The position numbers were made by a program, and so were the translations under genes. A stretch of 64,000 nt of DNA. It comes from Gemmatimonadaceae bacterium (GTDB taxonomy: Bacteria; Gemmatimonadota; Gemmatimonadetes; Gemmatimonadales; Gemmatimonadaceae). The stretch covers positions 1 to 64,000 of the forward strand of contig JAICKA010000007.1 of NCBI GenBank assembly GCA_025928185.1, in the 5' to 3' direction. The first letter of the stretch is position 1, and each line of letters starts with the position of its first letter. Shown one piece after another: positions 1 to 64,000 of this stretch. Under the pieces are notes generated by a model that saw only the letters and a list, made by a program, of their open reading frames with translations, was not told the origin of the DNA and ran no database searches.

Positions 1-1298
1 ACGTAGCCCACCGGCGTCTCGAGCAGCCCGTGCGCCTCGTTGCCATCCTTCGTCTTGAAGCTGATGTCGCGCGTCTCGCCCATCTCGATGCCGGCGAGCC
101 ACGCATCGTTCTGGTGCGAGATCTGTCGCAACGCGCCGTTCTCCAGCGCGTACACCTCGTTCGGCTTCGTCGACGTGCCGCTCAACACGGCGATCTTGCC
201 CGCATCGTTCATCGAGATGTCGCCGACCACCAGCTTTCCGTCGATCAGCTGCTCGACCTTGCCACCCGCCGCCGGCACTCGGCCGACGTACTCGCTCCGG
301 TCGTCGACATAGATGAAATCGATCGACTTGCCGTCGGCCGAGAAATGCGGCGAACGCACCGGACGATCGAGCGCTTCCGTGAGTATGCGCGGTGTGCCGC
401 CATTCACCGAGACGACTGCCAGCCGGTCTTCATTATATGCGGTATAGATCGGGTTGCCGCCGCGCAGGTAGGCGATCTCCTTGCCGTCGGGACTCCAGGC
501 GAACGGACCGCCGTCGTTGCCTTCGTACGTCGTCAGCTGGCGCGGCGTGGCGCCGGCGTGTGCTTCAATGACGTAGATGTCCGTATTGTTCACGCGATCC
601 AGATCGCCGGGCTGACGCGTGCTCTCGAACGCGATCAGCTTGCCGTCGGGCGACCAGGCGGGATTCGCTTCATCGAAGACACCGGGCAGCAGCTTCGTCG
701 CCTGCTTCGTCGCCAGGTCGAACACGTACAGGTGCGTGTGCGTCGAGTCGAGAAAGCCGGCCTGGTCGTTCTTGAAGTGATAGCGATCGATGACGATCGG
801 CTTCGGCTTCTTCGACGTATCCGCCGGCGGGTCGTCCATCGTCAGCGCGATGCGACTCGCGTCGGGCGACCATACGTAATCTCCAATACCACTCTTGAAG
901 TCGGTGACACGGTGCGCCTCGCCGCCGCGGCGGTCGAGCAGCCAGAGCTGCCCTCCCTTGCCACCCTCGCGCGACGAGAGGAACGACAGATACTTCCCGT
1001 CGGGGCTCCAGCGCGGCGACCGTTCGCCGTCCGGCGACGACGTGACCTGGATCGTCTGCGTGCCATCCCAGCTCGTCATCCAGATGTCGGTGTTGCTCTT
1101 GTCCTTCGCCGAATCCGTGGTGCTGACGGTGTACGCGATCCACTGGCCGTCGGGCGACAGTTGCGGATCGCCGACGTTCCTGAGCTGGTACATGTCGCCG
1201 ATGCGCACCGGCCGTTTGGCGGATTGCGCGAACAGCGGAGCGCTCAATGCGCATGAAGCGAGCAGCACGAGCGACGCGCGGACGACGGGCGGACGCAT
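1..1298 (-). CDS. S9 family peptidase, N-terminal part (3' end outside window)
   Basis: Secreted serine peptidase of the prolyl oligopeptidase/acylaminoacyl-peptidase type; 432 codons are visible and the gene runs off at base 1. The protein opens with a signal peptide (MRPPVVRASLVLLASCAL, cleavage near LFAQ). A TolB/WD40-like beta-propeller follows, shown by repeated SPDG blades (LSPDGQWIAY, WSPDGKYLSF, WSPDASRIAL, WSPDGKLIAF, WSPDGKEIAY). The catalytic alpha/beta-hydrolase domain should lie to the left of the window, so the Ser-Asp-His triad cannot be checked. The start is well supported: GGAGGAAAG stands a few bases before the ATG. A TolB-like protein without a hydrolase domain is possible but less likely, because the last visible residues (KTKDGNEAHGLLETP) look like the usual link into the hydrolase domain. 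Confidence 0.85.
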   Translation of the reverse strand, partial: MRPPVVRASLVLLASCALSAPLFAQSAKRPVRIGDMYQLRNVGDPQLSPDGQWIAYTVSTTDSAKDKSNTDIWMTSWDGTQTIQVTSSPDGERSPRWSPDGKYLSFLSSREGGKGGQLWLLDRRGGEAHRVTDFKSGIGDYVWSPDASRIALTMDDPPADTSKKPKPIVIDRYHFKNDQAGFLDSTHTHLYVFDLATKQATKLLPGVFDEANPAWSPDGKLIAFESTRQPGDLDRVNNTDIYVIEAHAGATPRQLTTYEGNDGGPFAWSPDGKEIAYLRGGNPIYTAYNEDRLAVVSVNGGTPRILTEALDRPVRSPHFSADGKSIDFIYVDDRSEYVGRVPAAGGKVEQLIDGKLVVGDISMNDAGKIAVLSGTSTKPNEVYALENGALRQISHQNDAWLAGIEMGETRDISFKTKDGNEAHGLLETPVGY

Positions 1299-1338
1299 GA
1301 CTTTCCTCCGGGGCGGGGGCGGTGAATTCTGATCCACC

Positions 1339-1368
1339 GACATTCTGCGTTGCGGCACGCGGAATGTC
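1339..1368 (-). terminator. Hairpin between small lipoprotein gene and S9 peptidase gene
   Basis: Arms GACATTCTGCGT and ACGCGGAATGTC pair with one mismatch around a 6-nt loop. GC-rich flanks (GGGGCGG/CCGCCCC) extend the symmetry. It lies just after the stop of the 1389-1913 gene and before the S9 start. No T-run follows, so it may be an attenuating or mRNA-end hairpin and not a classical intrinsic terminator. Confidence 0.4.
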
Positions 1369-1388
1369 CACCGCCCCGGAGAGCGGGA

Positions 1389-1913
1389 TCAGCTCTTCGG
1401 CACGTTCGCGGCGATACGGTCGAGCACCATCTGCTCCAGCTTGCCCTTCGTGCCGCACGGGATGCGATCGCTGCTGCCCTCGGTGATATCCTGACCGCTC
1501 GGCAGGAGCGTCGTTTCCACGGTCGAGCCGCCGCCATCCGCGGGCATCACGCTCGTGAGCAGCGACATGTAGATGCGATACGACGATGCGTTCAGGCCTT
1601 CCGGCCCCGAGCCGCAGTCGACGATCGACGTCATCGCCTGCCCGGCAATGGTGCGCTGTCTATAGAAGTCCGGATTGCCCAACTGATGACTCGGCGGGTT
1701 GTCGAACGTGAGCGGGATCCCGAGGTCCGCGTACGCCTTCCGCGCGGCGATCCATACCGTGGCCGGCGGCGACTTCAGCTCGACGTGCGTGCCGATCGGC
1801 TGGTCGCCGAGCGTGACACCGCGACTGTCGACGAGAATGGTGGGACGACGTGCGGGGGCAGGTCCGGCGCTCGCGCAACCGCACAGACCGACGAGCAGAA
1901 GGATCCGACGCAT
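1389..1913 (-). CDS. Small secreted lipoprotein, hypothetical
   Basis: 174-residue protein of unknown function. It starts MRRILLLVGLCGCASAGP, a lipoprotein signal with lipobox-like LCGC/GCAS, so it is probably membrane-anchored outside the cytoplasm. The reading frame stays open upstream to 2024, but the start at 1913 puts the signal peptide at the N-terminus and avoids overlap with the divergent M28 gene. The mature part contains a short beta-rich segment (DSRGVTLGDQPIGTHVEL) and later IYMSLLTSVMPADG. I recognise no catalytic motif. It is transcribed towards the S9 peptidase gene, 90 bp downstream. Confidence 0.65.
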   Translation of the reverse strand: MRRILLLVGLCGCASAGPAPARRPTILVDSRGVTLGDQPIGTHVELKSPPATVWIAARKAYADLGIPLTFDNPPSHQLGNPDFYRQRTIAGQAMTSIVDCGSGPEGLNASSYRIYMSLLTSVMPADGGGSTVETTLLPSGQDITEGSSDRIPCGTKGKLEQMVLDRIAANVPKS

Positions 1914-2054
1914 GCTGAGGTCCGGTGAGAGAGTGAGAAGAAGATGCAGCAGAGGACGGCGGTTGCAAACCACCCGCAACGTGCGAGTTTCCGGGTGTAT
2001 CCCCGGTCGGGGGAAAAGGTCCACGCACCGGTTCGCCGGTCAGACGCCCAGACA

Positions 2055-3182
2055 ATGAATCGACACACGATGCGATCCGTTCGAGCCGCGGCAATCGTCG
2101 CCGCCTGTTGCGCCACCGCCTGCGCACATCCGCGGTCGGCCAGCTCGTCCCCCTCCCCCTCGCCGCAACCGTACATCGCGACGGCGAGCGCCGTTGCCCG
2201 CACCGTCACCCAGGCCAGTGTGCGCACCGAGCTCTCGGTGCTCGCGGCGGATTCGATGGAAGGCCGCTTCACCGCATCGCCCGGCGGCGCACGCGCGGCG
2301 AAGTACATCGCCGAACAGTTCCAGGCGGCGGGGCTCAGGCCGGCGGGCGACAGCGGCTACTTCCAGCGCGTGCCCGTCGCGTTGACGAACGGCATGCCCC
2401 GTTCGGTGCCGAGCTTCGATGCGCTCGACACCTTGCCACCGGAGCGGCGCGGACTCGCGGTGAACGTCGTCGGTATTCTGCCTGGAACGCTCGCCGATAG
2501 CGCAATCGTTGTCGACGCGCACTACGATCACCTCGGCACCGTCGCGCGCGGCCGCTGTCGGGCCATGGGTGCGGATTCGATCTGCAACGGCGCCGACGAC
2601 GACGCGTCCGGAACGGTCGCGGTGATGGAGATCGCCAGGGCGATGGCGTCCGGACCGAAACCGCGCCGCACCGTCGTCTTCGTCGCGACGACGGGGGAGG
2701 AAGTGGGATTGATCGGAACGCGGTGGTACATCGCGCACCCCGCCGTACCGCTCGACCACATGGTCGCGAACCTCGAGATCGAGATGATCGACCGGCCCGA
2801 TTCGCTCGCCGGCGGCCCGGGCCACGCGTGGCTCACCGGCTACGAGCGGTCGACGATGGGCGCGATGTTCGCCAGCGCCGGCCTGCCGATCGAGCCCGAC
2901 AAGCGCCCGTGCCAGGGATTCTTCGAGCGCAGCGACAACATCGCGTTCGCGCGTGCCGGCATTCCGGCGCACACCTTGTCGACCTTCGATCTCCATGCGG
3001 ATTACCATCACGCCAACGACGAGATGTCACTAGCGAACATTCCCCATATGACCGGCGTGATCCGCGCCGCTGTTTCCGCCGTCGAGATGCTCGCCAACGG
3101 GCCGGCGCCGCACTGGTACGAAGGCAAGCAGCCGCCGGCCACTGGCCGCATGATCCGGCCCAACTGCCGCGCTACTCGTTAG
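2055..3182 (+). CDS. M28 family zinc aminopeptidase, lipoprotein
   Basis: Di-zinc exopeptidase (aminopeptidase Y/S type) that would trim peptides outside the cytoplasm. The N-terminus has a lipoprotein signal (RAAAIVAACCATACAHP). Metal ligands typical of M28 are visible: His-Asp in VDAHYDHLG, Asp in NGADDDASG, the catalytic Glu pair in TTGEEVG, a later Glu/Asp in EIEMIDR, and a C-terminal His in DLHADYHH. At 375 residues it has the usual length. The frame is open from 1944, but the ATG at 2055 (or 2070) places the signal peptide correctly. It is divergent from the lipoprotein gene at 1389-1913. Confidence 0.88.
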   Translation: MNRHTMRSVRAAAIVAACCATACAHPRSASSSPSPSPQPYIATASAVARTVTQASVRTELSVLAADSMEGRFTASPGGARAAKYIAEQFQAAGLRPAGDSGYFQRVPVALTNGMPRSVPSFDALDTLPPERRGLAVNVVGILPGTLADSAIVVDAHYDHLGTVARGRCRAMGADSICNGADDDASGTVAVMEIARAMASGPKPRRTVVFVATTGEEVGLIGTRWYIAHPAVPLDHMVANLEIEMIDRPDSLAGGPGHAWLTGYERSTMGAMFASAGLPIEPDKRPCQGFFERSDNIAFARAGIPAHTLSTFDLHADYHHANDEMSLANIPHMTGVIRAAVSAVEMLANGPAPHWYEGKQPPATGRMIRPNCRATR

Positions 3183-3194
3183 CGAAGGCTGCTT

Positions 3195-3425
3195 GATTCG
3201 GCCGCAGATGAACGCTGATGAACGGTGATTGGTAGGCCACTACCCCGATCGGGGACATTCGATAATTCAGGCTGAACAGTCTTTTGTGAACAACGCAAAT
3301 CGCGTTCGATGAATCGTGTCTTGTTCCCTTTTTCAATCAACACAAATAGGCATCAAATACCGTTCAATCAGATGTTGCAGCACGCGCACATCTGCGTTCA
3401 TCCGCGCCATCTGCGGCCGCTTTTG
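3195..3425. repeat. Intergenic word repeat with inverted arms (GATGAACGC type)
   Basis: The gap between the M28 stop and the SGNH hydrolase stop is bounded by inverted arms. CGGCCGCAGATG at 3199-3210 matches CATCTGCGGCCG at 3408-3419 exactly, followed by imperfect copies of the word GATGAACGC. The interior (3231-3385) is AT-richer and shows no gene. The right arm runs into the 3' end of the SGNH gene, so the last residues of that protein (QIKSGRRWRG) are written by the repeat. Confidence 0.6.
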
Positions 3426-4060
3426 ATCTGCGCTTCCACGGCGGCAAGGACTAGTTGCGCCCAGTCGGCGTACATCGCGGCCGAGGGGTGAAGGCCATCA
3501 GCGGCTAGCAGACTCGGGTCGGAGGCGGCCCGAGTGAAGCTGGCCGTGACATCCACCCAATTCGCGGCCAAGCCGGTGACGCGGATCGTCTCGTCCCGAT
3601 TGACTTCATTGAACTCGCGGATTGCGGCGGCGATCGCCACACGGTCACGCCCCGAGGCGAACGGCGTCACGCCCCAATCGGGAATCGACAACACGATCAC
3701 ACGCTCCGCCTCGCCGCCGGCAAATGTTACGGCGCGGCCGAGCAACGCGCGGAAGCGGGGGCGATACTCCGTGGCCTTGCCTCCCCGATACTGATCGTTC
3801 ACGCCGATCAGCAGCGTGACGAGATCGTACGGCGGCTCGAGCTGCGCGGCATCGATGCCGCTCGACAGCTCGTCGGTCGTCCAGCCGGTGTGCGCGACGA
3901 TCGTCGGCTCGGCCGCGTCGATCCCGCGCTGGCGCAACAGCGCGGCGAGCTGCATTGGCCAGCGGTCGGTTGCGCTGACGCCCTCGCCGATCGTGTACGA
4001 GTCGCCGAGCGAGAGAATGCGAAGTGCGTGCGGCGCGACGGGCGCGCTGTCGGCCGTCAC
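3398..4060 (-). CDS. SGNH/GDSL-family hydrolase
   Basis: Esterase/lipase-like hydrolase of 220 residues. Block I is LSLGDSYTIGEG with the nucleophile Ser, block III is GVNDQYRG (Gly-x-Asn), and block V is DGLHPSAAMY with the Asp-x-x-His pair. There is no signal peptide, so it probably acts in the cytoplasm. The start is the GTG overlapping the TGA of the upstream LIC_10091-like gene (GTGA), a sign of translational coupling; the frame stays open far upstream only as an antisense-like shadow. It is last in the operon 6247-3398. Its C-terminal tail lies in an intergenic repeat and may be a recent extension. Confidence 0.85.
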   Translation of the reverse strand: MTADSAPVAPHALRILSLGDSYTIGEGVSATDRWPMQLAALLRQRGIDAAEPTIVAHTGWTTDELSSGIDAAQLEPPYDLVTLLIGVNDQYRGGKATEYRPRFRALLGRAVTFAGGEAERVIVLSIPDWGVTPFASGRDRVAIAAAIREFNEVNRDETIRVTGLAANWVDVTASFTRAASDPSLLAADGLHPSAAMYADWAQLVLAAVEAQIKSGRRWRG

Positions 4061-5193
4061 GGCCGCACGTACCCGTGCATCACGAGATCCAGATAGTCGC
4101 GGATTGCGCCGGCGTCGTATTCGCGCAACAGCTCGTCGATCGGCTCGATCATCTGCACGCTCCGGCTGCCGCTGGCCGGGATGGCCAGCGGGTGCGGCTG
4201 GCCGAAGCGCTCGAAGAAGCTGCGGATCACCACGCTGGTGCTGTCGCGCGGCAGCGCGCGCAGGTTCTCGATGTAGGTGTCGAAGCCGCCCTGGCGCGTG
4301 ATCAGGTACTGCTCGACGTTCGACAAGTAGAATGCGGAGACTTTCATGTGGTGCGCCCGCGCGTACTCGCCGATCGCGCGCACGGCGTACGGGCCGGCCA
4401 CGTTGCCCACGACCGGCACGATGCGCCCCTCGCGTTCCATGTCGCGGATGACATCGAACGCGCGCTCGCTGGCGAGGTAGCTCACCTCCCGGCCATCGCG
4501 GTTGGTAGCGATGATCAGATCGCGGAACGATGGGTAATCGCCGCGGTTGTTCCGACCGAGGCTCGAGTAGCGCGTTTCGAGTCCGTCCTGCACGAACTCG
4601 GCGCGGTAGCGATCGAGCACCTCGCGATCGTGCGCGTCGAGCGGGACGTGGTAGTTCGTGATGCGGTCGTTGCTCGCGTCGCGCGACACGGCGGCGGCGC
4701 GCGCATCGGACGGCGTGCGATCGAGATAGGCGATGATGTCGGCGGTGAATCGATCGGTCCACGCGCCGGCGTCAGGCGGCACCGGCCGTCCGAACAGCAG
4801 ACAGAGATACTCGAGCCGGTTGCGTGCGACGGCGAACAGGGACTTGAACAGCAGGTGCTCGAGCATGTTGTCGCGCCGGATGTCGAGCATGAAGGCGATC
4901 GACGGACGGATCAGCGCGATGTACGAAAAGTTCTGATCGGGGCCAACACCGATGTACACGCCGCCGTGTACGCCGAGCTTTGCCAGCTGGCTGTCGACCG
5001 ACAGATACGTGAGCTCATTGGAGATGATGTTGTCTGAATCGAAGTAGCCGCCGGACTCGGAGAGCTGGGCGACGAGTGCGGCGAACGACGAATCGGCCGC
5101 CTCCGGTGCACGCTGCGCGCTCGCCGTCGCCGGTGGCGGGGCGACCGCAGCGCCGAAAGCGACGAACGACAGGCACGCGACGGCGCAACGCAT
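4057..5193 (-). CDS. LIC_10091-like family protein, secreted
   Basis: 378-residue protein with an N-terminal signal sequence (MRCAVACLSFVAFGAAVA, then PPPATASAQ). It resembles proteins named LIC_10091 family, whose function is not established. Typical stretches are FSYIALIRPSIAF, FMLDIRRDN and VSAFYLSNVEQYLI. I see no cofactor motif beyond a possible SAM-methyltransferase-like fold, which I cannot confirm. The start at 5193 fits the signal peptide and lies 13 bp after the DUF72 stop. The stop overlaps the SGNH start by 4 bp. Confidence 0.75.
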   Translation of the reverse strand: MRCAVACLSFVAFGAAVAPPPATASAQRAPEAADSSFAALVAQLSESGGYFDSDNIISNELTYLSVDSQLAKLGVHGGVYIGVGPDQNFSYIALIRPSIAFMLDIRRDNMLEHLLFKSLFAVARNRLEYLCLLFGRPVPPDAGAWTDRFTADIIAYLDRTPSDARAAAVSRDASNDRITNYHVPLDAHDREVLDRYRAEFVQDGLETRYSSLGRNNRGDYPSFRDLIIATNRDGREVSYLASERAFDVIRDMEREGRIVPVVGNVAGPYAVRAIGEYARAHHMKVSAFYLSNVEQYLITRQGGFDTYIENLRALPRDSTSVVIRSFFERFGQPHPLAIPASGSRSVQMIEPIDELLREYDAGAIRDYLDLVMHGYVRP

Positions 5194-5206
5194 TCGTCGC
5201 GCGTGG

Positions 5207-6037
5207 TCAGCCCATTCCGAGGAGATCCGCGAGCTGCATTGCGTTGTGTGGCGCATGCACCTTGGCGTCATTGTCGAAGTATACGTATACGTCGCGCCCG
5301 GGTCGCTCGGTACTCGTCCATGCGCGGATTCGATCGGCCCACCCCGCCAGCTCGTCGTCGGTATAGTCGCTCTCGTACAGCGCGCTGGAGCCGTGGAGTC
5401 GCACGTAGACGAAATCCGCCGTCACGTGCTCGGCGTAGCCGTACCGGCCGGCCGTGTCGGCGATGACGAATGCACAGTCATGCGTGCGGAGAATGTCGTA
5501 GAACTCGTCGTGGAAGTACGACGGGTGGCGCACCTCGAAGGCGTGACGATACGGCACGCGGACCGGGGCATCGACGAGCGCCCCGCGACGCAGACGGTGG
5601 TCGTGCTGGCGCGCCACCGCTTCGGCGTCGACCGAGTTGCGCGGCAGCCGGCGCATGAAGGAATCCATGCGCTCGGCGTCGAAGCGGTAGCTGGCCGGAA
5701 GCTGCCAGAGAAACGGCCCCGTCTTCTGGCCGAGCGCGAGGACGCCGCTGGCGAAGAAGTTGCCCATCGCGGCGTCACAGTTTCGTAATTTCAGATTGTG
5801 GGTGATGAATCGGCCGGCCTTGATGGCGAACACGAAGCCGTCGTCCGGTACGGCGGCGGCCCAGCGCGCATAGGTGTCGGGCGACTTGAGACTGTAGAAC
5901 GTGCCATTCAGCTCGACCGAGTTGAACACCCGGCTGGCAAAGCCGAGCCACTGTCGGCGCGGAACGTCCGGTGGATAGAAGGTGCCGCGCCAGCCTGGAT
6001 AGTCGTAGCCGGAGATGCCGATGAAGCAACGGGCCAT
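5207..6037 (-). CDS. DUF72 domain-containing protein (YecE-like)
   Basis: 276-residue protein of the DUF72 family, a TIM-barrel fold whose biochemical role is not settled. Family hallmarks are visible: the N-terminal ISGYDYPGWRGTFYP, NSVELNGTFYSLKS, GFVFAIKAGRFITH, the central AFEVRHPSYF, VYVRLHGSSALYES near the end and VYVYFDNDAKVHAP. The start ATG at 6037 follows the stop of the small gene at 6047 by 9 bp, so the two are probably co-transcribed with the LIC_10091-like and SGNH genes. Confidence 0.9.
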   Translation of the reverse strand: MARCFIGISGYDYPGWRGTFYPPDVPRRQWLGFASRVFNSVELNGTFYSLKSPDTYARWAAAVPDDGFVFAIKAGRFITHNLKLRNCDAAMGNFFASGVLALGQKTGPFLWQLPASYRFDAERMDSFMRRLPRNSVDAEAVARQHDHRLRRGALVDAPVRVPYRHAFEVRHPSYFHDEFYDILRTHDCAFVIADTAGRYGYAEHVTADFVYVRLHGSSALYESDYTDDELAGWADRIRAWTSTERPGRDVYVYFDNDAKVHAPHNAMQLADLLGMG

Positions 6038-6046
6038 GCGGCCCGG

Positions 6047-6247
6047 TCAGCGGCGTCCGGGCGTCGCGGTCATCACGGCGCGGAGTTGCGCGAGGAACGC
6101 CTCCGGTCCGGCGCCGTTCGACAGCTCGGCCAGCGCACGGAGGGCGTCTTGCGGGCGAACGCCCAGTCCGGCGCTGACGGTGTTCGGGTCGACGCCGACG
6201 CGCTCCAGCTCACGGAGTAGATGCTCGAACTGTTCAGCCTGTGACAT
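6047..6247 (-). CDS. Small helical protein, hypothetical
   Basis: 66-residue protein starting MSQAEQFEHLLRELERVGV. It is likely all-helical and has no cysteine or transmembrane segment. It is the first gene of the operon that continues with DUF72. The frame is open to 6325, but the Met at 6247 gives a compact amphipathic start. I do not recognise the family. Confidence 0.55.
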   Translation of the reverse strand: MSQAEQFEHLLRELERVGVDPNTVSAGLGVRPQDALRALAELSNGAGPEAFLAQLRAVMTATPGRR

Positions 6248-6373
6248 GTGTCCTCGGAGAAACACACTTGCTGGCCTGGTCGTTCGGTGGGTCCGGCCGG
6301 TCCGACGTTCAGTTCGCTGGTGCAATCCGTATTCCCGATCACAAAGATATATGCCGAGATCGAGAATGAGGCT

Positions 6374-6407
6374 ACAAAAAAACGGCCGACCCGCGAGGGT
6401 CGGCCGT
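6374..6407 (-). terminator. Intrinsic terminator after anti-sigma gene
   Basis: Perfect 11-bp stem, ACGGCCGACCC and GGGTCGGCCGT, with a GCGA (plus-strand) loop. On the minus strand it is followed by a run of T (A-run at 6375-6382). It lies 24 bp beyond the stop of the 6431-6883 gene and should end the sigma/anti-sigma transcript. Confidence 0.9.
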
Positions 6408-6430
6408 CAACGATCGAAGGAACCGCGGAG

Positions 6431-6883
6431 CTAGTGGATCAGCCCCAGGACCACCGCGGTGACTGCCGCGCCGGCGACGACGAGCGCCGCGGCTGCGCCG
6501 AACCCGACGGCCGGCGTGATGACGAACTCACGACGCCACCAGGGCGTGATGACCTGGGGTGCCGTCTGCGGCAGCGCTTCCATGATCCGAGCTTCGAGGT
6601 AGGTGGGCGTGTGCATGCGGCGACGCCGATCCACCTCGACATTGATGTTCTTCCAGAACTCCACATCGCGCGCCGTGTCGCCCTTGCGGACACTCGCTTC
6701 GGGGAGCTCACCATCGAGCCACGCGTGCACAGCCGGCGAGAGCACACGGGCGTCCTGTTCCTGATGGCCTAGCGGCACCTCTCGATCGGCGAGAGGACGC
6801 TCCCGTTCGGGGCGCCGATTCTGCCGATTGTGATGGCCGTCGAACCCGCCAAGGCCGTCGTCGGAGCGGAGATCGTCTACCAT
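6431..6883 (-). CDS. Putative anti-sigma factor, single transmembrane segment
   Basis: 150-residue protein with a hydrophilic N-terminal half, a short helical region (HAWLDGELPEASVRKGD) and one C-terminal membrane segment (AAALVVAGAAVTAVVLGLI). The gene overlaps the ECF sigma stop by one base (TAATG), so it is translationally coupled. That arrangement and topology fit an anti-sigma factor holding the sigma at the membrane. No zinc-binding HxxxCxxC motif is present, so it is not a ZAS-type protein. Function is inferred from context. Confidence 0.65.
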   Translation of the reverse strand: MVDDLRSDDGLGGFDGHHNRQNRRPERERPLADREVPLGHQEQDARVLSPAVHAWLDGELPEASVRKGDTARDVEFWKNINVEVDRRRRMHTPTYLEARIMEALPQTAPQVITPWWRREFVITPAVGFGAAAALVVAGAAVTAVVLGLIH

Positions 6884-7539
6884 TAGGCGTACTTTTCCTC
6901 TAAGAGTGCTTGGAGAGCTTCACGCGCGCGGTGTACGCGCATCTTCAGCGCTCCGACGGTAGTACCCAGCAAATCGGCCATTTCTTCGTACGACCGACCT
7001 TCTACGTGCTTCATCACGAATGCTTCGCGCAGCGAGGCCGGCAACGTGGCCAACGCGCGGTCCAGATCCGTGCGGAGTTCCGTACGATCGAGCTCTTCAT
7101 CTGGTGTCGCATACGAAGACGGTTGATCGTCTTCGTCGTAGCTCAAGTGCGACCGCCGGATGTTCTTCAGCCAATCCTTGCATCCGTTGGCCACGATCCT
7201 GAACACCCATGCATCGAACCGGCCACGCACCTCGGCCAGATGTTGATAGGCCTTGATGAAGCTGAGCTGCAGGATGTCTTCGGCGACGTCGGGACTGCCC
7301 GTCATGCACAGGGCGTGACGGTAGAGTGGATCGCTGTAGCGGGAAATCAACGTCTTGAATGCGTCGCGATTTCCAGCGAGCACGCGCTGAATGATGAGTT
7401 GATCGGTATTATCCGGATCAACTGGCGTCTGATCAGCCTGCAGGGGTTGCTCAGTCGTCTTCACGACAACAGAGTAACGCGCTTTCCGCGCTTCGGACAG
7501 TGCGGTTGCCCGTGCAGTGGGCTCGAGGATGGTCGCCAC
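6883..7539 (-). CDS. ECF-type RNA polymerase sigma factor
   Basis: Group 4 (ECF) sigma factor. Region 2 spans about residues 48-115 (FKTLISRYSDPLYRHALCMT, VAEDILQLSFIKAYQHL, FDAWVFRIVANGCKDWLK). Region 4 near the C-terminus (LPASLREAFVMKHVEGRSYE, then EMADLLGTTVGALKMRVHRA) carries the helix-turn-helix. The long start at 7539 is GTG; the first 25 or so residues are weakly conserved in character and the true start may be further in. It forms a two-gene operon with the putative anti-sigma factor. Confidence 0.9.
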   Translation of the reverse strand: MATILEPTARATALSEARKARYSVVVKTTEQPLQADQTPVDPDNTDQLIIQRVLAGNRDAFKTLISRYSDPLYRHALCMTGSPDVAEDILQLSFIKAYQHLAEVRGRFDAWVFRIVANGCKDWLKNIRRSHLSYDEDDQPSSYATPDEELDRTELRTDLDRALATLPASLREAFVMKHVEGRSYEEMADLLGTTVGALKMRVHRAREALQALLEEKYA

Positions 7540-7577
7540 GTGGGTAGGACGAATCGGGCGGAGGCGAGGTAACTAGC

Positions 7578-7609
7578 GGTGGAACGGTGGAACGTTCAGG
7601 CGTTCAGGC
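7578..7609. repeat. Tandem octamers (GGTGGAAC x2, GTTCAGGC x2)
   Basis: Four contiguous perfect 8-mers fill 32 bp: GGTGGAAC at 7578 and 7586, GTTCAGGC at 7594 and 7602. The last overlaps the stop codon of the CoA-transferase gene. GGTGGAAC-type words recur at 26996-27027 next to the EF-G-like gene stop. Confidence 0.75.
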
Positions 7610-8689
7610 GTCAAACACCCCCCACCCCTTCGCGCGCACCCGCGCTCCATGCTCATCCAGCCCCGGCGGCGCAAAGCGCACGGTGCCGCCCACACTCGAT
7701 GGCAGTCCGGTGAGCGGCGACGCATTCGTGTCGCGCAACGCTTCGAGTACCGACTGCACGACTCCAGTCGGAACACCGGCGCGCTCCAGGCGGTCGCGCC
7801 ATTCGGCTGCTGGGCGCGTGGCAAGGCGTCGTGAGAATTCACTCACGATCCGCTCCCGATGCGCGACTCGGCCGGCGTTTGTGAGCAGGGTCACATCGTC
7901 CGCCAGCGCGTCAAGGCCGAGCGCGCGAGCACAGGCCCGCCATTGCGCGTCGCTTCCCACGGCGATGACGATCGGCCTGTCTGCTGCCCTGAACAGCTCG
8001 TAGGGGACGAGGTTGGGGTGGGCGTTGCCCCAGCGCCTGGCATCCTTGCCGCTGACCAATGTGTTCTGGGCCACATTCACCAGGGCCGCCCTCGCACTAT
8101 CGGCGAGCGACACCGTGAGCCTCGCCCCCTGCCCCGTACGCCCGCGTCGAACCAGGGCGGCGAGTACCATGATTGCCGCATCCTTTCCGGCGAGCACGTC
8201 AGCCAACGCGACGCCCACTTTCATTGGATTACCGTCCGCTTCGCCGGTGATCGCCATCCAGCCGCACTCGGCCTGGGCCACGTAGTCGTAGCCCGGGCGG
8301 TCGACGCCGGCGCCGAAGCCCGTGATCGTGCACCAGATCAGCTCGGGACGGCGTCCGCACCAGTCGGACGGCGACAGGCCTTTCCGCTCCAGCACGCCCA
8401 TCCGAAAGTTGTCGACGACCACATCCGCTTCGGCCAGCAGGCGCTCGATCAGGGCGCGGTCGGAGGGGTCGTCGAAGTCCGCGGCGATTCCAAGCTTGTT
8501 TCGGTTGATACTCAGATAGTAGGCGCTTTGCCCGCGATCATCGAACGGCGGCCCCCAGCCGCGGGTATCGTCTCCGGAGCCAGGGCGCTCGACCTTGATT
8601 ACGTCCGCTCCCAGGTCGCCCAGCGTCATCGTACAGAGCGGGCCAGCAAGAACCCGCGTTAGATCGAGGACCTTTACGCCATGGAGCAT
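7604..8689 (-). CDS. CaiB/BaiF family CoA-transferase
   Basis: Class III CoA-transferase moving CoA between acyl donors and acceptors; the substrate cannot be predicted. Family features are the N-terminal VLDLTRVLAGPLCTM, then GDLGADVIKVERPGSGDDTR, SINRNKLGIAAD, VVVDNFRMGVLER, and GVALADVLAGKDAAI with the Asp that normally serves as the catalytic nucleophile. At 361 residues it is slightly short, but the C-terminal GVPTGVVQSV block is present. It stands alone; the next gene upstream is divergent. Confidence 0.88.
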   Translation of the reverse strand: MLHGVKVLDLTRVLAGPLCTMTLGDLGADVIKVERPGSGDDTRGWGPPFDDRGQSAYYLSINRNKLGIAADFDDPSDRALIERLLAEADVVVDNFRMGVLERKGLSPSDWCGRRPELIWCTITGFGAGVDRPGYDYVAQAECGWMAITGEADGNPMKVGVALADVLAGKDAAIMVLAALVRRGRTGQGARLTVSLADSARAALVNVAQNTLVSGKDARRWGNAHPNLVPYELFRAADRPIVIAVGSDAQWRACARALGLDALADDVTLLTNAGRVAHRERIVSEFSRRLATRPAAEWRDRLERAGVPTGVVQSVLEALRDTNASPLTGLPSSVGGTVRFAPPGLDEHGARVRAKGWGVFDA

Positions 8690-8918
8690 CTACTGTCGCC
8701 TTGCTGTATCCATTGAGTGATCATGGTTCCATCATTATTGATGCAAAGTGAGCAAACGCACAGCGGTCTCGGACCGCCTTGCGTAGCTGTCGTGAAATCA
8801 TATACTTCCGCGACCTCGAGCGCCGCCGGCGAACATAGCGCTGCCTGCCCAGCCGGACAACGCGCCACTCGGCTCGAGGTCCACCACCCGACCCCGCACG
8901 TGCGACACGTGAACTCAT
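8690..8918. other. Divergent intergenic region, CoA-transferase / phasin-like
   Basis: 229 bp between two divergent starts. It contains two CACGTG hexamers close to the 8919 start (about 8899-8912) and an AT-richer stretch at 8720-8745. Promoters for both genes are expected here, but no clear -35/-10 pair could be assigned and no coding frame is convincing. Confidence 0.4.
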
Positions 8919-9605
8919 ATGGTGGATAAGCCGCTCCCGAACGACCCCACCCCCGCCAGCCCGGCCGAGCCGGCCGCCGCCCAGCGCCGCGCCCCCGGCC
9001 ATCGGCCAATGGACATGCGCGACACTGTCGCCGAAATGGCGGAACGGGCGCAGATCATCAGTCAGGAAGCGGGCACCAAAGTGGCCGCTGCGATGCGCGA
9101 CGTCATCAGTGCGGCGGCGGGAATCACTGGATTCGCGATCGAAAGCGCGCGCGATCTCACGCAATACATGGTTCGCCGCGGGCAGATGACGCCGGAAGAG
9201 GCTGAAAAGCTGATCCGCGAGGCCGAATCCGCCCACGAAAAGCGGCCGGCGAGCGAGAAATCCAAGCCGACGGCAAATGCGATCGCGGCCGAGCGTGCGG
9301 CAATCGCCAAGGCCGAAGCGGCGGCGCGGAACGCCGCACTCGCCTCGGCGCATGCGACCGCGCAGGCGTCGATGAAAGCGGCCGCAAAGTCGGCGGCGGC
9401 TGCGGCATCGGCCAAGCCGACGACGCCAGCACCAGCAGCAAAGGGCGCCCGACCGGTAGTTGCGCCGGCGAAAGCAGCCGCGAAACCGGCGCCAGCCAAG
9501 GCTGCGAAAGCTGCGAAAGCCGCCAAGCCCGCTGCGGCGAAGTCGGCGGGCAAGAGTGTCAAGGCGAAGTCCGCCAAGCCCGCGAAGAAAACGAGCAAAC
9601 GCTAA
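8919..9605 (+). CDS. Phasin/AlgP-like Ala-Lys-Pro-rich protein
   Basis: 228-residue protein in two parts. Residues about 30-95 form an amphipathic helical, phasin-like region (MRDTVAEMAERAQII, AGITGFAIESARDLTQYMV, MTPEEAEKLIREAE). From about residue 100 on it is a very basic Ala/Lys/Pro-rich tail resembling histone H1-like and AlgP/PhaF tails. Such proteins bind polyhydroxyalkanoate granules or DNA; which applies here is not visible. The stop overlaps the otsB stop (shared CTAA). Confidence 0.65.
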   Translation: MVDKPLPNDPTPASPAEPAAAQRRAPGHRPMDMRDTVAEMAERAQIISQEAGTKVAAAMRDVISAAAGITGFAIESARDLTQYMVRRGQMTPEEAEKLIREAESAHEKRPASEKSKPTANAIAAERAAIAKAEAAARNAALASAHATAQASMKAAAKSAAAAASAKPTTPAPAAKGARPVVAPAKAAAKPAPAKAAKAAKAAKPAAAKSAGKSVKAKSAKPAKKTSKR

Positions 9606-10417
9606 TTGCCCGTCCGGCCGCCACGTTGCTCGAGAATCGACTCGAGCAGCGCGCGCATGGCAGCCGGATCGGGAACACTGAACTCCGCTTCCGTCTGAAC
9701 GCCGCGATCGTCGCCGCCCACACGGACGGTGACGGTCGACGGATTGGCGAGCCGCAACGCGCGAAACGCATCCTCGTCGGTCCGATCGTCGCCGGCGCAC
9801 AGTACCGACGCGCCGCCGCTCAGCGCGCCGAGCGTTTCGGCTAGATCCACCGCGGCGGTCCCCTTGTCGACGTCGACCGGCGGCCGCAGCTCGAGCACTT
9901 CCTTGCCGCGCGTGAGGCGGAGCCGCAAATCGCTCGCGATTCGCTCCGTGGCCGCGACGAGCTCCGGCACGATGCGCGGATGCGCGAGCCGATAGTGAAT
10001 GCTCATCGTCCAGCGCTTGTCCTCGACGAGCACGCCCTCCATTTCGCTGGCGATCGCGCGCGCGCGCGACACGGCTGTGGCGATCGCGTGCTCGAACGGT
10101 ATGACGTCGGCTCGCGGCGCCGGCGACGCGTTCGGCGCCGCCAGCTCGAAGCCGTGATTGCCGATCACCCACACCGAGTCGAGCTCGATGAGCCGGCGTG
10201 CGTCGACAGCCTCGCGCCCGGAGATCACGGCCACGTGCACGTTGTTGAGCGCGGCGAGGGCGGCGAGGACGTCGCGCGTTGCGTCCGGCACGGACGCGTA
10301 CTCCGGGCGCGGCGCGATCGGCGACAGCGTACCGTCGATGTCGAGCAGGAGCATGAGCGGCACACCGGACAATCGGCGCCCGAGCGACTCCGATACGGGA
10401 AGCGCTGGTGCCGTCAC
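9602..10417 (-). CDS. otsB: Trehalose-6-phosphate phosphatase
   Basis: HAD-superfamily phosphatase converting trehalose-6-phosphate to trehalose. The nucleophile motif DIDGTLSPI is near residue 26, followed by VAVISGRE, the substrate-cap signature RLTRGKEVLELRP and the metal-binding GDDRTDEDAF. At 271 residues the length is normal. The start is GTG, 3 bp after the otsA stop, so the pair is an operon. Trehalose is a compatible solute and desiccation protectant. Confidence 0.95.
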   Translation of the reverse strand: MTAPALPVSESLGRRLSGVPLMLLLDIDGTLSPIAPRPEYASVPDATRDVLAALAALNNVHVAVISGREAVDARRLIELDSVWVIGNHGFELAAPNASPAPRADVIPFEHAIATAVSRARAIASEMEGVLVEDKRWTMSIHYRLAHPRIVPELVAATERIASDLRLRLTRGKEVLELRPPVDVDKGTAAVDLAETLGALSGGASVLCAGDDRTDEDAFRALRLANPSTVTVRVGGDDRGVQTEAEFSVPDPAAMRALLESILEQRGGRTGN

Positions 10418-10420
10418 CCG

Positions 10421-11938
10421 TCAGCCAACGGCCGTGAGCGCGCGCTGCGACGCCATGATCTCCGTCGAGCGGCCGAGGATCGAGTCGAGCCAGTCGAAGA
10501 TCGTTGAATTGTGCAGTTGCTTGCGCATGCGGTGCATCCGCCGCCGCCGCTCCTCGGGCGACATCTCCAGCGCCGTACGGATGCCGCCCATGAAGCCGTC
10601 GACGTTGAACGGATTGATCAGCACCGCACCCTCGATCTCCTCCGCCGAACCGGTGAAGCGGCTGAGAATCAATACGCCGCGCTCGTCGAGCTGCGACGCG
10701 ACGAACTCCTTGGCGACGAGATTCATGCCGTCCTGCAGCGACGAGACGATGCAGAGGTCCGCGGCGCGGAACACCGCCGCGAGCAGATCGGAGTCGACGT
10801 TCTCGTTGATCAGCACGATCGGCGTCCAGTCGTCGGTGCCGAACGTCGCGTTGATGCGAATGACGTTCTGCGTCACCTCGCGCTCGAGCGCGTTGTACGC
10901 GGGCAGATCGGTGCGCGACGGCGTGCACACGAAGATGAACGTGAACCGCTCGCGCATGTTCGGCGATTCATTCCACAACGTCTCGAGCGCGCGAATGCGC
11001 TCGGGGATGCCTTTCGTGTAATCGATCCGGTCGACGCAGACGCCGAGCTGGCGCGTACCCTTGGCGTACCGCTCGCGGAGCGTTTCGCACAGCGTGCAGG
11101 CGCCGGGTGCCGAGGCCATCTCCTCGAATCGATCCACGTCGATGCTGATCGGGAACGCGCCGACGTGCACGATGCGATCGCGAAAGTGCACGCACTGCCG
11201 ATCATGATCGACGCGCGCCTCCGGAATGAACCGATCGACGCAATCGAGAAAATTCACCGCATAGCGATCGATCTGGAATTCCATCAGATCGTTGCCGAGC
11301 AGGCCTCGCAGCACCGCTTCGTGAGTGCCGGCGGGCAGCATGCGCAGGATGTCCGCCGGCGGAAACGGAATGTGCCAGAACTGGTGAATGAACAGCGTCG
11401 GCCGCATGGCGCGCAGGTATTCGGCGGCGAGCGCGAAGTGGTAATCCTGGATCCATGCCATCGCGCGTCCGGTGCACCGCTCCGCTTCGTCGGCCACGGC
11501 GTGCGCGAATCGAAGGTTGACGGTACGGTACCGCTCCCAGAACTCCGTGCGATACTCGAAATGCTGGATCAGCATGTGGCAGAGCGGCCACAGCGCGCGG
11601 TTGGCAAACCCGTGGTAGTAGCCGTTCACATCCGCTTCGTCGAGCCAGACGCGGCGCACGGTGTAGCACTCCTCGCCCGGCGGTACGGCGACGCGTCCCG
11701 CTTCGTCAGCCACGTCGCGATCCGCCGTGCCGCTGCCCCACGCCACCCACGTGCCGTGCGTGCGGCGCATCGTGGGATCGAGCGCCGACACCAGCCCACC
11801 CGCCGGCTGCTTGACCTCGATCCCGTGCACACCGCGCATGTGCTCGTACGGCTCGCGGTTGGACACGAGAATGAATTTGCAGTCGTCGAGGTAGTGCGAG
11901 ATGTCGATCATATCGGAGTGGGGAGCCGCAACAGCCAT
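10421..11938 (-). CDS. otsA: Alpha,alpha-trehalose-phosphate synthase (GT20)
   Basis: GT20 glycosyltransferase joining glucose from UDP- or ADP-glucose to glucose-6-phosphate. Signatures include FILVSNREPY, QPAGGLVSALDP, the WIQDYHFAL and HQFWHIPFP donor-site region, VDRIDYTKGIPERI with the Arg/Lys that bind phosphate, and the C-terminal SSLQDGMNLVAKEFVA. At 505 residues it is full length. First gene of otsA-otsB. Confidence 0.96.
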   Translation of the reverse strand: MAVAAPHSDMIDISHYLDDCKFILVSNREPYEHMRGVHGIEVKQPAGGLVSALDPTMRRTHGTWVAWGSGTADRDVADEAGRVAVPPGEECYTVRRVWLDEADVNGYYHGFANRALWPLCHMLIQHFEYRTEFWERYRTVNLRFAHAVADEAERCTGRAMAWIQDYHFALAAEYLRAMRPTLFIHQFWHIPFPPADILRMLPAGTHEAVLRGLLGNDLMEFQIDRYAVNFLDCVDRFIPEARVDHDRQCVHFRDRIVHVGAFPISIDVDRFEEMASAPGACTLCETLRERYAKGTRQLGVCVDRIDYTKGIPERIRALETLWNESPNMRERFTFIFVCTPSRTDLPAYNALEREVTQNVIRINATFGTDDWTPIVLINENVDSDLLAAVFRAADLCIVSSLQDGMNLVAKEFVASQLDERGVLILSRFTGSAEEIEGAVLINPFNVDGFMGGIRTALEMSPEERRRRMHRMRKQLHNSTIFDWLDSILGRSTEIMASQRALTAVG

Positions 11939-12009
11939 GCCCGGTGCCGAACGCTCGTTCGCGATTGGCGAATCACCGCTCGGCCAATACGTTTAGCCGC
12001 ACTCTCCTC

Positions 12010-12987
12010 ATGACTCTCATCATGCGTGCGCCAACGCGCATCGACTTCGGCGGCGGCTGGACGGACGTGCCGCCGTACGCCGACGAGATGGGCGGCTTCG
12101 TCTGCAATCTAGCGATCACCCGATACGCGACCGCGTCCATCCGCGAGCCCAGCCCGTCGGAGGCGCGCCGTGACGCTCGCGCCGGCGAGCCGCGCGTGCG
12201 CGCCGCGCGGCCGGCCGATCACTCGATCGCCGATGCGGCCGCGCGCCGCTTTGGCGTGGACGGCGAAATCATAGAAGTGCGCAGCGACTTCCCCATCGGC
12301 GCGGGACTCGGCGGATCGTCCGCCGCGGGCGTGGCGATCGTCGCCGCGCTCGCGGCTGCGCACGATGAGTCGCTCGATCGCACCCAGATCGCCGAACTGA
12401 GCCGGGACATCGAGATCGCCGACCTCGGAATTCCCGGCGGCCGGCAGGATCACTACGCGGCCGCGTACGGCGGCGCGCTCGCGCTGCGCTTTTCGGCCCG
12501 CGGCGTGAACGTGCGACGAATTCCGCTCGGCGCGTCCACCTGCGCCGAGCTGGAACGGCGGTGCGTCGTCGTGTACACGGGCCAGAGCCGCATCTCCGGT
12601 GAAACGATCGACGCGGTGCTCGGCGCGTATCGCGAGCGCGAGCCACGCGTGCTCGCATCGCTCGACGGCATGCGCGACCACGCCGAGCAGATCGCCAAGG
12701 CGCTGGCCGACGGCGACATCGATGCGCTCGGCGCGCTGGTCGCCGAGCAATGGACCCTGCAGCGGTCGTTGCATCCGGCCATTCCGACGCCGCTGATCGA
12801 CGAGATCATCGAACGCGGATGCGCGGCAGGCGCAATCGGCGCAAAGGCGCTCGGTGCATCGGGCGGCGGATGCGTGCTGCTCGTCGCGCGAGACGACCGC
12901 GTGGATTCCGTGCGCGAGATTGCCGCGAGCCTCGGCGAGCCGGTGCCGTTTGCCATCGACACCGACGGAGTGACGCGATGCGCGTAG
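12010..12987 (+). CDS. GHMP kinase (heptose-7-phosphate / sugar kinase-like)
   Basis: Small-molecule kinase of the GHMP family. The N-terminal RAPTRIDFGGGWTD, the ATP loop PIGAGLGGSSAAG and the C-terminal GASGGGC are intact. The RIDFGGGWTD start and the GIPGGRQDHYAAAYGG block are most like D-glycero-D-manno-heptose-7-phosphate kinases (HddA) and fucokinase C-terminal domains; the sugar is uncertain. The frame is open from 11944, but the ATG at 12010 (or 12022) fits the family N-terminus. It overlaps the M20 gene by 10 bp. Confidence 0.85.
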   Translation: MTLIMRAPTRIDFGGGWTDVPPYADEMGGFVCNLAITRYATASIREPSPSEARRDARAGEPRVRAARPADHSIADAAARRFGVDGEIIEVRSDFPIGAGLGGSSAAGVAIVAALAAAHDESLDRTQIAELSRDIEIADLGIPGGRQDHYAAAYGGALALRFSARGVNVRRIPLGASTCAELERRCVVVYTGQSRISGETIDAVLGAYREREPRVLASLDGMRDHAEQIAKALADGDIDALGALVAEQWTLQRSLHPAIPTPLIDEIIERGCAAGAIGAKALGASGGGCVLLVARDDRVDSVREIAASLGEPVPFAIDTDGVTRCA

Positions 12988-14138
12988 AACGTGGGGACGG
13001 CGTGGGACTCCTGCGCGAGCTGGTACACATGGATTCCCGGAATCCCACGCTCGTGCCGGGCGGGCCCGGTGAAGGCGAGATCGCGCGTGTGCTCGGCGAC
13101 ATACTCGCGAGCTGGGGGTTCGACGTCGAACGGCGCGAGGCGGCGCCCGGGCGACCGAACGTGATCGCGCGCATCGGTCGCGCGGAAAGCGGCGCGCGCT
13201 CGCTGATGTTCAACGGCCATCTCGATGTCGTCGACGTCGACGGCATGACGCACGACGCGTGGGGCTCGGTCGAGCAGGACGGCAAGTTGTTCGGCCGCGG
13301 CGCATCGGACATGAAGGCCGGTGTCGCCGCGATGTGCGCCGCCGCCGCCCGCGCCGCCGATCAGTCGCTCGCGGGTGAGCTGATCGTCGCGGCGGTGGTC
13401 GACGAGGAGTTCGAAAGTCTGGGCACCCGCGCGTTGATCGAGAGCGGCGTGCGCGCCGACGCGGCCATCGTCACCGAGCCGACGCGCCTGGCGATCATGC
13501 CAGCGCACCGCGGCTTCGTGTGGATCGACGTGACGACGCTCGGCCGCGCGGCGCACGGCAGCCGGTGGGATCTCGGTGTGGACGCGATTCGCCATGCGGG
13601 CCTCGTGCTGGCGGAGCTTGAGCGTCTCGATGCCCACGATCTGCCGCGCCGGTCGCACGCGCTACTCGGCCGTCCGTCGATTCATGCTTCTCTGATCAAT
13701 GGCGGAAGCGGCATGTCGACGTACCCGGACCGGTGCACGCTGCGTCTCGAGCGGCGCACCATTCCGGGCGAATCGGCGGACGAGGTGCGGCGGGAGATCG
13801 AAGCCCTGTGCGCCACGGTGGCCGCATGTCAACCGGAGTTTCGCGCCGAGGTGCGCGTGACACTGAGTCAGCCGCCGAGCGACGTGGCGGTGGATGCGCC
13901 GATCGTTGGCGCGCTGGAACGGGCGATTCGCGGCGGCGGCGGCGGCGTGCGCGTCGAGGGAATGTCGGCCTGGACCGATGCGGCGCTGCTCAACGACGCC
14001 GGCATTCCGGCGATCTGCTTTGGCCCGGGCGACATGGGCCTGGCGCACGCGGCAACGGAGTGGGTGGAATTGAGAGAAGTCGAACGGGCGACGGAAATTC
14101 TGGCGCGCCTGGCTGTGGACTGGTGCGGAGCGAAATAG
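12978..14138 (+). CDS. M20 family deacylase/peptidase (ArgE/DapE type)
   Basis: 386-residue metallo-hydrolase cleaving N-acyl or peptide bonds. Zinc ligands and catalytic residues are visible: His in FNGHLDVVDVDG, Asp in GRGASDMKAGV, the Glu pair in VDEEFESLG, Glu in VTEPTRLAI and a C-terminal His in GLAHAATEWVEL. The dimerisation domain lies in between (HRGFVWIDVTTLGRAAHGS). The start overlaps the kinase gene by 10 bp, so the two are coupled. The substrate (acetyl-ornithine, succinyl-DAP or other) cannot be told from sequence. Confidence 0.9.
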   Translation: MRVERGDGVGLLRELVHMDSRNPTLVPGGPGEGEIARVLGDILASWGFDVERREAAPGRPNVIARIGRAESGARSLMFNGHLDVVDVDGMTHDAWGSVEQDGKLFGRGASDMKAGVAAMCAAAARAADQSLAGELIVAAVVDEEFESLGTRALIESGVRADAAIVTEPTRLAIMPAHRGFVWIDVTTLGRAAHGSRWDLGVDAIRHAGLVLAELERLDAHDLPRRSHALLGRPSIHASLINGGSGMSTYPDRCTLRLERRTIPGESADEVRREIEALCATVAACQPEFRAEVRVTLSQPPSDVAVDAPIVGALERAIRGGGGGVRVEGMSAWTDAALLNDAGIPAICFGPGDMGLAHAATEWVELREVERATEILARLAVDWCGAK

Positions 14139-14140
14139 AC

Positions 14141-14362
14141 ATGGGGCAATTGACGCATGCGCAGTACGACGTTCTCGAGCGGGCCATCACGGCAGGCAGC
14201 CGCGTGGCCGTGCGGCGTGGCGCGCGGCGCGAGAGCATCGTGATTCCGTTGCGCCTCGAAACCGAGGGCCGGCGCGAGGTGATCGCGGCACGAAATCCGA
14301 CCACTGGTCACGATCTGCGCATCTATGTGGACGAGATCGAGTCGGTGGAGGCGGTAGGTTGA
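14141..14362 (+). CDS. Small conserved-looking protein, hypothetical
   Basis: 73-residue basic protein (starts MGQLTHAQYDVLERAI) with a probable small beta-barrel region (GSRVAVRRGARRESIVIPLR). GGAG precedes the ATG. It follows the M20 stop by 2 bp, and its TGA overlaps the TTG start of the RNase H-like gene (TTGA), so it sits in one translationally coupled run. Family not recognised. Confidence 0.65.
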   Translation: MGQLTHAQYDVLERAITAGSRVAVRRGARRESIVIPLRLETEGRREVIAARNPTTGHDLRIYVDEIESVEAVG

Positions 14363-15039
14363 GCGGGAATCTCGAGCTGCCGGAGCGTGGGGGGCCAGGG
14401 GGCGAGCTGCCGCTGATCGCCATCTATGCCGACGAGTCGTGCCTCGGAAACGGCCGCGAAGGAAGTAACCCGGGCGGGGCGGCAGGCGTCATTGAGTATG
14501 TACATCCCGGCTCCGGCAACCTGACTCGATGGGACTACTGGGTATCGGAACCGGCGACGACGAACAACCGCATGGCCTTGCGGAGCGTGATCGACGCGTT
14601 TCAGGCGATCTCGCGCAAGGGCGTGCGCTTTCGGGTGCTGTTCACCAGCGACTCGCAGTATCTGGTGAAGGGCATGAGCGAGTGGGTGTTCGGCTGGATC
14701 GCGCGCGGCTGGAAGAAGAAGGAAGGGCCGATACTCAATCTTGAATTATGGATTGAAGCAGTGGAGTCGGTGCGCGCGCATCAGGTGAGCTGGCAGTGGG
14801 TGCGGGGGCACGTGGGACATCCACAGAACGAGTACGCGAATCATCTGGCGACGCGGGCCGCGCGCGAGCAGACGAGCTCCGGCGGAATCGTGTCATCACA
14901 GTTCGATGAATGGCTGGCGGCGGAGCGGGAGCGGGCGAAGGGACGCATGGCCGTGGAACCGGCGGCGTTTCCCGATGGTAGCCGGTTCAAGGCGCTGCGT
15001 CCGTATCCGGTGAGTCCACGGCCGGCACGAATCACCTAG
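14359..15039 (+). CDS. RNase HI-fold protein with degenerate active site
   Basis: 226-residue protein with a clear RNase HI fold: YADESCLGNG, TTNNRMALRSVID, TSDSQYLVKGMSEWV and WVRGHVGHPQNEYANHLA. Compared with E. coli RNase HI the Asp of strand 1 and the Asp of TSDSQY remain, and the GH-GHP histidine remains. The Glu of NNRMEL is Ala, and the C-terminal catalytic Asp (NERCDELA) is Asn. Two of four acidic metal ligands are thus lost, so ordinary RNase H cleavage looks unlikely. There is an insert after GNG and a C-terminal extension of about 45 residues. The start is TTG overlapping the previous stop. Confidence 0.85.
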   Translation: MSGNLELPERGGPGGELPLIAIYADESCLGNGREGSNPGGAAGVIEYVHPGSGNLTRWDYWVSEPATTNNRMALRSVIDAFQAISRKGVRFRVLFTSDSQYLVKGMSEWVFGWIARGWKKKEGPILNLELWIEAVESVRAHQVSWQWVRGHVGHPQNEYANHLATRAAREQTSSGGIVSSQFDEWLAAERERAKGRMAVEPAAFPDGSRFKALRPYPVSPRPARIT

Positions 15040-15077
15040 AATCACCTGGATCCGCGATGCGGATGGAGGGCTGGACG

Positions 15078-15260
15078 ATGAAAAAGTTGATCGTGGCGTT
15101 GATCCTCGGCGTGGCGGTCGGCTACGGCTGGGGGTACGGCGAAGGCCACGACGGGCAACCGTCGATCGTCTCCCGCACGCTGGACCACTTCGGTGCATCG
15201 AAATTGCGAGCGGAGCAGGCTGCGCGAGACAAACTGATCGACGCCGCCGGCAAGCCTTGA
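15078..15260 (+). CDS. Small membrane or exported protein
   Basis: 60-residue protein with a single hydrophobic segment at the start (MKKLIVALILGVAVGYGWGY) and a charged helical tail (SKLRAEQAARDKL). GGAGGG lies 8 bp before the ATG. Function unknown. It is probably transcribed with the RNase H-like gene 38 bp upstream. Confidence 0.6.
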   Translation: MKKLIVALILGVAVGYGWGYGEGHDGQPSIVSRTLDHFGASKLRAEQAARDKLIDAAGKP

Positions 15261-15337
15261 CGGCGCGAACGGGCTCGCGGTTGTAGAGTACAACGTACTG
15301 GTCCACGCGTTGGCACTTCGCCCCAGCCCCGTTCGTG

Positions 15338-16051
15338 ATGGATAATGTCGATCGCATGTACCGCCACCTGGTGCGAACCATTCGCTCCAGGTTCCCGCAG
15401 TATCTGACGCAGCCGTTCAGCGTCGGCGAGCTGCACCAGAGCATCCTTCCCTACCGGCATCATCGCCGAGAGCTCGGCCTCGAGACCAACGAGGATTACG
15501 AGATCACGCTGACCGAGCTGCTCGCCGGCGCGCGCGATTACCTGATCGTCGACGAGCGCATGCGCGACGTACTGCGCCAGCAGCTCGAGGCGGCGAACCC
15601 CGACCCGAGCGCATTCAAGCAGTTCGCCACCGCGACGGTCGCGCTTGCGCCGGCGGCACTGCGCAGCCTCGAGGTGGGCCCGCCCGACGAAACGCCGCAC
15701 GCGGCGGCGAAACCCGCGCCCGCGGCCAAGCCAGTCGGCAAGGGCGGCGAATCAGCCAGGGCGGCTCCGTCTCAGGCGTCGTCCACCGCGACCACGGCGC
15801 CGCGGCCCGCGAGCACGACGCCGACACGTACGCCGTCGCCCGCGCCGATTCCCGGCGGCGGATCGATGACCCCAGCCGCGGGCGACACCTGCCGCTCGTG
15901 CGGCGAAGCGCTGCCCGTCGGCCGCCCGATCACGTTCTGCCCGCACTGCGGCCAGAATCTCACGACGATGAGCTGTCCGGCTTGCGGCTCGGAGCTGGAA
16001 GTGGGCTGGAAGTTCTGCCCGACCTGTGGACGGCCGGCAACGGCCCGGTGA
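15338..16051 (+). CDS. Double zinc-ribbon protein
   Basis: 237-residue cytoplasmic protein. The N-terminal 100 residues are helical (MYRHLVRTIRSRFPQYL, NEDYEITLTELLAGARDY). They are followed by an Ala/Pro/Thr-rich linker and two C-terminal zinc ribbons: CRSCGEALP with FCPHCGQNL, then CPACGSELE with FCPTCGRPA. The eight cysteines should bind two Zn ions. Role unknown; such tails usually mediate protein or nucleic-acid contacts. A GTG at 15335 is an alternative start. Confidence 0.75.
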   Translation: MDNVDRMYRHLVRTIRSRFPQYLTQPFSVGELHQSILPYRHHRRELGLETNEDYEITLTELLAGARDYLIVDERMRDVLRQQLEAANPDPSAFKQFATATVALAPAALRSLEVGPPDETPHAAAKPAPAAKPVGKGGESARAAPSQASSTATTAPRPASTTPTRTPSPAPIPGGGSMTPAAGDTCRSCGEALPVGRPITFCPHCGQNLTTMSCPACGSELEVGWKFCPTCGRPATAR

Positions 16052-16058
16052 GGTGATT

Positions 16059-17201
16059 ATGAGAACTCTGATAGCAGCCGCCGCCCGCCGTCGTGCGCGC
16101 GGCCACATCTTCGTGCCGGCGATGGCGCTGGCCCTCGCCGCCTGCGCAACCGGCGGGCTCGGCGGGATTGGCAGCTCGACGGGAACGGCGAGTCCGGTGA
16201 GCGGCGGCGCCGCGCCGGCGCCGGGCTGGCGGGTCAACACACGCGAAGACGTCGACCTCTGGCTGCACGGATTCGCGATGCTGACGACCGACACCGGACG
16301 CGTCACGTTCTTCTCGCGCGGCTACAAGCAGCGGATCACGGCCATCAAGCGGCAAAAGAACATTCTCACCGCGCTCGACGCGAATCAGCCCCAGCTCTCG
16401 GCCCGCTTCGCCACCAATCCCTCGCTCACCAACGCGCAATTCCTGGCGATGTACTTCCCGTCGCTCCAGGAGATTGCCAACGCGACGGATCTGTTCATTC
16501 GCGCGCAGGGTAATCCGCGCGCGTCGAACGATCCGCAGATGCAACAGGAGATCGCGCTGCTGGCGAGCTTGTTCCCGAGCGCGGCCGATCGCGATTGGCT
16601 GCGGCTGTTCGTGCAGAGCATCCAGGACGAAGACTCGCGTTTCTACCACGCCTACTGGACGTCGGAGCAGGGCGCACGCGGCGCGGGCTACGCGCAGTTC
16701 CAGGCGCAGTGGCAGTCGACCTGGTATCCGAAACTTTCGCGTTTCCTCAACAACACCCAGCAGCCGGACGGCGAGCTGCTGCTCTCGCTGCCGCTCGGCG
16801 GCGAAGGCCGCACGGTGAATCAGGGGAAGCTGTCGAACATCATCGCGGTGACGTACCCGACCACGCCGGATTCGGCGGCGAATGCGCTGTTCGTCTTCGC
16901 GCACGAGGCCGTGCAGCAGCTCGTGCAGGTCGCGATCAACGACAACACCACCCCGGCCGAACAACGCTCTGGAGCGACGAACGGCTACCAGGGAAATGCC
17001 GCGGTGCGCGGCGGCGCGATGCTGATCCAGAAGACCATACCCGACCTGCTGCCGGCGTACATGCGTTTCTATCTCGAGACCCTCGGCCCCGCCGCGCCGC
17101 GCGGCGACACCGCCGCCGCCTTCGCCGCGGGCTTCCCGCTGCCCTCGGCGATCGTAACGGCGATCGGGAAGCAGATCGATATCGTCCTGGGAGGGATTTG
17201 A
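16059..17201 (+). CDS. Secreted lipoprotein, hypothetical
   Basis: 380-residue protein with a lipoprotein signal (FVPAMALALAACATGG). The body is helical and contains GWRVNTREDVDLWLHGFAML, FFSRGYKQRIT and FVFAHEAVQQLVQVA. The HEAVQQ segment recalls a metal-binding helix but lacks a full HExxH, so no enzyme is claimed. GAGG precedes the ATG at 16059, which is 8 bp after the zinc-ribbon stop, so the two genes are probably co-transcribed. The stop is directly followed by repeat element copy A. Confidence 0.7.
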   Translation: MRTLIAAAARRRARGHIFVPAMALALAACATGGLGGIGSSTGTASPVSGGAAPAPGWRVNTREDVDLWLHGFAMLTTDTGRVTFFSRGYKQRITAIKRQKNILTALDANQPQLSARFATNPSLTNAQFLAMYFPSLQEIANATDLFIRAQGNPRASNDPQMQQEIALLASLFPSAADRDWLRLFVQSIQDEDSRFYHAYWTSEQGARGAGYAQFQAQWQSTWYPKLSRFLNNTQQPDGELLLSLPLGGEGRTVNQGKLSNIIAVTYPTTPDSAANALFVFAHEAVQQLVQVAINDNTTPAEQRSGATNGYQGNAAVRGGAMLIQKTIPDLLPAYMRFYLETLGPAAPRGDTAAAFAAGFPLPSAIVTAIGKQIDIVLGGI

Positions 17202-18018
17202 GTCCGTAGTCCGTGGTGTCGCGCGGGATGAGTGTGGCGCGCCGAATCGGGCTGGACTGAATTGGGGACGCGGATTTGGCGGAAACTGGTGGACGATGCG
17301 CGGATCGGCTGCCACTGGCGCGCCGAGTCCATCGCGCCACACCCCAAAAGCATTTGGTTTTGAATTCGTTCGATCCGTCGCTTTCGTGGCATCCGTGTTC
17401 AAACCTGTTGTGGCTGGACCAGCATCATGTCAGTGCAGAGTATCGCGAAGCGGCGGAGAACGGCGGAGAACGGCGGAGCACGGCGGAGAAGTGCGGAGAA
17501 CGGCGGAGAACGACGAAGCGGGCTTCAATTTGTGAGGGGTTGACGAAGCTCTCGTCGACAAGGAATTGCACCGTCCGAGAACGCGCCGAGAATCTCGTGG
17601 GCGACGTGCAGTGCAGCTGTTCATCATTCATCAACACCCCAGCAAACGCCTCTCCGCGCCTGTCCGCAGTGCTCCGCAGTGCTCCGCAGCCCCTTCCCTA
17701 TCCCTGAGACGTAGCCGGCCACGCAGCCCCTGTGGCGCGACAGCCCATCGCGCCACGAAAAAGCCCGAGGGGACTATGGAGTTTGCAACGTCGGCGGAGT
17801 GGAGAGTTGCCCGGGACGCCACCACCACAAAGGTCTTGTTTGTTGCCTGACCTGGCGCACGGAACTTCATCCGCCACCCGGACCGAATCCGCGCCTCGTT
17901 GGCCATGTTTCCGCAAAATCCGCGTCCCCCAATTCAGTCCAACCCGCTTCGGCGCACCACACTCACCCCGCGCGACGATCTCGACGGACGACGGACGACG
18001 GACCACGGGCGACGGACT
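17202..18018. repeat. TIR-bearing noncoding element, copy A
   Basis: About 817 bp filling the gap between two genes. The ends are inverted repeats of roughly 110 bp (17202-17310 and about 17885-18018), containing GTCCGT words, GAGTGTGG and GACGCGGATTT. Inside are a (CGGAGAACGG)-type array at 17451-17515, an opposing CTCCGCAG array at 17655-17690, and two copies of a GGCGCG...CATCGCGCCAC hairpin motif (17317-17340, 17731-17755). The element is about 85-90% identical by eye to copy B at 43257-44025 in the same orientation. No reading frame is kept intact between the copies, so I call it noncoding. No transposase is present. Confidence 0.85.
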
Positions 18019-18030
18019 ATTTTTCACCTC

Positions 18031-18861
18031 ATGCCCGACGATCCTCGCCCTCCCGTCCCGCAACTCGATCGCAATGCGCTCGAGCGCGTGTTGGCGCGCG
18101 CGGCGGAGCTGCAGATGCGGAGCAGCGATCCGGAGGAGCAGTTCACCGAGCAGCAGCTGCTCGAGCTGGGCAAGGAAGTCGGCCTCGCGCCCCAGAGTTT
18201 GCGACAGGCGTTGGCCGAGGAACGCACGCGATCGATTCTCCCGAGCGAGGAGCATGGCGTCGCCGCGAGCTTGCTCGGCCCGAGCCGCGTGCAGGCAGCG
18301 CGCACCATCGCCGGCAAGCCGACGCCCACGCTCGCGGCGATCGATACGTGGATGCAGCGAGACGAGATGCTCGTCGTCAAACGCCATCACTCGGATCGAA
18401 TCGTCTGGGAGCCGCGGCGCGATTTCATCGTCGGCATCAAGCGCGCGCTGCACGTCGGCGGCCGCGACTACACGCTGTCGCAGGCGTTCGAGGTGTCCGC
18501 GACGGTGATTCCGGTCGATGACACGCGGGTGCACGTCGCGCTGGACGCCAATCTCCGCACGCACCGCTCGCGCGGCACCATCCAGGTCGGTGTGTGGAGC
18601 GGAGTCAGCGCCGCGGCGACGGCGTCGCTCTTCGTGATGGGTGTCGCTGCCGCGGCGGCCGTTGCGCCGGTGGTGCTCGTACCGGCGATCGGACTCGCCA
18701 GCGCCCGCGCGTTCCAGGGGCGGGTGGTGACGCGCGCACAGCTCGCCCTCGAACAACTGCTCGACCGATTGGAGCGAGGCGAGCTCAGTCGAGCGAATCC
18801 AGGCTCGCTGCTCGGCGCGATCGTCGCCGCGGCCACGTCGGTACCGCCGCGGCGCTTCTGA
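18031..18861 (+). CDS. Hypothetical protein with C-terminal membrane segments
   Basis: 276-residue protein starting MPDDPRPPVPQLDRNALERV. Residues about 10-60 form a helical region (RAAELQMRSSDPEEQFTEQQ, LLELGKEVGLAPQSLRQAL) that looks like a small helix-turn-helix-type domain. Residues about 180-230 contain one or two hydrophobic segments (SLFVMGVAAAAAVAPVVLV). The frame continues upstream into repeat copy A, but those 44 residues are repeat-derived and excluded. Convergent with the synthase gene, 6 bp apart. Function unknown. Confidence 0.65.
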   Translation: MPDDPRPPVPQLDRNALERVLARAAELQMRSSDPEEQFTEQQLLELGKEVGLAPQSLRQALAEERTRSILPSEEHGVAASLLGPSRVQAARTIAGKPTPTLAAIDTWMQRDEMLVVKRHHSDRIVWEPRRDFIVGIKRALHVGGRDYTLSQAFEVSATVIPVDDTRVHVALDANLRTHRSRGTIQVGVWSGVSAAATASLFVMGVAAAAAVAPVVLVPAIGLASARAFQGRVVTRAQLALEQLLDRLERGELSRANPGSLLGAIVAAATSVPPRRF

Positions 18862-18867
18862 CGCTCA

Positions 18868-19908
18868 TCACCCGAACGCCAGCCGCTTCCTCCGCGTCCG
18901 CCGCACGAGCGACGCCATTCCACGATTGCTGAACACGCTCACGAAGCTGAGCACCGTGAGCGACTTCACCTCGGCGCGCGAGATCTTCACGACCTGGAGC
19001 GGCTGCGCCGGTGTGGCGTTGCTCGTCAGATCGCGCAGCGTGGCGTACGCGAACAGCAGAGGCAGCGCGCAGAAGAGGCGGATCGCCATCGCCCGGCGGG
19101 GAATCGCCAGCAGATAGGCAGTCGCCTCGTCGAGATCGTGCCAGGCGAGCTGGATCATCGCGCCCAGCGCGGCCCGGTGCTCCTGCGCGCAGTCGGCGGC
19201 GAGCATCGTGTCGTGCGTGATGCCGTGCGCGCGGAGCAACTGCTCGGGGATGTAGATCGAGTTCTCGTCCGTCGCGTCCTGCGCCACGTCCTTGAGGATG
19301 TTCACCGTCTGCAGCGCCTCGGCAAACGCGCGGCAGCGGCCGCGAAGCGTTTCGTAGCTTCGAGTGCCGATGCTTGGCGCGTGTTCGTGCCAGAGGTCGG
19401 TGAGCAGATAGCCGACGGTGCCGGCTACGTAGTAGCAGTACTCCTTGTACTCGTCGAGACTCTGGATGCGCACGCCGCGCGGGTACGCCAGCACGAACTT
19501 CCGCATGCCGCCGATCATCTCGCGCACCCAATGCCGCACGAAGCCGCGCGTGCGCTCCGGCAGCTCGCGATAGGCGACGAACACGAGGTCCGCATTGCGG
19601 ATGAGGCGGAGATACGCCGCGTTGCCGCGCAGAAACGCCGTGCGCGCTGGAAACTCGTCGGCGATCCGCGGATCGTCGAACGCCCGCGTCAGCTCCTCGA
19701 ACAGTGCCGCCTTCTCCTCGGCGGCGAGCGCGGGTTCGTCCTCGATGGTATCGGCGATGCGACAGAGAAGATACGCGCAGCGCACCGCCGCACCGAGCTC
19801 GCCCGGCAGCAGCCGGATGCTCAGGGCGAACGTGCGCGAGACGGTGGGCAGTACTTCACGCGTGAACTCCCGCGCCTGCTGGGCTCGTGCGTCGTGCTGC
19901 TGCGCCAT
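18868..19908 (-). CDS. Squalene/phytoene synthase family protein
   Basis: Trans-isoprenyl diphosphate synthase condensing two prenyl diphosphates head to head, giving squalene or phytoene. The first Asp-rich motif is CRIADTIEDE and the second is LKDVAQDATDENSIYIP; both are intact. FTREVLPTVSRTFALSI is the typical N-terminus. At 346 residues it is slightly long because of a basic, partly hydrophobic C-terminus. The ATG at 19908 is chosen by alignment; the frame stays open upstream only as antisense shadow of the FAD-oxidase gene. With no carotenoid genes nearby, squalene (hopanoid or sterol route) is as likely as phytoene. Confidence 0.88.
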   Translation of the reverse strand: MAQQHDARAQQAREFTREVLPTVSRTFALSIRLLPGELGAAVRCAYLLCRIADTIEDEPALAAEEKAALFEELTRAFDDPRIADEFPARTAFLRGNAAYLRLIRNADLVFVAYRELPERTRGFVRHWVREMIGGMRKFVLAYPRGVRIQSLDEYKEYCYYVAGTVGYLLTDLWHEHAPSIGTRSYETLRGRCRAFAEALQTVNILKDVAQDATDENSIYIPEQLLRAHGITHDTMLAADCAQEHRAALGAMIQLAWHDLDEATAYLLAIPRRAMAIRLFCALPLLFAYATLRDLTSNATPAQPLQVVKISRAEVKSLTVLSFVSVFSNRGMASLVRRTRRKRLAFG

Positions 19909-19983
19909 TGTCTCCACGTGTGGGGGCGAGTAAAGATAGCAAAACAACGACGGCGAGTCTCCGATGTTCGCTAGCTTGCGGCA

Positions 19984-21624
19984 ATGACGTCGATCACAAC
20001 GCCGGCAGAATTTCGCGGGACGTTCCGCACCGATGACGACGCGCGCGCCGTGTACTCCGAGGCGGCGGGCATCGCGCGCGCGAGGCCCCGTGCGGTCGCC
20101 GTGCCGGTCGACGCCGACGATCTCGTTGTGCTCGTACGCTGGGCCAGCGACACGCACACGCCGCTCATCCCGCGTGGATCGGGGAGCAGCATGCCGGGCG
20201 GCGCGATCGGCGACGGCGTGATCGTCGATCTCAGCCGCTGGCGCTCGCTCGGCGACGTCGACGCCGAGCGTCGAGCGATCGTCGTCGGTCCGGGCGTGAC
20301 GCGCATCGAGGTGGATCGCGCCGCACGACGGCGCGGTCTCCGGTTTCCCGTGGATCCGTCGAGCGGCGCGTTCTGCACGGTCGGCGGCATGGCGTCGACG
20401 AACGCCGCCGGCTCGCACTCGATGCACTTCGGCTCGATGCGCCGCTGGGTGCGTGCGCTCGACTGCGTATTCGCCGACGGATCGCGCGCGCTCGTGCGCC
20501 GCGGCGACCCACCGCCGCAGGGCGTTCCGCCGATCGACCGCTTCCTCGAGACGGCACACCACGGGCTCGTGTCGGCGGAACTGCGCGATCCGTCGGTGCA
20601 CGACGGTGTGATCAAGGACTCGTCCGGCTACGGGATCGCGGCGTACGCGAAGTCGGGCGCGCTGGTGGATCTGCTCGTCGGCAGCGAGGGAACGCTCGCG
20701 TTCTTCGTGGCGCTCGAGCTGGAGCTCGCTCCCGTCGCGCAGTCGACGAGCAGCGTGCTCGGCGCGTTCGCGACGATCGAGCAGGCAGTGACGGCGGCAA
20801 CCTTGGCGCGCGATGCGGGTGCCGTCGCCTGCGAGCTGCTCGACCGAACATTTCTGGATGTGGCAGCGATGGGCGGAGCGCCGCGCCAGGTTCCCGCCGA
20901 CACCGAATCGGCGCTGCTCGCCGAGGTGGAGGGTGCGAGCACCGAGGAAGCGGCAGCGGCGGCGCGCGGCGTCGAGCAGATGTTTCGCGAGAGCGGAGCG
21001 ACGACCGTGCGTGTCGCGCTCGACGCGCCGACCGAGACGGAGCTCTGGGAATTGCGCCATGCGGCCAGTCCGATTCTCGCCCGACTGGATCCGAATCTCC
21101 GCTCGATGCAGTTCGTCGAGGATTGCGCCGTACCACCGGAGTCGCTCCCGGCGTACGTGCGAGGCGTGCGATCGATCCTTTCGGAGAACGACACACGCGG
21201 CGTGATCTTCGGGCACGCCGGCGACGCGCACGTCCACGTGAATCCGCTCGTCGACGTGTCGCGCACCGGCTGGCGCGATCGCGTGGCTCGCATTCTCGAC
21301 GAGGTCGTCTCGCTCGCCGCATCACTCGGCGGAACGCTCACCGGCGAGCATGGCGACGGACGACTGCGCACGCCGCTCCTGCCGCGGGTGTGGACGCCCG
21401 AGGCGATCGCGCATTTTCGCGCGGTGAAGGACGCGTTCGATTCGGCGGGCATTCTCAATCCCGGGGTGAAGGTCGCGCTGCGTGGCGAGGCGACGCTCGG
21501 CGCGATCAAGTACGATCCCGCGCTGCCGCCGCTGCCGGCGCGAGCGCGCGCGGCGCTCGAGTCGGTCGAGCGCGATCGCGCCTACGCGCGTTTTCGACTC
21601 GACCTGCTCGACGCGCCGCGCTGA
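19984..21624 (+). CDS. FAD-linked oxidase (GlcD/D-lactate dehydrogenase-like)
   Basis: 546-residue flavoprotein of the VAO/GlcD group, oxidising a 2-hydroxy acid or similar. The FAD-binding PP-loop is IPRGSGSSMPGGAIGDG; next come VGGMASTNAAGSHSMHFGS and IKDSSGYGIAAY. The FAD-oxidase C-terminal domain includes VIFGHAGDAHVHVNPL and the GEHGDGRLRTP signature that usually carries substrate-binding His/Glu. There is no C-terminal Fe-S domain, unlike the long Dld-CCG forms. Divergent from the synthase gene with 75 bp between, which must hold both promoters. Confidence 0.9.
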   Translation: MTSITTPAEFRGTFRTDDDARAVYSEAAGIARARPRAVAVPVDADDLVVLVRWASDTHTPLIPRGSGSSMPGGAIGDGVIVDLSRWRSLGDVDAERRAIVVGPGVTRIEVDRAARRRGLRFPVDPSSGAFCTVGGMASTNAAGSHSMHFGSMRRWVRALDCVFADGSRALVRRGDPPPQGVPPIDRFLETAHHGLVSAELRDPSVHDGVIKDSSGYGIAAYAKSGALVDLLVGSEGTLAFFVALELELAPVAQSTSSVLGAFATIEQAVTAATLARDAGAVACELLDRTFLDVAAMGGAPRQVPADTESALLAEVEGASTEEAAAAARGVEQMFRESGATTVRVALDAPTETELWELRHAASPILARLDPNLRSMQFVEDCAVPPESLPAYVRGVRSILSENDTRGVIFGHAGDAHVHVNPLVDVSRTGWRDRVARILDEVVSLAASLGGTLTGEHGDGRLRTPLLPRVWTPEAIAHFRAVKDAFDSAGILNPGVKVALRGEATLGAIKYDPALPPLPARARAALESVERDRAYARFRLDLLDAPR

Positions 21625-21740
21625 TCGCGACGTTTCCCGCGAAGAAGACCGGTGCGATGATGCGCCGCTCTCTTGTCCGGCGCGGCGCGATGTTCTTGAT
21701 TTCCCGCTTCCCCCGCCCTCGCGCATTCAGCCGCCCGCGT

Positions 21741-22502
21741 ATGACGACGCCACGCTACTACACCGAGCCCGTTCTCACGCTGCTCGCTCGCCCCACCTTC
21801 ACCACGCCGTCGCACCTGCCGGTGAACTGGACGGGCCAGAGCACGGATGGCGAGCGGCTCGCGGAATTCGCCGGCCGTCTCTGCTACATGAGCCAGCACA
21901 ATCCCGCCGGACGCGAGACGCGCGAGTACCTCGGCAACATCAAGAAGCAGGGACACGGCAGTGTGCTGGAGCACGCCAACTACTCGATCCTGCTCGAGGG
22001 CGTGAGCCGCTCGCTGACGCACGAGTTGGTGCGGCACCGCGCCGGCTTCGCCTACTCGCAGCTCTCGCAGCGCTACGTGGACGAATCGCAGGCGAGCTTC
22101 GTGATTCCGCCGGCGATGGTCGGGGAGCCGGCGCTCGAGGACGCGTGGCGCGCGCAGGTGGAGCAGGCGCAGGCGGTGTACGTCGGTCTCGTCGCGCAGC
22201 TCATGGAGCGCTATGGCTGGGTGGCGGACAAGGTGCACCGGCGGAAGATGGCGCGAGAGGCAGCGCGCGCCGTGCTGCCCAACGCGACCGAGACGAAGAT
22301 CGTGGTGACGGCGAACGCGCGCGCCTGGCGCACGATGCTCGAGCTACGCAGCAGCGAAGGCGCCGAGTTGGAGATTCGCCGGATGGCGGTCGCGGTGCTC
22401 CGACTGCTCCAGCACGAAGCGCCCGGCTTCTTCTCGGATTTCGAGATCTACGTCGCGGAGGATCGGCGAGAGGCGGCGAGAGTGGGGTTCCATAAGGTCT
22501 AG
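21741..22502 (+). CDS. thyX: Flavin-dependent thymidylate synthase
   Basis: Makes dTMP from dUMP using FAD, NADPH and methylene-tetrahydrofolate. The ThyX motif is present as RHRAGFAYSQLSQRY. ESQASFVIPP, EAARAVLPNATETKIVVTAN and the C-terminal LRSSEGAELEIRRMA are also typical. 253 residues from the ATG at 21741; an in-frame ATG at 21658 would add a basic leader that does not look conserved. A long purine-rich repeat begins directly at the stop. Confidence 0.95.
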   Translation: MTTPRYYTEPVLTLLARPTFTTPSHLPVNWTGQSTDGERLAEFAGRLCYMSQHNPAGRETREYLGNIKKQGHGSVLEHANYSILLEGVSRSLTHELVRHRAGFAYSQLSQRYVDESQASFVIPPAMVGEPALEDAWRAQVEQAQAVYVGLVAQLMERYGWVADKVHRRKMAREAARAVLPNATETKIVVTANARAWRTMLELRSSEGAELEIRRMAVAVLRLLQHEAPGFFSDFEIYVAEDRREAARVGFHKV

Positions 22503-22690
22503 AGGGGAGAGGGGCGAGAGGAGAGAGGAGAGGAAAAAACCCAGACGGCAGACGTGAGCGATCAGCGGCGAGACGAAGCGAGAGAATGGAATTCGACGGT
22601 CCGACGTCTCGAATCTCGCCGCTCGAATCTCGCCGCTCGGTTGTTGCTCTCCTCTCTCCACTCTCCTCTCTCCTCTCTCCTCTCTAAAAA
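22502..22690. repeat. Inverted purine/pyrimidine word array (GAGAGGA / TCCTCTC)
   Basis: The gap after thyX begins with GAGAGGA-type words (22502-22535) and carries the complementary TCCTCTC words at 22648-22685, both bordered by A-runs (22533-22540 and 22686-22693). A transcript could fold into a long stem. Between them are two GAATCTCGCCGCTC copies (about 22612-22640). No gene is seen up to 22848. The same word family recurs in frame at 23344-23424. Confidence 0.75.
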
Positions 22691-22848
22691 AAGCATTGCG
22701 CGAAAAAATCGCTGTTCGTATGTTGCGCGCGTCCGCAGATGGCATCTGTTTTGCGCCCCGCACCAACAGAGCAGCACGCGCGACAGCGCGCACGCGCCGG
22801 TTCTTCCAGCAGCAGCTTGGTCAGTCACCGACGACTACCAGAGACGGG

Positions 22849-24051
22849 ATGACGCGCATCGGATTCGCGTACAACCAGAAGCCCGAGACGACCGCCGCAC
22901 CAGTGGCGCTCGTGAGCGCACCGTCGGCGGAATCGCCAGGCGACGAAGAGCCTCCCAGTAGCGCCGCTGCCAACGCGAGCGACATCTACGCGGAGTGGGA
23001 TTCCGCCGAAACGATCGACGCCGTCGCCGCCGCGCTCGCCCCGCTGGGCGACGTGATCCGCCTCGAGGCCGACGAATCGTTTCCGGAACGCCTCCGCGCC
23101 GAACGTCCCGACATCGTCTTCAACATCGCCGAAGGCCTGTACGGCGCGAATCGCGAAGCGCACGTACCGGCGATCTGCGAATTCTTCGACATTCCGTACT
23201 CGGGCAGCGACCCGTTCACGCTCTCGCTCTGCCTCCAAAAGGGGCGCACCAAGGACGTCCTCCGCGCCAACAACGTGCCGACGGCGCCGTTCTGCGTGAT
23301 TGACTCCATCTCGGATCTGGAGTCTGAGCTCTCGCAGCTGGGTAGGTCCTCTCGTCTCTCCTCTCTCCTGTCTCCTCTCTCGTCAACTTCCTCTTCTCTC
23401 TCCTCTCTCCCTTCTCCCCTCTTCATCAAGCCGGTCCAGGAGGGCTCGTCGAAGGGAATCACCGAGAAGAACTTCATTCGCACGCGCGACGAGCTCGTCG
23501 CGCAGACGCGTTTTCTCCTCGAGACCTACGCGCAACCGGTGATCGTGGAAACGTTCCTGCCCGGCGTCGAGTTCACCTGTGGCGTCCTTGGCAACGGCGC
23601 GACCGCGCGCGTGCTGCCGCTCGTTGGCATGAACTTCGGCGCGCTGCCGAGCGGCGCGCTGCCCATTTATGGATTCGAAGCAAAGTGGGTCTGGGACACC
23701 AAGGACGAGCCGCTCGACATCTTTGAATGTCCGGCGCGTGTCGACTCGGATCTCCAGCGCGCCATCGAGAACGTGGTGCTCCGTGCCTACCGCGTGCTCG
23801 GCTGCCGCGACTGGGCGCGGGTCGACGTGCGGCTCGATGCCGCCGGCGTGCCGAACATCGTCGAGGTGAATCCGCTGCCGGGCATTCTCCCCGATCCGCG
23901 CGACAACTCCTGTCTGCCGAAAGCCGCGCGCGCCGCGGGGCTCGGCTACGCCAAGCTGATTCAGACCTGTCTCACGCACGCCGCCGAACGGCAGGGTGTG
24001 CCGCTCCGCCGCCGCACGCGGATTCCGACTCGCTGGGCGGCGATCGCGTGA
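22849..24051 (+). CDS. ATP-grasp ligase 1 (D-Ala-D-Ala ligase-like)
   Basis: 400-residue ATP-grasp enzyme that should join a carboxylate to an amine with ATP. Seen: the N-terminal RIGFAYNQKPE, PDIVFNIAEGLYG, EFFDIPYSGSDP, the ATP lysine in FIKPVQEGSSKGI, VETFLPGVEFTCGVLG, and the metal-binding DVRLDAAGVPNIVEVNPLPG. Two unusual parts occur: a 40-residue acidic Ala/Pro insert after residue 12, and a Ser/Leu-only stretch before FIKP encoded by a TCTCCTC repeat. The ATG at 22849 has GAGACGGG upstream. The stop overlaps the next ligase (GTGA). Confidence 0.88.
   Translation: MTRIGFAYNQKPETTAAPVALVSAPSAESPGDEEPPSSAAANASDIYAEWDSAETIDAVAAALAPLGDVIRLEADESFPERLRAERPDIVFNIAEGLYGANREAHVPAICEFFDIPYSGSDPFTLSLCLQKGRTKDVLRANNVPTAPFCVIDSISDLESELSQLGRSSRLSSLLSPLSSTSSSLSSLPSPLFIKPVQEGSSKGITEKNFIRTRDELVAQTRFLLETYAQPVIVETFLPGVEFTCGVLGNGATARVLPLVGMNFGALPSGALPIYGFEAKWVWDTKDEPLDIFECPARVDSDLQRAIENVVLRAYRVLGCRDWARVDVRLDAAGVPNIVEVNPLPGILPDPRDNSCLPKAARAAGLGYAKLIQTCLTHAAERQGVPLRRRTRIPTRWAAIA
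23344..23424 (+). repeat. In-frame TCCTCTC repeat inside ATP-grasp ligase 1
   Basis: About 80 bp of TCTCCTCTCTCC-type words within the coding sequence, read as Ser/Leu/Pro (SRLSSLLSPLSSTSSSLSSL). The word is the same as in the intergenic array at 22648-22685, on the same strand. It lies in a linker just before the ATP-binding FIKP strand, so the fold probably tolerates it. Confidence 0.85.
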
Positions 24052-25106
24052 AGGTCGCAATTCTTTTCGATGGCGCGTCGGCGTACGCGAAGGAGCCGGA
24101 CCAGCTCATCCTCGGTACGGTCCAGGCGATCGAACGCTCGCTTGTCGCCGAAGGCAACGACGTCGGCTACGTGCCGGTGTACCACGACGGCAAGTGGATC
24201 GAGAAGCTACGCCGCGGCAAGTTCGACCTCGCGTTCAATATGTGCGAGGGCATCGACGGCATCGCCGCGCTCGAGTCGGCGGTGATCTCGGTGCTCGAGC
24301 TGTTCAAGATTCCGTTCACCGGCGCCTCCAGCTACACCACGGCCATCTGTCTCCGTAAGCACGTCGTGAATGGATTGCTGGAGAAGGCCGGCCTGCCGGT
24401 GCCGCGCTTCGCGTGCATTCGTCGCGGCGACCCGCTGTCGAGCGTCGGCTACCCGGCGATCGTGAAGCCCGCCGCGGAGGACGCGTCACTCGGCGTCGAA
24501 CAGCGCTCCGTGGTGCGCAACACACGCGCACTCGCCAGCCGCGTCGAAGCGATGCTCGAGCTCTGGGACGAGGTGCTCGTGCAGCGCTTCGTCGACGGGC
24601 GAGAGGTGAACGTCGGCATCCTCGGCGACACCGTACTGCCGATCTCGGAGATCGACTTCAGCCGCATGCCGCAGGGCCGCTGGCACATCGTGACCTACCA
24701 GTCGAAGTGGGCGACCGGCAGCGTCGACGACGTCGGCACCGAGCCCCGCTGTCCGGCGCGTCTGCCGTCGAAAGTCGCGCAGGAAGTGCGGCGCGTCGCG
24801 CTGCGCGCCTGGCAGCTGGCGGGCGGCTTCGGGTACGGCCGCGTCGACATGCGCATTGACGCCAACGGCCAGCCGTGGATTCTCGAGGTGAACGCGAACC
24901 CGGACATCGCGCCGGACGCGGGCCTCGCCCGCATGGCCGGCGTATCGGGGATGGATTACGGAGCGCTCATCCGCGACATCTGCGAGCGCGGACTCGCGCG
25001 TGCACGGCAGGCGCCTCCACCCGACGAGTGGGCGCTCGCGCAATCCTTGTCCGGCGTCGAGCTCCCGCGGCACGAGCTGGATCTCTTCGCCGCTGGCGGC
25101 GAGTGA
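24048..25106 (+). CDS. ATP-grasp ligase 2 (D-Ala-D-Ala ligase-like)
   Basis: 352-residue ATP-grasp protein paralogous to the preceding ligase. Seen: VKVAILFDGASAYA, DLAFNMCEGIDGIAALES, FKIPFTGASSYTTAICLRK, the lysine strand YPAIVKPAAEDASLGVEQ, VQRFVDGREVNVGILG, and the metal-binding DMRIDANGQPWILEVNANPD. Starts with GTG overlapping the upstream stop by 4 bp. Two ligases in tandem suggest two successive couplings or a two-subunit enzyme; the substrates are unknown. D-Ala-D-Ala synthesis for the cell wall would need only one and is usually placed with mur genes. Confidence 0.88.
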   Translation: MKVAILFDGASAYAKEPDQLILGTVQAIERSLVAEGNDVGYVPVYHDGKWIEKLRRGKFDLAFNMCEGIDGIAALESAVISVLELFKIPFTGASSYTTAICLRKHVVNGLLEKAGLPVPRFACIRRGDPLSSVGYPAIVKPAAEDASLGVEQRSVVRNTRALASRVEAMLELWDEVLVQRFVDGREVNVGILGDTVLPISEIDFSRMPQGRWHIVTYQSKWATGSVDDVGTEPRCPARLPSKVAQEVRRVALRAWQLAGGFGYGRVDMRIDANGQPWILEVNANPDIAPDAGLARMAGVSGMDYGALIRDICERGLARARQAPPPDEWALAQSLSGVELPRHELDLFAAGGE

Positions 25107-25107
25107 C

Positions 25108-25662
25108 ATGTCAGTTCGACTCGGAGCGCTGCAACGTGGTCATCGCCACCGGCTCCGGGAGATTCTCGACGCCACGTCGGTGTTTCGCGAGTCGGAGATC
25201 GACGTCGCGCTCGAGTTGTTCGACGAGGTGTTCGCCGCGGGTCCGGCGCGTGCGCCGTACGACCCCGGCGATGGTGTGGCGAGCTACGAGTTCGTAGGGT
25301 CGTTTTCGCGTGACGATCAACTCGTGGGCTACGTCTGTTACGGTGCTACGCCGGGAACCGATCGCACGTATGACCTCTACTGGATCGCGGTGCATCCGCA
25401 GTTCCAGGGAGAAGGCGGCGGTTCGCGGTTGCTGGGCGAGGTGGAGCGCCGGCTTCGCGAACGCGAAGCACGCATGCTCGTTGTCGAGACGTCATCGCGC
25501 GACGAATACAGCGACACGCGCCGCTTCTATGAAACGCGTGGTTACACGCAGGCAGCCCGCATCACCGATTTCTACGCCCCCGGCGACGACCGGGTGATCT
25601 ACACGAAGCCGTTCCCCGCACCTCAACCATCTCCGACCGAACGCGGAGTCATCGCCAAATGA
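25108..25662 (+). CDS. GNAT family N-acetyltransferase
   Basis: 184-residue acetyl-CoA-dependent acyltransferase. The GNAT core is GYVCYGATPGTDRTYDLYWI, then AVHPQFQGEGGGSRLLGEVE (the acetyl-CoA-binding Q-x-x-G-x-G), LVVETSSRDEYSDTRRFYE and TRGYTQAARI. It is one base past the ligase 2 stop and overlaps kamA by 4 bp. A GNAT beside a lysine 2,3-aminomutase recalls AblA/AblB, which make N-epsilon-acetyl-beta-lysine, but AblB identity cannot be established from sequence reading alone. Confidence 0.85.
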   Translation: MSVRLGALQRGHRHRLREILDATSVFRESEIDVALELFDEVFAAGPARAPYDPGDGVASYEFVGSFSRDDQLVGYVCYGATPGTDRTYDLYWIAVHPQFQGEGGGSRLLGEVERRLREREARMLVVETSSRDEYSDTRRFYETRGYTQAARITDFYAPGDDRVIYTKPFPAPQPSPTERGVIAK

Positions 25663-26840
25663 GCGACTGGCAGAAGATACTTCACGAAAGCGTGGCTACC
25701 CTCGACACCCTGGCCGAGCGATTCGGCTCGGACGTCATCGACGTCGAGGCGCTCAAGCCGGCCTTCGACAATTTTCAGATGCGAATCACGCCGAACGCCC
25801 TGAGCACGATCAAGGAAGTCGGCGATCCGATGTGGCAGCAGTACGTGCCGACGACGCAGGAGCTCGACATCGTCGATGGCGTGATCGACTCGCTCGACGA
25901 GGACGGCGACTCGCCCGTGCCGAACATCACCCACCGCTATCCGGACCGCGTGCTCTTTCTCGTCAGCCCGGTGTGCGCGAGCTACTGCCGGTTCTGCACG
26001 CGTCGGCGCAAGGTGGGCGATCCCGAGAAGATCCCGCTCAATCAGTACGACTCGGCGTTCGAGTACATCCGGGAGCACCCCGAGATACGCGACGTCATCA
26101 TGTCCGGCGGCGACCCGATGATGCTCTCCGACCGCCGGCTCGAGTACATCTTCCAGAAGCTGCGCGAGATTCCGCACGTCGAGATCATCCGGCTGGGCAG
26201 CCGCATCACGAGCCACCTCCCGAGCCGCATCACGCCCGAGTTCTGCGAGATGGTGAAGAAGTACCATCCCGTGTACATGAACACGCACTTCAACCACCCG
26301 GCCGAGCTGACGCCGGAGACGGTCGCGGCGCTCGGCCGCCTCGCGGATGCCGGCGTGCCGCTCGGCTGCCAGACGGTGCTCCTTCGGGGCGTGAACGACG
26401 ATCCGGAAGTGATGAAGGAGCTGATGCAGAAGCTCCTCAAGGCGCGCGTGCGGCCGTATTACATCTACATGGCCGACCAGGTCGCCGGCGGCGAGCACTT
26501 CCGCACGACGGTCGAGAAGGGATTAGAGATCGTGAAAGCCCTGCGCGGCTGGACGAGCGGCCTGGCCGTGCCGCACTTCGTGATCGACTCGCCTGGGGGC
26601 GGCGGCAAGGTGCCCCTCCTGCCGGAATACGTGGAGGAGATCAACGAGGACGAAGTGATCTTCCGCAACTACGAGGGCCGCCGGTTCGTCTACAAGCAGC
26701 CGCGGCAGCCCGCGATTGCCGCATCCGGGTGCGGCGACGCGGCTGCCGCGCAGTTGGACATCGTGTCGATCCAGGCGGGCAAGAAGCCGCGGAAGTCGAC
26801 GAAGACGGCGGTTGGGCGGAAGCGGAAGACGGGAACCTGA
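25659..26840 (+). CDS. kamA: Lysine 2,3-aminomutase family radical SAM enzyme
   Basis: 393-residue radical SAM/PLP enzyme moving an amino group from C2 to C3, lysine to beta-lysine in characterised members. The [4Fe-4S] motif is CASYCRFCTRRRKVG and the SAM-binding stretch is DVIMSGGDPMMLSD. The PLP lysine lies in DSPGGGGKVPLLPEY, and RPYYIYMADQVAGGEHF is typical. An Ala/Lys-rich tail of about 50 residues extends the C-terminus. EpmB (EF-P modification) is shorter and normally accompanies EpmA, which is not here. Last gene of a four-gene overlapping operon; its stop lies in a strong hairpin. Confidence 0.88.
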   Translation: MSDWQKILHESVATLDTLAERFGSDVIDVEALKPAFDNFQMRITPNALSTIKEVGDPMWQQYVPTTQELDIVDGVIDSLDEDGDSPVPNITHRYPDRVLFLVSPVCASYCRFCTRRRKVGDPEKIPLNQYDSAFEYIREHPEIRDVIMSGGDPMMLSDRRLEYIFQKLREIPHVEIIRLGSRITSHLPSRITPEFCEMVKKYHPVYMNTHFNHPAELTPETVAALGRLADAGVPLGCQTVLLRGVNDDPEVMKELMQKLLKARVRPYYIYMADQVAGGEHFRTTVEKGLEIVKALRGWTSGLAVPHFVIDSPGGGGKVPLLPEYVEEINEDEVIFRNYEGRRFVYKQPRQPAIAASGCGDAAAAQLDIVSIQAGKKPRKSTKTAVGRKRKTGT

Positions 26841-26867
26841 CGGACGCGGAGCGTCCGTCAGGTTCCC
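26831..26867 (+). terminator. Perfect 17-bp hairpin at kamA stop
   Basis: Arms 26831-26847 and 26851-26867 are exact complements around the loop GGA. The left arm contains the kamA stop codon. There is no T-run, so it may act as an mRNA 3'-end stabiliser or Rho-linked terminator. Confidence 0.65.
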
Positions 26868-26868
26868 G

Positions 26869-26937
26869 TCAGTAAGACAGTAGGGCGGCGGCCTGCGGCC
26901 GCTGTACGGTGGGCGGCCCGAGGCCGCCTGTAAGACG
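26869..26937. repeat. GTAAGAC-bounded double hairpin
   Basis: Two GC hairpins (GCGGCC/GGCCGC at 26888-26902; GGCGGCC/GGCCGCC at 26912-26928) are framed by two GTAAGAC direct repeats (about 26871 and 26930). This looks like a short palindromic extragenic repeat unit. A further stem ACTCGGAT/ATCCGAGT follows at about 26960-26980. Confidence 0.55.
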
Positions 26938-26995
26938 ATGCGAACCGCTCGGGCTGGCTACTCGGATCTCACATCCGAGTTCTGGGTAGTTCGCG

Positions 26996-27027
26996 TTCCA
27001 CCGTTCATCCGTTCCACCATTCCACCG
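26996..27027. repeat. GTTCCACC word array
   Basis: Repeated GTTCCACC/ATTCCACC/GTTCATCC words end at the stop of the EF-G-like gene. The reverse complement (GGTGGAAC) matches the tandem octamers at 7578-7593, also next to a gene stop. Confidence 0.6.
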
Positions 27028-27030
27028 TTT

Positions 27031-29133
27031 TCAGACCGCCACTTCCACTTCCCTGCTCTTCGCCGACTCGTCCACGACCTTCTCGACCACGTCGTGCGGC
27101 GCCTCTTCGTATCCTTTGAAGTGCCGGTGGAACGTCGCGCGGCCGTGCGTCATCGACTGCACCGAGGTCGCGTAGCTGTGCAGCTCCGCCTGCGGCACCA
27201 CGGCGCGAATCACCGTGCCGCCATCCGCGGGCTCGGTGCCCAGAATGTGGCCGCGGCGCGCTGAGAGATCGCCGAGCACGTCGCCCATGTAGTCGTCCGG
27301 CGTGGTGATTTCGAGTTCGTCGAGCGGCTCGAGCAGCACCGGCTTGCACTTGGCAGCCACCGATTTGAACGCGAGAATCCCCGCCATCTTGAACGACATC
27401 TCGTTCGAGTCGACGGTGTGATACGAGCCGTCGAACAGCTCGACCTTGAAATCCACCAGCGGATATCCCGCGAGCACGCCGCGCTGGGCTGCTTCCTGAA
27501 TGCCCTTGTCGACCGCGGGCACGTACTGCCGTGGGATCGAGCCGCCGACGATCTGATCGACGAACTCGTAGCCGCTGCCGCGCGGCTGCGGCGCGAATCG
27601 CACCCAGCAGTCGCCGAACTGCCCGCGCCCGCCGGACTGCTTCTTGTGCCGACCCTGCCCTTCGGCCATCGCCTTGAGCGTTTCGCGATACGCGATCTTC
27701 GGCTTCGACAGCTCGGCGGTCACCGAGAACTTCCGCTTCAGCTTCGCCAGCGCCACCTCGAGGTGCCGCTCGCCCAGGCCGGAGACGATCGTCTCGTGCG
27801 TCTCGGTGTTGTAGCTGATCTCGAAGGTCGGATCTTCGTCGTGCAGGCGATGCAACCCCGCCTGGAGCTTCTCCTCGTCGGCGCGGTTCGCCGCGTGAAC
27901 GGCCATCTGCACCTGACCTTCGGGAAACGCGATCGACGGCAGGCGCACGGGATGCTGCCTGGTCGACAGCGTGTCGTTGGTATGCGTGTTCCGCAGCTTG
28001 GCGACGCAGCCGATGTCGCCGGCGTGCAGCCGCGGCATCTCGATGCGCTCGCGACCTTGTGCGCTGCAGAGATGATTGAGCTTTTCCGCGGTGTTGCGCG
28101 TGGCGTTGTACAGCTCTTCGCCGTTCACGATCGAACCCGAGAACAGCCGGAAGAACGTCACTTCGCCGACGTGCGGCTCCGAGGTCGTCTTGAACACGAG
28201 CGCCGCCGGAGGCCCGTCGTCCGTCGCGTGGATCTGCACGGTGTCGTCGCCTTCGGCGCCGGTGAACGCGTGCAGCTCCTCCATCTCGTAGGCGTTCGGC
28301 ATCAGCTCGACGATCGTCGACAATACCGCCTGCATGCCGTAATTCAGCTCGCTCGACACGCAGAACAGCGGGAACAGCTCCATACGCTGCATGGCGGCCT
28401 TCATGCCCGCGATCGCCTCCTCCCGCGTGATCTCGCCGCCTTCCAGATAATGCTCGAGCAGCGAGTCGTCCGTCGCGGAGATGGACTCGATCAGGTCCTG
28501 ATAGTAGCGGTCGAACAGCGGCTGCGCTTCGGCCGGAATATCAGTTTCCTCATAGGCGCCCGTTTTCGCCCCGCGCGCGTAGACGTGGGCGCGCCGGGTG
28601 AACAGGTTCACGACGCCATGAAAGTCGGCGCCCTGGCCGATCGGGATCTCGACCGGAATCACCTTGGGCGACAGCCGCGTCCTGATCTGCTGGTAGATTC
28701 GATCGAAGTCGGCGTGCTCCTTGTCCATCATCGAGACGACGAACAGCACCGGGTCGCGGCGGGCGACGGCTTCGCGGAACATGCGCTCGGTGCCGACTTC
28801 CACGCCCGAGGTGGCGGGGACGACGCACAAGGCGCCGTCTGCGGCGGCGAGTCCGGCCACGGCGTCGCCCTGGAAGTCGAGATACCCTGGCGTGTCGATC
28901 AGATTGATCTTCGCGTCCTGCCACTCGGCGAACGCGCAGCCGAGGCTGATCGAATATCCTCGCTCGATCTCTTCGGCCCCAGTGTCGGTCAGCGCGGTGC
29001 CGTCCTTCACCGATCCGTGCCGCTTGCTGCTTCCAGACACGAAGGCGAGCGCATCGACCAGACTGGTCTTGCCGCTCGCCCCGTGTCCAACGACCGCGAT
29101 GTTCCGGATCTCCGAACCCGTGTACTCCCTCAT
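27031..29133 (-). CDS. EF-G-like translational GTPase (FusA2-type)
   Basis: 700-residue protein with all five EF-G domains. G1 is GHGASGKTSL and the switch I region is ERGYSISLGCAF. G3 reads DTPGYLDF, with Tyr in place of the catalytic His of DTPGH. The G4 position reads SMMDKEHADF in place of NKxD. Domain IV carries GGRGQFGDCWVRFAP and domain V ends with MTHGRATFHRHFKGYEE. The substitutions place it with EF-G2-type paralogs and not the main elongation factor; its role could be ribosome-associated without normal translocation. A small gene lies 27 bp upstream in the same direction. Confidence 0.9.
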   Translation of the reverse strand: MREYTGSEIRNIAVVGHGASGKTSLVDALAFVSGSSKRHGSVKDGTALTDTGAEEIERGYSISLGCAFAEWQDAKINLIDTPGYLDFQGDAVAGLAAADGALCVVPATSGVEVGTERMFREAVARRDPVLFVVSMMDKEHADFDRIYQQIRTRLSPKVIPVEIPIGQGADFHGVVNLFTRRAHVYARGAKTGAYEETDIPAEAQPLFDRYYQDLIESISATDDSLLEHYLEGGEITREEAIAGMKAAMQRMELFPLFCVSSELNYGMQAVLSTIVELMPNAYEMEELHAFTGAEGDDTVQIHATDDGPPAALVFKTTSEPHVGEVTFFRLFSGSIVNGEELYNATRNTAEKLNHLCSAQGRERIEMPRLHAGDIGCVAKLRNTHTNDTLSTRQHPVRLPSIAFPEGQVQMAVHAANRADEEKLQAGLHRLHDEDPTFEISYNTETHETIVSGLGERHLEVALAKLKRKFSVTAELSKPKIAYRETLKAMAEGQGRHKKQSGGRGQFGDCWVRFAPQPRGSGYEFVDQIVGGSIPRQYVPAVDKGIQEAAQRGVLAGYPLVDFKVELFDGSYHTVDSNEMSFKMAGILAFKSVAAKCKPVLLEPLDELEITTPDDYMGDVLGDLSARRGHILGTEPADGGTVIRAVVPQAELHSYATSVQSMTHGRATFHRHFKGYEEAPHDVVEKVVDESAKSREVEVAV

Positions 29134-29160
29134 GGCATTCTCTCCTGCGCGAGAGTCCGT

Positions 29161-29406
29161 TTACGGCAGCATGCCGATTCGCGGGGCTTGTGCGAGCCAC
29201 GCGCGCAGGGTGGCGTCGTCGATGCGGTCGTCGAGCATCACGGGATCGGCGCTGATCGCGCGTTCGGATTGGCGTGCGTCGCTGATGCAGGAGAAAACGA
29301 TGGCGGCGCCGTCGACGACGGCGCTCCACAGTTTTCCACTGTCATCGGCGAACACACGCGCGCCCTCGGACGCCTGGCGGATCGTGGTGTTGGCGAACCT
29401 GGTCAT
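29161..29406 (-). CDS. Small hypothetical protein upstream of EF-G-like gene
   Basis: 81-residue soluble protein (starts MTRFANTTIRQASEGARVFA). Short beta segments (SGKLWSAVVDGAAIVFSCIS) are followed by a helix ending RAWLAQAPRIGMLP. The Met at 29406 is preferred over 29442. Probably co-transcribed with the EF-G-like gene 27 bp downstream. No family recognised. Confidence 0.6.
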   Translation of the reverse strand: MTRFANTTIRQASEGARVFADDSGKLWSAVVDGAAIVFSCISDARQSERAISADPVMLDDRIDDATLRAWLAQAPRIGMLP

Positions 29407-29474
29407 CGGCTCCTCACCCTGTCCTTCCTTAGGCTGGTGCACGGAAGGCGGGGAGTCAAGCTCGACTGGACCGA

Positions 29475-29625
29475 GCCCCTAGTCGCTAGGCGCTAGGTGC
29501 TGGTGGGCGACTAGCTGTCAGCTCCTGGATTATACGTAGCCGTGAAGGTCAGTCGAGCTGGAGGTGGCGACTAGCAACCAGTCTCCAGCAACCCACTAGC
29601 CGCTAGCAACTAGCCCCTAGTCGCC
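29475..29625. repeat. CTAGTCGC / GCGACTAG word array
   Basis: The gap between 29406 and 29617 is filled with CTAGTCGC, GCTAGGCGC, GCGACTAGC and ACTAGCCGCTAG words in both orientations (29475-29520 and 29565-29625), giving inverted arms. The right edge overlaps the stop of the 29617-30156 gene. No coding potential is seen. Confidence 0.65.
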
Positions 29626-30156
29626 TTCCGTTTCAAACGCCAACCCGTCCGCTTCGCGCAGGCGCTCGATGATCGACTCGAGCGGCGCGAAGACCGGTGC
29701 GGTCAGTCCGACGATCGGACCGATCGACACGGTGATCGCCCGGCGCGCGCCTTCCGGCCAGTCGGGCATCGACAGCCCGGCCACCAGACGGCGAATCAAC
29801 TGACCGCATTCGCCGAGCAGCTGGCGGGCCGTTGCGTGCAACGTCTCGAGCGAGATCTCGAGATCGGTGGTGATCAGCTCTCCCGATGCATCACGCCAGG
29901 CCGCATCTCCCACCGCGCCACGTTCGGGCCACACACCGAGATGTCTGATCGCCTCGGGTCGACCGTCCTTGGACCGATGAGATTCAACGGCTGCGGCCAG
30001 CGCCAGCGCCACGGACTCCGGGCTTGGTTCGCCGTAGAGAGTCACGATGTCGCGCGACGGCCGCTCGAAAGAATGCAATGGCGATGGAACGGAGTTCACA
30101 TGCGCCAGCACTGGCGAGTGATCGGGGTTTTCCTCGAGCATCACGAGGATGTCCAT
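29617..30156 (-). CDS. Hypothetical protein
   Basis: 179-residue protein starting MDILVMLEENPDHSPVLAHV. The start at 30156 is chosen because AGGAGGGGGG stands immediately upstream; the frame is open to 30240. The central part (SPESVALALAAAVESHRSKD) and the C-terminal half (SLETLHATARQLLGECGQLI, then RRLVAGL) look helical. Function not recognised. A 17-bp palindrome lies about 165 bp upstream. Confidence 0.6.
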   Translation of the reverse strand: MDILVMLEENPDHSPVLAHVNSVPSPLHSFERPSRDIVTLYGEPSPESVALALAAAVESHRSKDGRPEAIRHLGVWPERGAVGDAAWRDASGELITTDLEISLETLHATARQLLGECGQLIRRLVAGLSMPDWPEGARRAITVSIGPIVGLTAPVFAPLESIIERLREADGLAFETEGD

Positions 30157-30256
30157 ACCCCCCTCCTGAAAGTGATACTGCTCACTCATCTCTAGCTGCC
30201 TCGCGACCGTGGACGTTCGACGCACGACGACGGTGAACATCGGCGGTCACCTGTCG

Positions 30257-30277
30257 AAACCCGCACGACACGGGTTT
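30257..30277 (-). terminator. Possible terminator of membrane protein gene
   Basis: Stem AAACCCG/CGGGTTT with a 7-nt loop, 128 bp beyond the stop of the 30405-30932 gene. The poly-T tail is missing, so this is a weak call. Confidence 0.3.
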
Positions 30278-30320
30278 GTTCCTTGTATCAACCGCTCTGC
30301 CGCGTCTTCGGTCACATGAG

Positions 30321-30337
30321 TGGAACATAATGTTCCA
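30321..30337. promoter_or_regulatory. 17-bp palindrome TGGAACATAATGTTCCA, operator candidate
   Basis: Perfect inverted repeat (TGGAACAT, A, ATGTTCCA) with an extra half site ATGTTCC at 30340-30346. It lies upstream of the 29617-30156 gene and after the 30405 gene stop. It looks like a dimeric repressor site. The GAAC-5-GTTC spacing is one base longer than the GAAC-4-GTTC box of Gram-positive LexA, so I do not name a regulator. Confidence 0.45.
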
Positions 30338-30404
30338 TCATGTTCCCGCTCGCAGCATTTCCTTGCGCCACGGCACGCATTCACGCGTTCGCGCACGCAC
30401 CAAC

Positions 30405-30932
30405 TCACGCGGTCGTCTCGCGCGATTCGCCGCGCGAAAAGGCAAAGCGTATGCCCGCTACGAGCGATGCCGACAGAATCACCGCGAGCACGACGCGATC
30501 GCCGAGCGGCAGCAACGTCGCGATCCCCGCGCCGGTGACGTGCGCAGCGCTCCATGAGTACGTCAGCTCGGCCGCCCCGACGACGAGCGCCGCGAGCACA
30601 TCGCGGCCATCCCACGATCGCAGCAGCCACACGAACACCGCCGTCCAGACGAACGTCGCGACGAGATGAAGCAGCAGGCCCGCGAGGACGAGTCTGCTCG
30701 ATCCCGCACCCAGCTCGCGTCCGAACAGCACCGACGCGATCGCGGCGAATGGCAGACTCGCGCCGCCCACACGATGTCCCATCGCGATCAGCGCGCCCGT
30801 AGTCGCGGACGCGGCGAGTGTACCGATGGTCGTGATGATCGAGGTGGCGGAAGCGGGTCGTCCGTGCACGTCCCAAAGGAAGCGGCGTGCTACCGTACGC
30901 TCAAGTGGCGTTGCGGTTTCGTAGCGCGCCAC
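30405..30932 (-). CDS. Integral membrane protein, hypothetical
   Basis: About 175 residues with four predicted membrane segments (IITTIGTLAASATTGALIA, ASLPFAAIASVLF, LVLAGLLLHLVATFVWTAVF, ALVVGAAELTYSW) and a final hydrophobic helix. The start is uncertain. An ATG at 31004 would put the upstream gene's terminator hairpin inside the reading frame, so the GTG at 30932 is preferred, though no good ribosome binding site is seen. No family recognised. Confidence 0.5.
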   Translation of the reverse strand: MARYETATPLERTVARRFLWDVHGRPASATSIITTIGTLAASATTGALIAMGHRVGGASLPFAAIASVLFGRELGAGSSRLVLAGLLLHLVATFVWTAVFVWLLRSWDGRDVLAALVVGAAELTYSWSAAHVTGAGIATLLPLGDRVVLAVILSASLVAGIRFAFSRGESRETTA

Positions 30933-30961
30933 GCGCGGCTCATCATCCGCGCCGACAAAAA

Positions 30962-30990
30962 AGCCCCGGCGACATTCGCCGGGGCTTTCT
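30962..30990 (-). terminator. Intrinsic terminator of the 31010-31690 gene
   Basis: AGCCCCGGCGA and TCGCCGGGGCT pair around a short CAT loop, followed on the minus strand by a run of T. It lies 20 bp after the gene's stop. Confidence 0.88.
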
Positions 30991-31009
30991 TGTGATGGAG
31001 ACATCGCGA

Positions 31010-31690
31010 TCACATCCGTCCGTCGACCTGGACGCAGTTCGTCGGATCGTTCTGGTCCGTGCAGCCGTCGCCGGCGCCCACCAGGTAACCCGAGAAGTGC
31101 TCGATGCGGCGCCACACGTTGCCCGAGCGCAGATCGATGTGCGTGCGCAGCGTCGGATCCGTCAGCGACTCGTCGATCGGCTGAGCGCCGAGGCTCGGGA
31201 TGTACAGGAGGTCCGGAAGCAGATTCGAGCTCGTGACGCCGATGAGCGCCTCGTGATAGATGTTCGTCGAAAGCGTCACCCACTTGTGGCGACTACGGGT
31301 CGGCACGAAGCGAAGCGGCGTGTCGAAATCGATCAAGAGCTGACCCGCCTGCACACCGTACGTCGCGGTAACGTGCACGTCGGACTTCGATGCCTGGCAC
31401 GGGGCGTCCCAATCCCCGTAGCCCGAGGTCGCCGGATCGCACACCGAATGCGCCGGGAAATCGAGCGTGAACACGCCGCCGAAGTCGACCTGACCACCAC
31501 GGGCCGGGATGACGAAGCTCTGCGTTTGCATGCCCATGGGCTCGATCGACTTGTTGATCCGATCGAAGCTCGACGTAGGCGTCAGCGCATCGCGCGACGC
31601 CGTCTCACGCGGAGCGACCGCGTTGTCGGCGCACGCAGCGGCGCCGATGGTGACGGCCGACACGAGAAGTGCAGAAATGAGTTTGCGCAT
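31010..31690 (-). CDS. Secreted protein, hypothetical
   Basis: 226-residue exported protein. The signal is MRKLISALLVSAVTIGAAAC, with a possible lipobox AAAC at residue 20. The mature part is beta-rich (FVIPARGGQVDFGGVFTLDF, VHVTATYGVQAGQLLIDF, LSTNIYHEALIGVTSS). It contains two cysteines around a DWDAPC segment and two near the end (DGCTDQNDPTNCVQ), which may form disulfides. The frame is open to 31789, but 31690 puts the signal peptide first. A good terminator follows. Function unknown. Confidence 0.7.
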   Translation of the reverse strand: MRKLISALLVSAVTIGAAACADNAVAPRETASRDALTPTSSFDRINKSIEPMGMQTQSFVIPARGGQVDFGGVFTLDFPAHSVCDPATSGYGDWDAPCQASKSDVHVTATYGVQAGQLLIDFDTPLRFVPTRSRHKWVTLSTNIYHEALIGVTSSNLLPDLLYIPSLGAQPIDESLTDPTLRTHIDLRSGNVWRRIEHFSGYLVGAGDGCTDQNDPTNCVQVDGRM

Positions 31691-31816
31691 TGGGATGCTT
31701 ATTTCGGGAAACCTCCAATCCCGCACGTTGTGGGTTGTCCACACCGCGAGAGTGGAGGGAACATACTGCTCAGTCAGGATTATCGCCACGCGGAGCGCAG
31801 GGATAAACCACCTGTA

Positions 31817-34800
31817 TCAACGTTTGGCAAGTATCTCGTAACGTCTTGCCATTTCAGCATATCCGAGCTTGCCAACTTCCTCGGCGTACCGGCTGATCGA
31901 GCTCCGGAGCCAGCCCGGATCGATGTCCCCGATGGCGTCGGCGCAAACGGCCGTAAGCCACGCTGCCGCATACACTTCCGTGGGCTCGGCCAAGGTGAGC
32001 GCCGTGTCGATCCGCGCCCGCGCCTCGTCCACCCGCCCGTCCAGCACCGCCAGACGCACCGCCAGCGCCTCGATCAGCTCGCGGCCCTGGAACCAGTCCG
32101 GACGTGCCACCAGCCGCTCCTCGACCTCGGCCAGCCGCTCGCGCGCATCCTCCACGCGCCCCAGCTCGAGAAAACAGATGCCAATGCCCGCGATCGAGCC
32201 GATCTCGATATCGGATTGACCGACACGCTGGGCCAATGGCAACGTCGCCTCGTATAGATCGATCGCGGAATCCCACGCGCCGAGCTCGCGCTCGACGTGC
32301 GCCATGTTGTAGAGCGCGGCAAGCTGCATCTGGCTGTTCTTCACCGACGCGAACAGCTCGATCGCTTCGCCGAACTGCTCGCGCGCCTTGTCATAGTCGC
32401 CCGATTTCTGACTCAGCACACCGAAGTTGAGCGCCGCCATGCCCCACAAGTCCGGCATTCCCGCCGCGCGGCAAACCGATACCGCCATGGTCATCGCGCG
32501 AATTGCCTCGGGAATCTTTCCCTCCAGCTGCGTGGCCACGCCGAGGTTGATGTAGCAGCGCGCCTGGCCGCGCACGTCGCCCGCACCTTCGTACAAATGC
32601 AGCGCACGGATGGCGATCTCTCGTGCGCGCGCCGGCGTGGCCTGCAACATCGACACGCAATGGCGGTTCAACGATTCCGCCAGCAGCGGCCGGTCGCCGA
32701 TTCGTTCGGCCATCTCCACGCACTCACTCGCGATACGCTCGGCCGTGCGCTGGTCGCCCAGCCGTCCGTGCGTCTGCGAGGCCATCGTGAGAATCGTGAC
32801 GCGCTCGCGGTCGAATCCGAGCGTGCGCGCTTCGTCGTCGAGCGCCTTGAGCGAGTCGAGCGTGATCCGCGCCGGCTGTCCCTGTTCCATGCGCGCGCGT
32901 TCACGCATGCGCCGAAGCGTCAGCGCGCGACGCCGGTCGCCCTGGGTGTCGAACCACTCGATCGCCAGATCGCACAACTCTTCGACCTCGTCGTAGCGGC
33001 CGCCGGCTTCGGCCAGGTAGGCGAGCGCCACGCGCACGTCGGCCAGCTCGCCCGGCGTGGTCGCATTGCGCGCCGCCAGCTCGAGGTAGCCCACGGCCGC
33101 CGCGTTGGCGTACACGCGCTCGGCGTCGTTCGCCGCGAGCTGGCCGTAACGGAACGCCGCGGCCATCGAGTGCGCGCGGTCGAAGTGGAACGCGATCTCG
33201 CGGGCGACCCTGGTTGGCCGCTTCTCGAGCGCCTGGCCCACGCGCTCGTGCAGCGGCGCCAGCCGCTCGCGCGGAATCGACTCGACGAGCGCTTCGCGAA
33301 CCTGCTCGTGCGTGAACGCGTAGCCGCCGCCGTATCGCTCGTAGCTCGGGCGGAGCAATCCGGCAGCGAGACCTTCGGACAACGCGAGCTGCACGGCGGG
33401 TTCGCTGCCCGCACCCGCCGCCACGACGAGACTCACGTCGAACGTGCGGCCGATGATCGCCGCCGTCCACAGCACCGCCTGCGTGCTCGACGAGAAGCGG
33501 CTGAGGCGGTGCGCCAGCAAGGCGGAAAGTCCAGCCGGCAGACGAAGCTCCGATACCGGGCTCCACTCCCAACGCTCGCCCGAATGCCAGATCGCGCCGT
33601 CCTCGAGCAACGACCGCAGCACATGATTGATGAACAGCGGATTGCCTTCCGTGTGGCGATACAGGAACGCCAGAAATTCACGCCCGACCTGCTGCCGGTG
33701 GAACGCGCCCTCGAGCCACTGCTTCACTTCGGCGCGAGTGAGACCGGAGAGCGTGACGCTGCGCGCCAGCTCGTAACCCGAGAGCGCTTCGCGGTGCTGC
33801 GCGACCGCGGCCGGCAGCGTCCCGGGCCGCATGGTCATGCAGACCATCAGCCGGTCGGAATCGAGATGCGCCACCAGACGCTCGAGCACGTCCCACGATG
33901 TGATGTCCGCCCACTGCATCTCGTCGAGCACGAGCACGAGCGGCGCCGATTCGGCGGTCATCGTGATGTACTCGGCGATCTCCTCGAACAGGAGGTACTG
34001 GCTGTGCGCCTGCGCTTCGAGGCGGTCGCCGCCGCCGACGGTCGGCACGAGATTCTGCAATTCGCGCCACTCGCGCCGCGGACGCGACGGCAGCCGTTCG
34101 AGCTGCTTCAGCACCTCGACCCACACGGCGTACGGATCGCGGACCGGCGAATTGCGCGAGCCGGCAATCACGAAGCGCCCACCGCGCAGCCGGACTTCGG
34201 ACTCGAGCTGGCGGAGTAGTGTGGCCGAGCCGAGTCCTGCATCCGCGGACACGGTGACGAGCCGGGGATCGCCACCGCACGCTTCGTCGAGCCATTTGTT
34301 CAGCATCGCGAGATCCTGCACGCGACCCGCGAAGCGGTCGATCGCCAGCGGGCGATGCAGCGGCTGATGGTGCGCGAGCGGTGCCGCGCTCGCGCCGTCT
34401 CCACCCTGGAATTGCACGCGCAGCATCGTCGCTTCGGCGGCGTGGGCGAGCGCCTCGTAGGTGTCGCCGTGGTCGGGCGCGGCCGCGGCGCCGAACGAGA
34501 GCGTCACCGGCCCATCCGCGCCGGCAAAGGCGTGCACGCGCACCGAGGCCGCGATGCGTTCGCCGACCGAGCGCCCGTTTTCGGCGCTCGCGGCGACGAG
34601 GACGATGAGAATTCGCTCATCGAGCTGCGCGATGACGTCGCCGTCGCGCAGCGCGTGCCGCACCATCTCGAACACGCCGTCCAGCACCGCCTGCGCGGAT
34701 TCCGGTCCGCGCGATTCGGCGAGCGCCGCATAGCCGTCGACTTCGCCCGACAGGACCGCCGTCGGCTGCTTGGTCGTGGCGTGCGTGATCAGCGCCTCGG

Positions 34801-34915
34801 CGGCGGCGATGAATTCGTCGGGGGTATTGAACTGATGGGGCACGCCGGGGGCGGGTCGGGCGGAGGAAAACGGGCGGGACGGGCCGATACAATCAATACG
34901 CGCAAAGATTTGCAA
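31817..34915 (-). CDS. GGDEF-like / ATPase / TPR multidomain protein
   Basis: Up to 1032 residues in three parts. Residues about 30-170 resemble a nucleotide-cyclase/GGDEF fold (LSGEVDGYAALAESRGPESA, VTLSFGAAAAPDHGDTYEAL) but lack the GGDEF signature (QLDERILIVLV in its place). Residues about 190-560 are an AAA/STAND-type ATPase with Walker B LVLVLDEMQWAD; Walker A reads SADAGLGSATLL, without the lysine. From about 600 to the end are TPR-like helices (YINLGVATQLEGKIPEAI, LNFGVLSQKSGDYDKAREQF). The domain order is that of adenylate cyclase/LuxR-type STAND regulators, but no output domain is visible. The start is TTG at 34915; GTG at 34843 is an alternative. Confidence 0.75.
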   Translation of the reverse strand: MQIFARIDCIGPSRPFSSARPAPGVPHQFNTPDEFIAAAEALITHATTKQPTAVLSGEVDGYAALAESRGPESAQAVLDGVFEMVRHALRDGDVIAQLDERILIVLVAASAENGRSVGERIAASVRVHAFAGADGPVTLSFGAAAAPDHGDTYEALAHAAEATMLRVQFQGGDGASAAPLAHHQPLHRPLAIDRFAGRVQDLAMLNKWLDEACGGDPRLVTVSADAGLGSATLLRQLESEVRLRGGRFVIAGSRNSPVRDPYAVWVEVLKQLERLPSRPRREWRELQNLVPTVGGGDRLEAQAHSQYLLFEEIAEYITMTAESAPLVLVLDEMQWADITSWDVLERLVAHLDSDRLMVCMTMRPGTLPAAVAQHREALSGYELARSVTLSGLTRAEVKQWLEGAFHRQQVGREFLAFLYRHTEGNPLFINHVLRSLLEDGAIWHSGERWEWSPVSELRLPAGLSALLAHRLSRFSSSTQAVLWTAAIIGRTFDVSLVVAAGAGSEPAVQLALSEGLAAGLLRPSYERYGGGYAFTHEQVREALVESIPRERLAPLHERVGQALEKRPTRVAREIAFHFDRAHSMAAAFRYGQLAANDAERVYANAAAVGYLELAARNATTPGELADVRVALAYLAEAGGRYDEVEELCDLAIEWFDTQGDRRRALTLRRMRERARMEQGQPARITLDSLKALDDEARTLGFDRERVTILTMASQTHGRLGDQRTAERIASECVEMAERIGDRPLLAESLNRHCVSMLQATPARAREIAIRALHLYEGAGDVRGQARCYINLGVATQLEGKIPEAIRAMTMAVSVCRAAGMPDLWGMAALNFGVLSQKSGDYDKAREQFGEAIELFASVKNSQMQLAALYNMAHVERELGAWDSAIDLYEATLPLAQRVGQSDIEIGSIAGIGICFLELGRVEDARERLAEVEERLVARPDWFQGRELIEALAVRLAVLDGRVDEARARIDTALTLAEPTEVYAAAWLTAVCADAIGDIDPGWLRSSISRYAEEVGKLGYAEMARRYEILAKR

Positions 34916-35052
34916 ACGTATCTATAGGAGTATCGGCACCTGCTCTACCGTAGGAGCCGCTCACGGGGGGCGCAAGTGCCGGTGCCGTCCCGGTGTGTTA
35001 ACGCCCGGCGAGCGCCAGCGTCTACACAGCAGCTTCTCCGGTCACGGGTGCC
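34916..35052. promoter_or_regulatory. Divergent promoter region
   Basis: 137 bp between the STAND-like gene (minus) and DUF1800 (plus). CTATAGATAC at 34917-34926 (minus) could be a -10 box for the STAND-like gene, which would place transcription close to its start codon. CGGCACC/GGTGCCG inverted half sites (about 34936 and 34979) flank the middle. No finer assignment is possible. Confidence 0.35.
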
Positions 35053-36933
35053 ATGCACAGGTCAACCGCTCTCGCGTCGATCGTACTGCTGCCGGCGTTC
35101 GCCCTGCAATCGGGCACGCTCGGCCGCGTTCCAACGCCGCGCCCTCCGACTACCGCCGCGTCCGCTGCCGCCGCTGCACCGCGCGAGCAACTCCCGGACG
35201 AACAAATTCAGCAAGTGCTCAATCGGCTGGCGTTCGGTCCCAGACCGGGCGATGCGGCGGCTGTACGCGCAATGGGCGTCGACAAGTGGATCGAGCTGCA
35301 GCTCCATCCAGAGCGCATCGACGATCGCGCGACCGATGCACTGATGGCGCGCTATCCGGTTTTTCAGATGTCGACGCCGGACATCGTCCACAACTTCACC
35401 GTCGTGCGTCAGTTGCAGCGGCAGGTGAAAAAGGCGGCCGGCGCGGACAGCGCGAACAAGCAGGGCGCCCGGCGCGAGGTGCTGGCCGACAACCCGCAGC
35501 TCGTCCAGGCGGTGCGCGAGTCGCGCCAGATGGTCGGGGAAGTGCAGTCGGCCGAGCTCGCACGCGCGGTGGCGAGCAATCGGCAGCTCGAGGAAGTGAT
35601 GGTCGACTTCTGGGAGAATCACTTCAGCGTGTTCGCGGGCAAGGGACAAACGCGACTGTTCCTCGCCGCGTACGATCGCGACGCGATCCGTCCCAACGCG
35701 CTCGGTAAATTCCGCGATCTGCTCGAGGCCGTGGCGAAGAGTCCCGCGATGCTGTTCTTCCTCGACAACTGGGAAAGCGTGGCCGACAGCACGCATCACA
35801 CGCTGTCGCAGGCACAATTCGCCCGGGGGCGGTTCGGTCGCGGGCGGCTGCGCGCGGTGCGCCGTCCGGCCCAGCGAGGCCAGCAAGCGAACGCGCAGCA
35901 GCGTCCGAAGCGCGGCGTCAACGAGAACTACGGCCGCGAGCTGATGGAGCTGCACACGCTCGGCGTCGACGGCGGCTATACGCAGAAGGATGTGCAGGAA
36001 GTGGCGCGCGCCTTCACCGGGTGGACCTTCAACCGTCAGACCGGCGCGTTCGTCTTCAACCCGCGCGTGCACGACGCCGACCCCAAGGTGATCCTCGGCC
36101 ACAAATTCCCCGCCGGCCGCGGCATCGAGGACGGCGAGGAAGTGCTGGACATTCTCGCCAGCTCGCCGGCCACCGCGCACTTCATCACGACCAAGCTCGC
36201 GCGCCACTTCGTGAGCGATGATCCGCCGAAGGCGCTCGTCGATCGCTGTGCGAACGAATTCACGAAGACGCAGGGCGACATTCGCGAAACGCTGCGCTGC
36301 ATCATCACGTCGCCCGAGTTCTTCAGCAACGCCGCCTTCCGCGCCAAGGTCAAGACGCCGTTCGAGGTCGTGGCGAGCGGGTTGCGCGCGATCGGCGCAC
36401 AGCCGGACACGACGCCGCGCACGGCGCAGCTCGTCGCCCGACTCGGCGAACCGATCTTCGGCCGCCAGACGCCTGACGGCTGGCCCGATCGCGGCGACGC
36501 GTGGATGAACACCGGCGCGATCCTCAACCGCATCAACTTCGGGCTCGCGCTCGCTTCCGGCAGACTGCCTGGTGCGCAGCTCTCGAACTGGCCGGCGCTC
36601 GAGTCGCTGCGCACGAAACCGCGCGCGCAGCAGGTGGACGGCATCGTCAACGAGGTCCTCGGCGGCAAGGTATCGCCCGAGACACGCCAGGTGCTGATGA
36701 GCGGCGACAATCCGATGCTCGGCAGCGCAGCGCCGGACAGCACGATGATGATGGATCACGCCTCCGACGACATGGGCGGCGGCGGGCGCGGCAAGGCCGG
36801 CGGTGGGAAGGGCGGATTCAAGGGTCGTGGCGCCAACGCGGGCGCTGGGCTGCTCGCGCGTCCCGTCGATCTCAAGGGTGTCGCGCAGGTGCTGGGCCTG
36901 GCGCTTGGCGCGCCGGAATTTCAACGTCGTTAG
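35053..36933 (+). CDS. DUF1800 domain-containing protein, secreted
   Basis: 626-residue exported protein with signal-like MHRSTALASIVLLPAFALQS. The DUF1800 fold shows QVLNRLAFGPRPGD near residue 55, VMVDFWENHFSVFAGKG, NENYGRELMELHTLGVDGGY, VARAFTGWTF, FITTKLARHFVSDDPP and FEVVASGLRAIGA. It is the usual partner of DUF1501 proteins; the pair is common in Planctomycetota, Gemmatimonadota and others and its biochemical role is unknown. A Gly/Met-rich insert (MMMDHASDDMGGGGRGKAGG) near the end is unusual. The partner starts 24 bp downstream. Confidence 0.9.
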   Translation: MHRSTALASIVLLPAFALQSGTLGRVPTPRPPTTAASAAAAAPREQLPDEQIQQVLNRLAFGPRPGDAAAVRAMGVDKWIELQLHPERIDDRATDALMARYPVFQMSTPDIVHNFTVVRQLQRQVKKAAGADSANKQGARREVLADNPQLVQAVRESRQMVGEVQSAELARAVASNRQLEEVMVDFWENHFSVFAGKGQTRLFLAAYDRDAIRPNALGKFRDLLEAVAKSPAMLFFLDNWESVADSTHHTLSQAQFARGRFGRGRLRAVRRPAQRGQQANAQQRPKRGVNENYGRELMELHTLGVDGGYTQKDVQEVARAFTGWTFNRQTGAFVFNPRVHDADPKVILGHKFPAGRGIEDGEEVLDILASSPATAHFITTKLARHFVSDDPPKALVDRCANEFTKTQGDIRETLRCIITSPEFFSNAAFRAKVKTPFEVVASGLRAIGAQPDTTPRTAQLVARLGEPIFGRQTPDGWPDRGDAWMNTGAILNRINFGLALASGRLPGAQLSNWPALESLRTKPRAQQVDGIVNEVLGGKVSPETRQVLMSGDNPMLGSAAPDSTMMMDHASDDMGGGGRGKAGGGKGGFKGRGANAGAGLLARPVDLKGVAQVLGLALGAPEFQRR

Positions 36934-36956
36934 CATTCTCTGAAGAGGCAACTGCC

Positions 36957-38243
36957 ATGAATCGCAGAGTCTTCATGAAGTCCGGCGCGATGGCGCTGGC
37001 GACGATGGGCCTGAGCCCGTCGTTTCTCCGGCGCAGCGTGTTCGCCCAGGATCTGCTCAAGGGCGCGGCGCTCAACGGCAACCGGCGCGGCAAGGTGCTG
37101 ATCTGCCTCTTCCAGCGCGGCGCGGCGGATGCGCTCAACGTCGTCGTGCCGCACGGCGAGCGAGCGTACTATCAGATGCGGCCGACGATCGCGGTGCCCC
37201 GCCCCGTTTCGGGCGCGGCGGAGACGGCGATCGATCTCGACGGCTTCTTCGGACTGCACCCGTCGCTCGCGGCGTTTAAGCCGTTGTGGGACGACGGCAT
37301 TCTCGCGCCGGTGCACGCCGTTGGCAGTCCGAGCAACACGCGCTCGCACTTCGACGCGCAGGACTACATGGAAAGCGGTACGCCCGACGCGAAGGGCACG
37401 CCCGACGGCTGGCTCAATCGCTATCTCGCCGCAAAGGGCACGTGCGAGGAGTGCAAGATCGGCCAGCCGGATGCCGGGTCGACCTTCGAAGCGGTGTCGA
37501 TGACGCCGCAGACGCCGCGAATTCTCGAGGGACCGGCGCCGAGCGTGGCGATGAACAGTCTCGACGAATTCACGATCCGCACGAACGGGACCCAGGCCGA
37601 GCGAATCGAGGCGTTGTACCGCACCGGCAGTGCGGACGTCGTCCACGCCGCGGGCGGCGAGATGTTCGAAGCGATGAAGATGCTGAAGTCCGCGAACCCG
37701 CAGCAGTATCAGTCTCAGAACGGCGCCGAGTATCCGCGCAGTCCGTTCGGCCAGCACCTGAAGCAGATCGCGCAGCTCATCAAGGCCGATGTCGGTCTCG
37801 AGATCGCGTTCGCCGACGTGGGCGGCTGGGACACGCACGTGAATCAGGGCGGAGCAACCGGTCAGCTCGCCAATCGCCTCGACGACTTCTCGAAGTCGAT
37901 CGCCGCGCTGACGCAGGACCTCGGCAACCGCATGGCGGATGTCACGATTCTCACGATGTCGGAGTTCGGCCGTACGGCGCACCAGAACGGCAACGGCGGC
38001 ACGGACCACGGCCACGCGACGGCGATGTTCGTCATCGGCGGCGACGTAAAGGGCCACAAGGTCCACGGCAAGTGGCCCGGGCTCGAGCCCGAGCAGCTCA
38101 ACGAAGGCCGCGACCTGGCACTGACGACGGACTTCCGTTCAGTGTTCTCTGAAGTCGCGTTCAAGCACCTCGGCGCGGCGAAGATGGATGCGGTGTTCCC
38201 GGGGTTCCAGAAAGGTCAGGAGAGCTGGATCGGCGTGCTGTAG
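36957..38243 (+). CDS. DUF1501 domain-containing protein, Tat-exported
   Basis: 428-residue protein with a twin-arginine leader (MNRRVFMKSGAMALATMG). The alkaline-phosphatase-like fold of DUF1501 is seen in LICLFQRGAADALNVVVPHG, GFFGLHPSLAAFKPLW, VGSPSNTRSHFDAQDYMESG, AFADVGGWDTHVNQGG, TMSEFGRTAHQNGNGGTDHG and ATAMFVIGGDVKG. The conserved Asp/His residues suggest metal binding. It forms an operon with the DUF1800 gene; GAGG precedes the ATG. Confidence 0.92.
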   Translation: MNRRVFMKSGAMALATMGLSPSFLRRSVFAQDLLKGAALNGNRRGKVLICLFQRGAADALNVVVPHGERAYYQMRPTIAVPRPVSGAAETAIDLDGFFGLHPSLAAFKPLWDDGILAPVHAVGSPSNTRSHFDAQDYMESGTPDAKGTPDGWLNRYLAAKGTCEECKIGQPDAGSTFEAVSMTPQTPRILEGPAPSVAMNSLDEFTIRTNGTQAERIEALYRTGSADVVHAAGGEMFEAMKMLKSANPQQYQSQNGAEYPRSPFGQHLKQIAQLIKADVGLEIAFADVGGWDTHVNQGGATGQLANRLDDFSKSIAALTQDLGNRMADVTILTMSEFGRTAHQNGNGGTDHGHATAMFVIGGDVKGHKVHGKWPGLEPEQLNEGRDLALTTDFRSVFSEVAFKHLGAAKMDAVFPGFQKGQESWIGVL

Positions 38244-38309
38244 CCGCTCGCTGCACCGCTACGGCCGGCCGCTGACGGACGCTGGCATACGTCGTTTGGA
38301 GCGTGAAGG

Positions 38310-38352
38310 ATCGCACCATGACACTCCCTCAGTGAGGCGTGCATGGTGCGAT
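38310..38352 (+). promoter_or_regulatory. Inverted repeat enclosing the 38343 start codon
   Basis: ATCGCACCATG (38310-38320) and CATGGTGCGAT (38342-38352) are exact complements separated by 21 nt. The right arm contains the start codon at 38343, and the Shine-Dalgarno-like GAGG lies in the loop. It could be a hairpin blocking translation or a DNA operator. Confidence 0.55.
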
Positions 38353-39314
38353 TCGTTTGTGTTCTCCTGATACTGGTCGCCGGTCGCGTGGGTGCGCAGA
38401 CGGCGCCGAGCGACGTCGAGCGCCAGATCCTTGCCGCGCGTGACACCGTCTGGCGTGCGTGGTTCGCCAACGACACCGCAGTCCTGAAACGAGTGCTGCC
38501 GGCGGCGGTCGCGACGCATGAGGGTAGTACGGGCCAGTGGAGCGACCGCACGAAGACGCTCGCCGACGCTCGGGCGTTCGCCGGCAGCGGCGGTCGGCTC
38601 GAGCACCTCGCGTTCGCGAATACTCATGTAAGCGTGAATGGCGACGCGGCGCTGGTTACGTCGATCTACACGCTCGTGATGCACGGCAATGGCCGGCCCG
38701 ACACGAGCCGCGGACGCGCCGTCGAGCTGTTCGTCCGGCAGAACGGCGGCTGGGTGAATCCGTTCTGGCAGCTGTCGAGCGCGCCCGGCTTCGATCGCGA
38801 GGTGCAGCTGCCGGACACCCTCGGCGCCAACTTCTCCGCCGCGGACAGCCTCACCGCGACCGGCTCACCGTCGGATTACGATGCGCTGATCGGCGTCTGG
38901 CAGTTTCACTTTCAGTCGCGCAGCAGCAAGACCAGCTTCGGTCCGGGCTTCGATGGACACTGGACGTTCGAGAAGAAGCCCGGCGGCATGATCATCGAGG
39001 ATCACTGGCGGCCCGACGATCCGAAATCGCCGTACGGGGCGAGCACGTACACGTATCGCTCATTCGATCCCGTGAAGAAGATCTGGCGCATCGTCGGCAT
39101 GGAGTCACAGCGCGGCGGGTTCCAGCCGGGCCTCACGTGGTCCGACGCGAACAACCGCTACGCGATTCAGCACGACGGCAACACGATGGTGCGCATCCGC
39201 TACTTCGCCATCGAGCCCGATCATTTCCTCTGGCGCGCCGACGGCACGCCCGATGGCGGCAAGACATGGATCCGCGACATCTGGACGATGGAGGCAAGAC
39301 GCATCGGAAAGTGA
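38343..39314 (+). CDS. NTF2-like (DUF4440-type) exported protein
   Basis: 323-residue protein with a signal peptide (MVRFVCVLLILVAGRVGAQ). Residues about 24-140 form an NTF2-like cone fold (VERQILAARDTVWRAWFAND, HVSVNGDAALVTSIYTLVMH, RAVELFVRQNGGWVNPFWQL). Residues about 170-320 form a second beta-rich domain (DALIGVWQFHFQSRSSKT, GPGFDGHWTFEKKPGGMIIE, RIVGMESQRGGFQPGL), lipocalin-like in character. Ligand unknown. The gene stands alone, with a start-codon hairpin. Confidence 0.72.
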   Translation: MVRFVCVLLILVAGRVGAQTAPSDVERQILAARDTVWRAWFANDTAVLKRVLPAAVATHEGSTGQWSDRTKTLADARAFAGSGGRLEHLAFANTHVSVNGDAALVTSIYTLVMHGNGRPDTSRGRAVELFVRQNGGWVNPFWQLSSAPGFDREVQLPDTLGANFSAADSLTATGSPSDYDALIGVWQFHFQSRSSKTSFGPGFDGHWTFEKKPGGMIIEDHWRPDDPKSPYGASTYTYRSFDPVKKIWRIVGMESQRGGFQPGLTWSDANNRYAIQHDGNTMVRIRYFAIEPDHFLWRADGTPDGGKTWIRDIWTMEARRIGK

Positions 39315-39337
39315 TCGCGGCGTCCCGTGCACGCGCC

Positions 39338-40063
39338 TCACGCGCGCGCGCGAACCGCTGCCGTCACCTCGGCGCGGCGGCGGCGTGAAATCGGAATTTT
39401 GTAGCCCGACGCGAGGACGGCGGTCAATCGATCGCCGTCCTCCGTGCGCAGGGCGCGCACGCCGGCGACGCGCACGATCGCCTTGCGATGCGCGCGGACG
39501 AACCCGTGGCCGCCCACGCGCCGCTCGAGTCGGTCGAGCGATTCCCGAATGAGATAGCTCCGCGGACCCACCCACACCCGCGCGTAGTAGTCCGCCGCCT
39601 CGATCCAGTCGATCTCGCCAAGCTCGATGACGAGCGCGCCGCGCGGCGTGCTGACGACGAGCGCCGGGTCGGGCGATGCGCCGCGAGCAGCGCGCAGCCG
39701 CTTGAGCACGCGTCGCATCGTCACGCCGAACCGCTCCTCGTTCAGCGGCTTCACGAGATAGTCGACCGCCTCGGCGTCGAACGCGCGGATCGCAAACTCG
39801 TCGTACGCCGTCACGAACACCACGGCGGGCATGCGCTCCGGCGTTCGGAGACGAATGACATCGAATCCGCCAAGCTCCGGCATCTGGATGTCGAGAAAGA
39901 CGACGTCGGGCGCGAGCGCGTCGAGCGCCGCGAGCACATCGCGACCGTTGCGACACTCGCCGGCGATGACGAACTCGGGGAATGCGCGCAGCAATTGTCG
40001 CACACCGCGGCGCGCCGCCGGCTCGTCATCGACGATCAGCACGCGCCAGCTAGGCGACGGCAT
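39338..40063 (-). CDS. LytTR-type response regulator
   Basis: 241-residue regulator. The receiver domain has acidic VLIVDDEPAARRG, the phosphoacceptor Asp in VVFLDIQMPELGG, Thr in FVTAYDEFAI and Lys in YLVKPLNEERFG. The C-terminal LytTR DNA-binding domain has IDWIEAADYYARVWVG, YLIRESLDRLERRVGGHGFV and RAHRKAIVRV. The gene overlaps the sensor kinase gene by 14 bp and is its cognate regulator. Target genes are not evident. Confidence 0.93.
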   Translation of the reverse strand: MPSPSWRVLIVDDEPAARRGVRQLLRAFPEFVIAGECRNGRDVLAALDALAPDVVFLDIQMPELGGFDVIRLRTPERMPAVVFVTAYDEFAIRAFDAEAVDYLVKPLNEERFGVTMRRVLKRLRAARGASPDPALVVSTPRGALVIELGEIDWIEAADYYARVWVGPRSYLIRESLDRLERRVGGHGFVRAHRKAIVRVAGVRALRTEDGDRLTAVLASGYKIPISRRRRAEVTAAVRARA

Positions 40064-41156
40064 TGGCCTCTCGCTGCGGCGCTTCGTGATATGGAACGAC
40101 CAGCGTCGCGATCACGCCGGGGCCCGGTGCGCGGCCAACGACGGTCAGCGAGGCCGTCGCACCGTACAATGTGCGAAGCCGCTCTCGGGTGTTCTCGATT
40201 CCGTGGCCTTCGATATCCGGGGAGGCGGTCAACCCCGGCCCGTCGTCGGTCACCGTGAGCGCCAGAGTGTCTCCGCGACGGTGCGCGGATAGCGTGATTT
40301 GTCCAGCGTCGGCGCGGCGCGCGACACCGTGTCGCACCGCGTTTTCGACGAGATGCTGCAGAGCGAAGCTCGGAACCGCCGCAGACAATACCGACGCATC
40401 GACGTCGAACTCGGCGCGGAGGCGATCGGAGAACCGCGCCGACTCGACCGCGAGATATTGGCGCACCAGCTCGAGCTCGTCGGCCACCGTGACCTCGTTG
40501 TCGCGCGACCGATGCAGCGTGTGGCGAAGCACGTCGCTGAGCTGCTCGATCACGCGGGTCGCGCGCGACGCGTCACCGTCGCGCACGAGCACGGCGACGG
40601 TATTCAAGCTATTGAACAGGAAATGCGGATTGAGCCGGGCCTGGAGCGCCGACAGTTTCGCCGTGGCGAGCTGGCCCGACACGCGCACGAGCTGCATCTC
40701 GCGGTCGCGATTCTCGGCGAAGTACCTGATCGCGTGCTCGATCCCGACGACGAACAGATACACCGCGACGCCGAACGGCAGCGTCGTGAAGATCCAGCTC
40801 GCGTAGAAGCGCGCGACGCTGCCGCTGAACGAGTTGGGCTGCAGCAGGAGCTTGAGCAGCGTGCCGGCGCTCGCCCACGCGACGCAGAACGCGAGCGACA
40901 GCACGACGTGAATCACGGCATTGCGCCAGAGATGCGGCCGCGCCAACGGGAGTCGTCGGCTCAACGCGAAGATCACCGGCGTGAACAGCGCGTAGAGCAG
41001 CCAGTCGCCGCCGCTGAACAGCACGTCGCTGACCTGAAGCGGCGGACCGCCCCACACGTGATGTTGCGCCAGTGTGTCCACCGCGCCGAGCAGCGCGGGA
41101 ACGGTCCAGGCGAGCGAGACGACCACCCAGGGGCGGAGAGCGGGACGCGCGGTCAC
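40050..41156 (-). CDS. LytS/YehU-type sensor histidine kinase
   Basis: 368-residue membrane kinase. About four N-terminal transmembrane segments (WVVVSLAWTVPALLGAV, LLYALFTPVIFAL, VIHVVLSLAFCVAWASAG, FTTLPFGVAVYLFVVGI) come first. The HisKA_7TM-less LytS core follows: the phospho-His motif LNPHFLFNSLNTVAVL, N-box QHLVENAVRHGVA, and G-boxes TDDGPGL and GHGIENTRERL. There is no extracytoplasmic domain of size, so the signal is probably sensed in the membrane. Operon with the LytTR regulator. Confidence 0.92.
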   Translation of the reverse strand: MTARPALRPWVVVSLAWTVPALLGAVDTLAQHHVWGGPPLQVSDVLFSGGDWLLYALFTPVIFALSRRLPLARPHLWRNAVIHVVLSLAFCVAWASAGTLLKLLLQPNSFSGSVARFYASWIFTTLPFGVAVYLFVVGIEHAIRYFAENRDREMQLVRVSGQLATAKLSALQARLNPHFLFNSLNTVAVLVRDGDASRATRVIEQLSDVLRHTLHRSRDNEVTVADELELVRQYLAVESARFSDRLRAEFDVDASVLSAAVPSFALQHLVENAVRHGVARRADAGQITLSAHRRGDTLALTVTDDGPGLTASPDIEGHGIENTRERLRTLYGATASLTVVGRAPGPGVIATLVVPYHEAPQREANAVA

Positions 41157-41175
41157 GGCGCCACGCTATGACGAC

Positions 41176-41189
41176 GCGTCCCGGGACGC
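41176..41189. promoter_or_regulatory. 14-bp palindrome upstream of kinase gene
   Basis: GCGTCCCGGGACGC is a perfect palindrome 20 bp upstream of the sensor kinase start, in the 144-bp gap shared with the divergent ABC transporter gene. A regulator site is possible; in DNA this GC-rich, chance occurrence cannot be excluded. Confidence 0.3.
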
Positions 41190-41300
41190 AACGCCGCGTC
41201 CGCTCGCTGCGCCCGGGCTGCCGCTTACGGCATTCCTTACAAGTCGGCGGCGACGCTGCTGGCCCGGCGGGCATCGGCATATCAGATTGAGCGCCCACCC

Positions 41301-43256
41301 ATGGAACCCGTGCCCGGCAAATCGCCTCCACGAACGTCGCGGCAGCGGTACGCGGCGTTCGTCGACGACTACAAGCGCCGCCGGCTCGACGAAAAGACGG
41401 ACGCCGAGCGCGGCATGCTGCGCCTATCGTCGTCGGAAGCGGCGGAGCGTGCGCAACTCGGGCGGCGTCGTCGGCTGCTCAAGCGCCTCCCGCGGCCGCG
41501 CTACCTCCGTTCGTACTGGCGCTGGATCCGTCCACACCGCTACGCAGTCGGCGTCGTCTTTCTTCTCGCGCTGGTCGCGGCCGGGCTCGACCTGATCGAG
41601 CCGCTGTTCATGCGGTTCGTCATCGACCACGTGCTGCTCGCCAAGGCGCTGAGCGCCGCCGTGCGACTCGCACGGCTCCACGTCGTCGGGCTCGCGTTTC
41701 TGGCGGTGGTCATCGCGTCGAACGTGCTCGGCGCAATCAAGGACTATCGGCAACGGCTGCTCAACGTGCGGATGATGCTGACGCTGCGCCGCGCGCTGTT
41801 TCACCGATTGCTGAATTTGCCGCTGCCCGCCCTGTGGGAGATGAAGACCGGTGGCATTCTCTCCCGCCTAACCGGCGACGTCGAGACGACGACGGGCTTG
41901 TTCCAGATGGCGATCCTGTCGCCGGTGCTCTCGGTGCTGCGCCTGCTGCTCGCCGTCGGGATTCTGCTCCGGCTGAATTGGCATCTCGCGCTCACTGCGC
42001 TCGGCCTGGTGCCGGGCGTGATGATCGTGAGCTTCATCTTCGCGCGACGCGTGCGGCCGATCTATCGCGCCGTGCGTCGCGATGCGGAAGCGATCGACGG
42101 ACGCGTTGGCGAGACCTTCTCGGGCATTCGCGTCGTGCGCGCGTTCCGGCGCGAGATCGCCGAGCTGCTCGACTACATGCGCGGGCGCCACACGATTCTG
42201 CGCAAGGAGATGTTCGCCCAGCGGCGCGAGCTGTTCCTGTGGAGCGGCTGGGGCCTGATGCTCGGCGTGGTGAACGTCGCGATCGTGTGGTACGGCGGTT
42301 GGCTCGCCCTCGCCGGCCGCGCGTCCGTGGGCGACATCATGGCATTCCAGTGGTACACGTTTCAGCTGCTGAATCCCGTCTGGAGCCTCGTGAACTCGTT
42401 CTCGGAGCTGCAGCGATCGCTGGCCGCGATGGAGCGAGTGTTCGACGTGCTGGAGATGGCTCCCGACAAGCCGGACCGGCCCGGCGCGCTCACCGCCTCG
42501 CCCATCGTGCACGAGCTTCGCCTCGATGACGTGGAATTCGAATATCGTGAAGGCCGCCCGGTCGTACGCGATTTCAGCGTCGTGGTGCCCGGCGGCTCGG
42601 TCGTCGCGCTCGTCGGGCGCAGCGGAGCGGGCAAGACGACGGTCACCGACCTCGTGGCGCGGTTCCACGACCCCACGCGCGGCCGCATCCTCCTCGATGG
42701 TGTCGACCTGCGGGACCTGCGACTCGGCAGCTACCGCGACCTGCTGGCGATCGTGCAACAGGACATCTTTCTGTTCGACGGTTCCGTGCGCGACAACATC
42801 GCGTACGGACGCTACGACGCGACGAACGCCGACGTCGAGCTGGCCGCTCGACTGGCCAACGCCGAGGAGTTCATCCTCGAGCTGCCGGATGGTTACGACA
42901 CCTTCATCGGCGAGCGCGGCGTGAAGCTCTCAGGCGGCCAGCAGCAGCGCCTCGCCATCGCCCGGGCATTCCTCAAATCGCCGCAGATTCTCATTCTCGA
43001 CGAGGCGACGAGCAATCTCGACACCGAGAGCGAGCAGCTCATCCAGGCCTCGATGGCGCAGCTCCTCGCCGGCCGCACGACGTTCGTGATCGCGCATCGC
43101 CTGTCCACGATCCGCCGCGCCGACCTGATCCTGCTCATGGAAAACGGCCGGATCGTCGAGCGCGGCAATCATGAAACACTCATGGACGCGCGCGGGATCT
43201 ATTACGGCATGGTGATGCGGCAGATGGAAGCATCGGGCGAGGCGATGGAGGTCTAG
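41301..43256 (+). CDS. ABC transporter, fused permease and ATPase (exporter)
   Basis: 651-residue half-transporter of the MsbA/multidrug type. A basic cytoplasmic N-terminus of about 70 residues is followed by six membrane segments (YAVGVVFLLALVAAGLDLI, VVGLAFLAVVIASNVLGAI, VLSVLRLLLAVGILLRL and others). The nucleotide-binding domain has Walker A GRSGAGKTTVTD, Q-loop VQQDIFLFD, signature LSGGQQQRLAIARA, Walker B ILILDEATSNLD and H-loop IAHRLST. It should act as a homodimer exporting lipid or drug. Divergent from the two-component pair, with 144 bp between. Confidence 0.93.
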   Translation: MEPVPGKSPPRTSRQRYAAFVDDYKRRRLDEKTDAERGMLRLSSSEAAERAQLGRRRRLLKRLPRPRYLRSYWRWIRPHRYAVGVVFLLALVAAGLDLIEPLFMRFVIDHVLLAKALSAAVRLARLHVVGLAFLAVVIASNVLGAIKDYRQRLLNVRMMLTLRRALFHRLLNLPLPALWEMKTGGILSRLTGDVETTTGLFQMAILSPVLSVLRLLLAVGILLRLNWHLALTALGLVPGVMIVSFIFARRVRPIYRAVRRDAEAIDGRVGETFSGIRVVRAFRREIAELLDYMRGRHTILRKEMFAQRRELFLWSGWGLMLGVVNVAIVWYGGWLALAGRASVGDIMAFQWYTFQLLNPVWSLVNSFSELQRSLAAMERVFDVLEMAPDKPDRPGALTASPIVHELRLDDVEFEYREGRPVVRDFSVVVPGGSVVALVGRSGAGKTTVTDLVARFHDPTRGRILLDGVDLRDLRLGSYRDLLAIVQQDIFLFDGSVRDNIAYGRYDATNADVELAARLANAEEFILELPDGYDTFIGERGVKLSGGQQQRLAIARAFLKSPQILILDEATSNLDTESEQLIQASMAQLLAGRTTFVIAHRLSTIRRADLILLMENGRIVERGNHETLMDARGIYYGMVMRQMEASGEAMEV

Positions 43257-44025
43257 AGTCCGTGGTCCGTCGGTGAAGGTCGTCGCGCGGGGTGAGTGTG
43301 GTGCGCCGAATCCGGTTGGCCTGAATTGGGGGACGCGGATTTGGCGGAAACTGGCGGACGAGGTGCGGATCGGCTGCCACTGGCGCGCCGAGTCCATCGC
43401 GCCACACCCCAAAAGCATTTGGCTTTTTTGACAGTTCGATCCGTCGCATCTGTGTCATGGCTCGTCAACCTGTCGCGGCTGGGTCAGCATCATGTCAGTG
43501 CAGAGTATCGCGAAGCGGCGGAGAACGGCGGAGAACGATGAAGAGGGCTTCAATTTGTGAGGGGTTGACGAAGCTCTCGTCGACAAGGAATTGCACCGTC
43601 CGAGAACGCGCCCAGAATCACGTGGGCCATGTGCGGTGCACCCGTGGCTCATCATTCATCAACACCCCGCCAACGCCTCTCCGCGCCTTTCCGCAGTGCT
43701 CCGCAGTTCTCCGCAGCCCCTTCCCTCTTCCCTGAGACGTAGCCGGCCACGCCGCCCCTGTGGCGCGACAGCCCATCGCACCACAGAGGTCCCAACCGGA
43801 TTCCGGAGTTTGCAGCGTCGGCGAAGTGGAGAGTTGCCCAGGACGCCACCACCACAAAGGTCTTGTTTGTTGCCTGACCTGGCGCCCGGAACTTCATCCG
43901 CCACCCGGACCGAATCCGCGCCTCGTTCGCCGGTTTTCGTCAGATCCGCGTCCCCCCAGTCAGTCCAACCCGATTCGGCGCACCACACTCACCCCGCGCG
44001 ACGATCCCGACGGACGACGGACCAG
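43257..44025. repeat. TIR-bearing noncoding element, copy B
   Basis: About 769 bp lying directly after the ABC transporter stop and reaching to within 10 bp of the penicillin-binding protein stop. Terminal inverted repeats of about 110 bp are clear: 43280-43312 and 43972-44004 are exact complements over 33 bp, with imperfect continuation on both sides and GTCCGT words at the tips. The inner parts match copy A: a CGGAGAAC array (shorter here, 43517-43535), the stretch 43550-43610, and the opposing CTCCGCAG array at 43689-43718. Indels shift all frames relative to copy A. No gene is seen. Confidence 0.88.
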
Positions 44026-44033
44026 AGCCCCCC

Positions 44034-46253
44034 TCACCACCGAATGATTCGCTTCAGGAAATCTCCGATGCGTCGCCCCAGATCCTCCACCGGATCGCGG
44101 CCGTTGCGCATGCCGTTCGGATCGATCGCGATCTGGTCGGGTTCGGGACCGGTGTGCAGGTGACAGGCTTCACGCGGCTCCTGGTTCGGCTTGTACCACT
44201 GCCGCACGCGCGTTGGACACCACGCGGTCGCCAGCTCGCCGCTTTCCGGGTCCACGACGGCGGGCACCATGTCGGCGGGCACGGTGAAGTCGGCGCCGCG
44301 CTGCTCGTGCCAGCCGGCCTGATAGAACTCCGCCCACGCCGGCGCGGCGAGCCGGCCGCCGGTGGCGTTCGGCGCGATCGGGTGCGGCGTGTCGTAGCCG
44401 AACCAGATGCCGGCGACGAGTGAAGGGGTGAAGCCGACGAACCAAGCGTCCGTGCCGTCGTTCGTCGTGCCCGTCTTGCCGGCGATCGGACCGGTGAGGC
44501 CCATCGCGCGGATCGTCTTGCCCGTCCCGTAGTTCACGACGCCTTCGAGCATTTCAGTGATCTCATATGCGTCGCGCGGATCCATCGCCGCGGTGCGCTT
44601 CACCTCCGTGCTCCAGAGCAGGGTGCCGTCCGGTGCCTCGATGCGCGTTACCAGGCGCGGCGTCACCCGCACGCCGCCGTTCGCAAACGGCGCGTACGCC
44701 GTCACGAGCTCGATCGGCGTTACGCCTTCGGCGCCGAGTGCGATCGACGGCACCGGCGTGAGCGGACTCGTGATGCCGTTCCGTCGCGCCGCTTCGATTA
44801 CTGCCGTCTCGCCGACCGCGCGGCTCACGCGCACCGTGGCGTTGTTGGCCGAGAGCAGCAGCGCGCGTGCGAACGTTATACGTCCGTTGTACTCGTCGTT
44901 GAAGTTCGCCGGCTGCCAGACCTGATTCCCGATCTCGATGTCCACCGGCTCGTCGTCCACTTCGGCGCCCGGCGAGTAGCCGTTGGCCACGGCCGCCGCG
45001 TAGACGAACGGCTTGAACGCGGACCCGGGTTGTCGTCTCGCGTACAGTGCGCGATCGAACCCGCCGCGCTGCGTGCGCTTGCCGGGTACCAGTGCGCGAA
45101 TGTCCCCCGTCGCAGGATCGAGTGCCACGAGCGCTCCCTGCACTTCCTCCGACTGGTGGCCCATCGTCTCGTGGCTCTCGCGCGTGATCGACGCCATGTG
45201 CCGCGACATCGTGCGATCGGCCGAGCGTTGCAAGGTGTAGTCGATCGTCGTGTAGACGTTGATGTCACCCTCTTCCTTCAGCGCATCGGGCAGCACGGAG
45301 TCGACGAGCGCACGAATCGCGTCGAGCGCGCCGGGTTCGTCGGCCACCGATGGCCGCCACTCCGTGTCCGAGATCTTCAACCTCTGCCGCTCGGCCGCAC
45401 TGGCCTGCGACTGCGTGATGTACCCCTGGTCGGCCATGAGCCCGAGCACGAGGTTGCGCCGCTCGACCGCGCGCTTCGGATCGTGACGCGGCGTATACGT
45501 CGACGGCGCCTTCGGCAACGCGGCGAGCATCGCGCCTTCGGCGAGCGTGAGGTGGTTGACGCTCTTGCCGAACAGGTCGAGACTGGCCGCCTGCACGCCG
45601 TTCACCCCGCTACCGAGGTAGATGACGTTCAGGTAATGCTCGAGGATCTGATCCTTCGTCAGATCGCGCTCGAGCAAGCGCGAGATGCGCAGCTCGATCA
45701 GCTTGCGACGCAGCGAACGGCCGTGATACCGGTCGGCGAGAAAGCTGTTGTGCGCGACTTGCATGGTGATCGTGCTGAAGCCCTGGCGAATACCGCCGGC
45801 GCTGAAGTTCCGCACGATCGCGCGGAGGACGCCGTGCCAGTCGAGTCCATTGTGTTCGTAGAACCGCTTGTCCTCGGTCGCGATGAATGCCTCGCGCACG
45901 AGCGGCGGCACCATGCTGATCGGTACGTTGACGCGGCGGATGTTCTCGAGATGGCCGATGAGCTTGTCGTTCCGGTCGTAGACGTTGCCGCCCTCGCTCG
46001 GATGGAACGCGCGAATCTCGGCAGACGACGGGCAGCGATCGAAGCCACAGGTCCCCAGCCACACGTCGAACAGGATGATTCCGACGCAGGCCACGGCGAG
46101 CAGCGCGAGCGACGGCCAGTGCCGGCGCAGCCATTTCGCCGGCGGGTTGGATGGATCGGGCGCCAGGCGTCGCCGAAGCACATCGAGTCGGCTGATGCGT
46201 TGGTTGGAGGCGCCGGATTGGGGGTCCGGGCCGGGGGGTGGTGTGACCGTCAC
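44034..46253 (-). CDS. Class A penicillin-binding protein (PBP1A/1C-like)
   Basis: 739-residue bifunctional peptidoglycan synthase. After a short cytoplasmic tail there is one membrane anchor (LALLAVACVGIILFDVWLG). The GT51 glycosyltransferase follows, with ATEDKRFYEHNGLDW carrying the catalytic Glu, QGFSTITMQVAHN and LEHYLNVIYLGSG. The transpeptidase has the active Ser in RQPGSAFKPF, SxN in LLSANNATV and KTGT in IAGKTGTTNDG. It is complete and should work at the septum or lateral wall. Convergent with repeat copy B; divergent from the deacetylase gene. Confidence 0.95.
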   Translation of the reverse strand: MTVTPPPGPDPQSGASNQRISRLDVLRRRLAPDPSNPPAKWLRRHWPSLALLAVACVGIILFDVWLGTCGFDRCPSSAEIRAFHPSEGGNVYDRNDKLIGHLENIRRVNVPISMVPPLVREAFIATEDKRFYEHNGLDWHGVLRAIVRNFSAGGIRQGFSTITMQVAHNSFLADRYHGRSLRRKLIELRISRLLERDLTKDQILEHYLNVIYLGSGVNGVQAASLDLFGKSVNHLTLAEGAMLAALPKAPSTYTPRHDPKRAVERRNLVLGLMADQGYITQSQASAAERQRLKISDTEWRPSVADEPGALDAIRALVDSVLPDALKEEGDINVYTTIDYTLQRSADRTMSRHMASITRESHETMGHQSEEVQGALVALDPATGDIRALVPGKRTQRGGFDRALYARRQPGSAFKPFVYAAAVANGYSPGAEVDDEPVDIEIGNQVWQPANFNDEYNGRITFARALLLSANNATVRVSRAVGETAVIEAARRNGITSPLTPVPSIALGAEGVTPIELVTAYAPFANGGVRVTPRLVTRIEAPDGTLLWSTEVKRTAAMDPRDAYEITEMLEGVVNYGTGKTIRAMGLTGPIAGKTGTTNDGTDAWFVGFTPSLVAGIWFGYDTPHPIAPNATGGRLAAPAWAEFYQAGWHEQRGADFTVPADMVPAVVDPESGELATAWCPTRVRQWYKPNQEPREACHLHTGPEPDQIAIDPNGMRNGRDPVEDLGRRIGDFLKRIIRW

Positions 46254-46333
46254 AGCGATAGCGTGGTGAGCATACTAGAGATTGGTACGCTCTTCGCACT
46301 CGCAGGTTTCCGGCCGAGGCGGGTTCGGAGTGC

Positions 46334-46358
46334 TTTTTTCGTTCACTTTTTTCGTTCA
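46334..46358. promoter_or_regulatory. Direct repeat TTTTTTCGTTCA x2 upstream of deacetylase
   Basis: TTTTTTCGTTCA occurs at 46334-46345 and 46347-46358 (period 13), ending 9 bp before the deacetylase start. It is strongly AT-rich compared with its surroundings. It could be an activator-type site, but its position just before the ATG suggests a 5'-UTR element. Confidence 0.45.
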
Positions 46359-46367
46359 GTGGATTCC

Positions 46368-47414
46368 ATGACGTTCCGGTGGGTGGCGGGTGTGGCGTGC
46401 GCGGCGGCGATCGCGGCGTGCGGGTCGAACGGCGGTCAGAACGGGAGCGGCGCCGGCGGGTCGACGGCGGCGGCCTCGTCGGCTGCGTCCAACGGCAAGG
46501 CAGATACGGCGGGCGGCGCCGTGACGTCGGTGGCGGGCGGCGCGATTGCCGCCGGCGACACGACCCACGGATTGCCGGCCAACCACATGGGCCGAATTCC
46601 CGTGCTCGAGTACCACGTGATCGCCGGCTCGCAGAACGCACTGTACACGCGGACCGTGGCGAGCTTCAAGGCCGACCTCGAGGACGTGTATCGTCGCGGC
46701 TATCGGCCGATCACCGTCGCGCAGATGCTCGACAAGGACTTCTCGGACGTGCCGGCCGGCAAGTCGCCCGTGATCTTCGTGTTCGACGATGCGTCGCCAT
46801 CACAGTTCTCGTATGTCCAGGGCGCCAACGGCCAGCTGACAATCGACCCGAACAGCGGCGTCGGCATCTGGGAGGATTTCATCAAGACGCATCCCGGCTG
46901 GAAGAACCGCGCGACGTTCTGCATGCTCAACGGCGCATCCGATGGCCACAACTTCTTCGGCGACAACCCGAAGTACGGCGGGCAGCAGAAAGCCTGGCGG
47001 TTCCAGAAGGTGAAATGGCTCGCCGACAACGGCTTCGAGCTGTGCGACCACACCATCTGGCACATGAAGCTGAGCCAGTATCCGGACGATCAGGTGCAGC
47101 ACCAGATCGCCGGCAACATGATGGCGATCGATTCGGCCGTGCCTGGCTACAAGATCCGGACGCTTGCGCTTCCCTACGGCTTGTGGCCGAAGAACAAGCA
47201 GCTTGCCTGGCAGGGTACGTGGACTGACCCAAAGACCGGCACGGCGCATCCGTATCACTTCGAGGCCGTGCTCGAGGTGGCGGGCGGCCCGACGCGCAGC
47301 CCGTTCGATCCGCAGTTCGATCCGCACCACATCACGCGCATCCAGGCGGTCGGCAACGACATTGCCAAGACGCTCGATCAGCTGGACAAGACGAAGAACA
47401 GGTTCGTGAAATAG
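46368..47414 (+). CDS. Polysaccharide deacetylase, lipoprotein
   Basis: 348-residue carbohydrate esterase 4-like protein. The lipoprotein signal ends AAAIAACGSNGG and a Ser/Ala/Gly-rich spacer follows to about residue 65. The NodB-type domain shows IPVLEYHVI, the Asp pair of motif 1 in IFVFDDASPSQFSY, motif 2 His-x4-His as CDHTIWHMKL, and ALPYGLWPKN. It should remove acetyl groups from a cell-surface polysaccharide or peptidoglycan, which fits the divergent penicillin-binding protein gene. Confidence 0.87.
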   Translation: MTFRWVAGVACAAAIAACGSNGGQNGSGAGGSTAAASSAASNGKADTAGGAVTSVAGGAIAAGDTTHGLPANHMGRIPVLEYHVIAGSQNALYTRTVASFKADLEDVYRRGYRPITVAQMLDKDFSDVPAGKSPVIFVFDDASPSQFSYVQGANGQLTIDPNSGVGIWEDFIKTHPGWKNRATFCMLNGASDGHNFFGDNPKYGGQQKAWRFQKVKWLADNGFELCDHTIWHMKLSQYPDDQVQHQIAGNMMAIDSAVPGYKIRTLALPYGLWPKNKQLAWQGTWTDPKTGTAHPYHFEAVLEVAGGPTRSPFDPQFDPHHITRIQAVGNDIAKTLDQLDKTKNRFVK

Positions 47415-47420
47415 AGGCGA

Positions 47421-47448
47421 GAGGATAGAGGATAGAGGATAGAGGATA
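47421..47448. repeat. GAGGATA heptamer x4
   Basis: Four perfect tandem GAGGATA units directly after the deacetylase stop, preceded by GAGGCGA. The remaining gap to 47570 holds no gene. Related in composition to the GAGAGGA arrays at 22502 and 23344. Confidence 0.75.
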
Positions 47449-47570
47449 GTATTTTCTAGCCGCTGACCTCCACCCTCTCGCTACAATCCAGCAAACACGT
47501 CCGGCAAATCGATCGATCAGCTCGAGTCGACGCGCGGCACGGTGATGGTCATGGCGATGGTGTATCGGCC

Positions 47571-48155
47571 CTAGCCGCCCCAGACCACGGTGCGCTTGGC
47601 CCACGCGGTGTTCTGGAAGCGTTTTGCGAACTGCTGTTTGAGTTTTCTCAACTCCGCCGGGTCGTGGGTCGCGCTGTAGCGCGAGACACCGGCCCAGTAC
47701 AGCGCCTCCGGCGCCGCATCGGTATGTGCGCCATCAGCCGAGGCCTGCTCGAACCACCGTTCGGCATCGGGCCAGCGCTTGTCGTTCACCGCGCCATAGC
47801 CGAGCGCGAGGTGGAGCTGGCCGAGCAGCTCGTCGGCGGGCAGGAAGCCCTCGATGCGCCGCAGCTCCTTGCCGTCGGGCGCGAGCGCGATCACGGTCGG
47901 CGTCCAGCGAATGGCGAAGCGGTGCCACATCGTCGGATTCTCCTTGATGTGGACCCGTGCTGTTACAAAGTTCTCACGAATGAACGCCGTGACTTCCGGC
48001 GTCGGATACACCTCGGCTTCCAGCCGAGCACAGCCACTTCACTGCGGCGCGGCGGTGAAATCGAGGAGGACGGGCTTGTGCTCCTGCTTGGCGAGAGCAA
48101 GGGTCGCGTCGACGTCGCGTGACCAGTCGATTTGGGGTGATTGTGTGGCGGACAT
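47571..48155 (-). CDS. Thioredoxin-like probable selenoprotein (UGA at 48039-48041)
   Basis: A 195-codon frame with one internal TGA. The upstream part starts MSATQSPQIDWSRDVDATL (GGAG before the ATG) and reaches VLLDFTAAPQ. Then come TGA and, in the same frame, SGCARLEAEVYPTPEV followed by RFAIRWTPTVIALAPDG with the cis-Pro loop of a thioredoxin fold. The TGA sits where the first Cys of CxxC belongs, giving U-S-G-C. A hairpin with SECIS geometry follows (48012-48028). The C-terminal 75 residues are TPR-like helices (LHLALGYGAVNDKRWPDAER, ALYWAGVSRYSA). The protein would be a cytoplasmic thiol/selenol redox protein if Sec is inserted. The alternative is a nonsense mutation in a decaying gene, but both halves look well preserved. 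No sel genes are in the window. Confidence 0.75.
48012..48028 (-). promoter_or_regulatory. Candidate bacterial SECIS hairpin
   Basis: In the minus-strand RNA, CUCGGCU and AGCCGAG form a perfect 7-bp stem with loop GGA. It starts 10 nt after the UGA, putting the loop 18-20 nt downstream. A small apical loop with G in its first two positions at about this distance is the published pattern for bacterial SECIS elements. Other pairings of this GC-rich stretch were not computed. Confidence 0.65.
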
Positions 48156-48329
48156 GGTGGCTCCGGTTCGGGTGTAGTGCTGAATGAGCATGAGCCATTC
48201 CCGGACATGGATCACCGGCACTGATCGGTGGAGTTGCCCGCCGCGCTCGGGTCGGCCATCACACCAGACGCGCGTCTCCCGCATCCCCCGCTCCGGTCCC
48301 CGGGCCGAGCGATCTCTTTCCCTCAACAC

Positions 48330-48358
48330 TTGATGTAATCGGCTCCTGGTGGTATGAT
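48330..48358 (+). promoter_or_regulatory. Sigma-70-like promoter of PadR gene, near-leaderless
   Basis: TTGATG (48330-48335), a 17-bp spacer and TATGAT (48353-48358). The PadR ATG begins at 48365, so transcription would begin at or very near the A of the ATG, giving a leaderless mRNA. No Shine-Dalgarno sequence is present, consistent with this. Confidence 0.65.
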
Positions 48359-48364
48359 GGGCCC

Positions 48365-48712
48365 ATGACGATCCGCGAGCTCGATCTCCTCCAGGGCACG
48401 CTCGACGTGCTCGTGCTGCGCGCGTTGTCGATGGGCCCGATGCACGGTTATGCCGTTGCCCGCTTCATCCGCGACGGCTCCGACGGCTCGTTCAAGGTCC
48501 TCGACGGCGCACTCTATACGTCGCTCCACCGCATGGAGGAGCGCGGGTGGGTGGAGTCGGAATGGGGCAACTCCGACAAGAAGAAGCGCGCCAAGTTCTA
48601 CCGGCTCACGGCTGCCGGCCGGCGCGCGCTGCGCAGCGAAACGCAATCATGGAACGACTACGTCGCCGCGGTCGCCCGCGTGATGATCGCGCCGGCGCCC
48701 GAGCCCGGCTGA
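48365..48712 (+). CDS. PadR family transcriptional regulator
   Basis: 115-residue winged-helix repressor. LLQGTLDVLVLRALSMGPMH is the PadR N-terminus; GYAVARFIRDGSDGSFKVLD and GALYTSLHRMEERGWVESEW form the recognition helix and wing; KRAKFYRLTAAGRRAL is the family C-terminus. It belongs to the short PadR-s1 group. It is followed 28 bp later by an ADOP permease gene, which it probably controls together with itself. Confidence 0.93.
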   Translation: MTIRELDLLQGTLDVLVLRALSMGPMHGYAVARFIRDGSDGSFKVLDGALYTSLHRMEERGWVESEWGNSDKKKRAKFYRLTAAGRRALRSETQSWNDYVAAVARVMIAPAPEPG

Positions 48713-48740
48713 CCTCGACCGTCCGCCGCGAGGAGCATTG

Positions 48741-51458
48741 ATGAAATCCTCATCACCCGCCTGGTACCGCTATCTGCGCTTCTGGCGCCGCGACGTGCCG
48801 GCCGACATCGACGCGGAGCTGCGCTTCCATTTCGACGCGCGGATCGAGGAGTTGACGGCGCGCGGGCTGTCGCTGGAGGCCGCGCGGGCGCAGGCGACGG
48901 AGGAATTCGGCGACGTCGACACGGTGAAGCGCGGACTGCGCGAGATCGACGATCGCGTCGCACGGCGGCACGACCGGATCGAGTGGCTGGACGGCGTGCG
49001 CAAGGATGTCGTGTACGCGGCGCGCTCGCTGCGCCGGACGCCAGCGGTGTCGCTGACGATCATTGTCACGCTCGCATTGGGACTCGGCGTGAACGCGGCG
49101 ATGTTCTCGCTGCTCGACGTGATCTTTCTCAGGCCGCCGGCGGGCGTGGCGCATCCGGAGCAGGTGCGACGGGTGTGGTCGCTGCAGACCTTCGCACGGA
49201 TCGGCACACAATACAGCACGGTCTATGACTACACGAGCTACGCAGCGCTCGAGGACGCGCTCGGTGCCCACACCGATCTCGCCATCTATGGCGCGCCGGG
49301 GCTCCAGCCGCTGTCGAACGATGAGAGTCCGCAGACGGCGACCGTGTCGAGTGTCGGCGAGAGCTATTTCAAACTATTGGGAGTTCAGCCGCAAATCGGC
49401 CGATTCTTCTCGCCAGACGAAAATCGTCTCGACGCCCCCGCACCTGTCGTCGTGATCAGCGACGCGTTCTGGCATCGCCATTTCGGCGGGGATCGCGACA
49501 TTGTTGGAAAAAGCCTGACGATTGGTGCGAACGAATATGGCCGGCATGAGATCCATCAGTACACAGTCATCGGAGTCGCCCCACCACACTTTACTGGAGT
49601 CGACCTCGACGCTGTCGACGTCTGGTGGCCGATTGCGTCGGCCGTTTCGACGCGCCGGGCGCTTGCCTGGTACCGCGATCCGAACGTCAATGGATTCACG
49701 ATTCTGCTGCGATTGCGTTCCGGCGTCGGCGAGGCAGAGCTGGAACAGCGCGCCACTGCCCGCCTTCGCTCGCCGGACGTTGGAGCATTCCGACTCGACA
49801 GCCTCGGCGTGGCCAAGTTCGGTTCCATCCTCGCCGCGCGTGGACCGGGACAGCTGGCGAGCAGCGTCCAGGTCGCGACACGACTCGCCGGCGTCGCGAT
49901 CATCGTTCTGATCATCGCCTGCGCCAATGTGGTCAATCTGCTTCTCGCGCGGGCCGTGCGACGGCGCCGCGAGATCGCCGTGCGCCTCGCACTCGGCGTG
50001 TCCCGCGTTCGTCTCGTCCGATTGCTGATCACGGAAAGCGTACTGCTCGCGACAATCGCGGTTGCCGCGGCGCTGCTCGCCGCGTGGTGGGGTGGCGCGT
50101 TGCTCCGAACCCTGCTAATGCCTCGCGTACACTGGGGGGAGTCACCGATGCATTGGAGAGTGCTTGCGTTCGGTCTGGTCGGCGCACTCGTCGCTGGAAT
50201 GCTCACCGGCCTCGTACCCGCGCTCCAGTCACTCGCGCCCGATCTCACCGATTCACTAAAAGCTGGCGCCCGCAGCGGCGCGACGCATCGGTCCCGTTTG
50301 CGGTCGACGTTGATCGTTGTCCAGGCTGCGCTGTCGATCGTGTTGCTCGTCGGTGCCGCGCTCTTCATTCAGAGCCTCGACAATGTGCGTTCGCGCGACA
50401 TCGGCTACGCCGTCGACCAGCTCGCGTTCGTCGATCTGCGGAACTTCGGACTGGACACTGCGGTTCAGCGGGTGCAGTCCGACCAACTCCTCGCGCTCGA
50501 AACGCGCTTCGCAAATATCCCTGGCGTGCGACGCGTCGCTTACACGTCATTGAAGCCTCTCGGCGGCGAGCAGTTCACCGACTACTTCCCCAGCGCGAGC
50601 ACCGCCAAGAAACCCGAAGGGATATTCACCAGCGTCACCCCGGAGTACTTCGCGACCACGGGGACGCGAATTCTTCGCGGTCGGACCTTTTCGCCGGCGC
50701 ACGCACAGGGCTCACTCGAAGTCATCGTCAATGATGCCATGGCACGTGCGCTCTGGCCTGGACAGACCGCCATCGGCAAGTGCATTCGATTCGAGCACTC
50801 GAACGCACCGTGCGCGACGGTAGTAGGCGTCGCTCAGACCGCGATGCTCGACGGCATCAAGGAAGATCCCGTATCGCACATGTACCTCCCACTCGAGCAC
50901 ATGCCCTTCCCGAGCTGGGGCGTCGGCAGCGTCATCCTCCGCGTCGACCCGGCCCGCATGTCCTCCGTCCTCGCGACCATGCACAACCTGCTCCGCGCCG
51001 AGTTCCCCACCGCGTACTCGCGCTCCACGACAATGGAGCAGTCGATGGAACCGCTCTACCGCCCGTGGAAGCTCGGCGCCACGCTCTTCACGCTCTTCGG
51101 CGTCCTTGCCTTGCTCGTTGCCGGCATCGGCGTCTACAGCAGCGTGTCGTACGCCGTCAGCCAGCGCACGCACGAATTCGGCGTCCGCGCCGCGCTCGGC
51201 GCCACGGCGCGCGATGTCATCGCCCACGTCCTCGGCAGCGGCCTTCGCACCGTGCTCGTGGGAATCGCTGCGGGTGTCGTGCTCGCCCTCGCCGCCGGCC
51301 GACTCGTCGCCTCGCTCCTCTACGGCGTGCAGCCGGACGATGTTCGCGCGCTGCTCGGCGCGGCCGGGGTGTTGCTCGCGATCAGTTTCGTCGCGGCGCT
51401 CGCGCCCGCGTGGCGTGCGGCACGCGTCGACCCGGTCGAGGCCCTGCGAACCGAGTAG
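48741..51458 (+). CDS. ADOP-type FtsX/MacB-like permease
   Basis: 905-residue membrane protein. Residues 1-85 form the permease prefix domain (YRYLRFWRRDVPADIDAELR, ARGLSLEAARAQATEEFGDV). After a first membrane helix (VSLTIIVTLALGLGVNAAMF) comes a periplasmic MacB-PCD-like domain. The FtsX cores follow with ANVVNLLLARAVRRRREIAV, then a second periplasmic domain and final helices ending in WRAARVDPVEALRTE. It has no ATPase of its own or nearby, typical of duplicated orphan permeases found with PadR. GAGGAG stands before the ATG. Substrate unknown; export of peptide or lipid is the usual guess. Confidence 0.92.
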   Translation: MKSSSPAWYRYLRFWRRDVPADIDAELRFHFDARIEELTARGLSLEAARAQATEEFGDVDTVKRGLREIDDRVARRHDRIEWLDGVRKDVVYAARSLRRTPAVSLTIIVTLALGLGVNAAMFSLLDVIFLRPPAGVAHPEQVRRVWSLQTFARIGTQYSTVYDYTSYAALEDALGAHTDLAIYGAPGLQPLSNDESPQTATVSSVGESYFKLLGVQPQIGRFFSPDENRLDAPAPVVVISDAFWHRHFGGDRDIVGKSLTIGANEYGRHEIHQYTVIGVAPPHFTGVDLDAVDVWWPIASAVSTRRALAWYRDPNVNGFTILLRLRSGVGEAELEQRATARLRSPDVGAFRLDSLGVAKFGSILAARGPGQLASSVQVATRLAGVAIIVLIIACANVVNLLLARAVRRRREIAVRLALGVSRVRLVRLLITESVLLATIAVAAALLAAWWGGALLRTLLMPRVHWGESPMHWRVLAFGLVGALVAGMLTGLVPALQSLAPDLTDSLKAGARSGATHRSRLRSTLIVVQAALSIVLLVGAALFIQSLDNVRSRDIGYAVDQLAFVDLRNFGLDTAVQRVQSDQLLALETRFANIPGVRRVAYTSLKPLGGEQFTDYFPSASTAKKPEGIFTSVTPEYFATTGTRILRGRTFSPAHAQGSLEVIVNDAMARALWPGQTAIGKCIRFEHSNAPCATVVGVAQTAMLDGIKEDPVSHMYLPLEHMPFPSWGVGSVILRVDPARMSSVLATMHNLLRAEFPTAYSRSTTMEQSMEPLYRPWKLGATLFTLFGVLALLVAGIGVYSSVSYAVSQRTHEFGVRAALGATARDVIAHVLGSGLRTVLVGIAAGVVLALAAGRLVASLLYGVQPDDVRALLGAAGVLLAISFVAALAPAWRAARVDPVEALRTE

Positions 51459-51549
51459 CTGGACCGGCACGTTCGTGCCGTAGAAGGGCCCGGGAGCGTC
51501 CACACCATAGCCAGTCGTCGCGGTTTGCTCCCACCTTCGTCCCAGGGCC

Positions 51550-52395
51550 ATGCCGAGTTCTCCGACGGTTTCCGCGCTCGTCACTCGAAAGGAGCGCGTC
51601 TACTACGCCATCATCGTCCTCATCGGCCTCGCCGTCTACGGCGGGATCATCGCCGGCGTCGCGCGCGTGGCGCAGCCAGGCCCGATCGGCGGCGCGCTGA
51701 TCGCCTACGTGGGCTTCTTCGCGCTGATCTACCTGATCGGGCACGGGTTGCTGATCGGCTACCTGCGCGGAAATGGTATATACGTTTCCGAACGACAGTT
51801 TCCGAAAGTGCTCGAGATGGCGCGCCGGCATTGCGCGGCCATCGGACTGGAGGACATGCCGGATCTGCTCGTGGTGCAGTCGGGCGGCATGCTCAACGCG
51901 TTCGCGACACGATTCGTCGGCCGCGACTTCGTCGTCATCTACTCCGACGTGCTCGCCCTGGCCGAGCAGCGCGGTGAAAGCGCGGTCAGCTTCGTTGTCG
52001 CGCACGAGCTCGGACACGTGCGGCGCGGCCACCTGCACTGGCGCTGGCTCACGCTGCCGGGCCGGCTCGTGCCGTTCCTCGGCAGCGCGTACTCGCGCGC
52101 TTGCGAGTACACGTGCGACCGCATCGGCGCGCAGTGCCAGCCGGATGGCGCGGTCGACGGATTGCTCGTCCTCGCCGCCGGCAAGGAGCTGTACCGGCAT
52201 GTGGACGCGCGCGAGTACGTGAACCAGATTCAGACGCAGACCGGCTTCTGGGTCGGCTTCGCCGAGATTCTCGCGTCGCATCCGAATCTGCCGAAGCGCA
52301 TCGCGGCGCTGCTGCCACGCGGCGTACCGGTGCCGTCGTACTCGCCGATGCAAGGTGTTGGCGTCGGCGCACGGCCGGCCGGCACGCCGAGCTGA
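51550..52395 (+). CDS. M48 family zinc metalloprotease (HtpX-like)
   Basis: 281-residue membrane protease. Two N-terminal helices (VYYAIIVLIGLAVYGGIIAG, ALIAYVGFFALIYLIGHGLL) precede the catalytic domain with zinc motif VVAHELGHVRRGH and the third ligand Glu in ACEYTCDRIG. The active site should face the cytoplasm as in HtpX, degrading damaged membrane proteins. Alone after the ADOP gene. Confidence 0.92.
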   Translation: MPSSPTVSALVTRKERVYYAIIVLIGLAVYGGIIAGVARVAQPGPIGGALIAYVGFFALIYLIGHGLLIGYLRGNGIYVSERQFPKVLEMARRHCAAIGLEDMPDLLVVQSGGMLNAFATRFVGRDFVVIYSDVLALAEQRGESAVSFVVAHELGHVRRGHLHWRWLTLPGRLVPFLGSAYSRACEYTCDRIGAQCQPDGAVDGLLVLAAGKELYRHVDAREYVNQIQTQTGFWVGFAEILASHPNLPKRIAALLPRGVPVPSYSPMQGVGVGARPAGTPS

Positions 52396-52504
52396 ACACG
52401 TCGCGTCGCGGTCCGAAACCATCCGGCCGGGTACATCCGTAGGTTGAGCTGGACGGTTGCCCGCATGCCGCGGGCACGCCCGCGTATTCGCCTTCGAGGT
52501 CGTC

Positions 52505-52882
52505 ATGTCGGAATTCCCGCAACTGTTCTTCGGCACGCTCCGCGAGCACTACACGATCCTGTTCGGTACCGCGGGAGCGATTGGACTCGTGGCGGGCTTC
52601 ATCGGCGCGTGGCTCGGCTCATGGCTCGGCGGACGGTCGGGCGCGAACGCGGCCTTGCGACGCGCACTCGTCGACGCCGGACCGAATCTCGACGCCCTGC
52701 AGCGGATGCCGGAGGTCGTCGCCGGCATCGACGCGCTGGCCATCGAGGTCGAGCGACTCGGGGAATCGCAGCGATTCATCGCCAAGGCACTCGCGAGCCG
52801 CGTGGAGCCGCCGTCGCATGCAGCGGCTCCGTCGCCCGTGAAACCGCTGGAGCGTCGCGCCGGCCAGGTGACGCCGCACTAG
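52505..52882 (+). CDS. Small membrane-anchored protein, hypothetical
   Basis: 125-residue protein (starts MSEFPQLFFGTLREHYTILF). One hydrophobic Gly-rich segment (AGAIGLVAGFIGAWLGSWLG) is followed by a helical, possibly coiled-coil region (EVVAGIDALAIEVERLGESQ). GAGG precedes the ATG. Probably in an operon with the next membrane gene 17 bp downstream. Function unknown. Confidence 0.6.
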   Translation: MSEFPQLFFGTLREHYTILFGTAGAIGLVAGFIGAWLGSWLGGRSGANAALRRALVDAGPNLDALQRMPEVVAGIDALAIEVERLGESQRFIAKALASRVEPPSHAAAPSPVKPLERRAGQVTPH

Positions 52883-52899
52883 TTCATTCGGCCCGAGCA

Positions 52900-53592
52900 A
52901 TGTTCCTCGGCCACTACGCCGTCGCGCTCGCGGCCAAACGCGCCGCGCCGCGCACGTCGCTCGGCACACTGATCTTCGCCGCGCAGTGGCTCGACGAGCT
53001 GTGGCCGATCCTGCTGCTCGCCGGGGTCGAGCGCGTGCGGATCGTGCCCGGGCTGATGGCGGCGAATCCGCTCGACTTCGTGTCGTATCCGATCTCTCAC
53101 AGTTTGCTCATGGCGATCGTGTGGGGCGCCGTCATCGGCGGGATCTACTTCGCAGTGCGCCGCTACGTGTCGGGCGCGTGGATCGTCGGACTCGCCGTCG
53201 TGAGCCATTGGGTGCTCGACCTCGTGGTGCATCGGCCCGACCTGCCGCTCTGGCCCGGCTCGACGACGCGCGTCGGACTGGGACTGTGGAATTCGATCGC
53301 CATATCGGCCGCGGTCGAGATCATCCTGCTGATTCTCGGACTGGCGATCTATCTCCGCACGACCCGCGCGATCGACTGGATCGGCAACTGGGCGCTCGCG
53401 GCGATGGTCGGGCTGCTTCTCGTCGTGTACGTCGGAGGCTTCTTCGGACCGCCGCCGAAGGACGAGCATACGCTCGCGGTGACGACGCTCGTGCTCTGGG
53501 TGTTCATCCCGTGGGGCTACTGGATCGATCGGCACCGAACGGTCGTACTCGGATCCAGGCCGTCCGTCCCAATCGAGTTGCAAGGTCCGTAG
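52900..53592 (+). CDS. Membrane protein, YdjM/DUF457 hydrolase-like
   Basis: 230-residue protein with about six membrane helices. Polar motifs next to helices, MFLGHYAVALAAKR, AAQWLDELWPI, YPISHSLLMAIVWG and VVSHWVLDLVVHRPDLPLWP, resemble the His/Asp pattern of membrane-bound metal-dependent hydrolases (YdjM/DUF457). Enzymatic activity is unproven for most of these. The start is the ATG at 52900. Confidence 0.65.
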   Translation: MFLGHYAVALAAKRAAPRTSLGTLIFAAQWLDELWPILLLAGVERVRIVPGLMAANPLDFVSYPISHSLLMAIVWGAVIGGIYFAVRRYVSGAWIVGLAVVSHWVLDLVVHRPDLPLWPGSTTRVGLGLWNSIAISAAVEIILLILGLAIYLRTTRAIDWIGNWALAAMVGLLLVVYVGGFFGPPPKDEHTLAVTTLVLWVFIPWGYWIDRHRTVVLGSRPSVPIELQGP

Positions 53593-53662
53593 AGCGTACT
53601 ACTATCAACGGATCGGCAACTGACGCCGGCCGCCCACCTCGTGCCGCAGCAAGGAGCCTCGA

Positions 53663-56107
53663 ATGGACACCGTTCTGCAGGACATCCGCGTTGCGCTCCG
53701 CTCGTTCCGGCGTTCGCCGGGTTTCCCGCTCACCGCGATCGCCACACTGGCCCTCGGCATCGGCGCGACGACGGCGATCTTCACCACCCTGAGCGCCGTC
53801 CTTCTCAAGCCGCTGCCGTACCCGCACGCGGAAGATCTCTACAGTCTGCGCACCGCGCTCACCGACGGGCGCGTTACGACCGGGCTGCTCTCGGGTGGTG
53901 AAATCTTCCGGCTCAACGATCCGAAGCTCTCCATCGAAGAGGCGGCGGGATACACGCCGGGCGATCTCACGCTCCTCGCCAACGATGGAACGCCGTCGCA
54001 CGTGCAGTTCTACGCCATCACCGAGGGGTTCTTCGACCTGTTCGGTCTGCCGATGACGCGTGGCGGATTCTCGCACGACGACTTCATTCCTTTCGTGCCG
54101 CCGCCGCCGGGCGCCGCACCACAGCCCTTTCCCGCGCCGAGGGTCGTGATCTCGACGCGGCTCTGGAAGCAGCTCTACGACAACGACCCGAACATCGTCG
54201 GCAAACCGATCCACTTTGCCGAAGCGACGACAACGATCGCCGGTGTCGCGCCGCGCGACTTCGACATGCCGCATGCCGCGGACATCTGGCTCGCGCAGCG
54301 CACGCCAGCCAACGACGTCAATCACGGACAGGAGGCGTTCATCCGCCTTCGGCACGGCACCTCGATCGACCAGGCAAAGAGCGAGATGGCGACGATCATG
54401 GGCGGCCTGGCGCGCGACTTTCCGGCGTCCGATCGCAACCGCGTGTACGTGACGCGGCCGCTCGTCGACTCGATCGTCGGCGACCTCGGACCGATTCTGA
54501 TCATCGTCATGTCGGCGACGGCGCTGCTGCTCCTGCTCGCCTGCGTGAATGTGGCCAACCTGCTGCTCGCCCGCGGCGCGGCGACGGCCCGCGAGATGGC
54601 CGTGCGCGCCGCACTCGGCGCGGGCTGGGGTCGGCTCGTCCGCCAGCTGCTCACCGAATCACTGCTGCTGGCGGCGGCCGGCACCATCGTCGGCGTCGCC
54701 GTCGGCGCGCTCGGATTGCGCGCGCTGCTGGCACTCGGCGCGTCGAAGCTGCCGCGGCTCGATGCCGTGTCGTTCGACACGCGCGTGCTGCTCTTTTCGC
54801 TGGCGATGCTCGTCGTCACCGGCGCGATCATCGGTCTCGCGCCGGCAATTCGCCTGCTGCGCAGTGATATGAAAACGCTCATGAACGACAGCTCGCGGTC
54901 GTCGAGCGCCGGCCGCGGCACGTCGCGCTGGCTGATGGCGATGACCGTGGCCGAGGTGGCGCTGGCGATCATGCTCGTGGCGGGCGCCGGCTGGCTCGTG
55001 CGAGGGTTCGCCAGCCTCCGCAGCACGGACGCCGGCTTCGTGCCCGAGCATCGGCTGCTGTTCGACGCGTCGTTCCTCGGTCCGCGCTACCGCACACCCG
55101 ACGCGGTGCGCCAGGCGCAGGTGGACCTGCTGCGCGCCGTCGGCAACGTGCACGGCGTCACCAGGGTGGGCCTCGTGTCGGCGTATCCCATGCTTGGCCG
55201 CCTCGAGAGCTCGCTGCTCGCCCAATTCCACGGGGAAGCGTTCGATGCGGCGAACGCCCCTGGCACGCGCCAGCGGTTCGTGAGTCCGGGCCTCTTCACC
55301 GCGATGGGCACGCCGCTGCTCGCCGGTCGCGATTTCTCCACCGCCGATCTGCCGACGACGATTCCCGTCGCGATCGTCAACAAGGTGTTCGTCGATCGCT
55401 ATCTCAAGGGCCGCAACCCGATTGGCGTGCAGTTCTCCGCAGGTTATCCGGCGCCCGATCCGAAGAACGAAGTCACGATCGTCGGCGTCGTCGGCGACGT
55501 GCGGCAGAAATCGCTCGGCGAACCCGCGGAGCCCGCGTACTACCAGCCGCTCACGCAATTCGCGCAGCGGCGTGCGATGGCGGTCGTCTCCCTGTCCGGA
55601 GCGAACGTCAGCAGCATCGAGTCGGCGATTCGCACGGCGGTGCACCAGCTCAATCCAACGATGGCCCTCGACTTCCAGCTCGCCTCAGATGTCGTCGACG
55701 GCACGCTGCGCCGGCAGGAGCTGGGCATGACGCTGATGCTCGTCTTCGGCGGCATCGCGGTGGTGCTCGCCGCGGTCGGTATCTACGGCGTGGTGTCGTA
55801 CGCCGGTTCGCTGCGTCGCGACGAGATGGCGACGCGGCTCGCACTCGGCGCGTCGCCGCGGTCGGTGTTCCTGCTCGTCATGCGACAGGGCGCGACGCTC
55901 GGGCTGCTCGGCGCGGCGATCGGGCTGGCGCTGGCCTGGTTCTCGGGGCGCGTGGTGTCGAGTCGGGTGTACGCCATCAGCGCATCCGATCCGCTGATTC
56001 TCGCCACGGCGACGGTGCTGATCACCGGCATCACGATTCTCGCAACGACGATTCCCGCGTCGCGCGCCGCGCGGCTCAATCCGGCGAACGCGCTGCAGTC
56101 GCAGTGA
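53663..56107 (+). CDS. ADOP-type FtsX/MacB-like permease without prefix domain
   Basis: 814-residue permease. It begins directly with DIRVALRSFRRSPGFPLTAI and the first membrane helix, so the 80-residue prefix domain of the other two copies is missing. Both FtsX cores are present (ANLLLARGAATAREMAVRAA, VVSYAGSLRRDEMATRLALG) with two periplasmic MacB-like domains. There is no adjacent PadR gene. AAGGAG precedes the ATG. The 3' end overlaps the convergent LuxR-type gene by 32 bp. No ATPase partner is nearby. Confidence 0.9.
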   Translation: MDTVLQDIRVALRSFRRSPGFPLTAIATLALGIGATTAIFTTLSAVLLKPLPYPHAEDLYSLRTALTDGRVTTGLLSGGEIFRLNDPKLSIEEAAGYTPGDLTLLANDGTPSHVQFYAITEGFFDLFGLPMTRGGFSHDDFIPFVPPPPGAAPQPFPAPRVVISTRLWKQLYDNDPNIVGKPIHFAEATTTIAGVAPRDFDMPHAADIWLAQRTPANDVNHGQEAFIRLRHGTSIDQAKSEMATIMGGLARDFPASDRNRVYVTRPLVDSIVGDLGPILIIVMSATALLLLLACVNVANLLLARGAATAREMAVRAALGAGWGRLVRQLLTESLLLAAAGTIVGVAVGALGLRALLALGASKLPRLDAVSFDTRVLLFSLAMLVVTGAIIGLAPAIRLLRSDMKTLMNDSSRSSSAGRGTSRWLMAMTVAEVALAIMLVAGAGWLVRGFASLRSTDAGFVPEHRLLFDASFLGPRYRTPDAVRQAQVDLLRAVGNVHGVTRVGLVSAYPMLGRLESSLLAQFHGEAFDAANAPGTRQRFVSPGLFTAMGTPLLAGRDFSTADLPTTIPVAIVNKVFVDRYLKGRNPIGVQFSAGYPAPDPKNEVTIVGVVGDVRQKSLGEPAEPAYYQPLTQFAQRRAMAVVSLSGANVSSIESAIRTAVHQLNPTMALDFQLASDVVDGTLRRQELGMTLMLVFGGIAVVLAAVGIYGVVSYAGSLRRDEMATRLALGASPRSVFLLVMRQGATLGLLGAAIGLALAWFSGRVVSSRVYAISASDPLILATATVLITGITILATTIPASRAARLNPANALQSQ

Positions 56108-57146
56108 GGTGCGAGACCAGCTCGCCGCGGCTGCGGACGCCGGTCTTCTCGAAGATGGCTTTGACGTGGTCGTGCACGGTGTATGACGAAATGCCGAGCG
56201 CGGCGCTCATCTGCTTCGTGGCCAGTCCGGCACGAAGCAGCGCGACGATCTGCCGCTCGCGCGCGGTGAGCCCGTGCGCTCGACAGAGAATCTCGACGAC
56301 CTCGTCGCCGGTCGCCGCGCGCATCGTGATCGCGACGTGCGACGCCTCGCCGCCTTCGAGCAACGCGCCTTCGATGACCGACCAGCGGCCGGTCACGGTG
56401 CGGATTCGCACGCGCGCCGGCAGCCGGTGGCCGGGATCGACGGCGTCGCGCGCCAGCACGCGCGTACCAATTTCATAAATCGACGGCGGCAGCATGCCGC
56501 CGCCGGGTTGCAGCGCGTCGAGCCAATCGCGAGCCGGCGACGTCCAGCCTGACGGCTTCAATTCGCGATCGAGGATCAGCGTGCCAGGCGGCGGCAGACG
56601 GCTGTCGTCCGAATCCTGGCGCCAGCTCGACGAGAGACTCCGCCGAATCAGCGTGCCGAGCGTTGGCGAAAGCGTTTCGAGAAACCGGATCTCGTCCTCG
56701 CTGAACGCGCGGTCGTCGCGATCGCGCATCAGCTCGACGCTGCCCCAGCTTCCTTCCCGTTCGCGACACGCCGTCATCAACGTGTCGCCGACACCATACG
56801 GCTGAAGGCACTCGCGCCACACCTGGCTGCGCTCGATGTCGCCGCCGGTGGCAGTGCTCAGCGCCACGCTCGGCGACGAACCGAAGAGCAGCCGCGGCTT
56901 CGTGGCCACATCGCCGTGCTCCTGAAGCGAAATGAGCCGCGGCAATGTCGGCCACAGGTCGAACTCGGCGATGCCGCCCATGGCCAATCCACTCAGTGGA
57001 TCGGTGACTGGCCAGCACCAGCGCTCGAACCCGACGGCTCGACGCAGCTCCTCGATCGCCGCGAGCCTGGCCTGCTCGGGATCGAGGGCGGCGCCCGCCA
57101 ACACCTGCAGGCGCTCCCGACAATGATTGCGTGCTCGCTCGCTCAT
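56076..57146 (-). CDS. LuxR family transcriptional regulator
   Basis: 356-residue regulator starting MSERARNHCRERLQVLAG. The N-terminal two thirds are a GAF-like sensory region (RLLFGSSPSVALSTATGGDI, CREREGSWGSVELMRDRDDR, FSEDEIRFLETLSPTLGTLI). The C-terminal LuxR helix-turn-helix is complete (GLTARERQIVALLRAGLATK, QMSAALGISSYTVHDHVKAI, FEKTGVRSRGELVSHL). No receiver Asp is seen, so it is not a standard response regulator. It is divergent from the flavoprotein gene and may control it. Confidence 0.88.
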   Translation of the reverse strand: MSERARNHCRERLQVLAGAALDPEQARLAAIEELRRAVGFERWCWPVTDPLSGLAMGGIAEFDLWPTLPRLISLQEHGDVATKPRLLFGSSPSVALSTATGGDIERSQVWRECLQPYGVGDTLMTACREREGSWGSVELMRDRDDRAFSEDEIRFLETLSPTLGTLIRRSLSSSWRQDSDDSRLPPPGTLILDRELKPSGWTSPARDWLDALQPGGGMLPPSIYEIGTRVLARDAVDPGHRLPARVRIRTVTGRWSVIEGALLEGGEASHVAITMRAATGDEVVEILCRAHGLTARERQIVALLRAGLATKQMSAALGISSYTVHDHVKAIFEKTGVRSRGELVSHLTATAARSPD

Positions 57147-57288
57147 GTGCCACCAGAATGCGCCCGAACCGCGTGCTCGCCAATCCCAACATCGGGGGAT
57201 TGGAGCGCCTCCGAGCCACCTCGTACCATGCCGTACGAATTCTACCGATCGATCCGCGACTTCGCACGCAGAACAACGAGGAGGGATG

Positions 57289-58497
57289 ATGGCCACCGAC
57301 TGGGACGTGATCGTGCTTGGCGCGCGCTGCGCCGGATCGCCGCTGGCGATGCTGCTGGCGCGGCGCGGCTACCGCGTGCTGCTGCTCGACCGTGCGACGT
57401 TTCCGAGCGACACGATCTCCACGCACATCCTCCAGCCTCGCGGCGTCGCCGCGTTGTCGCGGTGGGGTCTGCTCGACGAGCTGATTGCCACCGGATGCCC
57501 GCCGATTCACATGTACGCATTCGACTTCGGTCCGTTCACGGTGTCGGGTGCGCCCGGCGCCGACGATTCCCCAGTCTCCTACTGCCCGCGCCGCACCGTG
57601 CTCGACGCACTGCTCGTGAATGCCGCCGCGGCGGCGGGCGCGGAGCTGCGCCAGGGTTTCGTCGTTGAGGAGATTCTGATCGAGGCGGGCCGAGTCGTTG
57701 GCATTCGCGGCCGAACGAAGGACGGGCGGAGCGTAGTGGAGCGCGCGCGAGTCGTGGTCGGCGCCGACGGCCACCGCTCCAAGGTGGCGAAAGCGGTCGG
57801 CGCACGATCGTACAACGAGCGGCCGTTGCTGCTCGCCGGCTATTACAGCTATTGGAGCGGTCTGCCGATGGACGGCCGGTACGACATCTATATTCGCGAC
57901 CGTCGCGGATTCGGCGTCGCGCCGACGCACGACGGTCTGACGCTGATCGTCGGCGGCTGGCCGTACGCGGAGTTCGAGACCAACAAGCAGCACATCGAGC
58001 GCTCGTTCCTCGAGATGCTGGATCTCGCCCCGGCGCTCGGCGCGCGCGTGCGCGCCGCTCGGCGCGAGGCGCCGTTTGTCGGCATGCCCGTGCCCAATTT
58101 CTTCCGCACGCCGTTCGGGCCGGGATGGGCTCTCGTCGGTGACGCCGGGTATACACGGGACCCGATTACGGCGCAGGGAATCTCGGACGCATTCCTCGAC
58201 GCGGAGCGTTCGTCTGCGGCGCTCGACGCGGTGCTGTCCGGTGAACGATCGTTCGACGCCGCGATGAGCGAGTGCCAGCGCGAGCGCGATGCGCAGGCGC
58301 TGCCGATGTACGAGCTGACCTGTCAGCTCGCGTCGCTCGAGCCACCGCCGCCGGAGATGCAGCAGGTCATCGGATCGATCCTCGGCAACCAGGCGGCGAT
58401 GGACGGGTTCGTTCAGATGAACGCCGGCACTATTTCGCCGGCCACGTTCTTTTCGCCCGCGAACCTCGGCCCGATCATGGCGTCAGCTGGCGGGTGA
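57289..58497 (+). CDS. FAD-dependent oxidoreductase (geranylgeranyl reductase-like)
   Basis: 402-residue flavoprotein of the PHBH/GGR group. The dinucleotide-binding VIVLGARCAGSPLAMLLARR, VVGADGHRSKVAKAVGA (DG motif) and the second FAD motif GPGWALVGDAGYTRDPITAQ, then GISDAF, are intact. Substrate is unknown: reduction of isoprenoid chains and aromatic hydroxylation are both possible. GAGGAGGG precedes tandem ATGs (57286 and 57289); the second has the better spacing. Confidence 0.88.
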   Translation: MATDWDVIVLGARCAGSPLAMLLARRGYRVLLLDRATFPSDTISTHILQPRGVAALSRWGLLDELIATGCPPIHMYAFDFGPFTVSGAPGADDSPVSYCPRRTVLDALLVNAAAAAGAELRQGFVVEEILIEAGRVVGIRGRTKDGRSVVERARVVVGADGHRSKVAKAVGARSYNERPLLLAGYYSYWSGLPMDGRYDIYIRDRRGFGVAPTHDGLTLIVGGWPYAEFETNKQHIERSFLEMLDLAPALGARVRAARREAPFVGMPVPNFFRTPFGPGWALVGDAGYTRDPITAQGISDAFLDAERSSAALDAVLSGERSFDAAMSECQRERDAQALPMYELTCQLASLEPPPPEMQQVIGSILGNQAAMDGFVQMNAGTISPATFFSPANLGPIMASAGG

Positions 58498-58516
58498 GTC
58501 GGCGTCCTCTTGACAT

Positions 58517-58546
58517 TCTGGAGGAGCGGCCCGAGCTTCCTCCAGA
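58517..58546 (+). promoter_or_regulatory. Inverted repeat before second PadR gene, operator candidate
   Basis: TCTGGAGGA (58517-58525) and TCCTCCAGA (58538-58546) are exact complements with a 12-nt spacer. They start just after a TTGACA hexamer (58510-58515). The position between a likely -35 box and the PadR start suggests an autoregulatory operator. The TCCTCC arm could also pair with the Shine-Dalgarno GGGAGGA at 58552-58558. Confidence 0.5.
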
Positions 58547-58564
58547 CACTCGGGAGGAAACCCC

Positions 58565-58906
58565 ATGGCCAAGCCGACGAGCAACGAGCAGGTTCTCCAG
58601 GGAACGCTCGACCTGCTGATCCTCAAGGCGCTGTCGCTCGCGCCGATGCACGGATGGGGACTGACCCACCGCATCGAGCAGCTCTCGCGGGAAGCGCTCC
58701 AGGTTGGCCAAGGCTCCATCTACCCGGCGCTGGTCCGGTTGGAACAGCGCGGCTGGATCGATACGGAGTGGCGCATCACCGAGAACAGCCGGCGCGCCAA
58801 GTATTATCGGCTCACCGCCGCCGGCCGACGCGCGCTCGGGAAGGAGCTCGCGTCCTGGAACCGTTTCGTCGCTGCCGTCGGTCTCGTGCTCGCCGCGGAG
58901 AGTTGA
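58565..58906 (+). CDS. PadR family transcriptional regulator
   Basis: 113-residue winged-helix regulator (VLQGTLDLLILKALSLAPMH, GWGLTHRIEQLSREALQVGQ, GSIYPALVRLEQRGWIDTEW, RRAKYYRLTAAGRRALGKEL). It is a paralog of the PadR at 48365. It is 4 bp before an ADOP permease, so it is likely to control that gene. GGGAGGA precedes the ATG. Confidence 0.94.
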   Translation: MAKPTSNEQVLQGTLDLLILKALSLAPMHGWGLTHRIEQLSREALQVGQGSIYPALVRLEQRGWIDTEWRITENSRRAKYYRLTAAGRRALGKELASWNRFVAAVGLVLAAES

Positions 58907-58910
58907 TTCG

Positions 58911-61619
58911 ATGCTCTCCATTGTGCGCGCCGGACTGAGTCGCGTTCGAGAGTTGTTTCGCCGCCGCTCCGACGTCGCGGCCGAGCAGAACGAGGAGTTT
59001 GCGTTCCACGTAGAAATGGAAACGGCGGAAAATATTCGGCGCGGCCTGAGCGAAGTTGAAGCGCGGCGCGCCGCCCTGCTTCGCTTCGGCGGCACCCAGC
59101 GGTTTCGCGAAGAGACTGGCGACGCGCGCGGCATCGTCGCCTTCGACAATCTCGTCCGCGACACGCGGTTTGCTTTCCGCCGACTGAAACGGGCGCCGGC
59201 GTTCGCCGCGGGCGTCATCGCGACACTCGGCATCGGCATCGGCGCCGCGGCAGGCATTGGCACCATCGTCTATGGCGTGCTTCTCCGCGACCTGCCGTAT
59301 CCCAACCCCGACCAGCTCGTGCGCGTGGGCTTCCACACGGATGGCATACCGGCCGCTGGCGACCTCAACTCCAACGCCACGTATTTCCATTTCGCCAAGA
59401 GCGCACGGTCCTTCTCCGCACTCGGTGCGTATTCGACCAGCGACCAGCACTACGTCACAGGCGGCGACGCTCCCGAGCGCGTGACCATCGGCATGATGAC
59501 GCCGAACGTGTTCACCCTGCTCGGCGTGCGCCCGATCCTCGGTCATCTCTTCGCGCCTGGTGACACGTCGTGGTATGGCGACAGCTACAAGCCGCTGCTC
59601 ATTTCGGAGGACTTCTGGCGGCGGCGCTACGGCGCAGATCCATCGATCATCGGCCGGCGCATCGAAACGGACCTCACCGTGCGGTACGTCGCCGGCGTTC
59701 TCCCTCGATCCTTTGCGTTCCCGGTGCCATCCGTGGACATCTATTATCCCGCCGTGGTGCCCATCCGCGGGCCGCAGATCAGATCGCGCTACCTCAACGT
59801 GATCGGCCGACTGCGGGACGGCGTCAGTCCATCGACCGCCCAGGCTGAGCTCACCACGCTCATCCCCTCGCTCACTGAACGCTTTCCGGCGATCTCGCAC
59901 GACATGCTGCAGCGCAGTCAGGCACGCGCCTCGGTGGAATCGCTCAAGTCCGCGACGGTGGCGCCGGTGCGCGACCAGGTCGTGCTCCTCGGGATTCTGG
60001 TCGCGGTCGTGTTGCTCATCGCGACGACCAACGTCGTCAACCTGTTTCTCCTCCGCGCCGAACGCGCGAGCCAGGAAGTCGCCATCGCACTCTCTCTGGG
60101 GGCGAGCCGACTGGCGCTTGCACAGCGTTTCATGATCGAAGGCATCGTGGTCGGCCTGGCGTCGACGATCGTCGCCTTCCCGGTCGCCGCGCTTGCCCTG
60201 TCCACGAAGTTCGGCTTCACTGAAAAAGAGATCCCTCGTCTTCACGAAGTCTCATTCACGTGGGAGACGGTCGCCTTCGTGCTCGCGTGCGCGGTGCTGA
60301 TCGGCGCGGCCGTCGGGCTCATTGCGCTCTCACGTTCGCGCATGGTCGGAGTGTTCGATCGTCTCCGGGTATCGCACTCGACTTCGACCGGCGGGTGGCG
60401 GCGGGCGCAAGACGGCCTCGTCGCTCTCCAGGTGGCAATCGCGCTCGTGCTGCTCGTTGCGGCGGGACTGCTCGGCCGAAGCTTCTGGAACTTGCGCAAC
60501 GCCGACATCGGGTTTCAGCCCGGGAACGCAATGATGTTCCAGGTGTCGCTGCCGTGGGGTGAGGACGGGTACGTGCCATACGGCAGGAGCGCGGCGTTCC
60601 ACGCCAAGCTCGTCGATCGGCTGGCCGCGCTCCCGGGCGTCACGTCCGTCGGTGTCGCGCTGCGCCTTCCGCTTGCGAGTCGCGACGCGCCGCATCTCGA
60701 GATGCAACTCCAGGTCGAAGGCGGCGGCCGGCCGGAAGTCGCCGCCGCCGGCAACGTGGCCAGCGCCGGGTACTTTCGTACGATGGGAATTCCGCTGCTC
60801 GCCGGACGGAGCTTTCGCGCCGGCGACTTGCGCGGCGCACCGGCGGTGGTGTTGAGCGAGCATCTCGCGATGAGTTTGTTCGGGACGACGGACGTTCTCG
60901 GCCGCCGCATTCTGGGAACTCGTGTGGCAGGCGCGCCCTCCAGCGCGTTCACGATCGTTGGCGTGGTCGGCGACGTGCAGTGGGCACGCATCGAGGACGG
61001 CGACGTGCCGATGGTGTACTTTCCCCTCCTGCGCGACGCCGACGGGCTCCCGCTCGACTACAGGGCGGTCCCGTACGATCCAATGGACGTGCAGTACGCG
61101 ATCCGCGGCTCGCAACTGCCGACGGCGAGGACGATTCAGAGTATCGTGAAGGAGCTCGATCCTCGAGTGCCAGCCGCCGACGTACGTACGTTGGGATCGC
61201 TGGTCGATGACGCGACCGCTCGCGTGCGTCTCACAATGCTGCTCATCGCGATCGCCGGCGCAGCCGCGCTGCTGCTTGGCGTGATCGGCGTGTACAGCGT
61301 CATTTCGTACGCGGCGAACGGGCGGATGCGGGAGTTCGCCGTTCGTCTCGCACTCGGTGCCGCGCCGACGCGCATCGGCGGCATGGTTCTCGGCGATGGA
61401 CTGAAGCTCATCGCGATCGGCATCATCACCGGCCTCGTGGCCGCATTCGGTGCTACGCGATTTCTGCGCGCCTTGCTGTACGAGGTGAAACCGACAAGTC
61501 TCGTGGAATTCGGCGCCGCAACAGCGTTGCTGCTGACGATCACTCTGATCGCGACGCTGCTCCCGGCGCGCCGAGCCGCGCGGACGTCACCGGCCGTGGT
61601 GCTGCGGGGCGATTCTTGA
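58911..61619 (+). CDS. ADOP-type FtsX/MacB-like permease
   Basis: 902-residue permease with an N-terminal prefix domain (LFRRRSDVAAEQNEEFAFHV, RRGLSEVEARRAALLRFGGT). A membrane helix (FAAGVIATLGIGIGAAAGIG), a periplasmic domain, the FtsX cores (TTNVVNLFLLRAERASQEVA, YAANGRMREFAVRLALGAAP) and the terminal ARRAARTSPAVVLRGDS follow. Operon with PadR; the gap is 4 bp. Same build as the 48741 permease, different in sequence, so not a recent duplication. Confidence 0.92.
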   Translation: MLSIVRAGLSRVRELFRRRSDVAAEQNEEFAFHVEMETAENIRRGLSEVEARRAALLRFGGTQRFREETGDARGIVAFDNLVRDTRFAFRRLKRAPAFAAGVIATLGIGIGAAAGIGTIVYGVLLRDLPYPNPDQLVRVGFHTDGIPAAGDLNSNATYFHFAKSARSFSALGAYSTSDQHYVTGGDAPERVTIGMMTPNVFTLLGVRPILGHLFAPGDTSWYGDSYKPLLISEDFWRRRYGADPSIIGRRIETDLTVRYVAGVLPRSFAFPVPSVDIYYPAVVPIRGPQIRSRYLNVIGRLRDGVSPSTAQAELTTLIPSLTERFPAISHDMLQRSQARASVESLKSATVAPVRDQVVLLGILVAVVLLIATTNVVNLFLLRAERASQEVAIALSLGASRLALAQRFMIEGIVVGLASTIVAFPVAALALSTKFGFTEKEIPRLHEVSFTWETVAFVLACAVLIGAAVGLIALSRSRMVGVFDRLRVSHSTSTGGWRRAQDGLVALQVAIALVLLVAAGLLGRSFWNLRNADIGFQPGNAMMFQVSLPWGEDGYVPYGRSAAFHAKLVDRLAALPGVTSVGVALRLPLASRDAPHLEMQLQVEGGGRPEVAAAGNVASAGYFRTMGIPLLAGRSFRAGDLRGAPAVVLSEHLAMSLFGTTDVLGRRILGTRVAGAPSSAFTIVGVVGDVQWARIEDGDVPMVYFPLLRDADGLPLDYRAVPYDPMDVQYAIRGSQLPTARTIQSIVKELDPRVPAADVRTLGSLVDDATARVRLTMLLIAIAGAAALLLGVIGVYSVISYAANGRMREFAVRLALGAAPTRIGGMVLGDGLKLIAIGIITGLVAAFGATRFLRALLYEVKPTSLVEFGAATALLLTITLIATLLPARRAARTSPAVVLRGDS

Positions 61620-61651
61620 GCGTCGCGAGGTTCGCGCGGGATAGTAAGGTG

Positions 61652-62359
61652 ATGGAGCAGCACGTCGACGCGCTCTACACCCACGACGGCGCCGGGCGGA
61701 TCGTACGCGTACGCGCGCACAACGGGCCAGCTGCCCCGCGACTGTACCTTGGGCGGACGGATGGCGCAATCGTTTGGCGCTGCCGCAGCGACGTCGACGA
61801 CGCGCTCTGTAGATCGCTGAGCGCGTGTGCCGACGATGACGCGATCGATCTCGCTGCCGAAGCCGCGAGCGAGGGTAGAGCCGTCGACCGAGAACGGTAC
61901 ATCGGTCTGCTCAACCGCGCGGCACCCGTAACGAAGGTGTGGGGCGGCCCCGCCTTTCGGTTTCCATCGGCGCTCACCGATGCGGCGTGGCCCACGGACC
62001 TCGGCAACGCCTCGCTGGTTGGCGACGACAACGTGGAGGTTCTTCGTCCACTGCTGTCTGCGTGGGTTCCTGACGTTCATCTGACGGCACCTTTGATGGC
62101 GCTCGTCGTGGATGGCCAGGCAGTCGCGGTCTGTGGCAGCGTGCGCATCACACCGCACGTACACGAAGCCGGCGTGGATACGGCACCGGCGTTCCGGGGC
62201 CGCGGGTACGCTCCGCGCATCGTGGTGGCATGGGCACACGCCGTTCGCGCGCTCGGCGTTGAGCCGCTGTACAGCACCGCATGGGAGAACACTGCTTCTC
62301 GCGCCGTCGCGCGGAAGGTCGGCCTCATCTTGTACGGGACCGATTTGAGTTTTACATGA
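61652..62359 (+). CDS. GNAT family N-acetyltransferase
   Basis: 235-residue acyltransferase. The N-terminal 100 residues are family-variable. The GNAT core is near the C-terminus: LMALVVDGQAVAVCGSVRIT, then EAGVDTAPAFRGRGYAPRIV (acetyl-CoA-binding R-G-x-G-Y), then YSTAWENTASRAVARKVGL. The ATG at 61652 has AAGG upstream; an upstream TTG at 61616 overlapping the permease stop is possible. Substrate unknown. Confidence 0.8.
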   Translation: MEQHVDALYTHDGAGRIVRVRAHNGPAAPRLYLGRTDGAIVWRCRSDVDDALCRSLSACADDDAIDLAAEAASEGRAVDRERYIGLLNRAAPVTKVWGGPAFRFPSALTDAAWPTDLGNASLVGDDNVEVLRPLLSAWVPDVHLTAPLMALVVDGQAVAVCGSVRITPHVHEAGVDTAPAFRGRGYAPRIVVAWAHAVRALGVEPLYSTAWENTASRAVARKVGLILYGTDLSFT

Positions 62360-62459
62360 ATCACTTGTCAGCGCCGCCGAACTAGTGCACTGTCCCCCGG
62401 CACGCTCCGCGAGCCTCCGTCAACTCGCATCGACTTCACCGGCATTCGGAGACCAACCA

Positions 62460-62858
62460 ATGGCCACCTCCGCGAACGCGCGGTTCGCCATCAAGAGCTG
62501 GGACGAAAAGCCCGTCAGCGAAGGTCAGGGCTTGCCCAAGCTGACCCGCGCCACCGTCACGAGGAGTTTTACGGGCGACATCGCGGGTGACGGCCATGTC
62601 GAGTACTTGATGATGTACCGCGCCGACGGCACGGCGGCGATCGTCGGCCTCGAGCGGATCACCGGCCGACTCGCCGGCAAGAGCGGATCGTTCGTCCTGC
62701 AGCGCACCGGCGTGTATGAGGGCGGCCAAGCCAAAGAGTCGTATTCCGTCGTTCCCGGTTCGGCCACGGGAGAGCTGCGCGGTCTCAGCGGCCGCGGGAC
62801 GTCGTCGGTCGGACACGGCACCGAGCACCCATTCGTGTTGGAATACGAGTTCTCGTAA
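62460..62858 (+). CDS. DUF3224 domain-containing protein
   Basis: 132-residue cytoplasmic beta-barrel protein of the allene oxide cyclase-like DUF3224 family. Typical parts are FAIKSWDEKPVSE, LTRATVTRSFTGDIAGDG, VEYLMMYRADGTAAIVGLER, GRLAGKSGSFVLQRTGVYEG and VVPGSATGELRGLSGRG. Biological role not known. GGAG precedes the ATG at 62460; the frame stays open upstream to 62385. Confidence 0.9.
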   Translation: MATSANARFAIKSWDEKPVSEGQGLPKLTRATVTRSFTGDIAGDGHVEYLMMYRADGTAAIVGLERITGRLAGKSGSFVLQRTGVYEGGQAKESYSVVPGSATGELRGLSGRGTSSVGHGTEHPFVLEYEFS

Positions 62859-62909
62859 TGTTGCCGCCGTCCCGGTCGACGAGCGACTGCAACGGCTGTC
62901 TCTCCAGCG

Positions 62910-63338
62910 ATGACTGAGCGGCCGATGGTAGCGATGCTGAGCCGATCCCAACTGGCAAGCGAAATCGACGAGTTCCGCGCGGCATTGCATCGACCACGCG
63001 AGTGGGTATGGGTAGCCTCTGCCATCACAGGTCTGATGGTCGCGTCGACAGCGGCGAATTACCGCATACGCCACGGGACAACGAGCGGAGTCCAACTGGG
63101 ACTTTTTCTCGGCGGGATCGCGGTGTTCGTGGTCGCGTACCACATCAAACGGCACCACACGAAGCGGATTCGGGCCGCATTTCACCTCGCGTGTCCGGCC
63201 TGCGGGATGCGGCTATTCGACGCTGCCCACCACGGTCGTGGCCAGATGCTCGCCGCCGAATACACCATATTGACCGGCACGTGCGGCAGTTGCGGCGCCA
63301 GCATCGTGACGGACCAGCGCTGGCCTGAAGTGGAATGA
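62910..63338 (+). CDS. Membrane protein with C-terminal zinc ribbon
   Basis: 142-residue protein. A helical N-terminus (RSQLASEIDEFRAALHRPRE) precedes two membrane segments (WVWVASAITGLMVASTAA, LGLFLGGIAVFVVAYHI). A cytoplasmic zinc ribbon follows with CPACGMRLF and CGSCGASIV. No family recognised. Convergent with the last gene of the window. Confidence 0.65.
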   Translation: MTERPMVAMLSRSQLASEIDEFRAALHRPREWVWVASAITGLMVASTAANYRIRHGTTSGVQLGLFLGGIAVFVVAYHIKRHHTKRIRAAFHLACPACGMRLFDAAHHGRGQMLAAEYTILTGTCGSCGASIVTDQRWPEVE

Positions 63339-63366
63339 AGTCGCTTCACTGAAGGTGCGCTCGCGC

Positions 63367-64000
63367 TCACGTCGCGATGATCCGGGCCCGCCTCGTCCGC
63401 GCCTCCTGCCACGCGCGCAACACGCCGCCAACCGTCGTGTAGCCCAGCCAGCCACTCGGCGCCGTGATCAGCAGCGTGTGATTGAACCGCGCGCCGTTCG
63501 CGCCAGACAGCAGCACGATGCCGAAGACCAGGAGCGGGATCGCCAGCAGCAATCCGAGGGCGATCGCACCGGCGAGCGGGGCGCGCCGGTCTAGCCGCGC
63601 CGCGACGTACCCGCTGGCGATCGGGACCAGCCAGGACGCCGCGTGCACCACCGCGGCCGTTACGGGCCGGAACGCTTCCACGTCGCGCCACGCGGCCAGC
63701 AAGAGCCCCTGCGAATCGGCGATCGTGCCCCACGACGCGACGATGATCCACATGAGCGAATACTGAAACAGGCGGGCGACGACGACCGTGCTGGCGGCGA
63801 TCGCGATCAGGCGCACCGCGTCCGGGAGTCGAAAGCCGCGCGCCCAGGCGAACGCCGCGTGCGGGGCCGCCCGGAGCGCCTCGCGCCAATACCACCAGCC
63901 CGCCGCCGCGGCGCCGTCGATCTCGATCCGCATCGCATGTTCCTCGGCCAGGTCGCCGAGTACCGCGTCGCGGAAGTCGCCGGCCGGGCAGAGCGCCGCG
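63367..64000 (-). CDS. Integral membrane protein, partial (5' end outside window)
   Basis: At least 211 residues; the frame stays open to the right edge with no convincing start. The visible N-terminal part, CPAGDFRDAVLGDLAEEHA followed by AAAAGWWYWREALRAAPHA, matches the prefix segment often found at the start of ADOP-type permeases and their small relatives. Four or so membrane helices follow (DAVRLIAIAASTVVVARLF, AAVVHAASWLVPIASGYVAA, AGAIALGLLLAIPLLVFGIV). A start at 63933 would cut the prefix in half, so it is not used. Confidence 0.65.
   Translation of the reverse strand, partial: AALCPAGDFRDAVLGDLAEEHAMRIEIDGAAAAGWWYWREALRAAPHAAFAWARGFRLPDAVRLIAIAASTVVVARLFQYSLMWIIVASWGTIADSQGLLLAAWRDVEAFRPVTAAVVHAASWLVPIASGYVAARLDRRAPLAGAIALGLLLAIPLLVFGIVLLSGANGARFNHTLLITAPSGWLGYTTVGGVLRAWQEARTRRARIIAT

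Follow-up and report, generated by a model that had tools for sequence, protein, structure and literature searches.

The stretch of DNA analysed here (the window; 64,000 nucleotides from the genome of a soil Gemmatimonadaceae bacterium) carries on its minus strand a frame that runs from ATG to TAG with exactly one internal stop (Table 1), and the choice of start codon is backed by homologs whose starts lie at a similar position. The internal TGA lies in the context DFTAAPQ-U-SGC-ARLEAEV, where the first cysteine of the thioredoxin CxxC motif would be expected. Mechanical ORF calling cuts the gene in two (48329-48039 and 48011-47571), as the initial annotation had foreseen when it described a single thioredoxin-like frame broken by one TGA at the first cysteine of a CxxC-type motif; translation of the whole frame bears out both the single interruption and its position. 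Divergent from this gene are a PadR-type regulator and then a MacB/FtsX-like ABC permease (48365-51458, plus strand), and nearby lie genes for a penicillin-binding protein (44034-46253, minus strand), a polysaccharide deacetylase (ending at 47414, plus strand) and an M48 peptidase (51550-52395, plus strand); no link between these neighbours in the window and the TGA-containing gene was seen. A 7-bp tandem array (ATAGAGG, 5.6 copies; 47411-47449) is found just downstream of the gene, and arrays of CTCTCCT occur elsewhere in the window (22647-22685 and 23349-23422).

Table 1. Features of the TGA-containing gene, in window coordinates.
Feature	Position	Strand	Description
Predicted selenoprotein gene	47571..48155	-	Complete, 194 aa including Sec39; stop TAG at 47573-47571
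In-frame UGA, predicted Sec39	48039..48041	-	Opens the U-S-G-C redox motif; homologs share the TGA
Cys42	48030..48032	-	Predicted to be the motif's resolving cysteine; invariant across the family
Putative bacterial SECIS hairpin, type I	48012..48028	-	7-bp stem CUCGGCU/AGCCGAG, loop GGA; agrees with bSECIS rules, stem codons nearly frozen
Thioredoxin-fold domain, residues 10-112	47820..48128	-	Pfam PF13098/PF13899/PF00085; AlphaFold2 model, mean pLDDT 92.7
C-terminal TPR-like helices, residues 107-188	47592..47837	-	Five helices in the model; profile matches; TPR_6 in a relative

When the frame is read through the TGA, the protein matches the Pfam family Thioredoxin_2 at 59.4 bits (cut-off 27) over residues 22-112, a span that crosses the TGA, and Pfam Thioredoxin at 31.9 bits against a cut-off of 23.5. 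The domain score, the cis-Pro region RWTPTV (P86 at 47898-47900) and the CxxC-type motif together place it in the thioredoxin-fold superfamily. Profile searches of solved structures relate the thioredoxin part to disulfide-isomerase-like and DsbD-gamma domains and the tail to the TPR regions of YbgF and CpoB, while Foldseek, applied to an AlphaFold2 model built with 28 family sequences, returned DsbH, DsbD-gamma and, weakly, YbbN. Additionally, Pfam TPR_6 is matched in one relative. Residues D32, P37, G41, C42, W84 and P86 are invariant in the family, as is position 39 in being either Sec or Cys. A thioredoxin domain followed by TPR-like helices is thus a confident prediction of the modelling, and the well-preserved thioredoxin sequence on both sides of the TGA and the fused C-terminal helices described in the initial annotation are both recovered.

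Searches for homologs across the TGA, which had been suggested as a check together with the expectation that unrelated stops or frameshifts in relatives would speak for a decayed gene, returned relatives that instead share the TGA at the same codon. Approximately 80 relatives turned up among Gemmatimonadota, Acidobacteriota, Planctomycetota and Myxococcota-like MAGs, and TGA occupies this position in almost every one. In addition to the window gene, 148 related genomes yielded 11 distinct homologs (32-61% identity), and the aligned codon is TGA in 11/11; when 84,980 species genomes were scanned, 24 loci emerged, again with TGA, from Gemmatimonadota, Acidobacteriota, 'Deltaproteobacteria' (of which one belongs in Myxococcota) and the anammox planctomycete Candidatus Loosdrechtia. 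By profile search, TGA forms are present in 16/395 Gemmatimonadota, 25/396 Acidobacteriota and about 42/294 Planctomycetota genomes, the best 30 of the about 42 planctomycete genomes having been read base by base. Since the TGA is aligned in 11 diverged homologs and the codons of the hairpin that follows it are conserved (see below), its position is more than chance, and the locus shows what is looked for in a bacterial selenoprotein, namely a UGA at a conserved redox position with homology on both sides. Some planctomycete genomes hold two or three copies of the gene, and in Candidatus Loosdrechtia (L126) two copies stand in tandem (827-1372 and 1501-2049, minus strand). Only distant DsbD, DUF255 and thioredoxin-family matches were obtained from a plasmid collection. 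No conserved neighbouring gene hints at a substrate; the one recurrent neighbour across the loci is a dinB-like gene (DNA polymerase IV type), which lies directly downstream in four Gemmatimonadota loci (L048, L054, L055 and L064).

The RNA that follows the UGA can fold into a short hairpin composed of CTCGGCT (48028-48022), GGA (48021-48019) and AGCCGAG (48018-48012), the 7-bp stem with GGA loop at SECIS distance that had been noted initially. Published rules for bacterial SECIS elements (bSECIS; PMC13188914) ask for a loop of 3-9 nt, a stem of 4-16 bp, G in the first two loop positions, a distance of 16-37 nt from the UGA and a folding energy of -7.5 kcal/mol or lower. The window hairpin passes, with its stem of 7 bp, its GGA loop 17 nt after the UGA and an energy of -9.8 kcal/mol; Rfam gave no match in the window. 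Folding energy was dropped as evidence for a SECIS element, because a z-score of -1.15 is ordinary for such GC-rich DNA and 46% of synonymous resamples of the window are as stable as the native hairpin or more so. As its stability is ordinary, the argument for the hairpin rests on conservation and position. The five stem codons (GCT, CGG, CTG, GCC and GAG) are identical in 26/26 members of the window clade, a set not picked by pairing, and GCT accounts for only 7% of alanine codons elsewhere in these genes. Among 35 members, picked partly by stem pairing, the five stem codons show a synonymous entropy of 0.08 bits, versus 1.23 bits for 31 other conserved codons. Judging from this codon conservation, the hairpin of the window clade is under selection. 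That an ordinary Cys thioredoxin-like gene was interrupted here by a nonsense mutation, whether genuine or a sequencing artefact, as the draft state of the window genome (a MAG) and the mechanical splitting of the frame might suggest, is refuted with near certainty by the recurrence of the same TGA, both flanks conserved, in dozens of independent assemblies from at least three phyla, and is further opposed by the conserved stem codons.

The presence of selA, selB, selC and selD in the host had also been proposed as a check, and all four genes are found in the window genome: tRNA-Sec scores 74 bits and is also detected by ARAGORN, and SelA, SelB and SelD score 543, 357 and 370 bits, respectively. 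SelD, encoded directly upstream of tRNA-Sec (L042:1501-2424, contig C53), has an in-frame TGA of its own (CAGU-AAK) and is predicted to be itself a selenoprotein, so that its TGA is an internal control for Sec use in this genome; the hairpin after it is weak by the bSECIS rules. The window genome is 90% complete with 5.3% contamination, and its sel genes are on contigs other than that of the window. Contamination is an unlikely explanation for them, since tRNA-Sec is also present in 5/5 other genomes sampled from the same genus.

Co-occurrence with tRNA-Sec within Gemmatimonadota proved uninformative, given that 303/395 genomes of the phylum are positive, and SelA in Acidobacteriota was used instead. 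There, SelA is found in 25/25 genomes with the TGA form versus a background of 191/297; assuming independent genomes, the chance of this would be ~0.00002 (0.643 to the power 25), a figure that their relatedness makes less extreme. For Acidobacteriota and Planctomycetota together, SelA is present in 54/55 genomes with the TGA form, the remaining one (G1061) being without a SelA match. Full-length members with Cys in place of Sec number only two, L084 (genome G311, 98% complete) and L117 (genome G729); SelA has no match in either genome, G311 is absent from the tRNA-Sec-positive genomes, and neither gene has a hairpin passing the bSECIS rules. Homologs thus appear both with conserved TGA plus hairpin and as full-length Cys forms. 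Reading of the UGA as an amino acid other than Sec (e.g., Trp or Gly, or whatever a near-cognate suppressor would insert) is very improbable, considering that the window genome has the full Sec machinery, that the SECIS-like hairpin agrees with published rules, and that the full-length alternative to TGA is Cys, in genomes without a SelA match. With the in-frame UGA, the conserved SECIS-like hairpin, the Sec machinery and the family-wide TGA all legible at the sequence level, the gene almost certainly encodes a selenoprotein, with a thioredoxin domain at its N-terminus and two TPR-like hairpins at its C-terminus; the UGA would be decoded as Sec through SelB, tRNA-Sec and the SECIS-like hairpin.

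The rest of the family carries a second type of hairpin (type II), with the stem GG[A/G]U[A/G]C and GUA[U/C]CC, a 6-nt loop (mostly CGUGAC) 23 nt after the UGA, and a position ~6 nt further downstream than type I. In 40 type II sequences, 97% of cells pair and three pairs have changed on both sides; most of these sequences were classed by pairing, which biases the 97% upward and may slightly inflate the covariation counts. These values were reached in 0/500 shuffles, and slid versions pair at 58% or less. The main compensatory change, from A-U to G-C in columns 23/36, is seen in 11 sequences that include close relatives. All bSECIS rules are satisfied by 62/79 TGA members versus 10% of synonymous resamples; most of the members that fail miss the energy limit alone, and in L140 the rules revealed no convincing hairpin.

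In a maximum-likelihood tree of 80 members, those with the type I hairpin form one clade (support 100/97), whose nearest neighbour is the type II member L115 (modest support, 81/80); the root is placed at the midpoint and L115 is a long branch. On the simplest reading, type II gave way to type I a single time. One subclade within the type I clade unites L109 with L110 and L112, all from Acidobacteriota; L109 no longer has the type I stem, and in its place stands an 8-bp hairpin of different sequence, UGCGGCUC-GAACAA-GAGUCGUA, suitably spaced from the UGA, which may mark a second SECIS replacement. L146 has yet another hairpin. Overall, it seems reasonably probable that Sec was kept across several phyla while the SECIS element was replaced, with type II in most lineages, type I (CUCGGC-UGGAN-GCCGAG, loop 16-17 nt after the UGA) in a single, strongly supported clade with members from Gemmatimonadota, Acidobacteriota and Myxococcota-like bacteria, one-off hairpins in L109 and L146, and Cys forms arising only where the Sec machinery was lost. 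Two SECIS types in homologous genes offer a natural experiment on SECIS turnover and on recognition by SelB.

The selenoprotein is most likely a thiol-disulfide reductase, its function and reaction direction being deduced from fold and motif. In the proposed mechanism, SelB and tRNA-Sec, recruited by the type I hairpin, would decode the UGA as Sec39, whose selenolate would attack a disulfide (or an oxidised thiol) in the substrate; Cys42 would then resolve the resulting mixed selenenylsulfide, after which the protein would be re-reduced by a thiol system of the cell. The TPR-like helices probably dock a substrate or partner. A cytoplasmic location is suggested, since no signal peptide is apparent before the thioredoxin domain. 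Alternatively, the selenoprotein could act as an isomerase, as a chaperedoxin-like holdase or as a selenol-based peroxide scavenger rather than as a disulfide reductase. The combination of thioredoxin and TPR regions recalls E. coli YbbN/CnoX, which ranks fourth among the Foldseek matches, and Sec often serves peroxidase chemistry. However, the YbbN match is weak and its domain arrangement differs (TMq 0.42, rmsd 11.8, 16% identity), the nearest sequence relatives are DsbD-gamma and disulfide isomerase-like thioredoxin domains, and the invariant resolving cysteine suits two-residue redox cycling. These alternative functions consequently have perhaps a minor share of the probability, and disulfide reduction is preferred.

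The gene adds a widespread family of selenoproteins, found among common soil phyla as well as anammox bacteria, that standard annotation would break in two; little discussion of selenoproteins in anammox bacteria was found in the open-access literature. Many selenoprotein families are dominated by Cys forms. In this one almost all members use Sec, and for that reason a noticeable share of the selenium used by these bacteria may go into this protein.

Comparison with described families places the window protein near, and outside, several known groups. No NCBIfam model (June 2026) claims any tested member. Among the best relatives of the thioredoxin domain are TsoB (NF045694), which gives the highest NCBIfam score of the window protein (50.8 bits over residues 3-115), and the C-terminal DsbD-gamma domain of DsbD structures; scores are far below the curated cut-offs (805 for TsoB, 330 for DsbD), and, unlike these proteins, the window protein stands alone, with a TPR-like tail and without rhodanese or membrane domains. 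The VPGUxxT (NF041382/NF041383) and Trx7/PDZ (NF041199) families likewise have thioredoxin-like domains with Sec/Cys alternatives, but differ in their Sec motifs (VPGU, CxxU), greater length and other fusions, and the window protein scores far below their cut-offs (39 against 275, 29 against 350 and 22 against 300). It therefore belongs to none of the NCBIfam selenoprotein families TsoB, VPGUxxT and Trx7/PDZ. YbbN/CnoX, the E. coli chaperedoxin, shares the order of a thioredoxin domain followed by TPR repeats, and the structural values given above place the window protein outside it; in YbbN the TPR region is longer and Sec is absent.

A 2026 catalogue of prokaryotic selenoproteins (PMC13188914), in which families are named by domain, names no Trx-TPR family, and its main text is silent on these phyla. 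The catalogue entry 'Thiol:disulfide interchange protein' (PF13098, UxxC, WP_011366075.1) has the PF13098 domain and the position of the UxxC motif in common with the window family and may belong to it; the catalogue text mentions neither a TPR-like extension nor any of these host phyla. No description of a Trx-TPR selenoprotein, or of selenoproteins in these phyla, was found in the open-access literature. The initial annotation had placed the novelty in the family and its host: the family does appear new relative to NCBIfam and, leaving aside the entry WP_011366075.1, to the 2026 catalogue, while its distribution turned out to be far broader than one host. A UxxC thioredoxin-like selenoprotein is of a known kind, and it is the family, its breadth and the switch between SECIS types that look new.
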